Shown here: positions 1-43,646 of the stretch, in pieces
Layout: each line of letters starts with the position of its first letter
Position numbering within the stretch: position 1 is the first letter of the stretch
NCBI GenBank assembly: GCA_903862465.1
Contig: CAIOYH010000049.1
Coordinates: 1 to 43,646, forward strand
Length of the DNA stretch: 43,646 nucleotides
Source: an uncultured bacterium
Lineage (GTDB): Bacteria > Bacteroidota > Bacteroidia > Bacteroidales > CAIWKO01
Reading direction: 5' to 3'
Notes under the pieces: generated by a model
The model's input: only the letters and a program-made list of their open reading frames with translations
Databases searched by the model: none
What the model was told of the DNA's origin: nothing
Program-made: the position numbers and the translations under genes

Positions 1-60
1 ACAAATCAAAAAATCACAAAGTTGTCCAAAGTTTCCAACTTCGCACCTTTATATTATAGT

Positions 61-214
61 CCCGCCTGCAAAGTCGGGGTTGGGGTTTCTAATTCCTGCC
101 TGCGTGACAACAGTCAGGCGGGTTTTATTTTTCATTTTTCATTCCTTCCTACGTAACAAAGTCAGAAAGGTTTCATTCCTGCCTGAGTGACAAAGTGAGT
201 CAACTTTCATTTTT
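61..214 (+). repeat. Cluster of CCTGCCT...TCAGGCAGG direct repeats, left of the toxin module
   Basis: Three related copies begin at 95, 144 and 178, with a shortened one at 61. Each has the layout CCTGCCT, a GTGACAAAG-like centre, TCAGGCAGG, then TTTCATTTTTCATT. The first copy can fold because CCTGCCTG pairs with CAGGCGGG. The same repeat reappears at 1288 and 1331, on the other side of the nucleotidyltransferase gene. No gene is seen in this stretch. Confidence 0.75.
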
Positions 215-279
215 CATTTTTATTTTTTCATTTTCCAACAGTCACATAGTCTAAAGTCTAATAGCCTTATTATTCATTA

Positions 280-582
280 TTAACTCCTCACTTCAAAAGC
301 CTTCCTAACATTTACCAAATCTAAAGCAACCATTTTTTCAATTGCCTCTTTCCAGTTGTTACACGTATGAATATGCGGCTGCAAATGCAAAAGAAACCGC
401 TTCCTAGTGTCGCTTGTCCAGAGCTTTTTAATATCAATTCGGTCAATCTGCGATTTTACTTCTCCAAACGGAAAGCCAATCAGGTCGGGGAAACTCGCCC
501 GCTCTAAGATACGCCTCACGATGTATTCGTCATTCCATCCACCGATGCCATCCCAAAAGTATTTATTGTATCTTTCCTGCAT
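280..582 (-). CDS. Small protein paired with the AbiEii-like nucleotidyltransferase, candidate antitoxin
   Basis: This 100-residue soluble protein has no signal peptide or membrane segment. Its N-terminus contains a YFWDGIGGWNDEYIVRRILE stretch, followed by basic and amphipathic segments. It overlaps the 3' end of the upstream nucleotidyltransferase gene by 20 nt, so the two are very likely translated together. AbiEii-type toxins normally have an adjacent antitoxin gene, and this is the only candidate here. Its order is unusual because classical AbiEi antitoxin genes lie upstream of the toxin. The protein does not resemble the winged-helix AbiEi family, so the antitoxin role is inferred only from position. 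Confidence 0.7.
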   Translation of the reverse strand: MQERYNKYFWDGIGGWNDEYIVRRILERASFPDLIGFPFGEVKSQIDRIDIKKLWTSDTRKRFLLHLQPHIHTCNNWKEAIEKMVALDLVNVRKAFEVRS

Positions 583-1252
583 AATGAATCAATTGTTCAA
601 TTAAATTTTTAGCAAAAGTATCAAATTCGTTCACATCCACCGGTTTTATCAGTATCACATTGCCCTGCATTGCTCCCTCTGCTAAAGCTAAAATAGTTTC
701 TTCATAACTTAAAGCTACATTTTTCAGGCTTACCCACTTTATTACTTCCTCAATCCTGAACTCCCCAAGTAGGTAATACAAATCAATATAATCCTTTAAT
801 GTTTTCCGATGAAAAATTGCAGATAGTTTATTGGCAACCAGATTGGCTTTCGTGTCAAGAAAAAAATGTTCGTGCTTCAAAGGATTTTCAATTAAAGGTA
901 TCGGCTCATAAACCATATCCACTTTCAGGTTAATTTCTTCCTGCACAACAAATATCTGCTTGAAATACTCCGTATCATTTGAAACTTCTAATTTATACGC
1001 TGTAGCCAGTCTATTGATAAACAGCCTACTTTCAGCTTCAAAAGTTGTCTGAGTGTATTTAATTCCGTCAAAAAACAAATCAAGGTCATCGGAATAACGA
1101 TGTTGGTAATAATAGCGCGAAAGGCATGTGCCGCCTGTCAGGTAGAATTTGTCGCTTTGCAAAAGGTCCATAACCCTGTCTTGCAAAGGGTAAACCTTCA
1201 GCTTGTAAAAATCGTTTTCCTGTTGACTTGCTATGTTAATTTTTCCCGGCAT
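563..1252 (-). CDS. AbiEii/AbiGii-like nucleotidyltransferase toxin
   Basis: This 229-residue protein belongs to the nucleotidyltransferase AbiEii/AbiGii family. Motif I is GGTCLSR at about residues 40-46, followed by the catalytic acidic motif SDDLDLF at about 54-60. A later segment, KLSAIFHRKTLKDYIDLYYL, matches the family's conserved K...R..KD..DLY pattern. Members of this family are toxins of type IV-like toxin-antitoxin or abortive-infection modules and transfer nucleotides to a target RNA such as tRNA. The partner gene overlaps its 3' end. Both flanks of the pair carry the same direct repeat, which suggests the module was inserted or mobilised as a unit. Confidence 0.85.
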   Translation of the reverse strand: MPGKINIASQQENDFYKLKVYPLQDRVMDLLQSDKFYLTGGTCLSRYYYQHRYSDDLDLFFDGIKYTQTTFEAESRLFINRLATAYKLEVSNDTEYFKQIFVVQEEINLKVDMVYEPIPLIENPLKHEHFFLDTKANLVANKLSAIFHRKTLKDYIDLYYLLGEFRIEEVIKWVSLKNVALSYEETILALAEGAMQGNVILIKPVDVNEFDTFAKNLIEQLIHYAGKIQ

Positions 1253-1287
1253 ATTAAATACTTTTTTTCTTCAGTCATATTTCAACT

Positions 1288-1366
1288 CCCGCCTGAATGA
1301 CGCCAGTCGGGCAAGTTTCATTTTCAGTTTCTGCCTCCCTAACAAAGTCAGGAAGGTTTCATTTTT
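1288..1366 (+). repeat. Two further CCTGCCT...TCAGG direct repeats, right of the toxin module
   Basis: Copies starting at 1288 and 1331 match the repeat found at 95, 144 and 178 in the same orientation, including the TTTCATTTTT tail. They place the nucleotidyltransferase pair between direct repeats. Confidence 0.7.
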
Positions 1367-1401
1367 TATTTAAAATTCATAATTTTTCATTTTTCATTAT
1401 A

Positions 1402-1557
1402 TTATAGTACCAGTTGTGCGAAATTTCCCAAATTCGCATCCGTCATCATGGTTTGTTTATCGTCTGTGCCATTCATGATACCATAATCTATCATCACACC
1501 TACATCAGAAGCGGGTTTGCCATTGTCGTTGATTACTCGTACAGAAAAGTTTGCCAT
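1402..1557 (-). CDS. 51-residue protein, probable truncated carboxypeptidase-regulatory-like domain
   Basis: A reading frame of 52 codons runs from an ATG at 1557 to a TAA at 1402. It begins MANFSVRVINDNGKPASDVG and later has a TDDKQTMMTDANLGNF stretch. This pattern of a beta strand, NGKP, and then TDANG-like residues is typical of the start of Bacteroidota carboxypeptidase-regulatory-like domains. Such domains normally need another 30-40 residues, so this copy appears to be cut short just where AT-rich repeat sequence begins. It may be a remnant rather than a working gene. Identification rests on pattern only. Confidence 0.45.
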   Translation of the reverse strand: MANFSVRVINDNGKPASDVGVMIDYGIMNGTDDKQTMMTDANLGNFAQLVL

Positions 1558-2056
1558 AGTCTTAGATTTTTGAGGGTGTAAAGATACTTATTATTTTAGT
1601 AGATGCAAGAAAAAAGTTCACTTTTTCTTATCCAAATAATTTTCGCAAATTTTAAATCTTTGGCTTCGCTACAAATATTATAAATTACAATATTAATTAT
1701 CAATAAGTTAAATGAAGTTTTTAACTAACTATTTGATAAAAGAACATTTCAAAATATTTTACATTTTTTTTGTTCAATCGGCAAAAAGTGTTTAAAAAAG
1801 GATGCATTTTTTGTGTAAAAGATGATTTTTTTTGATGATGATGATGGTTTTTATGAATTTCTGCGAAAAAGTTAGGTAAAATTTCTGATTTGTGACCCTG
1901 CCAAAAAAGATAGTCGGCAGGTTAAAATCTGAAACGCTAAAGACACAAAAATTTCGGCACATTGAAAAAAACACATAGAATTTGATATTTGATTTTACCG
2001 TTAACTTTCGAAAACCTACCCTTAACTGATTAGATGCTACCGTTAACTGATTTGCC
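1558..2056. other. AT-rich intergenic stretch, no convincing gene
   Basis: About 500 bp of AT-rich sequence. A long minus-strand reading frame exists here but is rich in Phe, Ile and Lys with no domain pattern, and it overlaps the promoter and start of the next plus-strand gene. Its right end holds the short 21-bp array listed separately. Confidence 0.6.
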
Positions 2057-2058
2057 TT
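1996..2058 (+). repeat. Three-unit 21-bp tandem array (TACCGTTAACTGATT-like)
   Basis: The motif TACCGTTAACT, TACCCTTAACTGATT, TACCGTTAACTGATT starts at 1996, 2017 and 2038, so the spacing is exactly 21 bp twice. The array ends at the -33 region of the promoter whose -7 box is at 2081-2088. Each unit carries GTTAAC or CTTAAC, which is a palindrome or near palindrome. Confidence 0.8.
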
Positions 2059-2088
2059 GCAATTCGCTTTTCGTCTGAAGTACTTTTG
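2057..2088 (+). promoter_or_regulatory. Bacteroidota-type promoter (TTG - 21 bp - TACTTTTG)
   Basis: The -7 box TACTTTTG at 2081-2088 matches TAnnTTTG exactly, with a TTG at 2057-2059 as the -33 element. It lies over the first ATG at 2086 of the downstream reading frame, so translation more likely starts at 2173. Confidence 0.55.
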
Positions 2089-2172
2089 TTTCAGAAAGCA
2101 AATATAAACAGCTTGAAAACCAAAAATGCGAAAGCAACAGTAAAAGGAATATTTGACAATTCGAAAAAAAAT

Positions 2173-2580
2173 ATGAACCAAAGAAACAACATAGTGCTAC
2201 AAAATCAGAAACAAGGCTTGTTTTGCTTTTTTCTATTCAATCTGTATGGTGGCAATAGCAATCAGTTTACTGAAGAAAGAATACCTGTCGGAGTTATATT
2301 GTTCCACGGAAATCAGGATACCTTCGCGTTAGTTTCATTTAGAACCATATTGAAAGAAACTGATATTCAGCTTATCATTAATGAAAATGTGGTAATACAA
2401 AATGGAATTCTACCAATGCAAGCTAACATTGTACCGAAACAACATAGCATCATACCAAAAGCAGTTTGCATTGATAAAATCAGTCATGTTTTCAATATCA
2501 AAATGGTATCGAATTTAACTAACATGCAGATATTAAGCATATTGAAATTTCGATTATTCAAAAAGAACATCCTTTGTTAA
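2173..2580 (+). CDS. Hypothetical protein, unknown function
   Basis: This frame gives 135 residues from the ATG at 2173; an upstream ATG at 2086 would sit inside the promoter's -7 box. The protein has alternating hydrophobic segments such as RIPVGVILFHGN and TDIQLIINENVVIQNGIL, which suggest beta strands, and no clear signal peptide. I do not recognise the family. It ends 37 nt before the next secreted-protein gene, so the two may share a transcript. The unusually high Asn and Ile content leaves open that the frame is fortuitous. Confidence 0.4.
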   Translation: MNQRNNIVLQNQKQGLFCFFLFNLYGGNSNQFTEERIPVGVILFHGNQDTFALVSFRTILKETDIQLIINENVVIQNGILPMQANIVPKQHSIIPKAVCIDKISHVFNIKMVSNLTNMQILSILKFRLFKKNILC

Positions 2581-2617
2581 AAACAATTAATTATAAACTA
2601 AACAAAAATTAAGCATT

Positions 2618-3235
2618 ATGAAAATGAAAAGAATCATCCTCAATTTTATGCGATTTGCAGTAGCAGTACTCATCGTATTTGGTCGTTCAGTGCATGCACA
2701 CATGAGCGACAATGAACATTTTGTTACACCGAACCCAACTTTACCTAATATAAAAGCAGCCATTGATGATATGGAAACAAAAGCTGCATTAGCTAAAAAT
2801 GGAAGTAAGCAGGATAAATCGAACCTGAAAGAGGCAAGAAAAAAAGTGGTTAACTTGTTGCGCTTATCAGCGTGGTATGTTGAAGGGATAGCTCAAGGAA
2901 ACGAAAATATACTTATCAGTAGTGGTTTTGAATTATCTAAGGAACCTATTCCATCGCAGCGGGATGATTTTTGGATTATCGCGGGCGTGGCTTCAGGTGA
3001 GATGACTATAGGATGCGTTGCTTTCCCGAAAGCAGGCGCGTATATTTGGCAGGTTAGTGCCACAAGCACTTTACCTGCTGCAGACAAAGATTGGCTTTTT
3101 GCAGGTGCTTCCACGCAACGCAAAACCAATCTGAAAGGTTACACACCCGATACGAAACTTTGGTTCAGAGTTCGTCCGGTGACTCCTGATGGTTTAATGG
3201 AAGGTAGTGATCCGATATTATTCCCCATCAGATGA
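2618..3235 (+). CDS. Secreted protein with helical N-terminal region and FN3-like C-terminus
   Basis: This 205-residue protein has an N-terminal leader of about 28 residues (MKMKR..., hydrophobic core, ending near VHAH). After it comes a helical region with many Lys and Glu residues (about 50-100), and then a beta-rich part with GYTPDTKLWFRVRPVTPDG near residues 170-190. That last segment is like strands F and G of a fibronectin type III domain. The layout, a helical spacer before an FN3-like domain, is familiar from small Bacteroidota proteins of unknown role. A strong terminator follows at 3262, so this is the end of its transcript. Function is unknown. Confidence 0.8.
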   Translation: MKMKRIILNFMRFAVAVLIVFGRSVHAHMSDNEHFVTPNPTLPNIKAAIDDMETKAALAKNGSKQDKSNLKEARKKVVNLLRLSAWYVEGIAQGNENILISSGFELSKEPIPSQRDDFWIIAGVASGEMTIGCVAFPKAGAYIWQVSATSTLPAADKDWLFAGASTQRKTNLKGYTPDTKLWFRVRPVTPDGLMEGSDPILFPIR

Positions 3236-3261
3236 GGACACAAAAAAGGATGTTGGAAAAG

Positions 3262-3293
3262 ACAGGGATGCAAAGTGTCCCTGTTTTTTTTTG
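3262..3293 (+). terminator. Rho-independent terminator
   Basis: ACAGGGA at 3262-3268 pairs with TCCCTGT at 3278-3284 and is followed by a run of nine T residues. It lies 27 bp after the stop codon of the secreted-protein gene. Confidence 0.85.
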
Positions 3294-3717
3294 AGTTGAA
3301 ACACATAGACACATAGACACATAGAAGTATATTTTAAACAAAGAGCGAACAAAGTAAAACATAGAGGTTTATAGAGAATCGTTGTGCTCTTTGTGCTATC
3401 CTTTGTGTTCTTTGTGGTTGAAATTTTCTTTACCACAAAGAACACTAGTTGCAAAACACAAGGAACACAATACCTAATTTTACTATGTGTCTATGTGACT
3501 ATGTGGTTAATTCCTCTAAGTGTCTCTAAGTGCTCTCTGTCCTGTCCCGCACCGAACCTTGCTATACACATAAATGTCGTGAGGTCGGGAGTCTCCGTGG
3601 TAAAAACACTTGGAAATTGGAACCTAATTCATCATTATATGCCAAAAATCATTAAAAAAACAATTCCCTCAAAAGCACTATTTTTTATGTTTTTATCTGT
3701 GAATATAAAAAAATAAT
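3294..3717. repeat. Repeat-rich intergenic region with ACACATAG and CACAAAGAACAC words
   Basis: An ACACATAG 8-mer is repeated three times at 3301-3324, and its inverse, CTATGTG, recurs at 3484-3506. GTGTTCTTTGTGGT at 3405-3418 pairs perfectly with ACCACAAAGAACAC at 3432-3445, giving a 14-bp stem with a 13-nt loop. The 110-codon frame through this DNA reads the repeats and is not a believable gene. GC-rich words near 3540-3600 (TGTCCCGCACCG, AGGTCGGG) resemble the ones at 8781-8810. Confidence 0.7.
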
Positions 3718-3725
3718 TAATTTTG
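3718..3725 (+). promoter_or_regulatory. -7 promoter box TAATTTTG
   Basis: TAATTTTG fits TAnnTTTG and lies 19 bp before the ATG at 3744. The -33 region is weak (TG-rich, no clear TTG). Confidence 0.45.
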
Positions 3726-3743
3726 TCAAAATATTAAATTTAT

Positions 3744-4646
3744 ATGCCCGAGAATACTTCTACAGCAGGGAAAGGAAAGACTTACAAAATCGTTATCGGT
3801 ATTGAAAGTGCTATCATTGTTATACTTTTGGTTTTGTATATCACCTCATGGAATAAAGCCAACACATTTGTCATCGAAAAAGAGAAAGCCGTATCCGAAC
3901 GGCAGGTGATGCAAAAGCAATTGGATTCGTTGGTGCGTGAGCACGAAAAAATCGCCACCGAATATGGAAATATGACCAAGGATTTGGGTCGTAAAGATAG
4001 TTTGATACAAGCGCAAGCCGGCGAGATTCAAAAACTTATTGAAAGCAATGCCGGCAAACGACAAATTCAGCGTAAGCTTGATTATCTGAGAGGTATTACA
4101 CAGGATTATGTGGCTCAGATTGACAAACTGCTGAAAGAAAACGAAAACCTGAAGACCGAAGTGAAAGGGATGCAGGTGAATATAAAAGAGGAACAAGATA
4201 AAAATTCGAACTTATCGAAAGATAAAGATGCCTTGAGCGAAAAAATTACGAATGCGGCAGTGTTGCAAGCCTATTCCATGACAGCGACGGGCATTCGAAC
4301 CAAACAAGGCGGTGCGAAAGAAGAAGTGGTGGAAAAAGCCAAACGTGTTGAAAAAATAAAAATCACCTTTACCTTAGCCAAGAATCCTTTGGTAGAATCG
4401 GGCACTAAAATGATTTATATTCGGATAGCTCGACCCGATAATGCTATTCTGAATGATGGTGCGAGTTTTGACTATGAAGGAAAACAAATTATGTATTCAT
4501 TGATGAAAAGCTGTTATTATAATGGCAGTTCAATAAATATTGTGCTTTATTATGAAAAAACTGACCGCATCGTTGCAGGCACCTATAATATTGCTGCGTT
4601 TTGCGATGGGAAAGAAATTGGACAGTGTGGCTTCTCGCTGAAATAA
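3744..4646 (+). CDS. Membrane-anchored coiled-coil protein, paralogue 1
   Basis: This 300-residue protein has a short cytoplasmic N-terminus, one membrane segment (about residues 17-36, IVIGIESAIIVILLVLYITS), a charged coiled coil (about 40-170) and a C-terminal beta-rich domain of about 100 residues starting at RVEKIKITF. The topology places the coiled coil and the domain in the periplasm. The next gene encodes a protein of the same layout, and both C-terminal domains share RVEKI, Y-IRIA-P---IL, FDY-G and F-DG--IG. I do not recognise a named family. A link to the envelope is inferred from the anchor and from the following HMA-like and OmpA-like genes. Confidence 0.85.
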   Translation: MPENTSTAGKGKTYKIVIGIESAIIVILLVLYITSWNKANTFVIEKEKAVSERQVMQKQLDSLVREHEKIATEYGNMTKDLGRKDSLIQAQAGEIQKLIESNAGKRQIQRKLDYLRGITQDYVAQIDKLLKENENLKTEVKGMQVNIKEEQDKNSNLSKDKDALSEKITNAAVLQAYSMTATGIRTKQGGAKEEVVEKAKRVEKIKITFTLAKNPLVESGTKMIYIRIARPDNAILNDGASFDYEGKQIMYSLMKSCYYNGSSINIVLYYEKTDRIVAGTYNIAAFCDGKEIGQCGFSLK

Positions 4647-4660
4647 TAAAAATAACGGAC

Positions 4661-4771
4661 TTCTATAAATTGCTTTTTCATCGTTGGACTTCAATTTTTA
4701 AAATGCTCATTGACTTTAGTAAACTCCGCTTTTAAAAATCTTGTCCGCCTCGAAAAATCTAATTTCTAGAA
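4661..4771. repeat. 111-bp imperfect palindromic repeat, copy 1
   Basis: This element begins TTCTATAAATTGCTTTTTCA and ends AATTTCTAGAA. It matches the element at 22491-22602 along its whole length with scattered differences. Most of it is self-complementary: TTCTA/TAGAA ends, TTTTTC/GAAAAA, GGAC/GTCC and TTTTAAAA/TTTTAAAA pair in nested order. It separates the two coiled-coil paralogue genes. Confidence 0.85.
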
Positions 4772-4820
4772 CCCCTAAATATAATTGTACTAGTAATAAC
4801 CAAAATTAAAAATTAAAAAA

Positions 4821-5729
4821 ATGGAATCAACGAATCCCGAATTAAAGAAAAAACCGAATTACTTCATGTATCTTTCGATTTTGCTGTTTATTGTTTGCTG
4901 TGTGTTGACTTGGCAACTGATTTCTTTCAACAAACAAATCAATGTGGTGACTACTGAAAAAGAAACCATCAGCAACGAGAAAGACAAAGTGGTGGCGCAA
5001 TTGGAGAATCTGAAAAAAGAATACGACCAACTTTCAAAAGATAATACGCAGTTGACCGAGATGTTTAATAAAGAAAAAGAACAAGTGGAAGCCCTGCTGC
5101 AAAAGGTTAAAAACTCACAAGGTTCTGTTTCGAAGTATAAAAAACAAATCACTTCGATGGAAGGTCGTTTGAAAGAATACGAACAGCAAATTGAAGAACT
5201 GAAAAAGCAAAACAAAGAGTTGACCGTGGAGAATTTTCATATCAAAACCGTTTTGGATTCAACAAGCACAGAAAACAAACAACTCTCATCGCAAAATCAA
5301 GCTTTGAGCGAAACCGTTAGCAAGGGTTCGGCTTTGACCACCTATGACATCAATGCAAATGGCATCGTCGTAAAATCCAAAGGAAAAGAAATACCTACTA
5401 AGAAATCCAAACGCGTAGAAAAGATTCGTGTTTGCTTCACCATAGGCGAAAATGCTATTGCTACTGCTGGTGCCAAGACCGTTTATTTGAGAATTGCCGA
5501 CCCAAGCGGAAACATTTTGTCGAGCGGCGCAGGCGACGAATATTCTTTTGACTATCAAGGAACAAAGCTGCAATACAGTAGCAAAGAGCAAGTTGCTTTC
5601 AACAACAAAGCCGTGGATGTTTGTATCTATTGGGCTAAAATCAAAGATTTCACACCGGGCAGCTACACCGTTGATTTGTTTGCTGACGGAAACGCCATCG
5701 GCACATCAACCTTTATTCTTGAAAAATAA
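4821..5729 (+). CDS. Membrane-anchored coiled-coil protein, paralogue 2
   Basis: This 302-residue protein repeats the architecture of the gene before it. It has a membrane segment at about residues 16-33, a long coiled coil at about 35-170 rich in Lys, Glu and Gln, and a C-terminal beta-rich domain from RVEKIRVCF. Conserved positions with its neighbour include YLRIADPSGNIL, FDYQG and the final DG-AIGTS-F. The coiled coil has diverged much more than the terminal domain, so the domain is probably the functional part. The gene pair is a tandem duplication, now split by the 111-bp palindromic repeat. It is followed after 19 nt by the HMA-like gene and is probably cotranscribed with it. Confidence 0.85.
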   Translation: MESTNPELKKKPNYFMYLSILLFIVCCVLTWQLISFNKQINVVTTEKETISNEKDKVVAQLENLKKEYDQLSKDNTQLTEMFNKEKEQVEALLQKVKNSQGSVSKYKKQITSMEGRLKEYEQQIEELKKQNKELTVENFHIKTVLDSTSTENKQLSSQNQALSETVSKGSALTTYDINANGIVVKSKGKEIPTKKSKRVEKIRVCFTIGENAIATAGAKTVYLRIADPSGNILSSGAGDEYSFDYQGTKLQYSSKEQVAFNNKAVDVCIYWAKIKDFTPGSYTVDLFADGNAIGTSTFILEK

Positions 5730-5748
5730 CCAATAAACCATAAAAAAC

Positions 5749-6108
5749 ATGAAAACTAAAATTGCAAGTATGCTAACAATGGCAATCGTAATGATGTTTG
5801 CCGTAAACACTTTTGGACAAAAGAACCAAGAAGTGGTGAAAGAACAAAAAATTAAAGTGAATTTTCAATGCGAAAATGGCAAAGCCCAAATTGAACGCGA
5901 ATTGGCGAAGACCCCCGGCGTGAAAGAAGTGATTGCTAGCATGGAAACCAAAGAAGTGACCATCAAATATGTTGATGGCAAAACGACCAAAGATGCCTTG
6001 GTGAAAGCTATTGAAAAAATTGGTTACAGCACCGAGTTTTCGAAAGGCGCAGCAGCCACCAAACCTTCCTGTGCCAAGTCATGTGCAGGCGATAGACCGA
6101 AACCATAA
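5749..6108 (+). CDS. Exported heavy-metal-associated (HMA)-like protein with altered metal motif
   Basis: This 119-residue protein has a signal peptide (cleavage near TFGQ, residue 24) and one ferredoxin-like HMA domain (about 33-95). The domain has the family signatures ELAKTPGVKEVIASMETKEV and ALVKAIEKIGYST. The usual metal-binding CxxC of strand 1 is reduced to a single Cys (QCENGK, Cys41, with Gly at the second position). A new Cys pair appears in the tail as CAKSC at about 108-112. It may bind copper or another soft metal in the periplasm by a different geometry, or have become a structural or protein-binding domain. It follows the coiled-coil gene by 19 nt and ends at a strong terminator. 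Confidence 0.85.
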   Translation: MKTKIASMLTMAIVMMFAVNTFGQKNQEVVKEQKIKVNFQCENGKAQIERELAKTPGVKEVIASMETKEVTIKYVDGKTTKDALVKAIEKIGYSTEFSKGAAATKPSCAKSCAGDRPKP

Positions 6109-6133
6109 TCATTTCAGGAGAATATGTAAAAAG

Positions 6134-6160
6134 GGCGAAGGGAAACTTTCGCCTTTTTTT
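6134..6160 (+). terminator. Rho-independent terminator
   Basis: GGCGAA at 6134-6139 pairs with TTCGCC at 6148-6153, followed by seven T residues. It closes the coiled-coil/HMA transcript. Confidence 0.9.
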
Positions 6161-6222
6161 ATGTCGGTTTTGCATAAACAGTGAAAATCTGCGTTATATC
6201 TTTACACCTTATCCTTAACAGT

Positions 6223-6924
6223 ATGATTAATATCCTCGTCCGAAAATTTGCGTTCGTAGTGTTGGCATGCCTTAGTTGGCAGATGCTATCGGCGCAAGAG
6301 CTGCAGCCTACAGAAACCGAATCGGTGTTGAATGTGTTTGTGTCGAGCATGAAAAATGTGCCGCGACAGGGCGAAGTGATTAAATTTGTAGGGAAGAAAG
6401 GCAAGAAAATCTTTAGCGGCATCACCAACAAAGAAGGCAAATTCTCTATCCTCATTCCCGAAGGCGATAGCTACGAAATATTGTATAAGACTTTTGCCGA
6501 TTCGGTGGAATACAACACCATTGATGTGCCCAAAGCCGAAGGGAAATACACCTTCGATGTGGATTTGAAATACGACCCGCCACAGGTTTATACCCTGAAA
6601 AACGTATTGTTCGAAACGGGCAAATCCATCTTGCGACCCGAATCGAACCGAGCGCTGAACGATTTGGTTGAAATTTTGAAACTGAAACCCAAAATGATTA
6701 TCGAAATCTCTGGTCATACCGACAACATCGGCAGCCCCGAAACGAACTTGAAACTTTCTCTGGAGCGTGCCACTGCCGTGCGAAACTATTTGATACAACA
6801 TGGCATTGCCCCTACGCGACTCACTGCCAAAGGTTATGGCGACACCCAAGCTGTGGAAACCAATGACACCGACGCAGGACGGGCACAAAATCGGAGGACG
6901 GAAGTGCGGATTATCAGCGAGTAA
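6223..6924 (+). CDS. OmpA-family outer membrane protein with carboxypeptidase-regulatory-like N-domain
   Basis: The 233-residue product starts at the ATG at 6223; a GTG at 6181 would add 14 residues in front of the signal peptide and is less likely. After a signal peptide ending near LSAQ comes a short beta domain with FSGITNKEGKFSILIPEG, typical of carboxypeptidase-regulatory-like domains. The C-terminal half is a complete OmpA peptidoglycan-binding domain: FETGKSILRPES, ISGHTDNIGS, LSLERATAVRNYLI, RLTAKGYGD and GRAQNRRTEVRI. It should tether the outer membrane to peptidoglycan. It stands alone, preceded by a terminator and followed by a long repeat region. Confidence 0.92.
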   Translation: MINILVRKFAFVVLACLSWQMLSAQELQPTETESVLNVFVSSMKNVPRQGEVIKFVGKKGKKIFSGITNKEGKFSILIPEGDSYEILYKTFADSVEYNTIDVPKAEGKYTFDVDLKYDPPQVYTLKNVLFETGKSILRPESNRALNDLVEILKLKPKMIIEISGHTDNIGSPETNLKLSLERATAVRNYLIQHGIAPTRLTAKGYGDTQAVETNDTDAGRAQNRRTEVRIISE

Positions 6925-6925
6925 A

Positions 6926-7130
6926 AATCCAAATACCAAGAACCAAATACCAAGCTCCAAGGAAAAAACCACATAGGCACATAGACACATTGGAAGATGG
7001 AAACAGAAGAAAGCATTTGTTCTTTGTGTTTTTTAAACTTGTGTGACTTATGGTAAAATAACACGGAGACACGGAAAGCACTAAGTTTCACTAAGAAATC
7101 GCAACAATAGAACAATAGCGCAATTGATAT
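6926..7130 (+). repeat. Intergenic word cluster (types A, B and C)
   Basis: The sequence holds CCAAATACCAAGCTCCAAG (6935-6962), an ACATAGGCACATAGACACAT run, ACACGGAGACACGGAAAGCA with CTAAG repeats (7061-7099) and CAACAATAGAACAATAGCGC (7101-7120). The same words recur at 8709-8874, 15618-15842, 20302-20338 and 32645-32682. No gene is seen. Confidence 0.7.
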
Positions 7131-7179
7131 AACATCCTGTTTAATAATATATTCAGATATTATAAATTGCAAATAAATC

Positions 7180-7452
7180 TTTCCAATTTAATTCTTCCCC
7201 GAAATATATTAATTCCCCTCCAAAATATATTAATTCCCCTCCAAAATAAATTATTTTCCCTGCGAAATAAATTAATTCCTCTCTGAAATAAATTAATTCC
7301 TCCCCAAAATAAATTAATATCCCTCCAAAATAAATTAATTCCTCTCCAATATTAATTAATTCCTCCCCGATATTAATTAATATATCTCCATTATTAATTT
7401 ATTATTCTTCGAAATTAATTCATTATTCGCCATTATTAATTTTGAAGTTAGC
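7180..7452. repeat. 21-bp tandem array, about 13 units
   Basis: Units begin at 7201 and every 21 bp after that up to 7432, with a degenerate unit at 7180. Each unit is an AAATAAATTAATT-like AT part followed by a CCTCTCC-like pyrimidine part; the AT part drifts toward TATTAATTAAT on the right. No unit is longer or shorter than 21 bp although many bases differ. Read on the minus strand most of the array is open with a 7-residue period, but it has no start codon there and in-frame stops at the right end, so I treat it as non-coding. Confidence 0.92.
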
Positions 7453-7512
7453 AGATGATTTCGAAGTGTTTTTTTAATAATATAGTTAGCATAATAAATT
7501 GCTGTTGTTCGA

Positions 7513-7616
7513 GGGTTGCACCTTCGAAATCAATAAAATATAGTTTGCAACTACCATTTAGCTCTTAGGCTATATAATAAAGGAACGATTCAGTTTAGTT
7601 AAGGTTCTACCTCAGT
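7513..7616 (+). repeat. Array-associated dispersed repeat, copy 1
   Basis: GGGTTGCACCTTCGAAA, then TAGTTTGCAACTACCATTTA and further on CTACCTCAGTC, correspond in order to a segment at 43031-43102. The copy starts about 60 bp after the 21-bp array. TTGCA and TGCAA form an inverted pair. Confidence 0.65.
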
Positions 7617-7656
7617 CAAAAGTATATTGACACCCGCTGCATATTAAAAAAGTTTG

Positions 7657-7664
7657 TACCTTTG
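7657..7664 (+). promoter_or_regulatory. -7 promoter box TACCTTTG
   Basis: An exact TAnnTTTG match followed by GC, 114 bp before the SDR gene. The nearest TTG lies 27 bp upstream, so the -33 element is weak or absent. Confidence 0.5.
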
Positions 7665-7778
7665 CAGTTAGTTTATAGAAGTCAATCAACAATAACTGTA
7701 AAATCATTTAATAATTCAATCATAAATGACGCTTTAAGGCTCAATAAAAAATTACAAACCTATTAAAACAAAAACAAT

Positions 7779-8708
7779 ATGCAAACCATTTTAGGATCAG
7801 GCGGCGGTATCGGCATACCTTTAGCCACAGCATTAAGTAACTATACCAACGAGATTCGTTTGGTGAGCAGAAATCCAAAAAAGATAAACGCTACTGATGA
7901 ACTATGTCCGATAGATGTGAACGATTTGATTCAGATTGACAAGGCGATAGCGGGGAGCGAAGTGGTGTATGTCACCATAGGTTTTGAGTATAAATTGAAG
8001 GTGTGGCAAGCCGTTTGGGTTCCATTTCTGCAGGCGGTTATTGAAGCCTGCAAAAAGCATGGCGCCAAGTTAGTGTTTTTTGACAATGTTTATATGTATG
8101 CCAAAACTGCCATTCCATTTATGACGGAAGATGCCCCCTTGCAACCGCCAAGCAAAAAAGGCGAAATCCGTTTGCAACTGCATGAAATGATTATGAACCA
8201 AGTGGAGAAAAACCAACTGACAGCACTCATTGCCCGTGCAGCAGATTTCTACGGACCCGACAATAAGAATAGTATGCTGACCCTTACTGTTGCCGACAAT
8301 TTTATAAAAGGCAAAAAAGCACAAATGTTTGGCAATCTCAGCAAAATACATACCTTTACCTATACGCCCGATGCCGCCAAAGCTACGGCGCTGTTAGGCA
8401 ACACTTCGGATGCATATAATCAGGTTTGGCATCTGCCCACCACCAAGGAACCTCTCACCAATCAACAGTGGGTAGAATTGATTGCAGATGCACTTAATGT
8501 GGAAGCCAAAATACAATCTGTACCTGCGTGGATGCTGCATCTCTTGGGTGTGTTTATTCCTATAATGAAAGAATTCCCGGAGATGCTCTATCAATACGAA
8601 CAAGATTATATATTCGACAGCAGTAAGTTTGAAAAACGTTTTGGCATGACAGCCACTCCACCAAAAGAAGGTGTCAGGATACTGATTGAGCAGTTGAAAG
8701 GGCGGTGA
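7779..8708 (+). CDS. Atypical SDR, NAD(P)-dependent epimerase/dehydratase-like protein
   Basis: This 309-residue protein starts with a beta strand and the Rossmann glycine motif GSGGGIG (residues 6-12). It follows the extended SDR pattern with VVYVTIGFEYKL, KLVFFDNVYMYAKT (the SxxVYG region) and ARAADFYGPDN. The catalytic YxxxK at the expected later position is absent: the region after PPSKKGEI has no suitable Tyr-Lys pair. The N-terminal glycine motif is very close to the start, as in atypical SDRs that bind NAD(P)H as sensors or isomerases. C-terminal residues LPTTKEPLTNQQWVEL resemble NmrA/epimerase tails. Substrate is unknown. It stands alone behind its own promoter. Confidence 0.85.
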   Translation: MQTILGSGGGIGIPLATALSNYTNEIRLVSRNPKKINATDELCPIDVNDLIQIDKAIAGSEVVYVTIGFEYKLKVWQAVWVPFLQAVIEACKKHGAKLVFFDNVYMYAKTAIPFMTEDAPLQPPSKKGEIRLQLHEMIMNQVEKNQLTALIARAADFYGPDNKNSMLTLTVADNFIKGKKAQMFGNLSKIHTFTYTPDAAKATALLGNTSDAYNQVWHLPTTKEPLTNQQWVELIADALNVEAKIQSVPAWMLHLLGVFIPIMKEFPEMLYQYEQDYIFDSSKFEKRFGMTATPPKEGVRILIEQLKGR

Positions 8709-8922
8709 CAAATACCAAGTCCAAATTCCAAGCTCCAAATCCCAAGCTCCAAATCCCAAGGCTAAGCACTACTGTATTAACCCCGACATTTCATGTACGG
8801 GACAGGTTACGAATTTTCGAATTACGAATGCGGCTAAGCACTAAGAAAAAACAATAGAACAATTCAACAATAAAGCAGTCCCATTAATGACTAATAACCA
8901 TTAATGACAAAGAATGACCATA
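8709..8922. repeat. Intergenic words A, B, C and D in order between convergent genes
   Basis: Word A is CCAAGCTCCAAATC repeated with a 14-bp period (8709-8760). Word B is CTAAGCACTAAGAAAA (8834-8849). Word C is CAATAGAACAATTCAACAAT (8852-8871). Word D is three AATGAC motifs with CCATTAATGAC (8881-8922). The last AATGAC lies directly after the stop codon of the minus-strand gene that ends at 8925. Confidence 0.75.
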
Positions 8923-8924
8923 AT

Positions 8925-9680
8925 CTATTCCCTATTCTTCGCCTTTTTCTTCTTATCTTTCTTGGTGAATTTGAATTTTTCGGGGAGATATTTCTCGTTT
9001 AAGTAATAGAGTAAGCGGACAGTAATAACATTATTATATTGATTGCGCGTCCATGGATCAACGTTTCCCGGGTCAGGATCGTAATAGCGACTACGAATCT
9101 TAGCCATCGAATAGGAATAGCGGATATTAAATTTTAGATGTTTCCAAACACGAAACCGAATATCTGCAATCACAGAGAAATCGTTTTTCGATTTATACAA
9201 TATAGTGCCCGGGCGTTCCCATTGCTGTGCAATATTCCATTCTTTTTCTTTGAACGATACCATGCGTCCCCACGAAAACCCTAATCCAAAGGTCCACGTG
9301 CTGCGGTCTTCAAAATGAACCATGATAGGTGCGGTCAGATAATTCCACTTCAAGGAATAATACGGAAGTTGTTGCCCTGAATCAGCAGTAGAATTGGGTA
9401 TTTTTTGGAATGCCCCTTTTTCATCATACAACACTTCGACGCTTAAGGAAAAGCGATGCCCCAAAGGTAGTATGCCGCCAAATCCCACATTCGCTCCTAC
9501 TTTATGAAAACCATATACCTGATCCCCATCCACCTGAGTGAGATTGACACCACCGATCAGTATGCCTTTAATCTCGCGGTCAACATTAATTTTTTTCGCT
9601 TCTTCCTTCTCTTGAGAAAAGGATCTGAGGAAGGATAGCTGTAGCAGCAGCAATAGGTAAAGTAGATATTTTAATTTCAT
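8925..9680 (-). CDS. Outer membrane beta-barrel protein
   Basis: The likely start is the ATG at 9680 (251 residues), because the -7 promoter box lies at 9707-9714 and an upstream ATG at 9728 would precede transcription. The signal peptide MKLKYLLYLLLLLQLSFLRS ends near FSQ. The rest alternates aromatic and polar residues as in the Bacteroidota outer-membrane beta-barrel family, with repeated amphipathic strands such as GVNLTQVDGDQVYGFHKVGA, FSLSVEVLYDEKGAFQ and FNIRYSYSMAKIRSRYY. The C-terminus is a very basic tail (KKDKKKKAKNRE), unusual for a barrel that should end in an aromatic residue. Cargo or ligand is unknown. Confidence 0.82.
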   Translation of the reverse strand: MKLKYLLYLLLLLQLSFLRSFSQEKEEAKKINVDREIKGILIGGVNLTQVDGDQVYGFHKVGANVGFGGILPLGHRFSLSVEVLYDEKGAFQKIPNSTADSGQQLPYYSLKWNYLTAPIMVHFEDRSTWTFGLGFSWGRMVSFKEKEWNIAQQWERPGTILYKSKNDFSVIADIRFRVWKHLKFNIRYSYSMAKIRSRYYDPDPGNVDPWTRNQYNNVITVRLLYYLNEKYLPEKFKFTKKDKKKKAKNRE

Positions 9681-9706
9681 AATAAAACGGCATGAATAAG
9701 ATGATG

Positions 9707-9714
9707 CAAAATTA
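9707..9714 (-). promoter_or_regulatory. -7 promoter box TAATTTTG
   Basis: Read on the minus strand the box is TAATTTTG followed by C. Its position between ATG codons at 9728 and 9680 decides the start of the barrel gene in favour of 9680. Confidence 0.5.
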
Positions 9715-9774
9715 AAGGATTTTTTCATAGAATCCTTAAACTTTAACGAAATAGATGGCGCTAAATTGTAAGAT

Positions 9775-9813
9775 GAAAAAAAAAACCGCCTGCAACGTAA
9801 GTTACAGGCGGTT
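9775..9813 (-). terminator. Rho-independent terminator of the pyrophosphatase gene
   Basis: On the minus strand AACCGCCTG (9813-9805) and CAGGCGGTT (9792-9784) form a strong stem extended by AAC/GTT, followed by a run of T. It begins 21 bp after the hppA stop codon. Confidence 0.9.
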
Positions 9814-9833
9814 TTCGTATCAGAAAAATACGA

Positions 9834-12293
9834 TTAAATTTTATCTGATTTAATTCTCATTTTATAGAATGAACGCCAAACAAATACCAAAGCAATGGCA
9901 AAGAATACAACACCTGCATAAGGAGCATAGTCTCTGAAGTTTGGTGAAATGGCAATTTCCATTGCTAACAATCCAAACAAAGTGGTGAACTTAATGATAG
10001 GGTTCAAAGCTACAGACGATGTGTCTTTGAAAGGATCGCCAACAGTATCTCCAACAATAGAAGCATCATGCAAAGGAGTTCCTTTTTCTCTTAAATCTAC
10101 TTCAATAACTTTTTTAGCATTATCCCAACATCCGCCGGCATTCGCCATGAAGATAGCTTGGAACAAACCAAAGACAGCAATCGAAATCAGATAACTGATA
10201 AATAAAGCAACGGCATTGTTTCCGCCAATGCCTGATGGGGAAGAAAGACATGCAAAAGCTAATGCAAAGAAGAAAATACCCACGAAGATATTAAACATAC
10301 CTTTTTGTGCATATTGTGTACAGATTTTTACCACTTCAATAGATTTAGCAGTATCCGCTTTTTTAGGAGCATCAGGGTCAAGGTTGATGTTTCTTTTGAT
10401 ATACTCAACAGCTCTGTAAGCACCGGTAGTAACGGCTTGCATAGAAGCACCCGTAAACCAATAGATAACGCAACCACCTAAGATAAATCCAAGGATTGAA
10501 TAAGGATTCAGTAAGTTAAGAATGGTTTCAGGTTTAACGCCCAAGGTTTTTTCTATCATCAAAATCAAAGCGAAGATCATGGTGGTAGCACCCACAACAG
10601 CCGTACCTATCAGTACAGGTTTTGCGGTTGCTTTAAATGTGTTACCGGCACCATCATTGGCTTCAAGATAATATTTAGATTTCTCCCAATCAGGTTTGAA
10701 ACCAAATTCTTTTTCAATTTCTGCACTAGCTGTTTCTTTATCTTCTTCGATTAACGAAAGTTCATAAACTGATTGAGCATTATCGGTAACAGGACCATAA
10801 CTGTCAACAGCAATCGTAACAGGACCCATGCCTAACAAACCAAAAGCTACCAAACCAAAGGCAAAGATAGAAGGATAAATCATGATAGCATCCAATCCAA
10901 ATGTACTAGCGAAATACGCAATGAACATCAATACAAAGAATACTAAACCTGTCCAAATGGCACTGAAATTACCTGCAACCAAACCCGAAAGGATAACGAG
11001 AGAAGCACCGCCTTCACGACCTGCCGCAACAACTTCTTGTACGTGGGACGATTTAGGTGATGTAAATATTTTTGTGAACTCAGGAATCAAAGCGCCACCG
11101 ATAGTACCACAACTGATGATGGTTGAAAGTATCCACCACATATCGGTATGTCCGTTTAAGTCAGGAATTAAAATGTAGCTAGCTACAAAAGTAACAACAA
11201 TTGAAAGTAAAGAAGTAATCCAAACCAAGCTTGTCAATGGTTTTTCGAAATCTAAATCTTCTTTGCCGCTATAACGAGCATTAGCATACATGCCATTGAT
11301 GTAGAAAGCAACGATGGACGTAATAATCATCAGGATACGCATCACGAAAATCCATACCAATAATTTTACTTTTAAATCGCTAGTGATTAAGTCGGTCATG
11401 CCAAAAGCAGCACCACCAACAGCGAGAAGGATGAAAGAAATTAAAGCAACACCTGTTACACCGTATGTTTCGAAACCGTCAGCAGTTGGTCCAACTGAAT
11501 CGCCAGCATTGTCACCTGTACAGTCAGCAATAACACCGGGATTGCGTGGGTCATCTTCGCCAATTTTGAAAACCACTTTCATTAAGTCGGAACCAATGTC
11601 AGCAATCTTGGTAAAGATACCACCTGCGATACGCAAAGCAGAAGCACCTAAAGATTCACCAATGGCAAAACCAATAAAACATGCTCCGGCTAATTCGCCC
11701 GGCATAAATAATAAAATAATCAACATCAACATCAACTCAACACAAATCAATACAACTCCAATGCTCATACCGGCATCTAAAGGAATATGTAATAATTTTA
11801 ATGGGTTTTTGCGCAATGAGGCAAATGCCATACGAGCATTAGCTAAGGTATTCATTCTGATACCAAAAGCAGCTACTGAATAGGAACCTAAAATACCAAT
11901 TACGGTCCATGTGATGATTAAAGCTACTGAACCAAAACGTGCTCCTGCTGTTTCTCCGATAGGAGATAGAAATCCAAAGTAACCTGCAACAGCAGCGCCG
12001 ATGAATAAAAATAAAATAGCAAGGAACTTTCCTTGTTGCTTCAGATAAGCTCTACATGTTTGGTAAATAACTTCTGCAATGTCGAGCATTGATTTGTGAG
12101 CAGGAAGTTTCTTTACTTTCATGAATTGGTACAATCCAAAAAGCAATCCAAGAATGGTTACCACGAAACCATAATAAAGGATGTGTTGGTCCTTAATGGC
12201 TTCAGGGATTTTTAAATCAGCTTCACTTCCGAAAGTGAGCGCAGGCATCAACAGTAGTAATGCGGGCAATAATTTCTGAGTAATTCTTTTCAT
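9834..12293 (-). CDS. hppA: Membrane-bound ion-pumping pyrophosphatase
   Basis: This 819-residue protein has about 16 membrane segments and couples hydrolysis of pyrophosphate to ion transport across the inner membrane. Family motifs are DDPRNPGVIAD with GDNAGDSVGPTAD (Mg-pyrophosphate binding), VDSYGPVTDNAQ, and the C-terminal HDASIVGDTVGDPFKDTSS. The usual DVGADLVGKVE motif is changed to DIGSDLMKVVFKIGE. The motif that decides potassium dependence reads GNTFKAT, with Lys where potassium-dependent enzymes have Ala, which points to a potassium-independent proton pump. An N-terminal signal-like segment (ALTFGSEADLK) precedes the first pump helix. It is a single-gene transcript with a strong terminator. 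Confidence 0.95.
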   Translation of the reverse strand: MKRITQKLLPALLLLMPALTFGSEADLKIPEAIKDQHILYYGFVVTILGLLFGLYQFMKVKKLPAHKSMLDIAEVIYQTCRAYLKQQGKFLAILFLFIGAAVAGYFGFLSPIGETAGARFGSVALIITWTVIGILGSYSVAAFGIRMNTLANARMAFASLRKNPLKLLHIPLDAGMSIGVVLICVELMLMLIILLFMPGELAGACFIGFAIGESLGASALRIAGGIFTKIADIGSDLMKVVFKIGEDDPRNPGVIADCTGDNAGDSVGPTADGFETYGVTGVALISFILLAVGGAAFGMTDLITSDLKVKLLVWIFVMRILMIITSIVAFYINGMYANARYSGKEDLDFEKPLTSLVWITSLLSIVVTFVASYILIPDLNGHTDMWWILSTIISCGTIGGALIPEFTKIFTSPKSSHVQEVVAAGREGGASLVILSGLVAGNFSAIWTGLVFFVLMFIAYFASTFGLDAIMIYPSIFAFGLVAFGLLGMGPVTIAVDSYGPVTDNAQSVYELSLIEEDKETASAEIEKEFGFKPDWEKSKYYLEANDGAGNTFKATAKPVLIGTAVVGATTMIFALILMIEKTLGVKPETILNLLNPYSILGFILGGCVIYWFTGASMQAVTTGAYRAVEYIKRNINLDPDAPKKADTAKSIEVVKICTQYAQKGMFNIFVGIFFFALAFACLSSPSGIGGNNAVALFISYLISIAVFGLFQAIFMANAGGCWDNAKKVIEVDLREKGTPLHDASIVGDTVGDPFKDTSSVALNPIIKFTTLFGLLAMEIAISPNFRDYAPYAGVVFFAIALVFVWRSFYKMRIKSDKI

Positions 12294-12315
12294 AAATGTT
12301 TTAAATAATTAATTG

Positions 12316-12340
12316 TGCGCAAAAATACTAATTTTGCGCA
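12316..12340 (-). promoter_or_regulatory. hppA promoter with an overlapping palindrome
   Basis: On the minus strand the -7 box TATTTTTG lies at 12320-12327. TGCGCAAAA (12316-12324) and TTTTGCGCA (12332-12340) are perfect inverted arms of 9 bp that straddle it, so a dimeric regulator could block or assist the polymerase here. Confidence 0.55.
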
Positions 12341-12611
12341 TAGTAACGGAATAATTAACTGATTAATCCACTGATTTATGTCATAATTTTTGATGAAGTT
12401 TTCCAAGTTATCCCCCAAAGGTATGTTTTCAGAGGATAATTTTCATCAAAAAGCAACAACAAAAACATCCTCTATGGCTTGTATAGTAAGGAATGCAGCA
12501 TATTGTTATGGTAGGCACTTATCAATCCATATCGAGGAAGCTAGATTAGGGTGCTAATAAGTCGGTTTAAAATAAATTTCATCTAGTTTTAGTTTTTTTC
12601 TAGATTATAAG
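12341..12611. other. Intergenic region between divergent promoters, inverted repeats only
   Basis: No gene seen. TTTTTGATGAA at 12387-12397 pairs perfectly with TTCATCAAAAA at 12442-12452, enclosing a 44-nt loop. AGAGGAT near 12432 pairs with ATCCTCT near 12471. Confidence 0.5.
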
Positions 12612-12619
12612 TATCTTTG
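12612..12619 (+). promoter_or_regulatory. -7 promoter box TATCTTTG
   Basis: An exact TAnnTTTG match followed by CA, 47 bp before the BFN gene. A T-rich stretch stands at the -33 position. Confidence 0.55.
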
Positions 12620-12666
12620 CATATACTTTTATTTATTGAATATGCACTTTTAATTTTATTCTGTTA

Positions 12667-13263
12667 ATGGAAAAGATAAAGCTTGAAGTTATCGGAATCA
12701 CGTACAGCCAAACTCAAACAGACACCTATGCTTTGGTGCTTGAGGATTGTAGGACTAAGAAACAATTACCCATATTGATAGGTCATGCGGAAGCGCAATC
12801 TATTGCCATCGCCTTGGAAGGCATTGTACCTCCACGACCTTTGGCGCATGACTTGTTTAGGGGCTTTGCCGGTTGTTTTAATATCAGCCTTATTGAGGTG
12901 ATTATTGTAAAACTAGTGGATGGAGTTTTTTATTCGCAGTTGGTTTTCACGGATGGCAATAAAATAGCCGAAATTGACTCGCGCACCTCGGATGCCATCG
13001 CTTTAGCCTTGCGCTTCGAATGTCCGGTGTATGCTTATGAGCCCGTGATGCAGGCTGCGCGCGACGTGGAAAATGATTTCAAGGAAGATAAAAAGTCCCC
13101 GCAATATGACGGCAGCAATCCACCTCCTTTGGGGGGCTCTGCGGACTTTGATTATAGTTTCTTCTCGTATGATGAATTGGAGGAACAACTCAGGGAAGCC
13201 ATAGAAGAGGAAGATTATGAAAAGGCATCGAAGCTACGCGACGAATTAAACAAAAGAAAATAA
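12667..13263 (+). CDS. Bifunctional nuclease (BFN/DUF151) domain protein with C-terminal UVR motif
   Basis: This 198-residue protein begins with a BFN (DUF151) domain at about residues 1-135: LPILIGHAEAQSIAIALEG, RPLAHDLF, and DSRTSDAIALALRFECPVYA. The C-terminal EELEEQLREAIEEEDYEKAS-type segment is a UVR motif, the UvrB/UvrC contact helix pair (about 160-198). Proteins of this layout are widespread in Bacteroidota and are proposed to be nucleases linked to stress or nucleotide excision repair; direct evidence for the bacterial proteins is thin. It is followed by the nucleoside transporter gene after 26 nt, so the two are likely cotranscribed. Confidence 0.92.
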   Translation: MEKIKLEVIGITYSQTQTDTYALVLEDCRTKKQLPILIGHAEAQSIAIALEGIVPPRPLAHDLFRGFAGCFNISLIEVIIVKLVDGVFYSQLVFTDGNKIAEIDSRTSDAIALALRFECPVYAYEPVMQAARDVENDFKEDKKSPQYDGSNPPPLGGSADFDYSFFSYDELEEQLREAIEEEDYEKASKLRDELNKRK

Positions 13264-13289
13264 TACCCACAACTAATACTATAAAATAT

Positions 13290-14555
13290 ATGAATACAAA
13301 CACAAATCTAAAGTACCGCCTAGTAGGGATGAGTTTTTTTCAATTCTTTGTATGGGGCGCATGGCTAATCACTATCGGGACCTATTGTTTCAATGCCAAA
13401 GGATGGACGGGTGCTCAATTTGGTGCGATATTTTCCACCTTGGCGCTGTCGTCGCTGTTTATGCCTGCTCTCACGGGAATCATCGCCGACAAATGGCTCA
13501 ATGCGGAGAAATTATATGGCATCCTGCATATTTTATATGGAGTAATGTTGTTTTATGTGCCTTATGTAAATAGCCCTGATGTGTTGTATTGGGTCATTTT
13601 TGTGGCTATGATTTTCTATATGCCCACCATCTCTTTGTCGAATACTATCGCTTATAGCATCCTGAAAAGGAATAATTTTGATGTTGTGAAAGACTTTCCT
13701 CCTATTCGTGTTTGGGGCACTATCGGATTTATTGTTGCTATGTGGATTACCAACCTGACGGGAAGCAAGGCAAACGCCAACCAATTTGTTATTGGGGCAA
13801 TAGCCGCCATCGCTTTGGGAATCTATTCGTTCACTTTGCCGAAATGTCCTCCGCAGAAATCAATCTCAAAGGGAGCGTCGTTCGTTGAAATGATTGGATT
13901 AAACGCCTTCAAGCTGTTCGCAAATTATAAGATGGCTATGTTTTTTCTGTTCGCCATGTTTTTGGGTGCCGCCCTTCAACTTACCAATATGTATGGCGAT
14001 TCCTTCCTCGACGACTTTAGGAATATCCCCCAATATGCGGATTCTATCGTAGTGAAATATTCTACTATTATCATGTCCATCTCGCAGATATCAGAAACCT
14101 TGTTTATCCTTACGATTCCGTTCTTCCTGAAACGCTTCGGCATCAAGAATGTGATGTTATTTGCTATGATTGCTTGGGTGTTGCGTTTCGCCTTGTTTGC
14201 TTATGGCAATCCGTCGGAAGGTTTGTGGATGATTATTTTGTCGTGTATTGTTTATGGCATGGCGTTCGACTTTTTCAATATCTCGGGGTCCTTGTTTGTG
14301 GAAACCACCACCGACTCTAAGATACGGGCAAGCGCACAAGGTATGTTTATGATGATGACCAATGGCGTCGGAGCCTACTTGGGAAGCAAAATCAGCGGCT
14401 TTGTTATTGATACGTATTTCACGACGAATCAAAGTAAAGATTGGCATGGCATTTGGCTGACTTTTGCCATATATTCGTTGATAGTGGCTCTTTTGTTTGC
14501 CCTTTTGTTCAAGCATAAGCATGACCCCAAAGCCCTAACAGGTGTTAGCCATTAG
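13290..14555 (+). CDS. MFS nucleoside:H+ symporter, NupG/XapB family
   Basis: This 421-residue inner-membrane protein has about 12 membrane segments. It matches the nucleoside permease family of MFS transporters: QFFVWGAWLITIGTYCF near the N-terminus, SLFMPALTGIIADKWLNAEK, PPIRVWGTIGFIVAMW at about 140, and a central MYGDSFLDDF region. It should import nucleosides with protons. The gene sits between the BFN nuclease and GAPDH genes in the same direction, with gaps of 26 and 51 nt, which suggests an operon linking nucleic-acid breakdown products with central metabolism. Confidence 0.9.
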   Translation: MNTNTNLKYRLVGMSFFQFFVWGAWLITIGTYCFNAKGWTGAQFGAIFSTLALSSLFMPALTGIIADKWLNAEKLYGILHILYGVMLFYVPYVNSPDVLYWVIFVAMIFYMPTISLSNTIAYSILKRNNFDVVKDFPPIRVWGTIGFIVAMWITNLTGSKANANQFVIGAIAAIALGIYSFTLPKCPPQKSISKGASFVEMIGLNAFKLFANYKMAMFFLFAMFLGAALQLTNMYGDSFLDDFRNIPQYADSIVVKYSTIIMSISQISETLFILTIPFFLKRFGIKNVMLFAMIAWVLRFALFAYGNPSEGLWMIILSCIVYGMAFDFFNISGSLFVETTTDSKIRASAQGMFMMMTNGVGAYLGSKISGFVIDTYFTTNQSKDWHGIWLTFAIYSLIVALLFALLFKHKHDPKALTGVSH

Positions 14556-14606
14556 GCTGCCGTGGGTGTGGGACGCGCATCTTTTTAACTTCTTATCTAA
14601 ACACAA

Positions 14607-15608
14607 ATGACAACTAAGATTGGTATCAACGGCTTTGGCAGGATAGGGAAGCTTGTCTTTAGATTATTACAACATAAACCTGATATAGAAATCGTTGGCA
14701 TCAACGACCCTGCGGATATCGTGACCTTGGCGCATCTGTTGAAGTATGACACCGCGCACGGACGCTTTGATGGGGAGGTGGCTATTGAGGGCGAAAGTTT
14801 GCGGGTGAACGGAAAGGCTATCGCGGTGTATCACGCTATGGCGCCGAGCGATATTCCCCAAACGATGCACGGGGCTGACATCGTGATAGAAGCTTCGGGC
14901 AAATTCACTACGCGGGAACAATTGGCGCAACATCTGAAGTCGGGGGCGCGCCGAGTGGTTTTGACCTGTCCGCCCAAGGGAACCCTAGACAAGACCATCA
15001 TCATCGGCATCAACGAAAATACGCTGACGGCTGACGACCACATCATCTCCAATGCTTCCTGCACCTCGAATTGCGTCGCACCCCTGCTGAAGGTGTTGCA
15101 AGAAACCTTCGGCATCAAAAGCGTGTTTATGAATACGGTGCATCCCGCGACTAACAACCAAAGCCTGATAGATGCGCCGCGAACTGACTTGCGAAGAGCC
15201 CGCACCGCGCTCACCAACATCATTCCGACCACCTCGACAGCGATACCCGTCATTATGGAGTTGATGCCTCATTTAGTAGGCAGGTTCGATGGCTTTGCTA
15301 CGCGGGTGCCTGTGGACGATGGGTCGCTGATTGAGCTGAATGCGGTGGTGGATCGGGAGACTTCTGTGGAGGAAATCAACGAGGTGTTTCGCATGGCTTC
15401 GGAAAAGCAATTGAAGGGGGTAATGGAGTTTACGAGGGATGCTATCGTGTCGAGCGACATCGTGGGCAATGCGCATTCGGTGGTGTTCGATGCGCTGATG
15501 ACCAAAGTGCTGCAAGGGAATTTCGTCCAAATAGTGGGATGGTACGATAACGAATATGGATACTCCAATCGCGTTGTGGACTTGATAGATTTGATTCGGG
15601 AGTTGTAG
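14607..15608 (+). CDS. gap: Glyceraldehyde-3-phosphate dehydrogenase, variant active-site loop
   Basis: This 333-residue protein is a type I GAPDH of glycolysis and gluconeogenesis. It has the NAD-binding GINGFGRIGK, Asp34 (GINDPAD) typical of NAD preference, the catalytic SNASCTSNC with Cys152, catalytic His179, and WYDNEYGYS near the end. The segment after the catalytic His is unusual: NTVHPATNNQSL replaces the common TTVHAYTNDQ, and NIIPTTSTAIPVIMELMPHL replaces NIIPTSTGAAKAV. The substrate-phosphate pocket may therefore differ. The gene has clearly higher GC than its left neighbours. Start choice is firm because the N-terminal glycine motif begins at residue 7. Confidence 0.95.
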   Translation: MTTKIGINGFGRIGKLVFRLLQHKPDIEIVGINDPADIVTLAHLLKYDTAHGRFDGEVAIEGESLRVNGKAIAVYHAMAPSDIPQTMHGADIVIEASGKFTTREQLAQHLKSGARRVVLTCPPKGTLDKTIIIGINENTLTADDHIISNASCTSNCVAPLLKVLQETFGIKSVFMNTVHPATNNQSLIDAPRTDLRRARTALTNIIPTTSTAIPVIMELMPHLVGRFDGFATRVPVDDGSLIELNAVVDRETSVEEINEVFRMASEKQLKGVMEFTRDAIVSSDIVGNAHSVVFDALMTKVLQGNFVQIVGWYDNEYGYSNRVVDLIDLIREL

Positions 15609-15914
15609 GGGGGTGGATTGTTGAATTGTTCTATTGTTGAATTGTTCTATTGTTGGTGGTTAATTTAGGGAGGATGTTGCCTTGAGCAGATAGTATCGTG
15701 AAGCACTCCGCATCCCTAAACCATAACGACAAGAATTACCACGAAGACACAAGGACACTAAGAACCACAAAGAATCGCCACCCTTACAAAACAACTTTTA
15801 TACGCTTCGTGTTGCTTGGTTTCTTAGTGCCTTCGTGGTAAGATATGGACGTTGCGTTGTGGGTGCGTAATGCATTCTTCCCTCGGGATATTCTCCCAAA
15901 ATTCTTCTTCTATA
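15609..15914. repeat. Intergenic words C and B, with B in inverted pair
   Basis: A 16-bp tandem unit GTTGAATTGTTCTATT (15618-15656) is word C in reverse orientation. ACCACGAAGACACAAGGACA and following bases (15738-15773) are word B, and the same word is inverted at 15803-15842 (CTTAGTGCCTTCGTGGTA). The pair of B copies can fold into a long imperfect stem between the convergent gap and queA genes. No gene is seen. Confidence 0.7.
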
Positions 15915-17126
15915 TCAAAGAAACAAACAAGCGTCCCCATAGCTCAGGAAGCGATAGTCATTGGCTAAGGCGTGGTCATAGACATCGCGCCAAGCGGGAC
16001 CTAAAAAAGCAGAAATCAGCAGCAGGAGGGTGCTTTTGGGTTGGTGGAAATTGGTAATCATGCCTGTCACAAGGCGGAATTTATAGCCGGGAATCAGCAT
16101 CACTTGGGTGGAGAAGCTGAGGTGGTCGGCTTGTTGAGCGGTTAGATAGTCGCGCAAAGCGATAAGTATATCATGGGTTTTGTATGGGATGGCGTCGGTC
16201 TGATAGGGCTGCCATTGTTCCACCATTTGGGGCATCGTGCCCATCTGCAAGTAGCTTGCGCCCAACCAATAGAGGCTCTCCAAAGAGCGGACAGCCGTTG
16301 TGCCCACAGCGATGATGTTGCCCGAAGCGGCAGCCAAGGTGTCGAGCAGTTGTTTGCTGACCACGACCTGCTCGGGATGCATCACATGTTGGCGCACATC
16401 GTCGGTGGCGACGGGTTTGAAGGTGCCTGCGCCCACATGAAGGGTGATGTGCGCCGTGTGAATATTGTGCTTTGCTAAGGACTTGAACACCTCGTCGGTG
16501 AAGTGGAGCCCTGCGGTGGGTGCAGCAACGGAGCCATCGTGGGCAGCAAAAATGGTTTGATAACGTTCGGCATCGGTGGACGTGGCGTCGCGGCGGATGT
16601 AGGGCGGCAGGGGCACCTTGCCTGCGGCTTCGATGATTTGGGCGAAACTCAACTCGGCAGGCTCCCACGAGAATCCAATGCGAAAAGTCTCTTCCTCTAT
16701 GGCAATTATCTTGGCGGTGAGGTCGCATTTCGTTTCGCCCACCATGATGGGCAGCAGCAGTTCGCCGCCCTTCCACTTTTTGGCATTGCCCACTAAGCAG
16801 CGCCAAGTGCAACCCTCAGTTTGTTGCATGGCAAGTTGCACATCGGTGACGGGTGCCAAAGGTTCCAAACAAAAGATTTCGATGGCAGCGCCGGTGGATT
16901 TGCGAAAGGGCAAACGGGCATGGATGACGCGGGTGTTGTTCATCACCAAAAGGGAATCGGGCGGCAACAGTTGAGGCAGCTCCCCAAAGCTATGGTCAGA
17001 GATGCGTCTGCGGCGGTGCAGCAATAGTTTGGAGCCATCGCGTTGCGCGGCAGGGAAGAGCGCTATCCGCTCGTCGGGCAGGGGATAGTCGTAGTCGGCT
17101 ATATTATTATAAGGTATATTTATCAT
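15915..17126 (-). CDS. queA: S-adenosylmethionine:tRNA ribosyltransferase-isomerase QueA
   Basis: This 403-residue cytosolic enzyme transfers the ribosyl part of S-adenosylmethionine to 7-aminomethyl-7-deazaguanine in tRNA, a late step in queuosine synthesis. Family motifs are VMNNTRVIHARL, GSVAAPTAGLHFT, ITLHVGAGTFKPV, VGTTAVRSLES, TNFHQPKSTLLLLISAFLG and YRFLSYGDACLFL. The protein is somewhat longer than the usual 340-360 residues because of insertions in the first half (for example after WRCLVGNAKKW). No other queuosine gene is nearby. The 3' end faces gap, with repeat words between them. Confidence 0.95.
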   Translation of the reverse strand: MINIPYNNIADYDYPLPDERIALFPAAQRDGSKLLLHRRRRISDHSFGELPQLLPPDSLLVMNNTRVIHARLPFRKSTGAAIEIFCLEPLAPVTDVQLAMQQTEGCTWRCLVGNAKKWKGGELLLPIMVGETKCDLTAKIIAIEEETFRIGFSWEPAELSFAQIIEAAGKVPLPPYIRRDATSTDAERYQTIFAAHDGSVAAPTAGLHFTDEVFKSLAKHNIHTAHITLHVGAGTFKPVATDDVRQHVMHPEQVVVSKQLLDTLAAASGNIIAVGTTAVRSLESLYWLGASYLQMGTMPQMVEQWQPYQTDAIPYKTHDILIALRDYLTAQQADHLSFSTQVMLIPGYKFRLVTGMITNFHQPKSTLLLLISAFLGPAWRDVYDHALANDYRFLSYGDACLFL

Positions 17127-17179
17127 AAAAGGGTTAATTGGGTGAATTGAGTTGATTGGTTAATTAGAATCATTTGGTG

Positions 17180-17306
17180 GTCATTTGACTGTCATTAATC
17201 GTCATTTTATGGTCATGTTATGGTCATTTCGTGGTCATTTGATGGTCATTAATTGTCATTTAGTGGTCATTGATAGTCATCAGATGACTTGAAGTCATCT
17301 GATGAC
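17180..17306. repeat. GTCATT array with 10-11 bp spacing ending in a 31-bp palindrome
   Basis: GTCAT occurs at 17180, 17191, 17201, 17212, 17223, 17234, 17245, 17255, 17266 and 17276, so the steps are 10 or 11 bp throughout. The right end is a near-perfect palindrome (17276-17306): GTCATCAGATGACTT, one central base, AAGTCATCTGATGAC. The palindrome includes the last codons and the stop codon of the minus-strand gene that ends at 17295, so it can act as its terminator stem. Confidence 0.88.
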
Positions 17307-18254
17307 TGCCAAAGGTAAAGCCATTTCCATCTCCACATTTTGGATGGTGGTGCCTGCGTCTTTTATGTCCACGGTGAGTTCCTGAGTAAGCATCCCGGGC
17401 TTGCTATACCGTACTTTTTGAAATCCTATGGGCAGTTTCTTGGTGCGATATTTTCCTGTAGCTTTTGAATAAGCATTGTCAATGTCGGCATCTATCACAT
17501 GAATAATTACATGTTCTTCGGGTTCGCCCGAGCCCTTGCGTGTTATCAATCCGCCCAAAAAGCCACGATGATCGTGTGCCGAATGTTTTTGGGCGCGTAG
17601 GTAATGCTGCGTAAAGAAGAGGCTCATCTTTTCGGGTTGATTCCGATATTGGTTTGCCAAAACCAAAAGATTGCTATACATCTGATCTGCCCACTGCTTT
17701 TCAGCGCTATTGCGATTGACTCTACCGCCCTTCGTCTGTCCTTTATTCTTGCTTTGCAGGGTACGCGCTGTGTCGTAACTCGTCTGAAACAACTGATATT
17801 CTGCCAATACGGATGCACCTCCCGCCTCGGCGGTATGGGCTTCTATTGCTTTTAGTAAGCTCCCTATATGAGATTCAATATTCCCTTTATTGGTTTTGCG
17901 GGTAAATGCCATGACACCTTTGGGGAAGAATGTATGATACAAAGGCTTCCCTTTTAATTGCGTGGATATGAAATACGAATTCAAAAGGCTAGTGCGCTTC
18001 TTGAAATCGGCAACAATTTTATTCACAAAGCCTGTTTGACTTTTCTGAACACCAATTTTCATCGTAATGCCACTTATCTCCCCGAAGTAAGCGACGTGTT
18101 TCTCTAAAGTGGCAGCATACATCTCATCATATTGATGATTGGTGTTTTGAGCTTTAAGCTTGCCAAGATGGGTTTCGCTAGCCAATCTCTTATTTCCATA
18201 GGAAACCCGTAGGTCAGCGAAAGGGTTCTTATAAAAGATTCTCAAATTAATCAT
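17295..18254 (-). CDS. Hypothetical 319-residue protein, unknown function
   Basis: This soluble-looking protein has no signal peptide or membrane segment. The N-terminal half is Lys-rich and mixed (YKNPFADLRVSYGNKRLA, then a motif HVAYFGEISGITMKIG); the C-terminal part looks beta-rich (HVIIHVIDADIDNAYS and PGMLTQELTVDIKDA). I do not recognise the family. It has its own -7 box 29 nt upstream. The last four residues, AVIR, are encoded by the palindrome that ends the GTCATT array, so the array has grown into the coding region or shaped the C-terminus. A protein of equal length with the same kind of 3' array is encoded at 32755-33714, though I see no clear sequence similarity. Confidence 0.75.
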   Translation of the reverse strand: MINLRIFYKNPFADLRVSYGNKRLASETHLGKLKAQNTNHQYDEMYAATLEKHVAYFGEISGITMKIGVQKSQTGFVNKIVADFKKRTSLLNSYFISTQLKGKPLYHTFFPKGVMAFTRKTNKGNIESHIGSLLKAIEAHTAEAGGASVLAEYQLFQTSYDTARTLQSKNKGQTKGGRVNRNSAEKQWADQMYSNLLVLANQYRNQPEKMSLFFTQHYLRAQKHSAHDHRGFLGGLITRKGSGEPEEHVIIHVIDADIDNAYSKATGKYRTKKLPIGFQKVRYSKPGMLTQELTVDIKDAGTTIQNVEMEMALPLAVIR

Positions 18255-18282
18255 AGAAGTATATATCTAGCTTTAACAAGTG

Positions 18283-18290
18283 CAAATATA
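18283..18290 (-). promoter_or_regulatory. -7 promoter box TATATTTG
   Basis: Minus-strand TATATTTG followed by CAC, 29 nt before the start of the 319-residue protein gene. Confidence 0.5.
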
Positions 18291-18424
18291 CTACATTCTT
18301 TTGAAATATGGATATTTTTTTTTGGAAATATTAATTACTGCCTCCGAAAGTATTCTCTATCTAATTGATAATATGACTAAAGTAGTTCGCATCATGCTAT
18401 GTTATTTTTTTACATAGTGATGTA

Positions 18425-18679
18425 GCACATTGCATCATCTATATACATATTGTTGCATACAATAGATGCGCATTGCATCATCTATATACTTCTTTTTGTA
18501 TATATTAGTTGCACATTGCATCTTCTATATACATTTAATTGCATATAATATTTGCACATTGCTTCGTTTATATACATTATATTATATATATTAGTTGCAC
18601 ATTGCATCTACTATATACACAATATTGCATATAGTAGATGCACTCTACTTTATCTGTATATATAAATGTACAGATAGAT
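18425..18679 (+). repeat. 43-bp tandem array in which each unit forms a hairpin
   Basis: Units start at 18425, 18468, 18511, 18554, 18597 and 18640, exactly 43 bp apart. Each begins GCACATTGCATC (or a close variant) and has an AT-rich centre. In the fifth unit GCATCTACTATAT pairs perfectly with ATATAGTAGATGC. In the sixth, ATCTGTA pairs with TACAGAT; in the second, TATATAC pairs with GTATATA; in the first, ATTGT pairs with ACAAT and ATCTAT with ATAGAT. The stem sequences differ but pairing is kept. Confidence 0.88.
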
Positions 18680-18924
18680 ATCGCTCTCTAATGAACTCTT
18701 ATGTGTATTTATGAAAGATAGGGAGTGGAACGTCAGGAGTAGTGTTTGTTTTTGTGAGGATAAGGGGATGGATGCCTGATGGTGTATAGGTGAAAATTGG
18801 GAGATGGGGATGGGGAGGGGGGATATTGTTAGATAAAATAGACAATGGCATCCCACAGACGATAGTCCTTTGCTTGTAAATAATCCTTAGGGGTTTGGTA
18901 GTTGGATTTTGATAATTTTTATTT
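18680..18924. other. Intergenic stretch without a convincing gene
   Basis: The sequence is G-rich on the plus strand from 18770 to 18822. A minus-strand fragment at 18829-18918 reads like protein (NYQTPKDYLQAKDYRLWDAI) but has no start codon. It may be what is left of a partner gene of the orphan antitoxin-like gene. Confidence 0.4.
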
Positions 18925-19128
18925 CTAATATAATGTATCCTCTCTTCTGAAGGTTTCCTCAGGATTTATTTCTCCTTTTATATTCAGAGACCATAAGGGT
19001 GCTTGATCATGAACATTGTCTTCGATAACAATCACAATATTGTATTCTCCTTTTGGCAAATTGGCAGGCAACGACAGTGTCATCATAGAGTTTTCTGTCA
19101 CGGTTGCTTTGGTACTTAAGGTTATCAT
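18925..19128 (-). CDS. Small antitoxin-like protein, partner gene missing
   Basis: This 67-residue protein reads MITLSTKATVTENSMMTLSL at the start and ends FRREDTLY. The pattern (short beta strands with TxxATVTE, a LPKGEYNIVIVIED turn, and a final TFRRED) resembles small Bacteroidota proteins often encoded just before PIN-domain toxins. No toxin gene follows here; only an open fragment without a start codon lies downstream. The 67 codons are intact, so it may act alone or be a remnant. The antitoxin idea rests on resemblance and on the neighbouring toxin modules. Confidence 0.65.
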   Translation of the reverse strand: MITLSTKATVTENSMMTLSLPANLPKGEYNIVIVIEDNVHDQAPLWSLNIKGEINPEETFRREDTLY

Positions 19129-19236
19129 GGTTTTACATTTATTATTGTTATAAAAATTTACGGTTTCTATTTATCTTTTGATTTTGGTTTAAAGTATATA
19201 GTAAGGTTGTTATTAGGTTTGATAATTTTTAGAGTT

Positions 19237-19244
19237 CAAAGGTA
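19237..19244 (-). promoter_or_regulatory. -7 promoter box TACCTTTG
   Basis: Minus-strand TACCTTTG, an exact TAnnTTTG match, 109 nt before the small antitoxin-like gene. Confidence 0.45.
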
Positions 19245-19393
19245 CACAATTTTTAGGATATGCTGAAAAAAATATTGTGTAAGGTTGTGAATGACTATCT
19301 GTGGTTAATAAAAAGTATTTGATGTTGATATTGTTGAATGTTATAAGATAAAAAATGAATACACCCAAACCCCTTGTTGATTATGCCTTATAA

Positions 19394-19789
19394 TTATCTA
19401 CGCTCTATTTCCCCTTTCACCCAATCTACCACTTGCGAGGCAAGATGCAGGGCTGTCTTATATTCATCCTCTGTAACGGGTTCGTAAAACCCCGGGTAGC
19501 GCGTCTGAACAGCATAGTCGGTCAAGATAACAGATTCGTTCACAAAGGGAGGAACTTCGATAGTACTTTTTTCTTCTATACTTCCTAATAGCAATCCAAT
19601 AGCATGGGTAATAATCGGCTCCATGTCGAGAACCACCATGAGGGCTTTTAAAGATTTTTCAACGGCTTGTTGGCAGTCAAAACATAGATCTTCATACAAA
19701 ATCTTATCGTCGGACTTACCAACGGCAGCCCTTGCCAAATTGCTTTCGGCGCGCCTAATCCAAACTAATGCGTTTTCCGTTCTTTTCAT
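19394..19789 (-). CDS. HEPN-domain protein of a HEPN/MNT toxin-antitoxin pair
   Basis: This 131-residue all-helical protein matches the HEPN family: WIRRAESNLARAA at the start, DLCFDCQQAVEKSLKALMV in the second helix and TRYPGFYEPVTEDEYKTALH near the end. HEPN toxins usually carry an R-x4-6-H RNase motif. I cannot find it here: the RYPGFYE segment has no His after it at the required distance. The protein may be a non-nuclease HEPN partner or use other residues. The start codon lies inside the 3' end of the nucleotidyltransferase gene (35-bp overlap), so production of the two is coupled. Confidence 0.88.
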   Translation of the reverse strand: MKRTENALVWIRRAESNLARAAVGKSDDKILYEDLCFDCQQAVEKSLKALMVVLDMEPIITHAIGLLLGSIEEKSTIEVPPFVNESVILTDYAVQTRYPGFYEPVTEDEYKTALHLASQVVDWVKGEIERR

Positions 19790-20078
19790 AAATAGTGATG
19801 CCTGTCTTGTTTATCTGATAATAAATAAAAGACTTCTCGTCTTTGTAGCGCAGGTAGTTGTCGGGTGTTTCAATAATCAAATCAATGGCAGCCTTGAATG
19901 GCATCAACTCTTTGTAGAGGTGTTGCGCCATCTGCCTTTTGTTGACAATGCCATCAATCAACACCAACAAATCTATGTCGCTGTTGTCGTTTTGAGTTCC
20001 TTGCGCCTGCGACCCAAATAGGATGATGCTTTCAGGCGAACTTAACTCCACAATACGGTTGATAATTTCAGGGTTCAT
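19755..20078 (-). CDS. MNT-type minimal nucleotidyltransferase, antitoxin of the HEPN pair
   Basis: This 107-residue protein has the polymerase-beta-type motif GSQAQGTQNDNSDIDLLVL (about residues 22-40) with both catalytic Asp residues, and a third acidic residue in AAIDLIIE. In known HEPN/MNT (type VII) systems the MNT protein inactivates the HEPN toxin by attaching nucleotides to it. The tail (YLRYKDEKSFIYYQINKTG) is typical of the family. It is the first gene of the pair. A palindrome sits on its -7 box, which fits self-regulation. Confidence 0.9.
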   Translation of the reverse strand: MNPEIINRIVELSSPESIILFGSQAQGTQNDNSDIDLLVLIDGIVNKRQMAQHLYKELMPFKAAIDLIIETPDNYLRYKDEKSFIYYQINKTGITIYEKNGKRISLD

Positions 20079-20122
20079 TTTTATTTTTTATATAGATGCT
20101 TTGATGAGGGATTATAATTGGT

Positions 20123-20134
20123 GTACAAATGTAC
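20123..20134 (-). promoter_or_regulatory. Promoter of the HEPN/MNT pair with a palindromic operator-like site
   Basis: The minus-strand -7 box TACATTTG (20126-20133) lies inside the palindrome GTACATTTGTAC, with arms GTACA and TGTAC. It is 45 nt before the MNT start. Binding of the toxin-antitoxin complex here is inferred only from geometry. Confidence 0.45.
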
Positions 20135-20301
20135 GCAAATTCTTCGATAGAATTTACTTTCTGTTGAAATTATTTTTATAGATATATCGGATGAGAGGCC
20201 TACCTTATATTATTTGAATATCAAAAAAATCAATCGTAAGACCTATCAAATAAATTAGAAATCTATACTCCTGCGGATAGCCATCAAATGCCCTCCACTC
20301 C

Positions 20302-20338
20302 CTTGGTTTTTAGGATTTGGAGCTTGGTATTTGGTATG
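20302..20338 (-). repeat. Word A (TTTGGAGCTTGG type)
   Basis: The sequence GGATTTGGAGCTTGGTATTT is word A in reverse orientation. It lies 10 nt after the end of the small gene that ends at 20348. Confidence 0.65.
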
Positions 20339-20347
20339 TATCTTCAT

Positions 20348-20503
20348 TTATTCCTTAATGGGAATTCTTTCCTTACTTCTTCGTTTTTTAAAATACTCCA
20401 AAATCTCCTTATGAGTCATTTCCGATATATCTTTGCTAATCCTTTCTCGTTCCTGTCGCATATACGCAACGGCATCAAATTCTTTCTTACTAAAATTCTT
20501 CAT
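20348..20503 (-). CDS. Tiny basic helical protein overlapping the PIN toxin gene, candidate antitoxin
   Basis: A 52-codon frame starts with ATG at 20503, inside the last codons of the PIN gene (14-nt overlap), and ends at TAA at 20348. The 51-residue product begins MKNFSKKEFDAVAYMRQERE and continues with ISKDISEMTHKEILEYFKKR. It is strongly helical and charged, as expected of a small antitoxin that binds the toxin by a helix and DNA by basic residues. The tight overlap supports translation coupling. The toxin-first order is the reverse of most vapBC operons. Confidence 0.75.
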   Translation of the reverse strand: MKNFSKKEFDAVAYMRQERERISKDISEMTHKEILEYFKKRRSKERIPIKE

Positions 20504-20954
20504 ACTCTATTAATTCTAAAGGTGAACGTATCTCAATGGTTGGATAACCTGTTTTTAAATTCACAGCATTATATCCTCTTATGCGACTTAAATTTACTAT
20601 ATGCTTAAAGTTCCAACTAACCAACACATCTGCTCTACATAAAGTGGCTAAGGCAATATGTATGCAATCCTCCTTACTTGTTTTGCCTACAACATTTTCT
20701 TGTATATAAATATCAGCTAAATCCAAAGCCTCATCCACCAATTCGACATACTCAATAGCATCTTCCGGCAATGAATTTACGAAATCCTTCACCTGTTTGG
20801 GTGCGTTCATCAATTCATTTCTTGTCAATTCCGAATAGATAATCTTAATATTCTTATTCCGAATTTGTTCAAAAAGCTTCTTTGTTGCCTCTTCAAACTC
20901 CGAATCAAAATAGCCTCCAAATATAGAAGTATCCAAATAATATTTTATAATCAT
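20490..20954 (-). CDS. PIN-domain ribonuclease, VapC-like toxin
   Basis: This 154-residue protein is a PIN-domain nuclease. It has YYLDTSIF (Asp8), acidic residues in SELTRNELMNAP (Glu42/Glu47), the third acidic site in SKEDCIHIALA (Asp96) and VSWNFKHI, the family's WNxxH motif. PIN toxins cut tRNA or rRNA. It lies within 500 bp of the HEPN/MNT pair, so this is a toxin-antitoxin patch. The small overlapping gene at 20348-20503 is the only plausible antitoxin in the unit. It has a TAnnTTTG promoter 22 nt upstream. Confidence 0.9.
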   Translation of the reverse strand: MIIKYYLDTSIFGGYFDSEFEEATKKLFEQIRNKNIKIIYSELTRNELMNAPKQVKDFVNSLPEDAIEYVELVDEALDLADIYIQENVVGKTSKEDCIHIALATLCRADVLVSWNFKHIVNLSRIRGYNAVNLKTGYPTIEIRSPLELIEYEEF

Positions 20955-20975
20955 TTCAATAGATTAAGAACAATG

Positions 20976-20983
20976 CAAAGATA
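20976..20983 (-). promoter_or_regulatory. -7 promoter box TATCTTTG
   Basis: Minus-strand TATCTTTG followed by CA, 22 nt before the PIN gene start. Confidence 0.55.
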
Positions 20984-21214
20984 CAAAATGTTTTGTTTAG
21001 TAAGATATAAACAAGATTATTTTTATAATTATGCAGTGAAGCGCAGAAAAATTTTCTGTTCTTTTAAACCCTTTTGCTCTGACCAAACTCTACATGGAGA
21101 TTAGCCCTGATGTGAAAGGATATAATTGTTCGACTAGATTTAAAGCTTGATTCTTCTCCCCACCAAGCATAGCCAAGCCGCCCTTTCCTATCTCTCAAAA
21201 GAAATCAAAAACCC

Positions 21215-22474
21215 CTAAAAGATGTAGTAAACCGAATACATTAGGCGGATATTCGCCACCGCTTTCACGCCTTGCACTTCGCCCAAACTGTTGACGGAGG
21301 TGCCGTAGCCTGCCACGCTGTAGTCGCCTTCGAGACCCATCTTCATCTTGCCCGAGATGAACACGACGCGAGGCGAGACGCGATAGACATAGTCAATGGT
21401 GCGTCCGCGGGCGAAAAAGGAGGTGGAGTTGTTCCAATCGAAGATGTTGGAAAGGGAACCCATGTTTTTGGTGTAGCCGCCGAAGATGCCGAACTGCACT
21501 TTTTTGCCGTTGGTGGCGATGTCCATCCATGCTGCCAAGGTGTTAAGCGGGGTATAGTTGAAGTCGCCGCGGGCAAGGATGGTGCTGTCGGTGGTATATT
21601 TGTAAGCGTAGCCGCCAAGCATGCCTTGGTCGAAGAGGTTCTGTCCGTAGGTGGCTTCGAGCTTCAGTGTGATAGCTTTGCAGTGATACTTGAAGAAGCC
21701 TTGGAAGGCGTAATTGTTGAGGTTGGTGTTGGTGACGAGGTTGCTGTCGGTCACCAAACGTGGCACCAATATCTTATAGTCGGCACCTGCCCCGATAAGG
21801 ATTTCGCGGTTGCTGTCGGCACTCAGATGGTTGTATTTTATACAAAGATTCAACTCGGGCAGGGTGGCGTTGCGCAAGGCATCGGAGCCGCCCCAACTAG
21901 CGAAATCGCGCTGCGACATGATGCTCAACAAAAAGCGGAAGTTGTCCAAACGTTGCACCACCTTGATTTGCGGATTGCGCGACAGGGGCTGATAGGGCGC
22001 ACCCGTGTTGACCGCCATGATCTCGGGCATGCAGTCGGTGTTGAAGAAGCCATGGTCGGTTTGCCCGAAAATCACATCGGTGTTGGACCACGACATTTTG
22101 CAATAAGCATAGCGCATCCTGAAACCGTTGGAGCCGCCTTCCTGCGAGCCAAAGAAGTCGCCTTCCACCACGGCGGAGGTCTTAGCACCAAAGGCTTCGG
22201 GTCCTGTCAACGCCAAATGCAAGCGCGAATAAATTGCCAATATATTGAAACTTGCGTGGGCATTGATGTCCACTCCTTCCTTGTCGAGCTTGACGTTCTC
22301 GGGATAGAGATAGAAAGCGCCCTCGCGCAGGCTCAAGGTCTTATGGGTGTCGAAGAAGAAATCGTTCTTCACGAAACCCGACAAGTGAATGCCGAAGCTT
22401 GAGGGTTGTTCTTGCGCCATGCTGAGGATGGGCAGGCACATTAAAATTAAAAATATAAATCGTTTCATTGTCAT
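21215..22474 (-). CDS. Porin-like outer membrane protein
   Basis: This 419-residue protein has a signal peptide (MTMKRFIFLILMCLPILSMA) and then a sequence of alternating strands typical of a large beta barrel: FGIHLSGFVKNDFFFDT, SFNILAIYSRLHLALTG, FRMRYAYCKMSWSNTDVIFG and a final RLMYSVYYIF ending in Phe. It resembles Bacteroidota DcaP/porin-like proteins with GPEAFGAKTSAVVEGDFFG. Position GQTDHGFF is characteristic of porins that have a large loop. It should allow diffusion of solutes through the outer membrane; no substrate can be assigned. Codon use is GC-richer than in the toxin patch next to it. The 3' 35 bp of its gene run into AT-rich sequence with no terminator seen. Confidence 0.8.
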   Translation of the reverse strand: MTMKRFIFLILMCLPILSMAQEQPSSFGIHLSGFVKNDFFFDTHKTLSLREGAFYLYPENVKLDKEGVDINAHASFNILAIYSRLHLALTGPEAFGAKTSAVVEGDFFGSQEGGSNGFRMRYAYCKMSWSNTDVIFGQTDHGFFNTDCMPEIMAVNTGAPYQPLSRNPQIKVVQRLDNFRFLLSIMSQRDFASWGGSDALRNATLPELNLCIKYNHLSADSNREILIGAGADYKILVPRLVTDSNLVTNTNLNNYAFQGFFKYHCKAITLKLEATYGQNLFDQGMLGGYAYKYTTDSTILARGDFNYTPLNTLAAWMDIATNGKKVQFGIFGGYTKNMGSLSNIFDWNNSTSFFARGRTIDYVYRVSPRVVFISGKMKMGLEGDYSVAGYGTSVNSLGEVQGVKAVANIRLMYSVYYIF

Positions 22475-22490
22475 AGATTATTTACGGGAA

Positions 22491-22602
22491 TTCTAGAAAA
22501 TTGCTTTTTCATCGTTGGACTTCGATTTTTAAAATGCTCATTTACTATGGTAAACTGCGCTTTTAAAACCCTTGTCCGCCTCGAAAAACCTAATTTTTAG
22601 AA
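22491..22602. repeat. 111-bp imperfect palindromic repeat, copy 2
   Basis: This element matches the one at 4661-4771 along its whole length. It begins TTCTAGAAAATTGCTTTTTC and ends AATTTTTAGAA. The inner part ATTTAC/GTAAA is better paired than in copy 1. It lies between the porin-like gene and the transglutaminase gene, both on the minus strand. Confidence 0.85.
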
Positions 22603-22673
22603 TCCCTTATTTAGTAATTAAAGCACAAAAATACATCTTTTCGCCAAATGGCATCAAAAAAATTCAAGAATAT

Positions 22674-25328
22674 TTATTTGAGATACTTGAGCATCTTCAC
22701 CAATTGTTCGCCCCTGCCTATCTTGTAGCCCGAAGAATAGTCGAGGATATTGCCCGCGGCATCCACACAAAGCACCACGGGATAGTTGCTGCCAAAGTCT
22801 TGATGGAGCGTAGCGCTGACTTGTTGGAGGAGTTTGTCGGTGTCCATGCCCCAAACGCATTGCTTGGGGAGGTTTTCAAAACTCTTTGCCACTGCGATGG
22901 TGGCGCTTTTGTCTGAGGGAATCAGCAGCAGTATGGTGCCGTCCCATAGCTCAAATTGTTCTTTCAACTGTTGCATATCTAGCAGGGTATGTTTGGTGGG
23001 TTCGCGGTCGGGGTCTATCCAAGCGAGTATCATGCCCTTCTTATTAGAAGCATCCTGAAGTGAGGTCGCTACTTGGGTGCTCAAAGTCTGAAATTGCGAT
23101 TTGCTGTCCACCGTGCCGAGGGCTTTTGGGGTTTGTTCCGAGGTGATAAACTGCAAAGTCAGCGGCTTGTTTTCATCTTCTTTCAAACGGAAAAACGTCA
23201 AGCGGGTGTTGACCGACCCATCTTTCTCACGCACGCCCGTCACCACCATATAGTGCCCTGTATCCAGAGTTACCTTGGCGGGAAAGGTGTTGAACACATC
23301 GCTTTCTTCGTAATCCAGAGAGCGATACATGCCATCTTCATATTTCTCTATGGTGAAATGGGTATAATAGCCCGGGTTGAAATCCAACAACTTGGGCACA
23401 CTCACAATCAAAGTGCCTTGGGGCGTATTGCGTTTTTCCAAATTGTCGAAAGCCGCCACCCACCATTGACCATTTTTATAATACTTCACGGCTTTGGAGG
23501 CGGGGTCTATCTGAGCGGGAACGCCAAAGCTGCGCAAAACTGCCACGAAATAGATGTCGCGCGAAGCGGCATCTGCTTGTTTCAACTCGTTGGTGCCGAT
23601 GGGCGTCAGGGGATTGCGTGAGTAGTTGCCCGTGGCGCTCACGGTGATGTTTTCATTTATATAAGGTATAAGGAGGGCAGGCAAGCCTTGAATTTTTGCA
23701 GCGAAGTCGCGCGGGAAGCTCTTCATGAGTGCACCTTTATAGGGCGTCAACATCTCGTTGGCGATGCGAGGATTCAACACATATTCATTATAGATGCTGC
23801 GGGGCATCTTCTCCTGCCGAACCACCAACTCCGTGGTGTTTTGCAGATGATCCAACAAAGTCGTTTCGCTAACGTCGTGCAAATCTTTTTCGGATATGTT
23901 TGCCAATAAAGGGAACATATCCTTACGATTCAGTTTGGCTGCTTCCATTATATAGCGCGCGATGGTTGCCCAGTTGCCACGGCTCATCTTCAAAAACATC
24001 CAAGTGGAATCGGCGCTCACCCCTGTCTGTTGGGCAATCATCACACTCTTGAGCGAATCCATGAAGCTCGATTCATATCTTTGACGTATCAAATCTTCCT
24101 TCTTCAGGCGCATGTCGTTTTCTTCTTTGCCTTTATCCGATGGAGATTTGGGTTGACGTTGCACGGGCGGCACAAAAGTCAGCTCTTGGCTGAAACCGTC
24201 TTTTGGTTGTTGATTCACCACTAAAGTCATGGTGTCCGTCTTGTCCACCGACACCTTATCATATCCAAACCTGCCGTTAGCCGATGCCCAAATCATCAAA
24301 TCGCCCAAGCCCGTTTGGAGGGAAGTCAGTCCGTTTTTGTCCGTAGTTTTCTTTGCCAAAGGATAGAACTCCGCGTAGTTATACAATTGGAATTCCACGG
24401 TGGCATTGGCTATAGGCTTTTGCGCTGCATCCACCGTTTTCACATAGAGAAGCTTGGCAGGCGCATAATTGCTGATGAGGTTGATTTGGGTGAAATTCTC
24501 TCCCGATTTCAACTGTTCCTCAGGTCCTTGATAGTTGCCATACACGGTGGTGTTGCATAACATGGCGCGCAATACAGGAGCGCTGAACCAAGCAATATCC
24601 AAGTCGGCTTCGGGTTCGCAGGCACCCATGAAGTGCCACACACCATCAATCCACACCTCCACCCAGGCGTGATTGTCGTCGGAATGTGCCCATCGCGGGG
24701 TATAGACCTGTCGAGCGGGAATTCCCACAGCCCGCAGCGCCGTAACGGTGAAAGTGGATTCCTCTCCGCAACGACCGTTGGCGTTTTTCACCGTGCTCAA
24801 TGGGGCGCTCGTGCGACCATCACTGCCTTTGTACGTCACCTTTTCATGACACCAATGATTCACCTCCAGTGCAGCGTCTGCCATGCTCAAGTTTTTCACA
24901 CGGTCGCGCAATTCATTGTAGAACACCACGCGTGCTGTGTCAAGATTCTCATTGTTGATGCGATAGGGCAACACAAAATGTCGAAAGATATCCTCCGGGA
25001 TGGTATTGCCCCACGAAAAAGTTTCGCGCGCCAAGAGGGACATACGGACTTGCTGCAAGAAGAATTTGCCATCATAATCCGCCAAATCGCTCAGCGGCAT
25101 ATAAGCATACAAAAACTTGAGCGCCTCTTCCTCCTCTAAGGTGAGTTTGTTGGCGAACACATCGAAAAGCTGTGCGGATCTGCCCTTGGCTATAGGTTTC
25201 AACTGCTCGAATGCCTTCTCCACTTGAGCACGATAGCCGGCATCACTAATAAAATGCGTTGTTCGGTTTTGTGCTTGCACAAAAACAATATTGGCAAGCA
25301 GAAAGAATAGGGTAATAGTTTTTTTCAT
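22674..25328 (-). CDS. Secreted transglutaminase-like protein with thioredoxin-fold C-terminus
   Basis: This 884-residue protein has a signal peptide (about residues 1-20) and a transglutaminase-like core: NANGRCGEES (Cys187), DDNHAWVEVW (His220), and an acidic residue in the GACEPE segment at the position of the usual Asp. The typical mid-part then continues with a carboxypeptidase-regulatory-like domain (TTDKNGLTSLQTGLGDLMIW), and further on SVPKLLDFNPGYYTHFTIEK. The C-terminal part from about residue 760 (TILLLIPSDK, YPVVLCVDAAGNILDYSSGY) is like thioredoxin or TlpA folds without a CxxC. Such proteins are predicted to act on peptides or proteins in the periplasm. It follows cutC by 5 nt. 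Confidence 0.85.
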   Translation of the reverse strand: MKKTITLFFLLANIVFVQAQNRTTHFISDAGYRAQVEKAFEQLKPIAKGRSAQLFDVFANKLTLEEEEALKFLYAYMPLSDLADYDGKFFLQQVRMSLLARETFSWGNTIPEDIFRHFVLPYRINNENLDTARVVFYNELRDRVKNLSMADAALEVNHWCHEKVTYKGSDGRTSAPLSTVKNANGRCGEESTFTVTALRAVGIPARQVYTPRWAHSDDNHAWVEVWIDGVWHFMGACEPEADLDIAWFSAPVLRAMLCNTTVYGNYQGPEEQLKSGENFTQINLISNYAPAKLLYVKTVDAAQKPIANATVEFQLYNYAEFYPLAKKTTDKNGLTSLQTGLGDLMIWASANGRFGYDKVSVDKTDTMTLVVNQQPKDGFSQELTFVPPVQRQPKSPSDKGKEENDMRLKKEDLIRQRYESSFMDSLKSVMIAQQTGVSADSTWMFLKMSRGNWATIARYIMEAAKLNRKDMFPLLANISEKDLHDVSETTLLDHLQNTTELVVRQEKMPRSIYNEYVLNPRIANEMLTPYKGALMKSFPRDFAAKIQGLPALLIPYINENITVSATGNYSRNPLTPIGTNELKQADAASRDIYFVAVLRSFGVPAQIDPASKAVKYYKNGQWWVAAFDNLEKRNTPQGTLIVSVPKLLDFNPGYYTHFTIEKYEDGMYRSLDYEESDVFNTFPAKVTLDTGHYMVVTGVREKDGSVNTRLTFFRLKEDENKPLTLQFITSEQTPKALGTVDSKSQFQTLSTQVATSLQDASNKKGMILAWIDPDREPTKHTLLDMQQLKEQFELWDGTILLLIPSDKSATIAVAKSFENLPKQCVWGMDTDKLLQQVSATLHQDFGSNYPVVLCVDAAGNILDYSSGYKIGRGEQLVKMLKYLK

Positions 25329-25333
25329 ATTGA

Positions 25334-26062
25334 TTATATTTCGGATTTAATACGTGTTACAATTTCTTTTACGATAGAGGCATCGGTGGCGCTATGCGGT
25401 TTTTCGGAATCGAGAAACGAGATATAGTCCATGCCATTGCGCACTATAGCCGAGCACGAAGCATGCACCTCAGCCACGCCCGTGATATGAATGATTTCCA
25501 ATACATTTTCGGGTTTGATACCTGCTCCTGCCAAAATTGTTATCCTGTCGCCAGCCTGAACCACCAAGTCTTTCATCAAATCCATCCCCAGATAGGCGCT
25601 CGCGGCTTGCCCCGAGGTGAGAATGCGGTCGGCGCCTGTCTTTATCACATCCTCCAATGCCGTCAAAGGATTCCTAGCCCTATCAAATGCGCGATGAAAG
25701 GTCACGCTCATCGGTCGAGCCACCTGCACCAACTCAGTCGTACGTTCCACATCCACATCCCCATCCGCCGTCAACAGACCTAACACCACGCCCGCAGCAC
25801 CCAAAGACTTCGCTATAAGGATGTCCTCTTTCATCACATCAAAATCATAAGCATCATACAGAAAGTTGCCGCTTCTCGGACGTATCAATATATATATAGG
25901 TATATGGAGTTGCGCTGCTGCCATTTTTATGGTAGCCGCCGAAGGGGTGATGCCGCCTGCTTCCAATTGGGCGCACAATTCAATGCGGTCTGCCCCTCCC
26001 GCCTCTGCTGCCACAGCGGACTGCAGAGAGTTGGCGCATACTTCAAATAGGATGTTGCTCAT
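25334..26062 (-). CDS. cutC: CutC family protein
   Basis: This 242-residue TIM-barrel protein shows the family segments FEVCANSLQSAVAAEAGGAD, RIELCAQLEAGGITPS, ILIRPRSGNFLYDAYDFDVM, VLGLLTADGDVDVERT, VTFHRAFDRARNP and GADRILTSGQAASA. CutC was linked to copper tolerance in Escherichia coli, but that role is disputed and its reaction is unknown. It overlaps the membrane-protein gene by 4 nt and precedes the transglutaminase gene by 5 nt, so the four genes from 27921 to 22674 form one operon. Confidence 0.93.
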   Translation of the reverse strand: MSNILFEVCANSLQSAVAAEAGGADRIELCAQLEAGGITPSAATIKMAAAQLHIPIYILIRPRSGNFLYDAYDFDVMKEDILIAKSLGAAGVVLGLLTADGDVDVERTTELVQVARPMSVTFHRAFDRARNPLTALEDVIKTGADRILTSGQAASAYLGMDLMKDLVVQAGDRITILAGAGIKPENVLEIIHITGVAEVHASCSAIVRNGMDYISFLDSEKPHSATDASIVKEIVTRIKSEI

Positions 26063-26514
26063 ACGGTGGCTATAAACTTTTTATAGATAAACCAATGATA
26101 ATAAAACCTTCCCGACGAAACCAACAGCGGCGTTCCCATGCAAACGTAGAATGAATACAACACCTGATGATCCAATATGTCCAGTTTACGTAGCGTGATA
26201 CCGCCCGTAATCATCACCGTCATCATGATATAACTTCTCATGTTGAAGAAGGAGAACAGGCAGGGTTTTTCAGGTTTCAGCCCTACGATTCTATAGATAT
26301 GTTTTTTCGAAATCTTGGAAAATAGCAGCCAATAGAAAATGGCGCCTCCTGCTAAAGCAATTAAGAGGTCGGGAACGATGTTCACGTGAGTGTCCATCAA
26401 GCCCAACACCCCCCGAGTGATCAGCATTCCTCCTGCAAAAGTCCAAAATACGCCGGCTATAGCCAACAATCCGCGCTTTGGAACGCTTGGTTTCAGTGAT
26501 TGTGAGAGTTTCAT
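26059..26514 (-). CDS. Small inner-membrane protein, unknown function
   Basis: This 151-residue protein has about four hydrophobic segments: LLAIAGVFWTFAGGMLITRG, IVPDLLIALAGGAIFYWLLF, IMMTVMITGGITL and SFYVCMGTPLLVSSGRFYY. It has basic loops and no signal peptide or catalytic motif. I do not recognise the family. It overlaps the cutC start by 4 nt and begins 3 nt after the hydrolase gene, so production is coupled to both. Confidence 0.8.
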   Translation of the reverse strand: MKLSQSLKPSVPKRGLLAIAGVFWTFAGGMLITRGVLGLMDTHVNIVPDLLIALAGGAIFYWLLFSKISKKHIYRIVGLKPEKPCLFSFFNMRSYIMMTVMITGGITLRKLDILDHQVLYSFYVCMGTPLLVSSGRFYYHWFIYKKFIATV

Positions 26515-26517
26515 GTA

Positions 26518-27921
26518 TTATTGTTTTTTTTGATTACTAATTATGGTTTCCATCGCCTCCACAAAACGTTTATCAGCATTATACTTCATGAAGATGGTGT
26601 CGTTGTCTATGCGTCCTTTGTCACTAAATCCGAGCGTTGCGGCTCTTTGCAAATGTTGCATGGCATTATCGTTGTCCTTCTTGCGTGCACAAACTTGTGC
26701 ATACATAAACTCAGGCTCCGCGTTGTCCGAATCTATCAGAGCATACAACTCAATATAATGCTCGGCTTCTTCGAAATTATTTTGCGCATATAAAGAACTG
26801 CACGTAGAAAATGCCATCAAGCTTAAATATTCAAGCACACGTTTTATCAAATGCCGCTCCGATTCGTTCCGTGAATTCACAACAAATTCATTCAGTTGAT
26901 TCACTTCCGATTTCCACCAAGCAGCATTTTCCGTAGATAGCTTCTCGGCGTATTGTTGTTGCAACATCAACTCCTTCTTATCATTCGCATCTTCTTGCTG
27001 CAAACCTTTCTTCACTGCTGCACTTTCTTTTAGCACGACAAATCGGTCTTCGTATTTCTTCGTATCCGTTAAGTCCTTAAAATAATTCAGTATCTTTTTA
27101 GTCAAAAGATATTCCTCATACGTACTTCCTGCATTTTGTATTTCAACAAGCTGTTTATCATAGTTTGCCAATTGCGTTGTAATAAAATTCTTGTCAATAG
27201 GTTTTAGCTTATTTCGCATAGCATTCAACTCAAGCCACAGCATCGCTTCGGGAATATTTTCCTTGGGGGGCCAATCATGCGTTCCGTTAAACACCACTAA
27301 TTGATGACGAAATCCGCTCTGCTCTAACGCCCTATCCAGATTCACCATCTCGGCATAATTCATGTCATCGTTGCCGGCAAATCCAAAGAAATCGAACTTA
27401 TACTTTATGGCTTCTTTCACCTGCGGAAAGCCTGCCGAACAACCTATCACCCCAGCTATCCCGCCTTTGGTGATTGCCACAGTGCTTGCCACGCGGCTTC
27501 CCCCCGAAAATCCACAGGTATATATCCGCCCTTTATCTATCCCAAAGCGTTCCAAAACATCGGCAAGCAAAATATCATAGTGAGCAGCCGTTGCCTCCCA
27601 CGAAGTGCCGTTCTTCGACACATTGGAGCCGACCAAAATATATCCGTATTTCTCTGCCTGCTCTTTAAACAATTCTACGGCTTTGTTTCCGTTTCCATGC
27701 GCATCAAATAAAATAATCAAAGGAAATAATTTTCCTTCAGCATAACCCGAAGGTAAATATAATGCATAAGAATGTGTAACATCTTTCTTGCATGTCACCT
27801 TCGGTATGACTTTTCCATGTTCTAACACTTGCTCTTGCTGTGCTTTACTTGAGTTTATGCCTGAGCAAGAACCGAAAACCACGCTGAGTACAAGGGCAAA
27901 AAACATTACTATATTTCTCAT
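26518..27921 (-). CDS. Lipoprotein alpha/beta-hydrolase with TPR-like C-terminus
   Basis: The likely start is the ATG at 27921 (467 residues); a 49-residue longer version starting at 28068 would cross the promoter and overlap divergent pssA. The start MRNIVMFFALVLSVVFGSCS is a lipoprotein signal with a GSC lipobox. The hydrolase domain runs to about residue 250: YALYLPSGYAEGK, ILFDAHGNGN, the nucleophile GFSGGSR, GNDDMNY and GTHDWPP as the His element. This pattern fits the PHB-depolymerase or dienelactone-hydrolase type. The C-terminal part has helical repeats (AEHYIELYALIDSDNAEP) typical of TPR. It is the first gene of the cutC operon. Confidence 0.82.
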   Translation of the reverse strand: MRNIVMFFALVLSVVFGSCSGINSSKAQQEQVLEHGKVIPKVTCKKDVTHSYALYLPSGYAEGKLFPLIILFDAHGNGNKAVELFKEQAEKYGYILVGSNVSKNGTSWEATAAHYDILLADVLERFGIDKGRIYTCGFSGGSRVASTVAITKGGIAGVIGCSAGFPQVKEAIKYKFDFFGFAGNDDMNYAEMVNLDRALEQSGFRHQLVVFNGTHDWPPKENIPEAMLWLELNAMRNKLKPIDKNFITTQLANYDKQLVEIQNAGSTYEEYLLTKKILNYFKDLTDTKKYEDRFVVLKESAAVKKGLQQEDANDKKELMLQQQYAEKLSTENAAWWKSEVNQLNEFVVNSRNESERHLIKRVLEYLSLMAFSTCSSLYAQNNFEEAEHYIELYALIDSDNAEPEFMYAQVCARKKDNDNAMQHLQRAATLGFSDKGRIDNDTIFMKYNADKRFVEAMETIISNQKKQ

Positions 27922-27937
27922 CAATTTTAATTTTAAA

Positions 27938-27989
27938 CAAAAATAAGTGAAAAGTATGTAACGTAGTTCAAGTTTATTAATTATTTTTG
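27938..27989. promoter_or_regulatory. Divergent promoter pair for the hydrolase operon and pssA
   Basis: The minus-strand -7 box TATTTTTG lies at 27938-27945 with a TTG about 23 bp further upstream. The plus-strand -7 box TATTTTTG lies at 27982-27989. The boxes are 36 bp apart and serve the hydrolase gene starting at 27921 and pssA starting at 28007. Confidence 0.6.
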
Positions 27990-28006
27990 CGTATTGAAAT
28001 ATTTTT

Positions 28007-28756
28007 ATGAAGATAAAAGCCCATATTGCCAACTTTGTTACTAGCCTGAACCTCCTCTGCGGCTGCATTGCGATATATTATTTATATCACAATGAGTTTA
28101 TGATTGGAGTCTATTTGATTTTGGCTGCTGCCGTCTTCGATTTTGCCGATGGCTTTGTTGCCCGATTGCTCCATGTGAAATCCGAGATGGGCAAGCAACT
28201 CGACTCCTTGGCGGATGTAGTATCGTTTGGTGTAGCTCCAGGGGTTGTCATGTTCCAACTGCTCACCTTGAGCCTGAAAGTTTGGGATTTCAACCTGCCT
28301 AGCTACACACCTTTTATTGCTTTTATCATACCCATATTCTCCGCCCTCCGTCTAGCGAAGTTCAATATTGATGAACGCCAAACCGATCATTTCATCGGAT
28401 TGCCCACTCCTGCTAATGCCTTGGTCATTTTTTCGTTCCTGCCCATGGCATCCCGACAATTTGAATCACCATTGTTTCCGTGGGGCGACTTTATGTATCA
28501 TTTAGTTACACATCCTGCGGTGCTCATCACAGCCACCCTTTCCTTATCCTATTTGTTGGTCGCCAACCTGCCGCTTTTTGCCATGAAATTCAAATCTTTT
28601 AAATGGAATGATAATAAAATACGATATATTTTTATTTTTATAGCGCTTGTGTTGATTTTATTGTTTTATTTTGTAGCCATTCCTTTTGTCATCATATTAT
28701 ATATCGCATTCTCATTAATAGAAAATAATAATAATCATAAACACCAAGAATCATGA
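28007..28756 (+). CDS. pssA: CDP-diacylglycerol-serine O-phosphatidyltransferase
   Basis: This 249-residue inner-membrane enzyme makes phosphatidylserine from CDP-diacylglycerol and serine, the first step toward phosphatidylethanolamine. The CDP-alcohol phosphotransferase motif DG-x2-AR-x8-G-x3-D-x3-D is complete: Asp48-Gly49, Ala52-Arg53, Gly62, Asp66 and Asp70. Eight or so hydrophobic segments follow, including FNLPSYTPFIAFIIPIFSAL. It belongs to the membrane-type (Bacillus-like) Pss rather than the soluble E. coli type. The 3' end overlaps purS by 4 nt. Confidence 0.93.
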   Translation: MKIKAHIANFVTSLNLLCGCIAIYYLYHNEFMIGVYLILAAAVFDFADGFVARLLHVKSEMGKQLDSLADVVSFGVAPGVVMFQLLTLSLKVWDFNLPSYTPFIAFIIPIFSALRLAKFNIDERQTDHFIGLPTPANALVIFSFLPMASRQFESPLFPWGDFMYHLVTHPAVLITATLSLSYLLVANLPLFAMKFKSFKWNDNKIRYIFIFIALVLILLFYFVAIPFVIILYIAFSLIENNNNHKHQES

Positions 28757-29010
28757 AATTTAAAGCCGAAATTGACATTATGCCCCTTAAAGAACTGCTC
28801 GATCCTCAAGGTAAAGCTGTTACATCTAGTTTGAAGAATATCGGAATCTCCGAAATATCCGATGTTAGAATCGGAAAACACATCACCGTGGAGTTGGAAG
28901 CCGATGATGAAGTAACTGCTGGCACCAAAATTGATAAAGCATGTAAAGAACTTCTAGCGAATCCGATTATGGAAAGCTATACGTATCATTTAATAAAGTG
29001 TAGCATCTAA
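28753..29010 (+). CDS. purS: Phosphoribosylformylglycinamidine synthase subunit PurS
   Basis: This 85-residue protein matches PurS, the small subunit that bridges PurL and PurQ in step 4 of purine synthesis. Signatures are LLDPQGKAVTSSLKNIGI and DVRIGKHITVEL, followed by KELLANPIMESYTYHL, a typical PurS ending. PurL and PurQ are not in the window. The gene overlaps pssA by 4 nt, so a nucleotide-synthesis subunit is translated with a phospholipid enzyme. Confidence 0.9.
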   Translation: MKFKAEIDIMPLKELLDPQGKAVTSSLKNIGISEISDVRIGKHITVELEADDEVTAGTKIDKACKELLANPIMESYTYHLIKCSI

Positions 29011-29063
29011 CAGAAACATCAATATCCTTATAAATTAAACAATTAAAAATCAAAAGTAGTTTT

Positions 29064-29411
29064 ATGAAAAGTCTAGTAAAAATCAGTTTGTTTGTGCTTG
29101 CTCTCCTCATTGGAGTTTCGGCAGCCAATGCTCAAAAAGTATATTCTTGCGAATATAAAAGCGATGCAAAAGTAAAAGTGTATGTGGCACAGTATAAAAG
29201 CGATGCCGACTTGGTAGTCTATAAGTGTTCCTATTCAAGCGACGCTTCGGGCAATGATGGTCTGTGGTATTTCTGCAATTACAAAAGCGATGCCAATGTA
29301 ACCATTTATTTCTGCGATTATAAAAGTGATGCCGATTTGGTTATCTACTTTGCAGAATATAAAAGTGATGCCGGCTGGAAGAATTCAAGCAAAAAACAAT
29401 TGATGTATTAA
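29064..29411 (+). CDS. Secreted YKSDAD repeat protein, DUF6150-like
   Basis: This 115-residue protein has a signal peptide (MKSLVKISLFVLALLIGVSA, cleaved near NAQ). The rest is made of about seven repeats built on YKSDADLVVYK, with aromatic and polar residues alternating (SCEYKSDAKVKVYVAQ, NYKSDANVTIYFCDYKSDAD). The period is about 12-13 residues. The pattern fits the DUF6150 family of Bacteroidota, a small repeat fold. Cys residues occur in several repeats and could pair. Function is unknown. An imperfect stem at 29430-29475 follows. Confidence 0.85.
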   Translation: MKSLVKISLFVLALLIGVSAANAQKVYSCEYKSDAKVKVYVAQYKSDADLVVYKCSYSSDASGNDGLWYFCNYKSDANVTIYFCDYKSDADLVIYFAEYKSDAGWKNSSKKQLMY

Positions 29412-29429
29412 GATGCTGTTGATCTTATG

Positions 29430-29475
29430 GGAGGGCTGAGGTATTAATTTCTCTGAAAAAAAACTTCAGCCTTCC
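29430..29475 (+). terminator. Possible terminator hairpin without a clear T tract
   Basis: GGAGGGCTGAGG at 29430-29441 pairs with CTTCAGCCTTCC at 29464-29475 with two mismatches or G-U pairs. No long run of T follows, so termination is uncertain. Confidence 0.3.
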
Positions 29476-29598
29476 TATTCCAACACGATTTTCTCTATAC
29501 TCACATTTTTTTGGAACTCGAATAATCACAGATAAAAGAAAAAATCCGCTTCATCAGCGCTGCGCAGCATTCGTCTCATCCGCGTGCCAATTCCAAAC

Positions 29599-30408
29599 CT
29601 ACCACAAAAACCTATAAATACAAAGCTTCGTTTTTGTAATCACATACAAACGCTGATTGTCCAACGTGGCGTTCAACAATTCATCTTCAATTTGGGGGAG
29701 TTTGAATGTAGTTTCGTCGTAAGTCTTCAGGTCTAAAGTCTTGATGAAGCTATCTTCCAAATAGACTATTTTATTGTTGATTATCTGAAAGCTTTTGAGG
29801 TTTTTGAGGGGAATTGTCTTCAGATAGGTGGCATATCTGTCAAAGATAAAAATGCCGTAGCGCGGGTCGTTCACATAAAGGGTGTTGTCGGATTCCAGTA
29901 GGAAATTGGGTGCGAAATCATGCCCTATTAAATCGTTGATGTTGCCGCTCGACTGCGACGGCTGCAGGGAATTATCAAAGCGAACCACTTGGTTCGACAG
30001 GGGATCAAAAAGCCAAAACCCACTTTCGTAGGAAGCCGCGATGAGTGACGCATTGGCATATCCCAAATCAAAAAGCGAAATGGAATTGTTTTTGAGCGTC
30101 AACTTGTTGTCGAGGAATTTTATCTTACCAAAGTCGGCATTGAATAGGATAATCTTCAGCGGGTCGCTCACGTCCAGACCCGATATCTTCCCATCACCAA
30201 ATTCGGTGTAGGACGACAAGGACTTCCCTTCGGTGTCGAATTTCTTCACACTGCTTTTATCAATCACATAGATGTTTCCGAAATTATCCGTGACGATACG
30301 TGTTCCCGTGACTTCAATACACAACTTTTTCTCAAAGTGTATTGTCTGAGCCATAAGCCTTGATAGACTTAAACATATCAACATTCCGATTAGAAATCCT
30401 CTTCTCAT
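29599..30408 (-). CDS. Secreted beta-propeller-like protein
   Basis: This 269-residue protein has a signal peptide (MRRGFLIGMLICLSLSRLMA, cleaved near AQT). The rest is a series of strand-rich repeats such as NFGNIYVIDKSSVKKFDTEG, GFWLFDPLSNQVVRFDNSLQ, TLYVNDPRYGIFIFDRYATY and RLYVITKTKLCIYRFLW. They look like the blades of an NHL or six-bladed propeller; the sequence is too short for a complete seven-blade ring. It overlaps the 3' end of the GH3 gene by 4 nt and is translated after it. Confidence 0.82.
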   Translation of the reverse strand: MRRGFLIGMLICLSLSRLMAQTIHFEKKLCIEVTGTRIVTDNFGNIYVIDKSSVKKFDTEGKSLSSYTEFGDGKISGLDVSDPLKIILFNADFGKIKFLDNKLTLKNNSISLFDLGYANASLIAASYESGFWLFDPLSNQVVRFDNSLQPSQSSGNINDLIGHDFAPNFLLESDNTLYVNDPRYGIFIFDRYATYLKTIPLKNLKSFQIINNKIVYLEDSFIKTLDLKTYDETTFKLPQIEDELLNATLDNQRLYVITKTKLCIYRFLW

Positions 30409-31922
30409 AAGTTCTTTAGTATGGTCAATATTTCGTCCACATGTTTCCGTTCGTTTGCCAATCGCGGCACTTTATATTGTCCGCCCAAGCGTCCTTTTTG
30501 TTTCAACCATATATAAAAGGTATCTTTCGGCAACACACGTATCAACGGTTGCTGCAAAATCATATCGTGATAACGTTTGGCTTCATAATCAGAATTTAAG
30601 GACTTCAAAGCATTATCAAATATCTCGCCAAAATATTCTATAGATTCGGGTTCCTCTGCAAATTCGATGAGCCATTCGTGTACGCCACCATTTCTATCTT
30701 GAAAGAAAACAGGCGCAGCAGTGTATTCCGAAACGATAGCCCCTGTTCTTTTACACGCAATCTCCAAAGCTTTATCAGCATTATCTATCATCAACTCTTC
30801 GCCGAAGGCATTGATAAAACTCTTGGTACGTCCCGAAATCTTGATGCGATGCGGACTTAATGACGTGAATTTGATGGTGTCGCCAATGCGATAGCGCCAC
30901 AAACCCGAATTGGTGGAGATAATCAACGCATAATTGGTATCCAACTCAACCTCATCCAAGTTGAGCGTCCGCGGATATTCTTTGTCGAGGTCTTCTATCG
31001 GCAGAAACTCATAATAGATGCCATAATCCAACATGAGCAACATATCGTCGGCATCGCTGCGGTCTTGGATGCCAAAAAAACCTTCGCTCGCATTATAAGT
31101 CTCCAGATAATTCATCTTGTCGGAGGTGATGATTTTTTTATACTGTTCGGCATAAGGCAAAAAGCTGATGCCCCCATGGATGAAGAGTTCCAGATTGTGC
31201 CACACCTCGCGTATGTCGTCTTTGCCTGTGATTTCCAACACCTTTTTCAATAGCAACAACGTCCACGAAGGCACTCCCGAGAGGCTCGTTACATCTTCTT
31301 TGGACGTAATCCGTGCGATGGTGTCCAACTTGCTTTCCCATTCGTTCATCAGGGCGACGGACAGGTCGGGCGTGCGAATAAACTGCGCCCAAAACGGCAT
31401 GTTTTGAATCAAAATCGCCGACAAATCGCCATGAAACGCATTGTTGTCGAATTCGTTCACCGTATGGCTTCCGCCCAAAGCTAAGCCTTTTCCGTCGAAG
31501 AGCTTGGTTTCGGGTTGGTTGTTGCAATAAAACGTCAGCACATCTTTCCCGCCTTTGAAATGACATTCTTCTATGGTGTCTTCGCTCACGGGGATGAATT
31601 TGCTTTTGTCGGCAGTGGTGCCCGACGAAACTGCAAACCACTTGATTTCTTGGGGCCACAAGATGTTTTGTTCGCCTTGACGCAAGCGGTCAATATAGGG
31701 TTTCAGTCCATCATAATTGTTGATGGGCACCCGTTCTTTATACTGCGACGGCTTGTTGATAGCATTATAGCCATATTTCAATCCCCATTCCGTGTTTTTA
31801 GCCGATGAAATCAGCCACTGAAAACAATCCTCCTGCACCTCATGCGGATATTTTATAAACAACTCAATCTGATGAATGCGCTGCTTCATGATCCATGCCA
31901 AAACCGAATTTAATAGAGCCAT
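30405..31922 (-). CDS. GH3-family acyl-adenylate/acid-amido synthetase-like protein
   Basis: This 505-residue cytosolic protein matches the GH3 family. It has the ATP-binding AVSSGTTADKSKFIPVSEDT (about residues 100-120), YNASEGFFGIQDRSDADDML, TNSGLWRYRIGDTIKFTS and HRIKISGRTKSFINAFGEEL, which form the adenylate-forming fold. In plants GH3 enzymes attach amino acids to jasmonate or auxin. Bacterial members are common in Bacteroidota and their substrates are unknown. The gene has its own promoter box 21 nt upstream and overlaps the propeller gene by 4 nt. Confidence 0.92.
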   Translation of the reverse strand: MALLNSVLAWIMKQRIHQIELFIKYPHEVQEDCFQWLISSAKNTEWGLKYGYNAINKPSQYKERVPINNYDGLKPYIDRLRQGEQNILWPQEIKWFAVSSGTTADKSKFIPVSEDTIEECHFKGGKDVLTFYCNNQPETKLFDGKGLALGGSHTVNEFDNNAFHGDLSAILIQNMPFWAQFIRTPDLSVALMNEWESKLDTIARITSKEDVTSLSGVPSWTLLLLKKVLEITGKDDIREVWHNLELFIHGGISFLPYAEQYKKIITSDKMNYLETYNASEGFFGIQDRSDADDMLLMLDYGIYYEFLPIEDLDKEYPRTLNLDEVELDTNYALIISTNSGLWRYRIGDTIKFTSLSPHRIKISGRTKSFINAFGEELMIDNADKALEIACKRTGAIVSEYTAAPVFFQDRNGGVHEWLIEFAEEPESIEYFGEIFDNALKSLNSDYEAKRYHDMILQQPLIRVLPKDTFYIWLKQKGRLGGQYKVPRLANERKHVDEILTILKNL

Positions 31923-31942
31923 CTGTGTTTTAAATTATGCAT

Positions 31943-31950
31943 CAAAATTA
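31943..31950 (-). promoter_or_regulatory. -7 promoter box TAATTTTG
   Basis: Minus-strand TAATTTTG, 21 nt before the GH3 gene. Confidence 0.5.
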
Positions 31951-32004
31951 GCTATTTTGTTTGAATTGGAGAATATTTTATTGAAATATTTTTCATTCTT
32001 ATGC

Positions 32005-32032
32005 TTTGATTGCTATTTTTTATTTATTTTTG
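32005..32032 (+). promoter_or_regulatory. Promoter TTTG - 16 bp - TATTTTTG
   Basis: The -33 TTTG is at 32005-32008 and the -7 TATTTTTG at 32025-32032. It lies across an alternative start at 32006 and so fixes the purN start at 32066. Confidence 0.6.
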
Positions 32033-32065
32033 ACCTCCTATTTTTATGACACAGAAACAAACTCG

Positions 32066-32629
32066 ATGAAAAACATAGCCATTTTTGCTTCCGGCAACGG
32101 GAGTAATGCCGAAAATATCATCCATTATTTTGATGGAAGCGATGCCGTGAAAGTTGCCTTGATATTGAGCAACAAAGCTGATGCTTATGTGATTGAACGC
32201 GCCCATCGCCATCAGATTCCCTCGGTGGTCTTCTCTGCCGCGGAGCTGAACCGTGAGGGTTTTATGCTACAGCTGATGCAGACTTTCAAGATTGACGGCA
32301 TCGTGTTGGCAGGTTTTCTATTGAAAATCTCTGTCGAACTCATCGCGGCATATCCCCAAAAGATTATCAATATCCATCCGGCTCTCCTGCCCAAATATGG
32401 CGGCAAAGGCATGTATGGCGCGGCGGTTCACCAGGCGGTTTGGGCTGCCCAGGAACCCGAAACGGGCATCACCATCCATTTTGTCAACGAACACTACGAC
32501 GAAGGCGCCATCATTTTTCAGGCACGCTGCCCCATCACCCCACAGGACACTCCCGACACCATTGCTGCCAAGGTGCATGCTTTGGAGTATGAGCATTTTC
32601 CGAGGGTGATTGGTGAGATAGGCTTCTAG
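32066..32629 (+). CDS. purN: Phosphoribosylglycinamide formyltransferase
   Basis: This 187-residue enzyme of purine synthesis transfers the formyl group of 10-formyltetrahydrofolate to GAR. Signatures are AIFASGNGSNAENII for the phosphate loop, IINIHPALLPKYGGKGMYG with catalytic Asn102 and His104, and ETGITIHFVNEHYDEG with Asp145. The start at 32066 is chosen because the promoter covers the upstream alternative. It is alone on its strand, so purine genes in this genome seem to be dispersed. Its 3' end faces a minus-strand gene across repeat words. Confidence 0.95.
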   Translation: MKNIAIFASGNGSNAENIIHYFDGSDAVKVALILSNKADAYVIERAHRHQIPSVVFSAAELNREGFMLQLMQTFKIDGIVLAGFLLKISVELIAAYPQKIINIHPALLPKYGGKGMYGAAVHQAVWAAQEPETGITIHFVNEHYDEGAIIFQARCPITPQDTPDTIAAKVHALEYEHFPRVIGEIGF

Positions 32630-32644
32630 ACTATTTGGAAAAAA

Positions 32645-32757
32645 ACCACGGAGACACGGAGAGCACTAAGATACACTAAGAAATAATCCAAGAATAAAAA
32701 ATGACCTTTAATGACTTAATGACCATCAATGACCACAAATGACTATTAATGACCCTA
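32645..32757. repeat. Intergenic words B and D; AATGAC array at a stop codon
   Basis: Word B is CCACGGAGACACGGAGAGCA with CTAAG repeats (32645-32682). Word D is six AATGAC motifs (ATGAC at 32701, 32711, 32719, 32729, 32739 and 32749), with steps of 10, 8, 10, 10 and 10 bp. The last motif touches the TAG stop codon (32755-32757) of the minus-strand gene. Confidence 0.8.
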
Positions 32758-33714
32758 AACCGTATGTAAAATAACTTCTATGCTGCCTTTTTCAGTCAAA
32801 TCCTGATTTTTAACCAACATAAATTTATAGGTGATGTTGCCCAACAATGCAGGATTGATGGTGACAGTGGCTCCTGCAGGAAGGAGATACCAGGTTACAG
32901 GTAAAGTTTTAGACTTAGGTGACAACGCAACTTGCAAATCAATCATGCCTTTGTTCATAAGTGTAACGGTTTCGCCCACTTTAAACAAATGGATGCATAT
33001 CTTGCGGAAGGTGTGAGCCGGCACCTGCAAACCATATCTTTTTTCGTGTTCGGCTTTATAAATCAAATCCATCGGGAAAAATGCCAATGCCAAAAGGGGA
33101 TTATCAATATATACCATAATCAACTGACAATACACATACCATAAGCTCTTGGCGCAATCTTTTTGTGCATCGCTTACCTCAACAATATTAGTTCCCACGG
33201 TAGTTTTGTCAACGCTTTGCTTAGCGGTTTGCGCATTAAAATCTTCACGATACGCTATTACCTGAGCTTTTAAATCTGCCAAATCTTCATCATCGCCAAT
33301 AGCTTGGGCAAGGGTGTTCATGCGCAAGGCTTTTGCTTCACGACTTCCTTTGGTGAAACTAGTTCTTCCGCCCATCATCAATAGGTCATATTTTTCAGAA
33401 CCTATTTTATAAACCGCAATGATTTGCGAAATCCAATCATTTAATTCTGTTCCAAAATCTTTGATGGTTTTTTTGATGGTTTTTGTGTCTTCTTTACGGA
33501 TATTTACATTGGAGCTTTTCTTAGCTGCCTCTGCCACCAATGCATCATGTTTTGGTTTGTAATACGCTTTTAATGCAATAATTTTCGGGTCTAAGCCCGT
33601 GTAGCCATTCAATGCATCCATCACATATTTTGAGATGGTCAATGCAATTACAATACCTAATTCCATTACATATGTGAATGGATTTTTGCCTAATCTTGAA
33701 CCTGTGTTTGCCAT
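32755..33714 (-). CDS. Hypothetical 319-residue protein with helical N-terminus and beta-rich C-terminus
   Basis: The N-terminal two thirds are helical (KIIALKAYYKPKHDALVAEA, TIKKTIKDFGTELNDWISQI, YREDFNAQTAKQSVDK). The C-terminal third from about residue 245 is a beta-sandwich-like domain (VTLMNKGMIDLQVALS, TWYLLPAGATVTINPALLGN, YKFMLVKNQDLTEKGSIEVI). There is a hydrophobic stretch near residues 17-30 but no convincing signal peptide. I do not recognise the family; the layout resembles other Bacteroidota proteins that join a helical spacer to a beta domain. It has its own -7 box upstream and an AATGAC array directly at the stop codon. Confidence 0.78.
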   Translation of the reverse strand: MANTGSRLGKNPFTYVMELGIVIALTISKYVMDALNGYTGLDPKIIALKAYYKPKHDALVAEAAKKSSNVNIRKEDTKTIKKTIKDFGTELNDWISQIIAVYKIGSEKYDLLMMGGRTSFTKGSREAKALRMNTLAQAIGDDEDLADLKAQVIAYREDFNAQTAKQSVDKTTVGTNIVEVSDAQKDCAKSLWYVYCQLIMVYIDNPLLALAFFPMDLIYKAEHEKRYGLQVPAHTFRKICIHLFKVGETVTLMNKGMIDLQVALSPKSKTLPVTWYLLPAGATVTINPALLGNITYKFMLVKNQDLTEKGSIEVILHTV

Positions 33715-33763
33715 ATTATTTATGTTTTTGATTGTTAGTTTCGATTGATTTTAAAATTCACTG

Positions 33764-33771
33764 CAAAAATA
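33764..33771 (-). promoter_or_regulatory. -7 promoter box TATTTTTG
   Basis: Minus-strand TATTTTTG followed by CAG, 50 nt before the 319-residue protein gene. Confidence 0.5.
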
Positions 33772-33918
33772 AATCTTTTTGAAATAACTTTTATATTTTC
33801 GCAAAATTATTTTTTATTTTTTTGACTTTACAGCTAATTTCAGCTCTATATTTTATGAAATATATTTTATACAATTGAGTGTTTATAATGGATACATAGC
33901 ATTATATTCATCACATAC

Positions 33919-34115
33919 GATGAAACAACATTAATTCATATAATGTGAGGAGTCACAATTGATGAAACAACATTAATTCATGCAATGTGAGTAATCACAA
34001 TTGATGAAACAACATTAATTCATATAATGTGATTAATCACAATTGATGAAATAACATTAATTCATATAATGTGAGGAGTCACAATTGATGAAACAACATT
34101 AATTCATATAATGTG
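33919..34115 (+). repeat. 42-bp tandem array, about 4.7 units
   Basis: Units start with GATGAAACAACATTAATTCA at 33919, 33961, 34003, 34045 and 34087, exactly 42 bp apart. Each holds ACATTA/TAATGT inverted arms 7 bp apart and a second dyad GTGA....TCAC; in the third unit this becomes the perfect 12-bp palindrome GTGATTAATCAC. A weaker half unit can be seen before 33919. The array is between the ccoI gene end and the unknown protein's promoter. Confidence 0.9.
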
Positions 34116-34168
34116 GAATTCCTCTTTTGATGAATCTAGACAGAAATATTCAATGTCAACATCCCCCC

Positions 34169-36556
34169 CTACTTCAACGTCCGTTTCGCCACCATCTGTG
34201 TGCCGAAAATGGCAAAAGCCACCACCGAAACCGAACTTACAGGCATCAGAATGGCAGCCACCACGGGTGTCATGTTGCCCGACAAAGCATAGATAAGCCC
34301 GCCGATGTTGTAGAGAAATGAAATGGCAAAGCTCATCTTCACCATGTTTAAGGATAGTTTCGAGAAATGTATCAGTTGCCCCAAGGTGTGAAACTTCCCC
34401 GATTCGATAATGATGTCGGCTGCGGGCGAGAAATGGTAAATGTCGTCTGCCACCGACACCGCCACATCGCTCTGCATAAACGCCCCCGCATCGTTGAGTC
34501 CATCGCCTGCCATCAACACATTGTGCCCCTGTTGTTGCAGTTGTTTGATGAAATTCATTTTGTCCTGCGGCTTTTGCTCAAAATGCAAGGCATCGGCATC
34601 GAAATAGGCTTTCAGCACGTGCTTTTCCGATGGATTGTCGCCCGACAAAAGGTAGTGTTTGAATTGGGTTTTCAGTTGGGCAGCCGCCTCCAGAAAGCCT
34701 TCGCGGTATTTGTTGCCGATGGTATAGTAGCCGCAATACTGCTTGTTGATTTCGATGTGTACTTGGGCTGCCGTGTCGGCTTCGCTGTGTTCTTCCCTGC
34801 CAAGATATGCCGCCGAGCCAAGGCGCACAGGCTGCCCGTTCACCACGCCGTAGGTGCCTTTGCCCGACACTTCCACAAATCCGCTTACGGGTAGGGCGTT
34901 CGTTCCCTCAAAATACTTCGCCAAAGCCTGACTCAACGGATGGGTGGATTGGCGCACAATGGATGCGATGCCTTGCATAGCTTCGTCGGAAAGCGGGCTG
35001 CCCTGAAAACGGATATTATTTTGGTCGGGCAGGGTGATGGTGCCTGTTTTATCAAACACGATGGTATCAATGCGCGTTAGATTCTCCACCGTTTGGGTAT
35101 TTTTGAGATAGACGCCTTTGTGCCCGAGTAAGCGGATGGCGTTGCCAAGGGTAAAGGGTAACGAAAGCGCCAATGCACAGGGGCAGGTGACGATGAGCAC
35201 CGCCGTAAACACCAACACCGCCTCATGAAATTTGCCTTGTATCCACCAATAGGCAAAGCCCGATACCGCCAAGGCGATGATGATGGCGGTGAAATATACG
35301 CTGATTCTGTCAATCAGCGGCAGCAGCAGTTTGGACGAAGGGGGCTTCATTTCGTTGCGGTTCCACAATTGGGTGAGGTGGCTTTGGCTCACCTCTTTCA
35401 TCACTTTGATGGTGATGGCTCCCTGCACCTGTATGCCGCCCGCATATAGCGGCTCGCCCGATTCTTTGCGGATGGGAGTGGATTCGCCCGAAACAAAACT
35501 GTAGTCAATCAGCCCGATGCCGTCTAGCAGCACCGCGTCGGCAGGTATCAGTTCCTTGTTTCGGATGAGCAACACATCGCCCACTTGTATGTCTTTCAGC
35601 AAGAGGTTTTCTTCGCCATCGGCAGTAATTTTAGTCACCGCCACAGGGAAATAAGACGTGTAGTCGCGGTCGAACGAGAGGGCTTCATAGGTTTTGCTTT
35701 GATACCATTTTCCCAAGAGCAGGAAGAACAAAAAGCCCGAAAGGCTGTCGGAATAGCCTTGTCCCGTTCCGCTAAACACCTCGTAGGTGGTCACGAAGAA
35801 AAGGGTCAGTATGCCCAAAGCAATGGGCAAATCAATGTTGATGATTTTCTTGCGCAAGGCTTTCCAAGCAGAAATCAGATAGTCGCTTCCGCAATAAAAT
35901 ACCAATGGCAGGGTAAGGATAAAACAGATATAACTGAAAAACACACCCAAAGAGTCTTCGAGCGGCTTCCCGTTGAAATAAACAGGCAAGCTGAACAGCA
36001 TCACATTGCCTGCAATAAATCCCGATACGCCTATCTTATAGGTAAGCGCCCTGCTCGTGCGGACTTTGCCTTTGCCGTCCAACAGTTGGAGGGATATTTC
36101 GGGCACATAATGAATAGAAACCAACAATTCCACAAGCTGCCGCAGCGATATTTCGTCGGTATTGAAGGTGATACTGCATCGTTTCTGCACAAAATTGACT
36201 GAAGATTGATTGATGCCTGCGTTGAGTTTATTCAGATGCTCCAACAGCCAGATGCACGAAATGCAATGGATGGCAGGGATATAAAATGTGACCGTGGCAA
36301 GTTTGTTCTCGTGAAATTCGTATAGCTTCTCTTTAATTTCCTCTTTATCGAGATAGGCATATTTGCCTTTATACACCACCTCTTCCGTTTTGATGCCCGG
36401 AAGGGGAGCCAACGTATAATATTGATTCAGCTTATGCTCGTTCAGTATGCGAAACACCTGCAAGCAGCCGTTGCAACAAAATTGATGCTCTTTCCATTGC
36501 AGGGGAACTTTGCCGCAATCGGCACCACAATGAGAACAAGCATTAGCAGACGACAT
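34169..36556 (-). CDS. ccoI: Copper-translocating P-type ATPase for cbb3 oxidase assembly (CcoI/FixI)
   Basis: The start at the ATG at 36556 (795 residues) is preferred, because a longer form from 36685 would overlap the upstream gene by 121 bp. The N-terminus has a Cys-rich metal site (CSHCGADCG, then FCCNGC), typical of CcoI, followed by an HMA domain with CISC (PAIHCISCIWLLE). The ATPase core has the ion-pathway TCPCALALSLPF, phosphorylation DKTGT, and the hinge AGDGLNDAGAF. It exports copper for the CuB centre of the oxidase. Here it is the last gene of the operon, whereas in many Bacteroidota it precedes ccoS. The 8-nt gap to the upstream gene supports coupling. Confidence 0.92.
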   Translation of the reverse strand: MSSANACSHCGADCGKVPLQWKEHQFCCNGCLQVFRILNEHKLNQYYTLAPLPGIKTEEVVYKGKYAYLDKEEIKEKLYEFHENKLATVTFYIPAIHCISCIWLLEHLNKLNAGINQSSVNFVQKRCSITFNTDEISLRQLVELLVSIHYVPEISLQLLDGKGKVRTSRALTYKIGVSGFIAGNVMLFSLPVYFNGKPLEDSLGVFFSYICFILTLPLVFYCGSDYLISAWKALRKKIINIDLPIALGILTLFFVTTYEVFSGTGQGYSDSLSGFLFFLLLGKWYQSKTYEALSFDRDYTSYFPVAVTKITADGEENLLLKDIQVGDVLLIRNKELIPADAVLLDGIGLIDYSFVSGESTPIRKESGEPLYAGGIQVQGAITIKVMKEVSQSHLTQLWNRNEMKPPSSKLLLPLIDRISVYFTAIIIALAVSGFAYWWIQGKFHEAVLVFTAVLIVTCPCALALSLPFTLGNAIRLLGHKGVYLKNTQTVENLTRIDTIVFDKTGTITLPDQNNIRFQGSPLSDEAMQGIASIVRQSTHPLSQALAKYFEGTNALPVSGFVEVSGKGTYGVVNGQPVRLGSAAYLGREEHSEADTAAQVHIEINKQYCGYYTIGNKYREGFLEAAAQLKTQFKHYLLSGDNPSEKHVLKAYFDADALHFEQKPQDKMNFIKQLQQQGHNVLMAGDGLNDAGAFMQSDVAVSVADDIYHFSPAADIIIESGKFHTLGQLIHFSKLSLNMVKMSFAISFLYNIGGLIYALSGNMTPVVAAILMPVSSVSVVAFAIFGTQMVAKRTLK

Positions 36557-36564
36557 GGCAGGTT

Positions 36565-37314
36565 TTATTTTTTCTGACAACAACTGCCTTCTTTCTCTTT
36601 TGGATGTTCGGTGGGATTGGATGAGGAATGAATGGTCATTTCTAGCTTTTCTTTGGAAGGACTCAGATAGGGTATCCCCAAGCACAGACCTCTGAAGATG
36701 AACAAAACGCCTATCACGACCACCACTATGGGGACGATTTTGTTTATCTTATTTCGAAGATTGATGGTGAGTGCATTGCCGATAAGCGATATCGTCAGCA
36801 TCATGGGCAAAGTTCCCATTCCGAATAAAATCAGATAGAGGCTGCTATAATATACATTGCCCAACGCCATTGCACCGATTATAGCCATATACACCAAGCC
36901 GCAAGGCAGCAAACTGTTGAGCATCCCAATCAAAAACATCCCCCAATAGCTTCGCATTTTGAATCCTTTCTGCATGCCCGAACGAATACGTCCCGCAAGC
37001 CAATCAAACTGTTTGAAGCGGTTCTTTTTAAACAGAAAAGGAATAATTACTGAAAGTATCATCAAAGCCCCCATGCTGATGGAAACCCAACGTTGGAATC
37101 CTAACAAGAAAATCCCCTGACCAATCAATCCAAACACGGCTCCCATGGCTCCATACATCAGGGTGCGTCCCACATTATAGATGATGCCGCTCAACAAGCG
37201 TTCCCAAAACGTAGTTCCTCTCAAAGGCAGGCTCAACGCAATGGGTCCGCACATCCCTGCACAATGAAAACTCCCCATCAACCCCAACAAAAACCCCGTG
37301 AATATGATTCCCAT
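36565..37314 (-). CDS. SafE/TauE-type membrane protein in the cbb3 operon
   Basis: This 249-residue inner-membrane protein belongs to the sulfite exporter TauE/SafE family often found in cco clusters. It has MGSFHCAGMCGPIALSLPL with HCxGMC at the N-terminus and LLPCGLVYMAIIGAMAL in the middle; it has six or more membrane segments. The Cys-rich end (EGSCCQKK) and the HC-GMCGP motif suggest metal or disulfide handling, and copper delivery to the oxidase fits the context. Its start overlaps the ccoH stop by 1 nt, so translation is coupled. Confidence 0.88.
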   Translation of the reverse strand: MGIIFTGFLLGLMGSFHCAGMCGPIALSLPLRGTTFWERLLSGIIYNVGRTLMYGAMGAVFGLIGQGIFLLGFQRWVSISMGALMILSVIIPFLFKKNRFKQFDWLAGRIRSGMQKGFKMRSYWGMFLIGMLNSLLPCGLVYMAIIGAMALGNVYYSSLYLILFGMGTLPMMLTISLIGNALTINLRNKINKIVPIVVVVIGVLFIFRGLCLGIPYLSPSKEKLEMTIHSSSNPTEHPKEKEGSCCQKK

Positions 37315-37751
37315 TATTCGATAGTTAGGTCCTTGTCCACATTAAACAGCTCGCCGCGATGTGTCCACGACATTTTGACCACATAGCGTCCATGCTGCAT
37401 CTTGGATGAAGGAATACTGATAGGTTCCGACATGAGACATTTCATTCTGATATCCGCCTCCTTATCCGAAGGTCGGTAGAAATATATTTTTATGGAATCG
37501 GCAGATGAAGCTAGACTTTTGCAAAGCTTTACCTGTACATCTTTATCCATCAAATCAATGTTGATGCTGTCGCGATACAGGTCGGAGCGGTTGTTGACTT
37601 CCATTTGTTTGGTATAGTCTGCCCCTTGATTGTAATAATCTTCGGAAACCAAATCCTGCGGTTGATTCAAGGCAAAGATGATGAATGCCACCGACAACAT
37701 CAGAAACAGGATTATAAAAATCAATATGCCATGACCCCAATTGAATTTCAT
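37314..37751 (-). CDS. ccoH: FixH/CcoH family cbb3 assembly protein
   Basis: This 145-residue protein has one membrane segment (GHGILIFIILFLMLSVAFII, about residues 6-27) and a periplasmic domain, as in FixH. The family signature EDYYNQGADYTKQ lies just after the membrane segment, and IKIYFYRPSDKEADI and GRYVVKMSWTHRGE are in the beta domain. It helps assemble or stabilise the cbb3 oxidase. It follows ccoG by 5 nt and overlaps the SafE-type gene by 1 nt. Confidence 0.9.
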   Translation of the reverse strand: MKFNWGHGILIFIILFLMLSVAFIIFALNQPQDLVSEDYYNQGADYTKQMEVNNRSDLYRDSINIDLMDKDVQVKLCKSLASSADSIKIYFYRPSDKEADIRMKCLMSEPISIPSSKMQHGRYVVKMSWTHRGELFNVDKDLTIE

Positions 37752-37756
37752 GTGTT

Positions 37757-39127
37757 TTAGTTTTGAGGACCTATAAAATTAATAGTGTTGACGGTGACGA
37801 GTTCGTTGTTTTCGTAAACACCAATCTTCAAATCTGTGCTTCGTGTCTTGATCATCTTCTTGGGGAGTTGTATCATCAGCACGCTTTCTGCCGCTTTGTT
37901 GCTCTCTAGGGTTGACAGGTCATTGGTAAACTGCAGCACGCCTCCCTGAATGTCCACCAACTTAAACGTAATATGTTTGGCGCTGCTTGCTTTGTTGATT
38001 ATTTTCACATTATAAATGTTAGAAACCGTTACGGAATCTATCATCTGACACATGGTTCCGGGCATCCGCTCGATGGAAACATCCACTGAACTGCGATTGG
38101 AAACCGTCACCCCAAGCACGATGATGAGAATGAACAATACCGCCGAATAGGCATAGGTGCGTGCATTGGCAATAGATCGTATGCCTTTCTCAATACCATG
38201 AAACGAATCGAAACGGATGAGGTTGCCGGGTTTTTTTACTTTTTTCATCACGGTGTTGCATTCGTCAATGCAGGCAGTGCAGTTGATACATTCCAATTGC
38301 GTTCCGTTTCGGATGTCAATGCCTGTAGGGCATACAGCAATACATTGACCGCAGTTGATGCAGTCGCCGCCATCTTTTATACCGCGTGGTTCGCCTCGTT
38401 TGTAATCATAAATAACCGAGATGGATTTGGAATCGAGCAACACACCCTGCAATCTACCGTAAGGACAAAAGAAGGTACAGATTTGCTCCCGCAGAAAGGC
38501 ATAAACTATATAATAGAACACCGAAATGGCAAACATAAACAAAAAGCCAAGCTGATTCTCGCTGATGGGAGAGGTTATGATTTGGAGCAATTTCTCAGGA
38601 CCCGTAAACCACATCACGAACACATTGGTGATGAGAATAGCCACCACAACAAAAGAAGCATGTTTCCCGATGACGGTCAGCGTACGCGCAAATCCTTCCT
38701 TTTGTTTGCTACTGCTGCCGCGATGATTGCCTTCGAACAGGAATTCAATGCGGCGGAAAATCATTTCCAAAAAGATAGTCTGCGGACACGCCCACCCACA
38801 AAACAACCTGCCGAAAACCACCGTAAACAGTACGATGAACACTACGGTCACCAACATGATGAGTGCCAAAATAAAGGTGTCTTGTGCCCATACGATATTG
38901 CCAAACAAAGAGAACTTGCGGTTAGCAATATCAAAAAGCATCAGCGGGTTGCCGTGTATTTTGATGATAGGAGCCAGCACCAAAAAAGCGACACAAAACC
39001 ACGCGAATATCGTTCGCCTATTGTACCATTTTCCCTTAGGTTGTTGGGCGCGTATCCATTTTCGGTTGCCTGATTCATCCAAGTTCACAGGTTTGTCGCG
39101 AAACGATGGATTATTATTTGTTTCCAT
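37757..39127 (-). CDS. ccoG: cbb3 oxidase accessory protein CcoG (FixG, ferredoxin-like)
   Basis: This 456-residue protein has several membrane segments and two 4Fe-4S clusters: CINCGQCIAVCPTGIDIRNG and CINCTACIDECN at about residues 260-290. It also has the FixG signatures GRLFCGWACPQTIFLEMIF and FFCPYGRLQGVLLD, and a C-terminal periplasmic Ig-like domain (IERMPGTMCQMIDSV, then beta strands). CcoG reduces copper for insertion into the oxidase. It lies 60 nt downstream of ccoP. Confidence 0.93.
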   Translation of the reverse strand: METNNNPSFRDKPVNLDESGNRKWIRAQQPKGKWYNRRTIFAWFCVAFLVLAPIIKIHGNPLMLFDIANRKFSLFGNIVWAQDTFILALIMLVTVVFIVLFTVVFGRLFCGWACPQTIFLEMIFRRIEFLFEGNHRGSSSKQKEGFARTLTVIGKHASFVVVAILITNVFVMWFTGPEKLLQIITSPISENQLGFLFMFAISVFYYIVYAFLREQICTFFCPYGRLQGVLLDSKSISVIYDYKRGEPRGIKDGGDCINCGQCIAVCPTGIDIRNGTQLECINCTACIDECNTVMKKVKKPGNLIRFDSFHGIEKGIRSIANARTYAYSAVLFILIIVLGVTVSNRSSVDVSIERMPGTMCQMIDSVTVSNIYNVKIINKASSAKHITFKLVDIQGGVLQFTNDLSTLESNKAAESVLMIQLPKKMIKTRSTDLKIGVYENNELVTVNTINFIGPQN

Positions 39128-39187
39128 TGGTTTTGAGGATAAAATTTATCCGACTCTAAATATTTTCTCGAAGGGCATGAAGTATGC

Positions 39188-39766
39188 CTATTTGCATTCC
39201 ACGCCTTGCGGCTCTTTGGCATCAGCAGGACTTGTTCCTGCCAATCCGCCTAAGATGAAAGTGGCAACCTGTTCCCGCTGCGATTCGGATAGAATAGCTT
39301 TAAACGGGTTCATGCCTTTCTCAGGTCTGCCTTCGGTAATGGTGCGCATAACATCTTCGTGCTGACAGCCATTAATCCAAAACTTGTCGCACAAATTCGG
39401 ACCTATCTTGTTGCCACCACCTTCAGGTCCGTGACAAACCGTGCAGCCTTTTTCAGTAAAGATTTTCTTCCCTGCCGCTATTTTTTCTTTATCGTTCATG
39501 GAGCTGCCTTTGTTGCTCGCCAATTTCATGAGTTGCTTCTGCTCTTCCACTGCGGCTTTGTATTCGCTTGCTTGGTCCATGCCGTTGTTGGGATATCCAA
39601 AATACTTGATGGCATATATCCCTGAAAAGGCAATGGTGATAAAAAAAAGCAAGAGCACCCAATTGGGAGCAGGATTTGTCAATTCTTTTATCCCATCATA
39701 TTCATGATCGTGAGAATCATCATGCTGTTCAAGGGAGTTTTTGTTATCTAAATTATCTTCAGCCAT
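39188..39766 (-). CDS. ccoP: cbb3 oxidase subunit CcoP, single-heme form
   Basis: This 192-residue protein has an N-terminal cytoplasmic part (DGIKELTNPAPNWVLLLFFI), one membrane segment (about 34-53) and a single c-type heme domain. The heme motif CTVCH is at about residues 108-112 and the axial Met is in RPEKGMNPFKA. Proteobacterial CcoP usually has two heme c sites; the one-heme form is common in Bacteroidota. It carries electrons to ccoNO. The gene follows ccoQ by 19 nt. Confidence 0.92.
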   Translation of the reverse strand: MAEDNLDNKNSLEQHDDSHDHEYDGIKELTNPAPNWVLLLFFITIAFSGIYAIKYFGYPNNGMDQASEYKAAVEEQKQLMKLASNKGSSMNDKEKIAAGKKIFTEKGCTVCHGPEGGGNKIGPNLCDKFWINGCQHEDVMRTITEGRPEKGMNPFKAILSESQREQVATFILGGLAGTSPADAKEPQGVECK

Positions 39767-39785
39767 ATTATTCAGTTTTTATATG

Positions 39786-39968
39786 TTAATTGAATTCTTT
39801 TGGTTCATCATTATCTAAAATGGATTCTTTTTGCTCTTTCAAGACAGACTTCGGGATTTTTAGGGTTCGATACACGATGACGATAAACAGACTTAGGAAA
39901 ATCAATAATCCTAAGATATAATACCATTCTATGCCCGCATTACGCATTGCTTCGCCTACAAATCCCAT
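39786..39968 (-). CDS. ccoQ: Small cbb3 oxidase subunit CcoQ
   Basis: This 60-residue protein has one membrane segment (WYYILGLLIFLSLFIVIVYR, about residues 15-34) and a short charged tail (KESILDNDEPKEF). Size, position between ccoNO and ccoP, and the N-terminal MGFVGEAMRNAGIE fit CcoQ or FixQ, a subunit that stabilises the complex. It begins 5 nt after the ccoNO stop codon. Confidence 0.85.
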   Translation of the reverse strand: MGFVGEAMRNAGIEWYYILGLLIFLSLFIVIVYRTLKIPKSVLKEQKESILDNDEPKEFN

Positions 39969-39973
39969 GTCGT

Positions 39974-42121
39974 TTATTTTACAGTTTTCGTAGCAGCAGG
40001 TGAAATATCGCGACCCAATTTGTGCAGATACGCAATCATAGCAATAACTTGTGACGTGGGTTTCACATCCACTCCCGCAAGCTTCAGTTCAGCAACTATC
40101 TTATCGGCTTGCAGCGTATAATCTGCCACCGATTTGGTATCATAACCCGTTGGATAGGGCACGCCCAACATTTGCATCACACGTATCTTTTTCGGTATCT
40201 CCGTCAGGTCAACATCCTTGCTTATCAGCCATGGATAAGGAGGCATGATAGACTTGGGATTCATGGTTTGAGGATTCAGGAAGTGATTATATTCCCAAAT
40301 GGCGGTCTTGTAGGTGGAACTTCCTATATATCCCGCTCGTGCCAAATCGGGACCACTGCGACGCGAACCCCATTGGAACGGATGGTCGTAAACAAACTCA
40401 CCCACCTTGGAATATTCTCCATAACGGTCTGTTTCATATCGCAAAGGTCTCACCTGTTGCGAATGGCAATTGTAGCATCCATTGCTGATATACACATCGC
40501 GACCTGCCAATTCCAAGGGAGAATACGGCGTTACGGTGGCTATTTTCGGTATATTCGATTCCACTTTCAGCATCGGGATAATCTCCACTATGCCGCCTAC
40601 TATCAAGGCAACAAACACCAGCAGAGAAAATCTTACTGCCTTACGTTCCATCCAACGATGAATGGTTTCTCCGGCAGCACTGCGTTTCTGTGTGTTCACC
40701 AAAGCGGGAGCTTCTGCCGCTTCACTGCGAACCAAACTTCCCATCTTTATCGTTTTAATCATATTGTAGAGGAACAGCAAGAAGCCCGTCAAAAACAAGG
40801 CACCACCCAAGATACGGATATGATACATGGGCAACAAACGCGCCGCTGTTTCTATGAAGTTTGGATAGGTCAGCAGTCCGTCGGCAGTATATTCTCTCAA
40901 CATCAACCATTGGGTGATGCCTGCCCAATATAACGGAATGGCAAACATCAATATCCCAAGTGTGGCTATCCAAAAATGCGTATTGGCAAGTTTCTCCGAA
41001 TAGAGTTTTGTTCTAAACAGTTTGGGAACCAACCAATATAACATCCCAAAAATCAAACCCGCGTTCCAGCCCATGCCCGCAATATGTGTATGGGCAATGG
41101 TCCAGTCGGTGAAGTGGCTAATCGCATTCACACTCTTGAGCGACATGATGGGTCCTTCGAACGTTGCCATACCATACGCCGTGAGCGCCACCACCATAAA
41201 CTTCAAAGACGCACTGTCGCGCACCTTGTCCCAAGCACCTCTCAGTGTCAGCAAACCATTCACCATACCGCCCCACGAAGGTGCGATGAGCATGATGGAA
41301 AAGGTTACGCCCAACGCCTGCACCCAATCGGGCAAAGCTTGGAACAACAGATGATGAGGTCCCGACCACATATAGATGAATATCAATGCCCAAAAATGCA
41401 CTATGGACAACTGATACGAATACACAGGTCTTTCGGAAGCTTTCGGCAGAAAATAATACATGATGCCCAACCAAGGCGTGGTGAGGAAAAAGGCGACCGC
41501 ATTGTGTCCATACCACCATTGCACCACAGCATCCTGAGCCCCTGCATATATCGGATAGCTTTGGATGAACGACACGGGAATTTCGATGGAGTTCACGATA
41601 TGCAACACCGCTACGCCGATAAACGTGGCTAAATACCACCACACCGACACATAAATATGTTTCACCCTGCGTTTCAAGATGGTGCCTATCATGTTCCACC
41701 CAAAGGTGACCCATATCAGCGCAATCATAATATCAATGGGCCATTCCAGCTCTGCATATTCTTTGCCTGTGGTGATGCCGCAAAACAAACTCAGCGCCGC
41801 ACACAGGATGATAAACTGCCATCCCCAAAAGTTGACGCGGCTCAAGATGTCGTTAAACATACGCGCCTTCAACACCCGCTGCATGGAATAATACACCCCT
41901 GCAAACATCGCATTGCCTATAAAAGCAAAGATAATGGCATTGGTATGTATCGGTCTCACCCTGCCAAAGGCAGTAAACTCCAGTCCCAGATTAAAAAAAG
42001 GTATTGACATTTGCAGGGCAATCAGCAGCCCTACCACCAAGGCTACAGCACCCCAGATGAGCGTTGCCCAGATAAAATTTCTGACAATAGCATTGTCGTA
42101 ATTGAATTGTTGGTTCTCCAT
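39974..42121 (-). CDS. ccoNO: Fused cbb3 oxidase subunits I and II (CcoNO)
   Basis: This 715-residue protein joins CcoN and CcoO. Part N (to about 480) has the heme-copper oxidase ligands: IHTNAIIF (His59), WWYGHNAVAFF, MWSGPHHLLF with the CuB His pair, and IAHTHIAGMGWN with the heme b/b3 histidines. Part O (from about 500) starts with a membrane segment (FSLLVFVALIVGGIVEIIPM) and holds one heme c site, YNCHSQQVRPLR. Fusion of N and O is typical of Bacteroidota. The complex reduces oxygen with high affinity, and with CcoP forms the core. It lies 11 nt after ccoS. Confidence 0.96.
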   Translation of the reverse strand: MENQQFNYDNAIVRNFIWATLIWGAVALVVGLLIALQMSIPFFNLGLEFTAFGRVRPIHTNAIIFAFIGNAMFAGVYYSMQRVLKARMFNDILSRVNFWGWQFIILCAALSLFCGITTGKEYAELEWPIDIMIALIWVTFGWNMIGTILKRRVKHIYVSVWWYLATFIGVAVLHIVNSIEIPVSFIQSYPIYAGAQDAVVQWWYGHNAVAFFLTTPWLGIMYYFLPKASERPVYSYQLSIVHFWALIFIYMWSGPHHLLFQALPDWVQALGVTFSIMLIAPSWGGMVNGLLTLRGAWDKVRDSASLKFMVVALTAYGMATFEGPIMSLKSVNAISHFTDWTIAHTHIAGMGWNAGLIFGMLYWLVPKLFRTKLYSEKLANTHFWIATLGILMFAIPLYWAGITQWLMLREYTADGLLTYPNFIETAARLLPMYHIRILGGALFLTGFLLFLYNMIKTIKMGSLVRSEAAEAPALVNTQKRSAAGETIHRWMERKAVRFSLLVFVALIVGGIVEIIPMLKVESNIPKIATVTPYSPLELAGRDVYISNGCYNCHSQQVRPLRYETDRYGEYSKVGEFVYDHPFQWGSRRSGPDLARAGYIGSSTYKTAIWEYNHFLNPQTMNPKSIMPPYPWLISKDVDLTEIPKKIRVMQMLGVPYPTGYDTKSVADYTLQADKIVAELKLAGVDVKPTSQVIAMIAYLHKLGRDISPAATKTVK

Positions 42122-42132
42122 GCGTTTTCAAA

Positions 42133-42321
42133 TTAAGTTTGTTGTTTTTCTTGAGCCACTTCCGTTTCCTGTTCTTTTTCCGCTTCATCCTCAAAAAGAA
42201 TCCTGACCGAGGGCGTATAATTGTCGTCATATTGTCCCGAGCGTACACTCCACACAAACAGCCACAAAAATATCAATGCGGCAAACAAACTCACTCCGAT
42301 TAGCAGGTATAGAATATTCAT
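42133..42321 (-). CDS. ccoS: cbb3 oxidase maturation protein CcoS
   Basis: This 62-residue protein has one membrane segment (MNILYLLIGVSLFAALIFLW) and a short acidic tail with the family's YDDNYTPSVRILFEDE. CcoS is needed for heme and copper insertion into CcoN. It is the first gene of the cco operon, 16 nt downstream of a near-consensus promoter. Confidence 0.9.
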   Translation of the reverse strand: MNILYLLIGVSLFAALIFLWLFVWSVRSGQYDDNYTPSVRILFEDEAEKEQETEVAQEKQQT

Positions 42322-42337
42322 CTTTTAAAAAACACAG

Positions 42338-42367
42338 CAAAAATACAAAACTTTTTTATACACCAAA
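42338..42367 (-). promoter_or_regulatory. Promoter of the cco operon (TTTG - 18 bp - TATTTTTG)
   Basis: On the minus strand the -33 TTTG (42364-42367) and the -7 TATTTTTG (42338-42345) are separated by 18 bp. No clear FNR box (TTGAT-N4-ATCAA) is visible, so oxygen control is not shown by sequence. Confidence 0.65.
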
Positions 42368-42495
42368 CGATTTAGGTAAACAAATACCGAAATAAATTTA
42401 TTTCCTATGAATTTTTCATTCTCAATCCCTAATTTTTCATGTTTCATTTTTCATTCAAACCCGAAACTTGCTATTTGGAGCTTGCATCTTTCTTT

Positions 42496-42620
42496 GGGCG
42501 CATCCCCGACAAGAAATTGTCGGGGTCGGGCTTTCCATTCCAAGTCCTCGCGCCTGAAAAACGGCGCTGTGGGCTTTCCATTTCAATCCCTTGCGCGCGT
42601 GCCAACGGGCTGTCCCTTGG
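42496..42620 (+). repeat. REP-like element with two hairpins and a duplicated GGGCTTTCCATT
   Basis: GGGCGCAT precedes the stem CCCCGAC (42504-42510)/GTCGGGG (42519-42525). Then comes TCGGGCTTTCCATTCC, a second stem GCGCC (42550-42554)/GGCGC (42563-42567), and TGGGCTTTCCATTTCAATCC. It ends with TGCGCGCGTGCC. Constant words separated by variable stems are typical of REP-like elements. From memory, similar words occur in other Bacteroidota genomes, but I could not check. Confidence 0.65.
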
Positions 42621-42678
42621 ACTCTTAATCAATCTTACACCCTCACATTTTCCCCTTATGTCCTCATCTTTTATGATG

Positions 42679-42900
42679 ACATCGATGTTATCTTAAACGA
42701 CATCGATGTTAGCTTACCCGACATCGATGTTAGCTTAAACGACATCGATGTTAACTTAAACGACATCGATGTTAACTTAAACGACATCGATGTTAGCTTA
42801 CCTGACATCGATGTTAGCTTAAACGACATCGATGTTAATCGAACTAACATCGATGTTAATCGTGCTAACATCGATGTTAATCGTGCTAACATCGATGTTA
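42679..42900 (+). repeat. 21-bp array of 11 identical ACATCGATGT palindromes
   Basis: ACATCGATGTTA starts at 42679 and every 21 bp up to 42889, 11 copies without a single shift. ACATCGATGT is a perfect palindrome; in the last three to four copies it extends to TAACATCGATGTTA (14 bp). Linkers are of a few types (GCTTAAACG, GCTTACCCG, ATCGTGCTA). The frames through the array are open on both strands with a 7-residue period because 21 is divisible by 3. Confidence 0.95.
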
Positions 42901-42974
42901 GCTTAAAAAACCTGAATGCAAAATCGAAAATAAACGAATTCATCCATGTAACCTACGCTAGCTGACGCACAAAA

Positions 42975-43003
42975 AAAAACGATAGCTTGCGACTATCGTT
43001 TTT
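42975..43003. terminator. Bidirectional terminator-like hairpin
   Basis: AAAAACGATAG (42975-42985) pairs perfectly with CTATCGTTTTT (42993-43003) around the 7-nt loop CTTGCGA. The T tract on both strands allows termination in either direction, though no gene end is near. Confidence 0.75.
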
Positions 43004-43030
43004 ATTTAAGTGATTAGAAATCCGTTGTTA

Positions 43031-43102
43031 GAAGTGTGCAACTTCGAACTTTATAAATAGTAGTTTGTAACTACCTATTTAGCGATATCCTCTGCCTCAG
43101 TC
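43031..43102 (+). repeat. Array-associated dispersed repeat, copy 2
   Basis: GTGTGCAACTTCGAAC, TAGTTTGTAACTACCTATTT and CTGCCTCAGTC match the segment at 7513-7616 in the same order. This copy is about 130 bp after one 21-bp array and about 215 bp before another. Confidence 0.65.
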
Positions 43103-43317
43103 GCCTCTCCTATAGCGAAACGCCAACCCCTCAGTCGGAAACAAAGGCAGCACCATCAAAAGGTACTAATGCACATCGTCGGACGTTTAGTGCCGTAGTG
43201 GAGACAAATTACAACTTTGGCGATTGGATTTGGGTGGTTGTTCAATAAAAAAAACTATAAGAACTCATAATTAATACTATGTAATCAGTAATTTAGTAAG
43301 TATTTTCTCTCGAAAGT
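43103..43317. other. Intergenic stretch, nothing recognised
   Basis: No gene, terminator or promoter was recognised here. The right end is AT-rich and leads into the last array. Confidence 0.5.
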
Positions 43318-43646
43318 TAATTGCCGCAAGCAAAATACTAATTGCCGCAAGCAACAGACTAATTGCCGCAAGCAACAGGTTAATTACCGCAAGCAACAGG
43401 TTAATTGCCGCAAGCAACAAGTTAATTACCGCAAGCAACAGGTTAATTGCCGCAAGCAAAATACTAATTGCCGCAAGCAACAGACTAATTGCCGCAAGCA
43501 ACAAGTTAATTACCGCAAGCAACAAGTTAATTACCGCAAGCAACAGGTTAATTGCCGCAAGCAACAAGTTAATTACCGCAAGCAACAAGTTAATTACCGC
43601 AAGCAACAGGTTAATTACCGCAAGCAACAAGTTAATTACCGCAAGC
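43318..43646 (+). repeat. 21-bp array, 16 units, running off the window
   Basis: Units beginning TAATTGCCGCAAGCAA or TAATTACCGCAAGCAA start at 43318 and every 21 bp to 43633. Each has a constant CCGCAAGCAA core and one of four 3' ends (AATAC, CAGAC, CAGGT, CAAGT). The pair AATAC-CAGAC at units 1-2 recurs at units 7-8, which shows a higher-order 126-bp (six-unit) duplication. The translated frames give 7-residue repeats of low complexity and are not a credible gene. The full length is unknown because the window ends inside it. Confidence 0.95.

Follow-up and report, generated by a model that had tools for sequence, protein, structure and literature searches.

Beside the cco operon of an uncultured bacterium of the order Bacteroidales, with its COX1 and FixO domains, lies a run of short palindromes at regular spacing, and the question that this locus raises is whether the run serves that operon or belongs to something larger. 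The window, meaning the whole stretch of DNA that was analysed, is a contig of 43,646 nucleotides (CAIOYH010000049.1). A sequence-only reading had described eleven perfect palindromes at exactly 21-bp spacing, with constant palindromes and variable linkers, and had proposed that they form sites for a symmetric dimer on one face of the helix, serving perhaps as a regulator platform, a decoy or a structural site upstream of cco.

The array itself was borne out by a direct pattern search and by Tandem Repeats Finder. The ACATCGATGT palindromes start at 42679, 42700 and so on up to 42889, with all steps being exactly 21, and Tandem Repeats Finder independently calls the array at 42677-42907 with a period of 21. 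Allowing at most one mismatch, the window holds 13 matches to ACATCGATGT against 1.35 expected, and none of 100 shuffles reached 13. Conserved sequence flanks the array on both sides, with the leader at about 42627-42677 and the tail with its hairpin at about 42909-43022, and arrays of this type are unidirectional, running from a leader of about 50 to 75 bases through the units and a tail of about 60 bases to the hairpin. The hairpin, with the sequence AAAACGATAGCTTGCGACTATCGTTTT, is flanked by T-rich stretches on both sides. On the other side, the leader borders a REP-like repeat of about 170 bp, which is absent from some copies of the element; in BLAST searches, positions 42435-42900 match L011 (90%) and 42467-42638 match L054 (85%), and L011, L054, and L072 match one another in the REP-like stretch. 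The features of the window are collected in Table 1.

Table 1. Features of the window, with positions counted from its first letter; a dot marks features listed without a strand.
Feature	Position	Strand	Basis or remark
CcoN-CcoO fused cbb3 oxidase gene	39974..42121	-	Pfam COX1 and FixO; neighbour, outside the element
REP-like dispersed repeat, ~170 bp	42467..42638	.	BLAST; directly 5' of the leader
Element leader, kept among copies	42627..42677	+	Nine-copy alignment; the G015:C24 match begins at 42627
Array of 21-bp units	42678..42908	+	n=11: seven with CTTA-type linker, three ATCG-type, the last CTTA-type
Exact ACATCGATGT palindromes	42679..42898	.	n=11, step 21; direct pattern search
Element tail	42909..42970	+	Alignment of nine tails
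Terminator-like hairpin	42975..43003	.	Common to arrays of different sequence
Conserved tail end	43004..43022	+	BLAST matches to L009, L010, L012, and L052 stop at ~43021-43022
Second 21-bp array, unrelated sequence	43316..43646	.	Tandem Repeats Finder; truncated by the contig end
Second-array flank common to paralogue	43224..43315	.	43224-43549 matches G000:C10:1-325, 86%
Further 21-bp array	7188..7441	.	G003:C52 matches the left flank, then other DNA, no array
43-bp array	18389..18643	.	Repeat finding
42-bp array	33919..34115	.	Relatives: G003:C115, G003:C280, G015:C24

The window's genome (G000), which was searched over 4,226,358 bases in 230 contigs, holds 48 exact copies of ACATCGATGT, with 13 on contig C39, 11 on C49 (the window), 11 on C77, 12 on C133, and 1 on C23. 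Four 21-bp arrays account for 47 of them, and the remaining one, on C23, lies within a related array of other sequence, leaving no isolated exact site in the whole genome (0/48). This argues against a regulon of single exact operators, and an operator array of such a regulon was dropped as a candidate; the single sites near promoters, for which the sequence-only reading had suggested a search, did not turn up as exact copies. Of the further roles that it had offered, a decoy is disfavoured by this result if its regulator is one that also has single sites in the genome, and a structural or binding array could still be what the locus provides.

Since the arrays share leader, tail, and hairpin, the repeating thing is the leader-array-tail element. 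The hairpin pattern (at most three mismatches) was found at six places in G000, at five in the sister species (G003), and at one in G015, which is an assembly of another family with about 700 contigs, and at none in G001 and G002, two genomes of the same genus. Ten of these 12 places adjoin a 21-bp array of at least three clear units, including arrays of quite different sequence; of the other two, G003:C334 has about three degenerate units as its neighbour, and C179 runs out at the tail, where the contig ends. A damaged hairpin, missed by the pattern, is present at the first of two places on C163 and on G003:C27. Within the four G000 arrays, the units with the ATCG-type linker are clustered near the tail, two to three in each, suggesting that whole arrays, and not single units, are copied between loci; the G003 copy shows a more mixed order.

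A platform from which the cco operon is regulated would fit the position of the array upstream of the operon, and two of 80 cco loci of other species (1,008,855 bases in all) likewise have a distant upstream 21-bp array, about 2.9 kb away in L117 and about 1.7 kb in L172, of other sequence. A third and last period-21 array among the 80 loci lies downstream of cco (L105). On the other side, the three further ACATCGATGT arrays of G000 (C39, C77, and C133) sit beside other genes, the eight nearest cco loci (L093-L100, with 2.5 to 6 kb upstream covered) have no array at the threshold used, and arrays at other loci differ between the sister species. We therefore regard a platform for cco as very improbable, and the cco-specific regulator site that had been proposed is not supported. 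The relatives of the cco locus place the organism in the Bacteroidota, the best of them being found in an uncultured Bacteroidetes MAG (83% identity), and the CcoN-CcoO protein gave no match in G001, G002, G003, and G015 in a search run without a positive control. The three arrays at these loci (L172 6-167, L117 2955-3051, and L105 10629-10749) belong to records of Bacteroidota that are not members of the genus, so that such arrays are not strictly limited to it.

Three cores at 21-bp steps are found in three of 393 genomes of the order, namely G000, G003, and one contig of G015. That contig, G015:C24 (L052), also holds a relative of the window's 42-bp array, and since it thereby carries a second array family of the genus, a mis-binned contig is as likely as a transfer. 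Between G000 and G003, the arrays differ at several orthologous loci. C77 has 11 units and G003:C334 about three degenerate ones, with flanks at 87 to 92%. C179 and C133 flank an array of the ACATCGATGT type, whereas the array of G003:C27 differs in sequence (flanks, 88 to 96%); the junction of the two contigs is inferred from G003 synteny, and about 1.8 kb on C179 beside the junction lacks a G003 match. C163 carries a unit that is related to, yet distinct from, the ACATCGATGT type present at G003:C529 (flanks, 89 to 93%), and about 3 kb on C163 is lacking in G003 at this locus. The arrays of C39 and G003:C336 also differ, the left flank alone being matched, and at the second place on C163, matched by G003:C36, the two species have one family in common. 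G003:C5 has two side-by-side arrays; in G000, both C90 (orthologous) and C29 (paralogous) lack the first of them as a block. No clean empty site for the whole element was found, the block absent from C90 and C29 being one array, and no whole-element transposition with target duplication was seen.

The unit number differs between relatives, as in a minisatellite or VNTR with tandem units of 10 to 100 bp, and the locus might be a neutral one, in which slippage and unequal exchange homogenise the units, nothing binds them, and the 21-bp step reflects the mode of origin. The arrays of unrelated sequence, the array missing as a block, and the turnover of sequence at shared loci are in line with such a neutral origin, as are the leader and tail, which by our reading of the alignment resemble degenerate units. 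We consider it a possibility to be taken seriously, although it is not the one that we favour; the evidence against it comes from the palindrome, the spacing, and the hexamer counts described below.

Arrays with such units are a habit of the genome at large. A sample of G000 (252,173 bases from 20 contigs, at most the first 20 kb of each; arrays of at least 150 bp) contains 21 arrays, of which 11 have a period of 21, two of 20, two of 41, one of 42, three of 43, one of 85, and one of 92. By extrapolation, the genome would hold roughly 250 to 350 arrays, a figure that contig starts may inflate, as five of the 21 sampled arrays touch one. In this draft genome, contig starts and ends frequently fall within such arrays, which makes the arrays easy to overlook; the paralogue of the window's second array begins contig C10, and arrays seem to break the assembly. 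For the other genomes, arrays of at least 90 bp were counted. In G003, 39,926 bases yielded four of period 21, including a simple heptamer-like repeat, and G001 has five of period 21 or 41 in 172,589 bases. No array was found in 104,364 bases of G002, where one of 63 bp falls under the limit. G013 and G015 each have one of period 42 (in 72,413 and 29,313 bases, respectively), and 20 other genomes of the order show no period of 20 to 22 and one of 41 in 338,041 bases.

G000 and G003 abound in non-coding arrays whose sequences are unrelated and whose units measure 20 to 21 or 41 to 43 bp. Over 26 arrays with periods of 20 to 92 bp, the window included, the length is 239 +/- 55 bp. None of 48 arrays lies within an ORF extending at least 300 bp beyond the array, the largest overhang being 298 bp. 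Sub-periods of 7 or 10 to 11 were not found in 30 period-21 arrays. A half-period signal exceeds the background maximum in eight of 12 arrays of 41 to 43 and 85 bp (in two of them barely) and is absent in four, which gives only partial support to the idea that the longer-period arrays descend from 21-bp ones. By eye, the arrays have no flanking motif in common. They also show no clear preference of orientation to genes, with 8, 5, 4, and 1 of 18 arrays in -/-, -/+, +/+, and +/- gaps (strand of the left and of the right gene), where the background gaps from a simple ORF caller number 32, 17, 20, and 9. A Y1 transposase was considered as the motor and rejected, its matches (4, 3, 6, and 6 in G000, G001, G002, and G003) showing no correlation with array density. 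Two side observations concern single arrays. Between two minus-strand ORFs, at 17170-17271 of the window, lies an array of 11-bp period (TCATTTAATGG), close to one helical turn. L011 has two abutting 21-bp arrays at 8746-9197, and by our reading a compensated pair is what distinguishes their hairpins (TTCCG..CGGAA and TTCAG..CTGAA).

Within the ACATCGATGT family, the palindrome is nearly invariant. Over 57 units of five arrays, four in G000 and one in G003 (the twelfth C133 unit, truncated at the contig end, was excluded), one of 570 palindrome cells is changed, compared with 197 of 627 other cells. Permutation of the sites gives p=0.00013 for the palindrome core and p=0.003 for any 10-base stretch, both values being guides only, as the units are related by descent. 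The contrast between constant palindromes and variable linkers, proposed for the window array, thus holds there and extends, with a single changed core cell, to four further arrays, making five in two species, and the palindromes are better conserved than the linkers in the comparison with relatives as well. A near-invariant core, variable linkers, and helical phase at five loci make it likely that a constraint acts on the symmetric core of the ACATCGATGT family. It counts against a neutral origin that the palindrome is near-invariant though the linkers diverge between species. The proposed site for a symmetric dimer on one helix face gains from the core and the phase, and dimer binding itself may be called a fair guess.

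The same contrast, together with the exact two-turn step and the confinement of exact sites to such arrays, would also suit a host platform, with a symmetric DNA-binding or nucleoid protein sitting on each palindrome and stacked along one face of the helix. The sister loci, however, carry arrays of other sequence, and significant dyad symmetry is seen in few arrays (p<0.05 in 5/38 units). For the ACATCGATGT unit itself, shuffling gives p=0.16, a 10-bp palindrome within a 21-base unit not being rare as such. A dyad symmetry common to all arrays is accordingly unsupported, the combined p=0.004 over the 38 units indicating at most a weak excess. The conserved-core pattern is found in 11 of 47 arrays (p<0.05), about half of these being copies or relatives of the ACATCGATGT family, and since most other arrays are without a conserved core, dimer binding need not be general. 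We see a host platform as rather doubtful, even with its core hexamer being avoided elsewhere in both array-carrying genomes.

What the arrays keep in common is their step. Unit-by-unit tracking found it unchanged in 44 of 46 arrays, which had been selected by period (20, 21, 41-43) and include five copies of the ACATCGATGT family. Two of 397 steps are changed against 1539 of 9135 substituted cells (17%), where the step counter penalises change and misses cancelling indels, and the substituted cells count shared variants repeatedly. The non-coding orthologous flanks of G000 and G003 show 15 gap events per 206 substitutions, a ratio that is not strictly comparable to that of the arrays, as substituted cells are not independent events. 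The alignments of Tandem Repeats Finder, a program that itself favours indel-free arrays, place some indels in several arrays, for example at 7% in L054 1-362, 5% in L059, 8% in part of L068, and 2% in the window array at 7188. Even so, far more spacing changes are expected than observed. That the spacing hardly changes where 17% of the cells are substituted again goes against a neutral origin.

A reading frame could keep such a step if the array encoded a protein of heptapeptide repeats (DIDVxLx), and in one plus frame no stop codon indeed interrupts the array and tail of the seven copies that extend into the tail; in the eighth, the frame stays open up to the end of the contig. That frame has no ATG, GTG, or TTG upstream of the array in seven of the eight copies, and third codon positions hold no excess of distinct variants (6, 9, and 5 at positions 1, 2, and 3). 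Furthermore, the unit is 20, 41, or 43 bp long in 10 of the 46 arrays, lengths that are not divisible by three, so that a reading frame does not explain the fixed spacing. We dropped the coding array, which we find scarcely credible.

The hairpin at the array ends raises the possibility of a non-coding RNA or a terminator, in which the array would be transcribed toward the hairpin or the hairpin would end a neighbouring transcript. The predicted fold of the plus strand is very stable (z -13), and in 24 arrays with a dyad, the stem cells vary less than the others (121/1994 versus 308/2594). The stability, however, follows from tandem palindromes alone, and the terminator scan scores the hairpin for minus-strand transcripts only, that is, coming from the other side. 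Among the changed stem pairs of the same 24 arrays, five of which belong to the ACATCGATGT family, 84 are broken, 9 compensated, and 19 wobble; the ACATCGATGT-family stem hardly varies and is thus uninformative on its own about compensatory change. The excess of broken over compensated pairs led us to reject RNA structure as a general rule. Searches of the window, L009, L010, and L012 gave no Rfam match. An RNA or terminator function therefore appears improbable.

The core hexamer ATCGAT is scarce outside the arrays, with 9 occurrences seen in G000 against 48 expected (347,861 bases) and none in G003 against 8 expected; the avoidance is mild in G002 (18 versus 27) and absent in G001 (74 versus 66). 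The eleven ATCGAT-bearing sites of each array stand out against this avoidance, which for G000 counts against a neutral origin of the array. ATCGAT shares its scarcity with other hexamers. In the window and samples of G000 outside arrays, ATCGAT, CATATG, GTATAC, and GTCGAC are strongly under-represented (ratios of 0.19, 0.10, 0.05, and 0.06, respectively); in G001, ATCGAT and GTCGAC are not avoided, and CATATG and GTATAC are avoided more mildly (0.54 and 0.74). Such an avoidance of several palindromic hexamers looks as if restriction enzymes act or have acted in the lineage, so the avoidance of ATCGAT may be unrelated to the arrays.

On this evidence, the array is probably the tandem core of a dispersed, non-coding intergenic element, composed of leader, 21-bp array, tail, and hairpin, which is BrickBuilt-like, is under a DNA-level constraint on helical phase, and is not specific to cco. 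Several loci, shared ends, array differences at orthologous loci, the lack of plausible coding, and units of about two or four helical turns all point in this direction. Slippage or unequal exchange would multiply the units within a locus, and recombination through the shared ends would carry copies of whole arrays from one locus to another. At the DNA level, a constraint would hold every unit in helical phase and, in the ACATCGATGT family, would keep the palindrome as well. Most likely, a putative symmetric protein would touch each unit on one helix face, and this may be a host DNA-binding protein or a factor propagating the element.

A broader form of the idea takes the extrapolated number at face value, with a few hundred intergenic arrays that are free in sequence and locked in spacing to two or four turns, a nucleoid protein or filament that reads the phase and not the sequence, and a palindromic family that additionally recruits a sequence-specific dimer; we think it unlikely in this full form. 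Minisatellites are usually described by their sequence, and here the step of unrelated arrays in two sister species stays near 21 bp and seldom changes while the bases diverge. The near-fixed step offers a testable case for selection, or for a mutational rule, on helical phase.

Among known systems, bacterial VNTRs or minisatellites share the tandem units and the change of copy number between relatives and differ from the present arrays in that the latter have units of about two or four turns in dozens of unrelated arrays, with one family conserving a palindromic core. Iterons of plasmid and phage origins are direct repeats of about 21 bp in helical phase. They resemble the array in this respect, whereas the arrays described here occupy several loci among chromosomal-looking genes, and plasmid and phage records yielded no homologue of the array, nor viral contigs the exact pattern. 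A CRISPR array was rejected, as the constant repeats with unique spacers that define it are not seen, the 11-bp linkers recurring among units and loci. In the literature searched, mostly outside subscription journals, we found no account of a two-turn-locked 21-bp array system. REP and BIME sequences are likewise short, palindromic, intergenic repeats (PMC3733652), but the present palindromes are in tandem at exactly 21 bp, and Y1 transposase matches do not follow array density.

The nearest known system is BrickBuilt of Porphyromonas gingivalis, which consists of a leader, 23-nt repeats, and a tail, is intergenic, and is present in 19 copies (PMC4596501). Its described traits include terminal inverted repeats like those of the IS5-family ISPg1, a target-site duplication, and bidirectional promoter activity (PMC4596501). 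The same account mentions 41-, 23-, and 22-nt tandem repeats in P. gingivalis strain W83 (PMC4596501); the genus studied here is thus not alone in having unit lengths near 21 and 41. Three copies of the present element were searched for terminal inverted repeats, and none were consistent, with no inverted arms at matching places. Unlike BrickBuilt, which is one family with a 23-nt unit (PMC4596501), the element has a 21-bp unit that holds a perfect palindrome, a hairpin inside the tail, and many array families of unrelated sequence with a near-fixed unit length. Both are multicopy and intergenic in a Bacteroidota host, with a leader, a spacer-free minisatellite, and a tail; in both, the unit is partly conserved and partly variable, the unit number varies (between strains in BrickBuilt), and assembly gaps occur at the copies, and terminators were predicted beside 10 of the 19 BrickBuilt copies (PMC4596501). 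With unit length and terminal inverted repeats unmatched, the element is best described as BrickBuilt-like rather than as a member of BrickBuilt.
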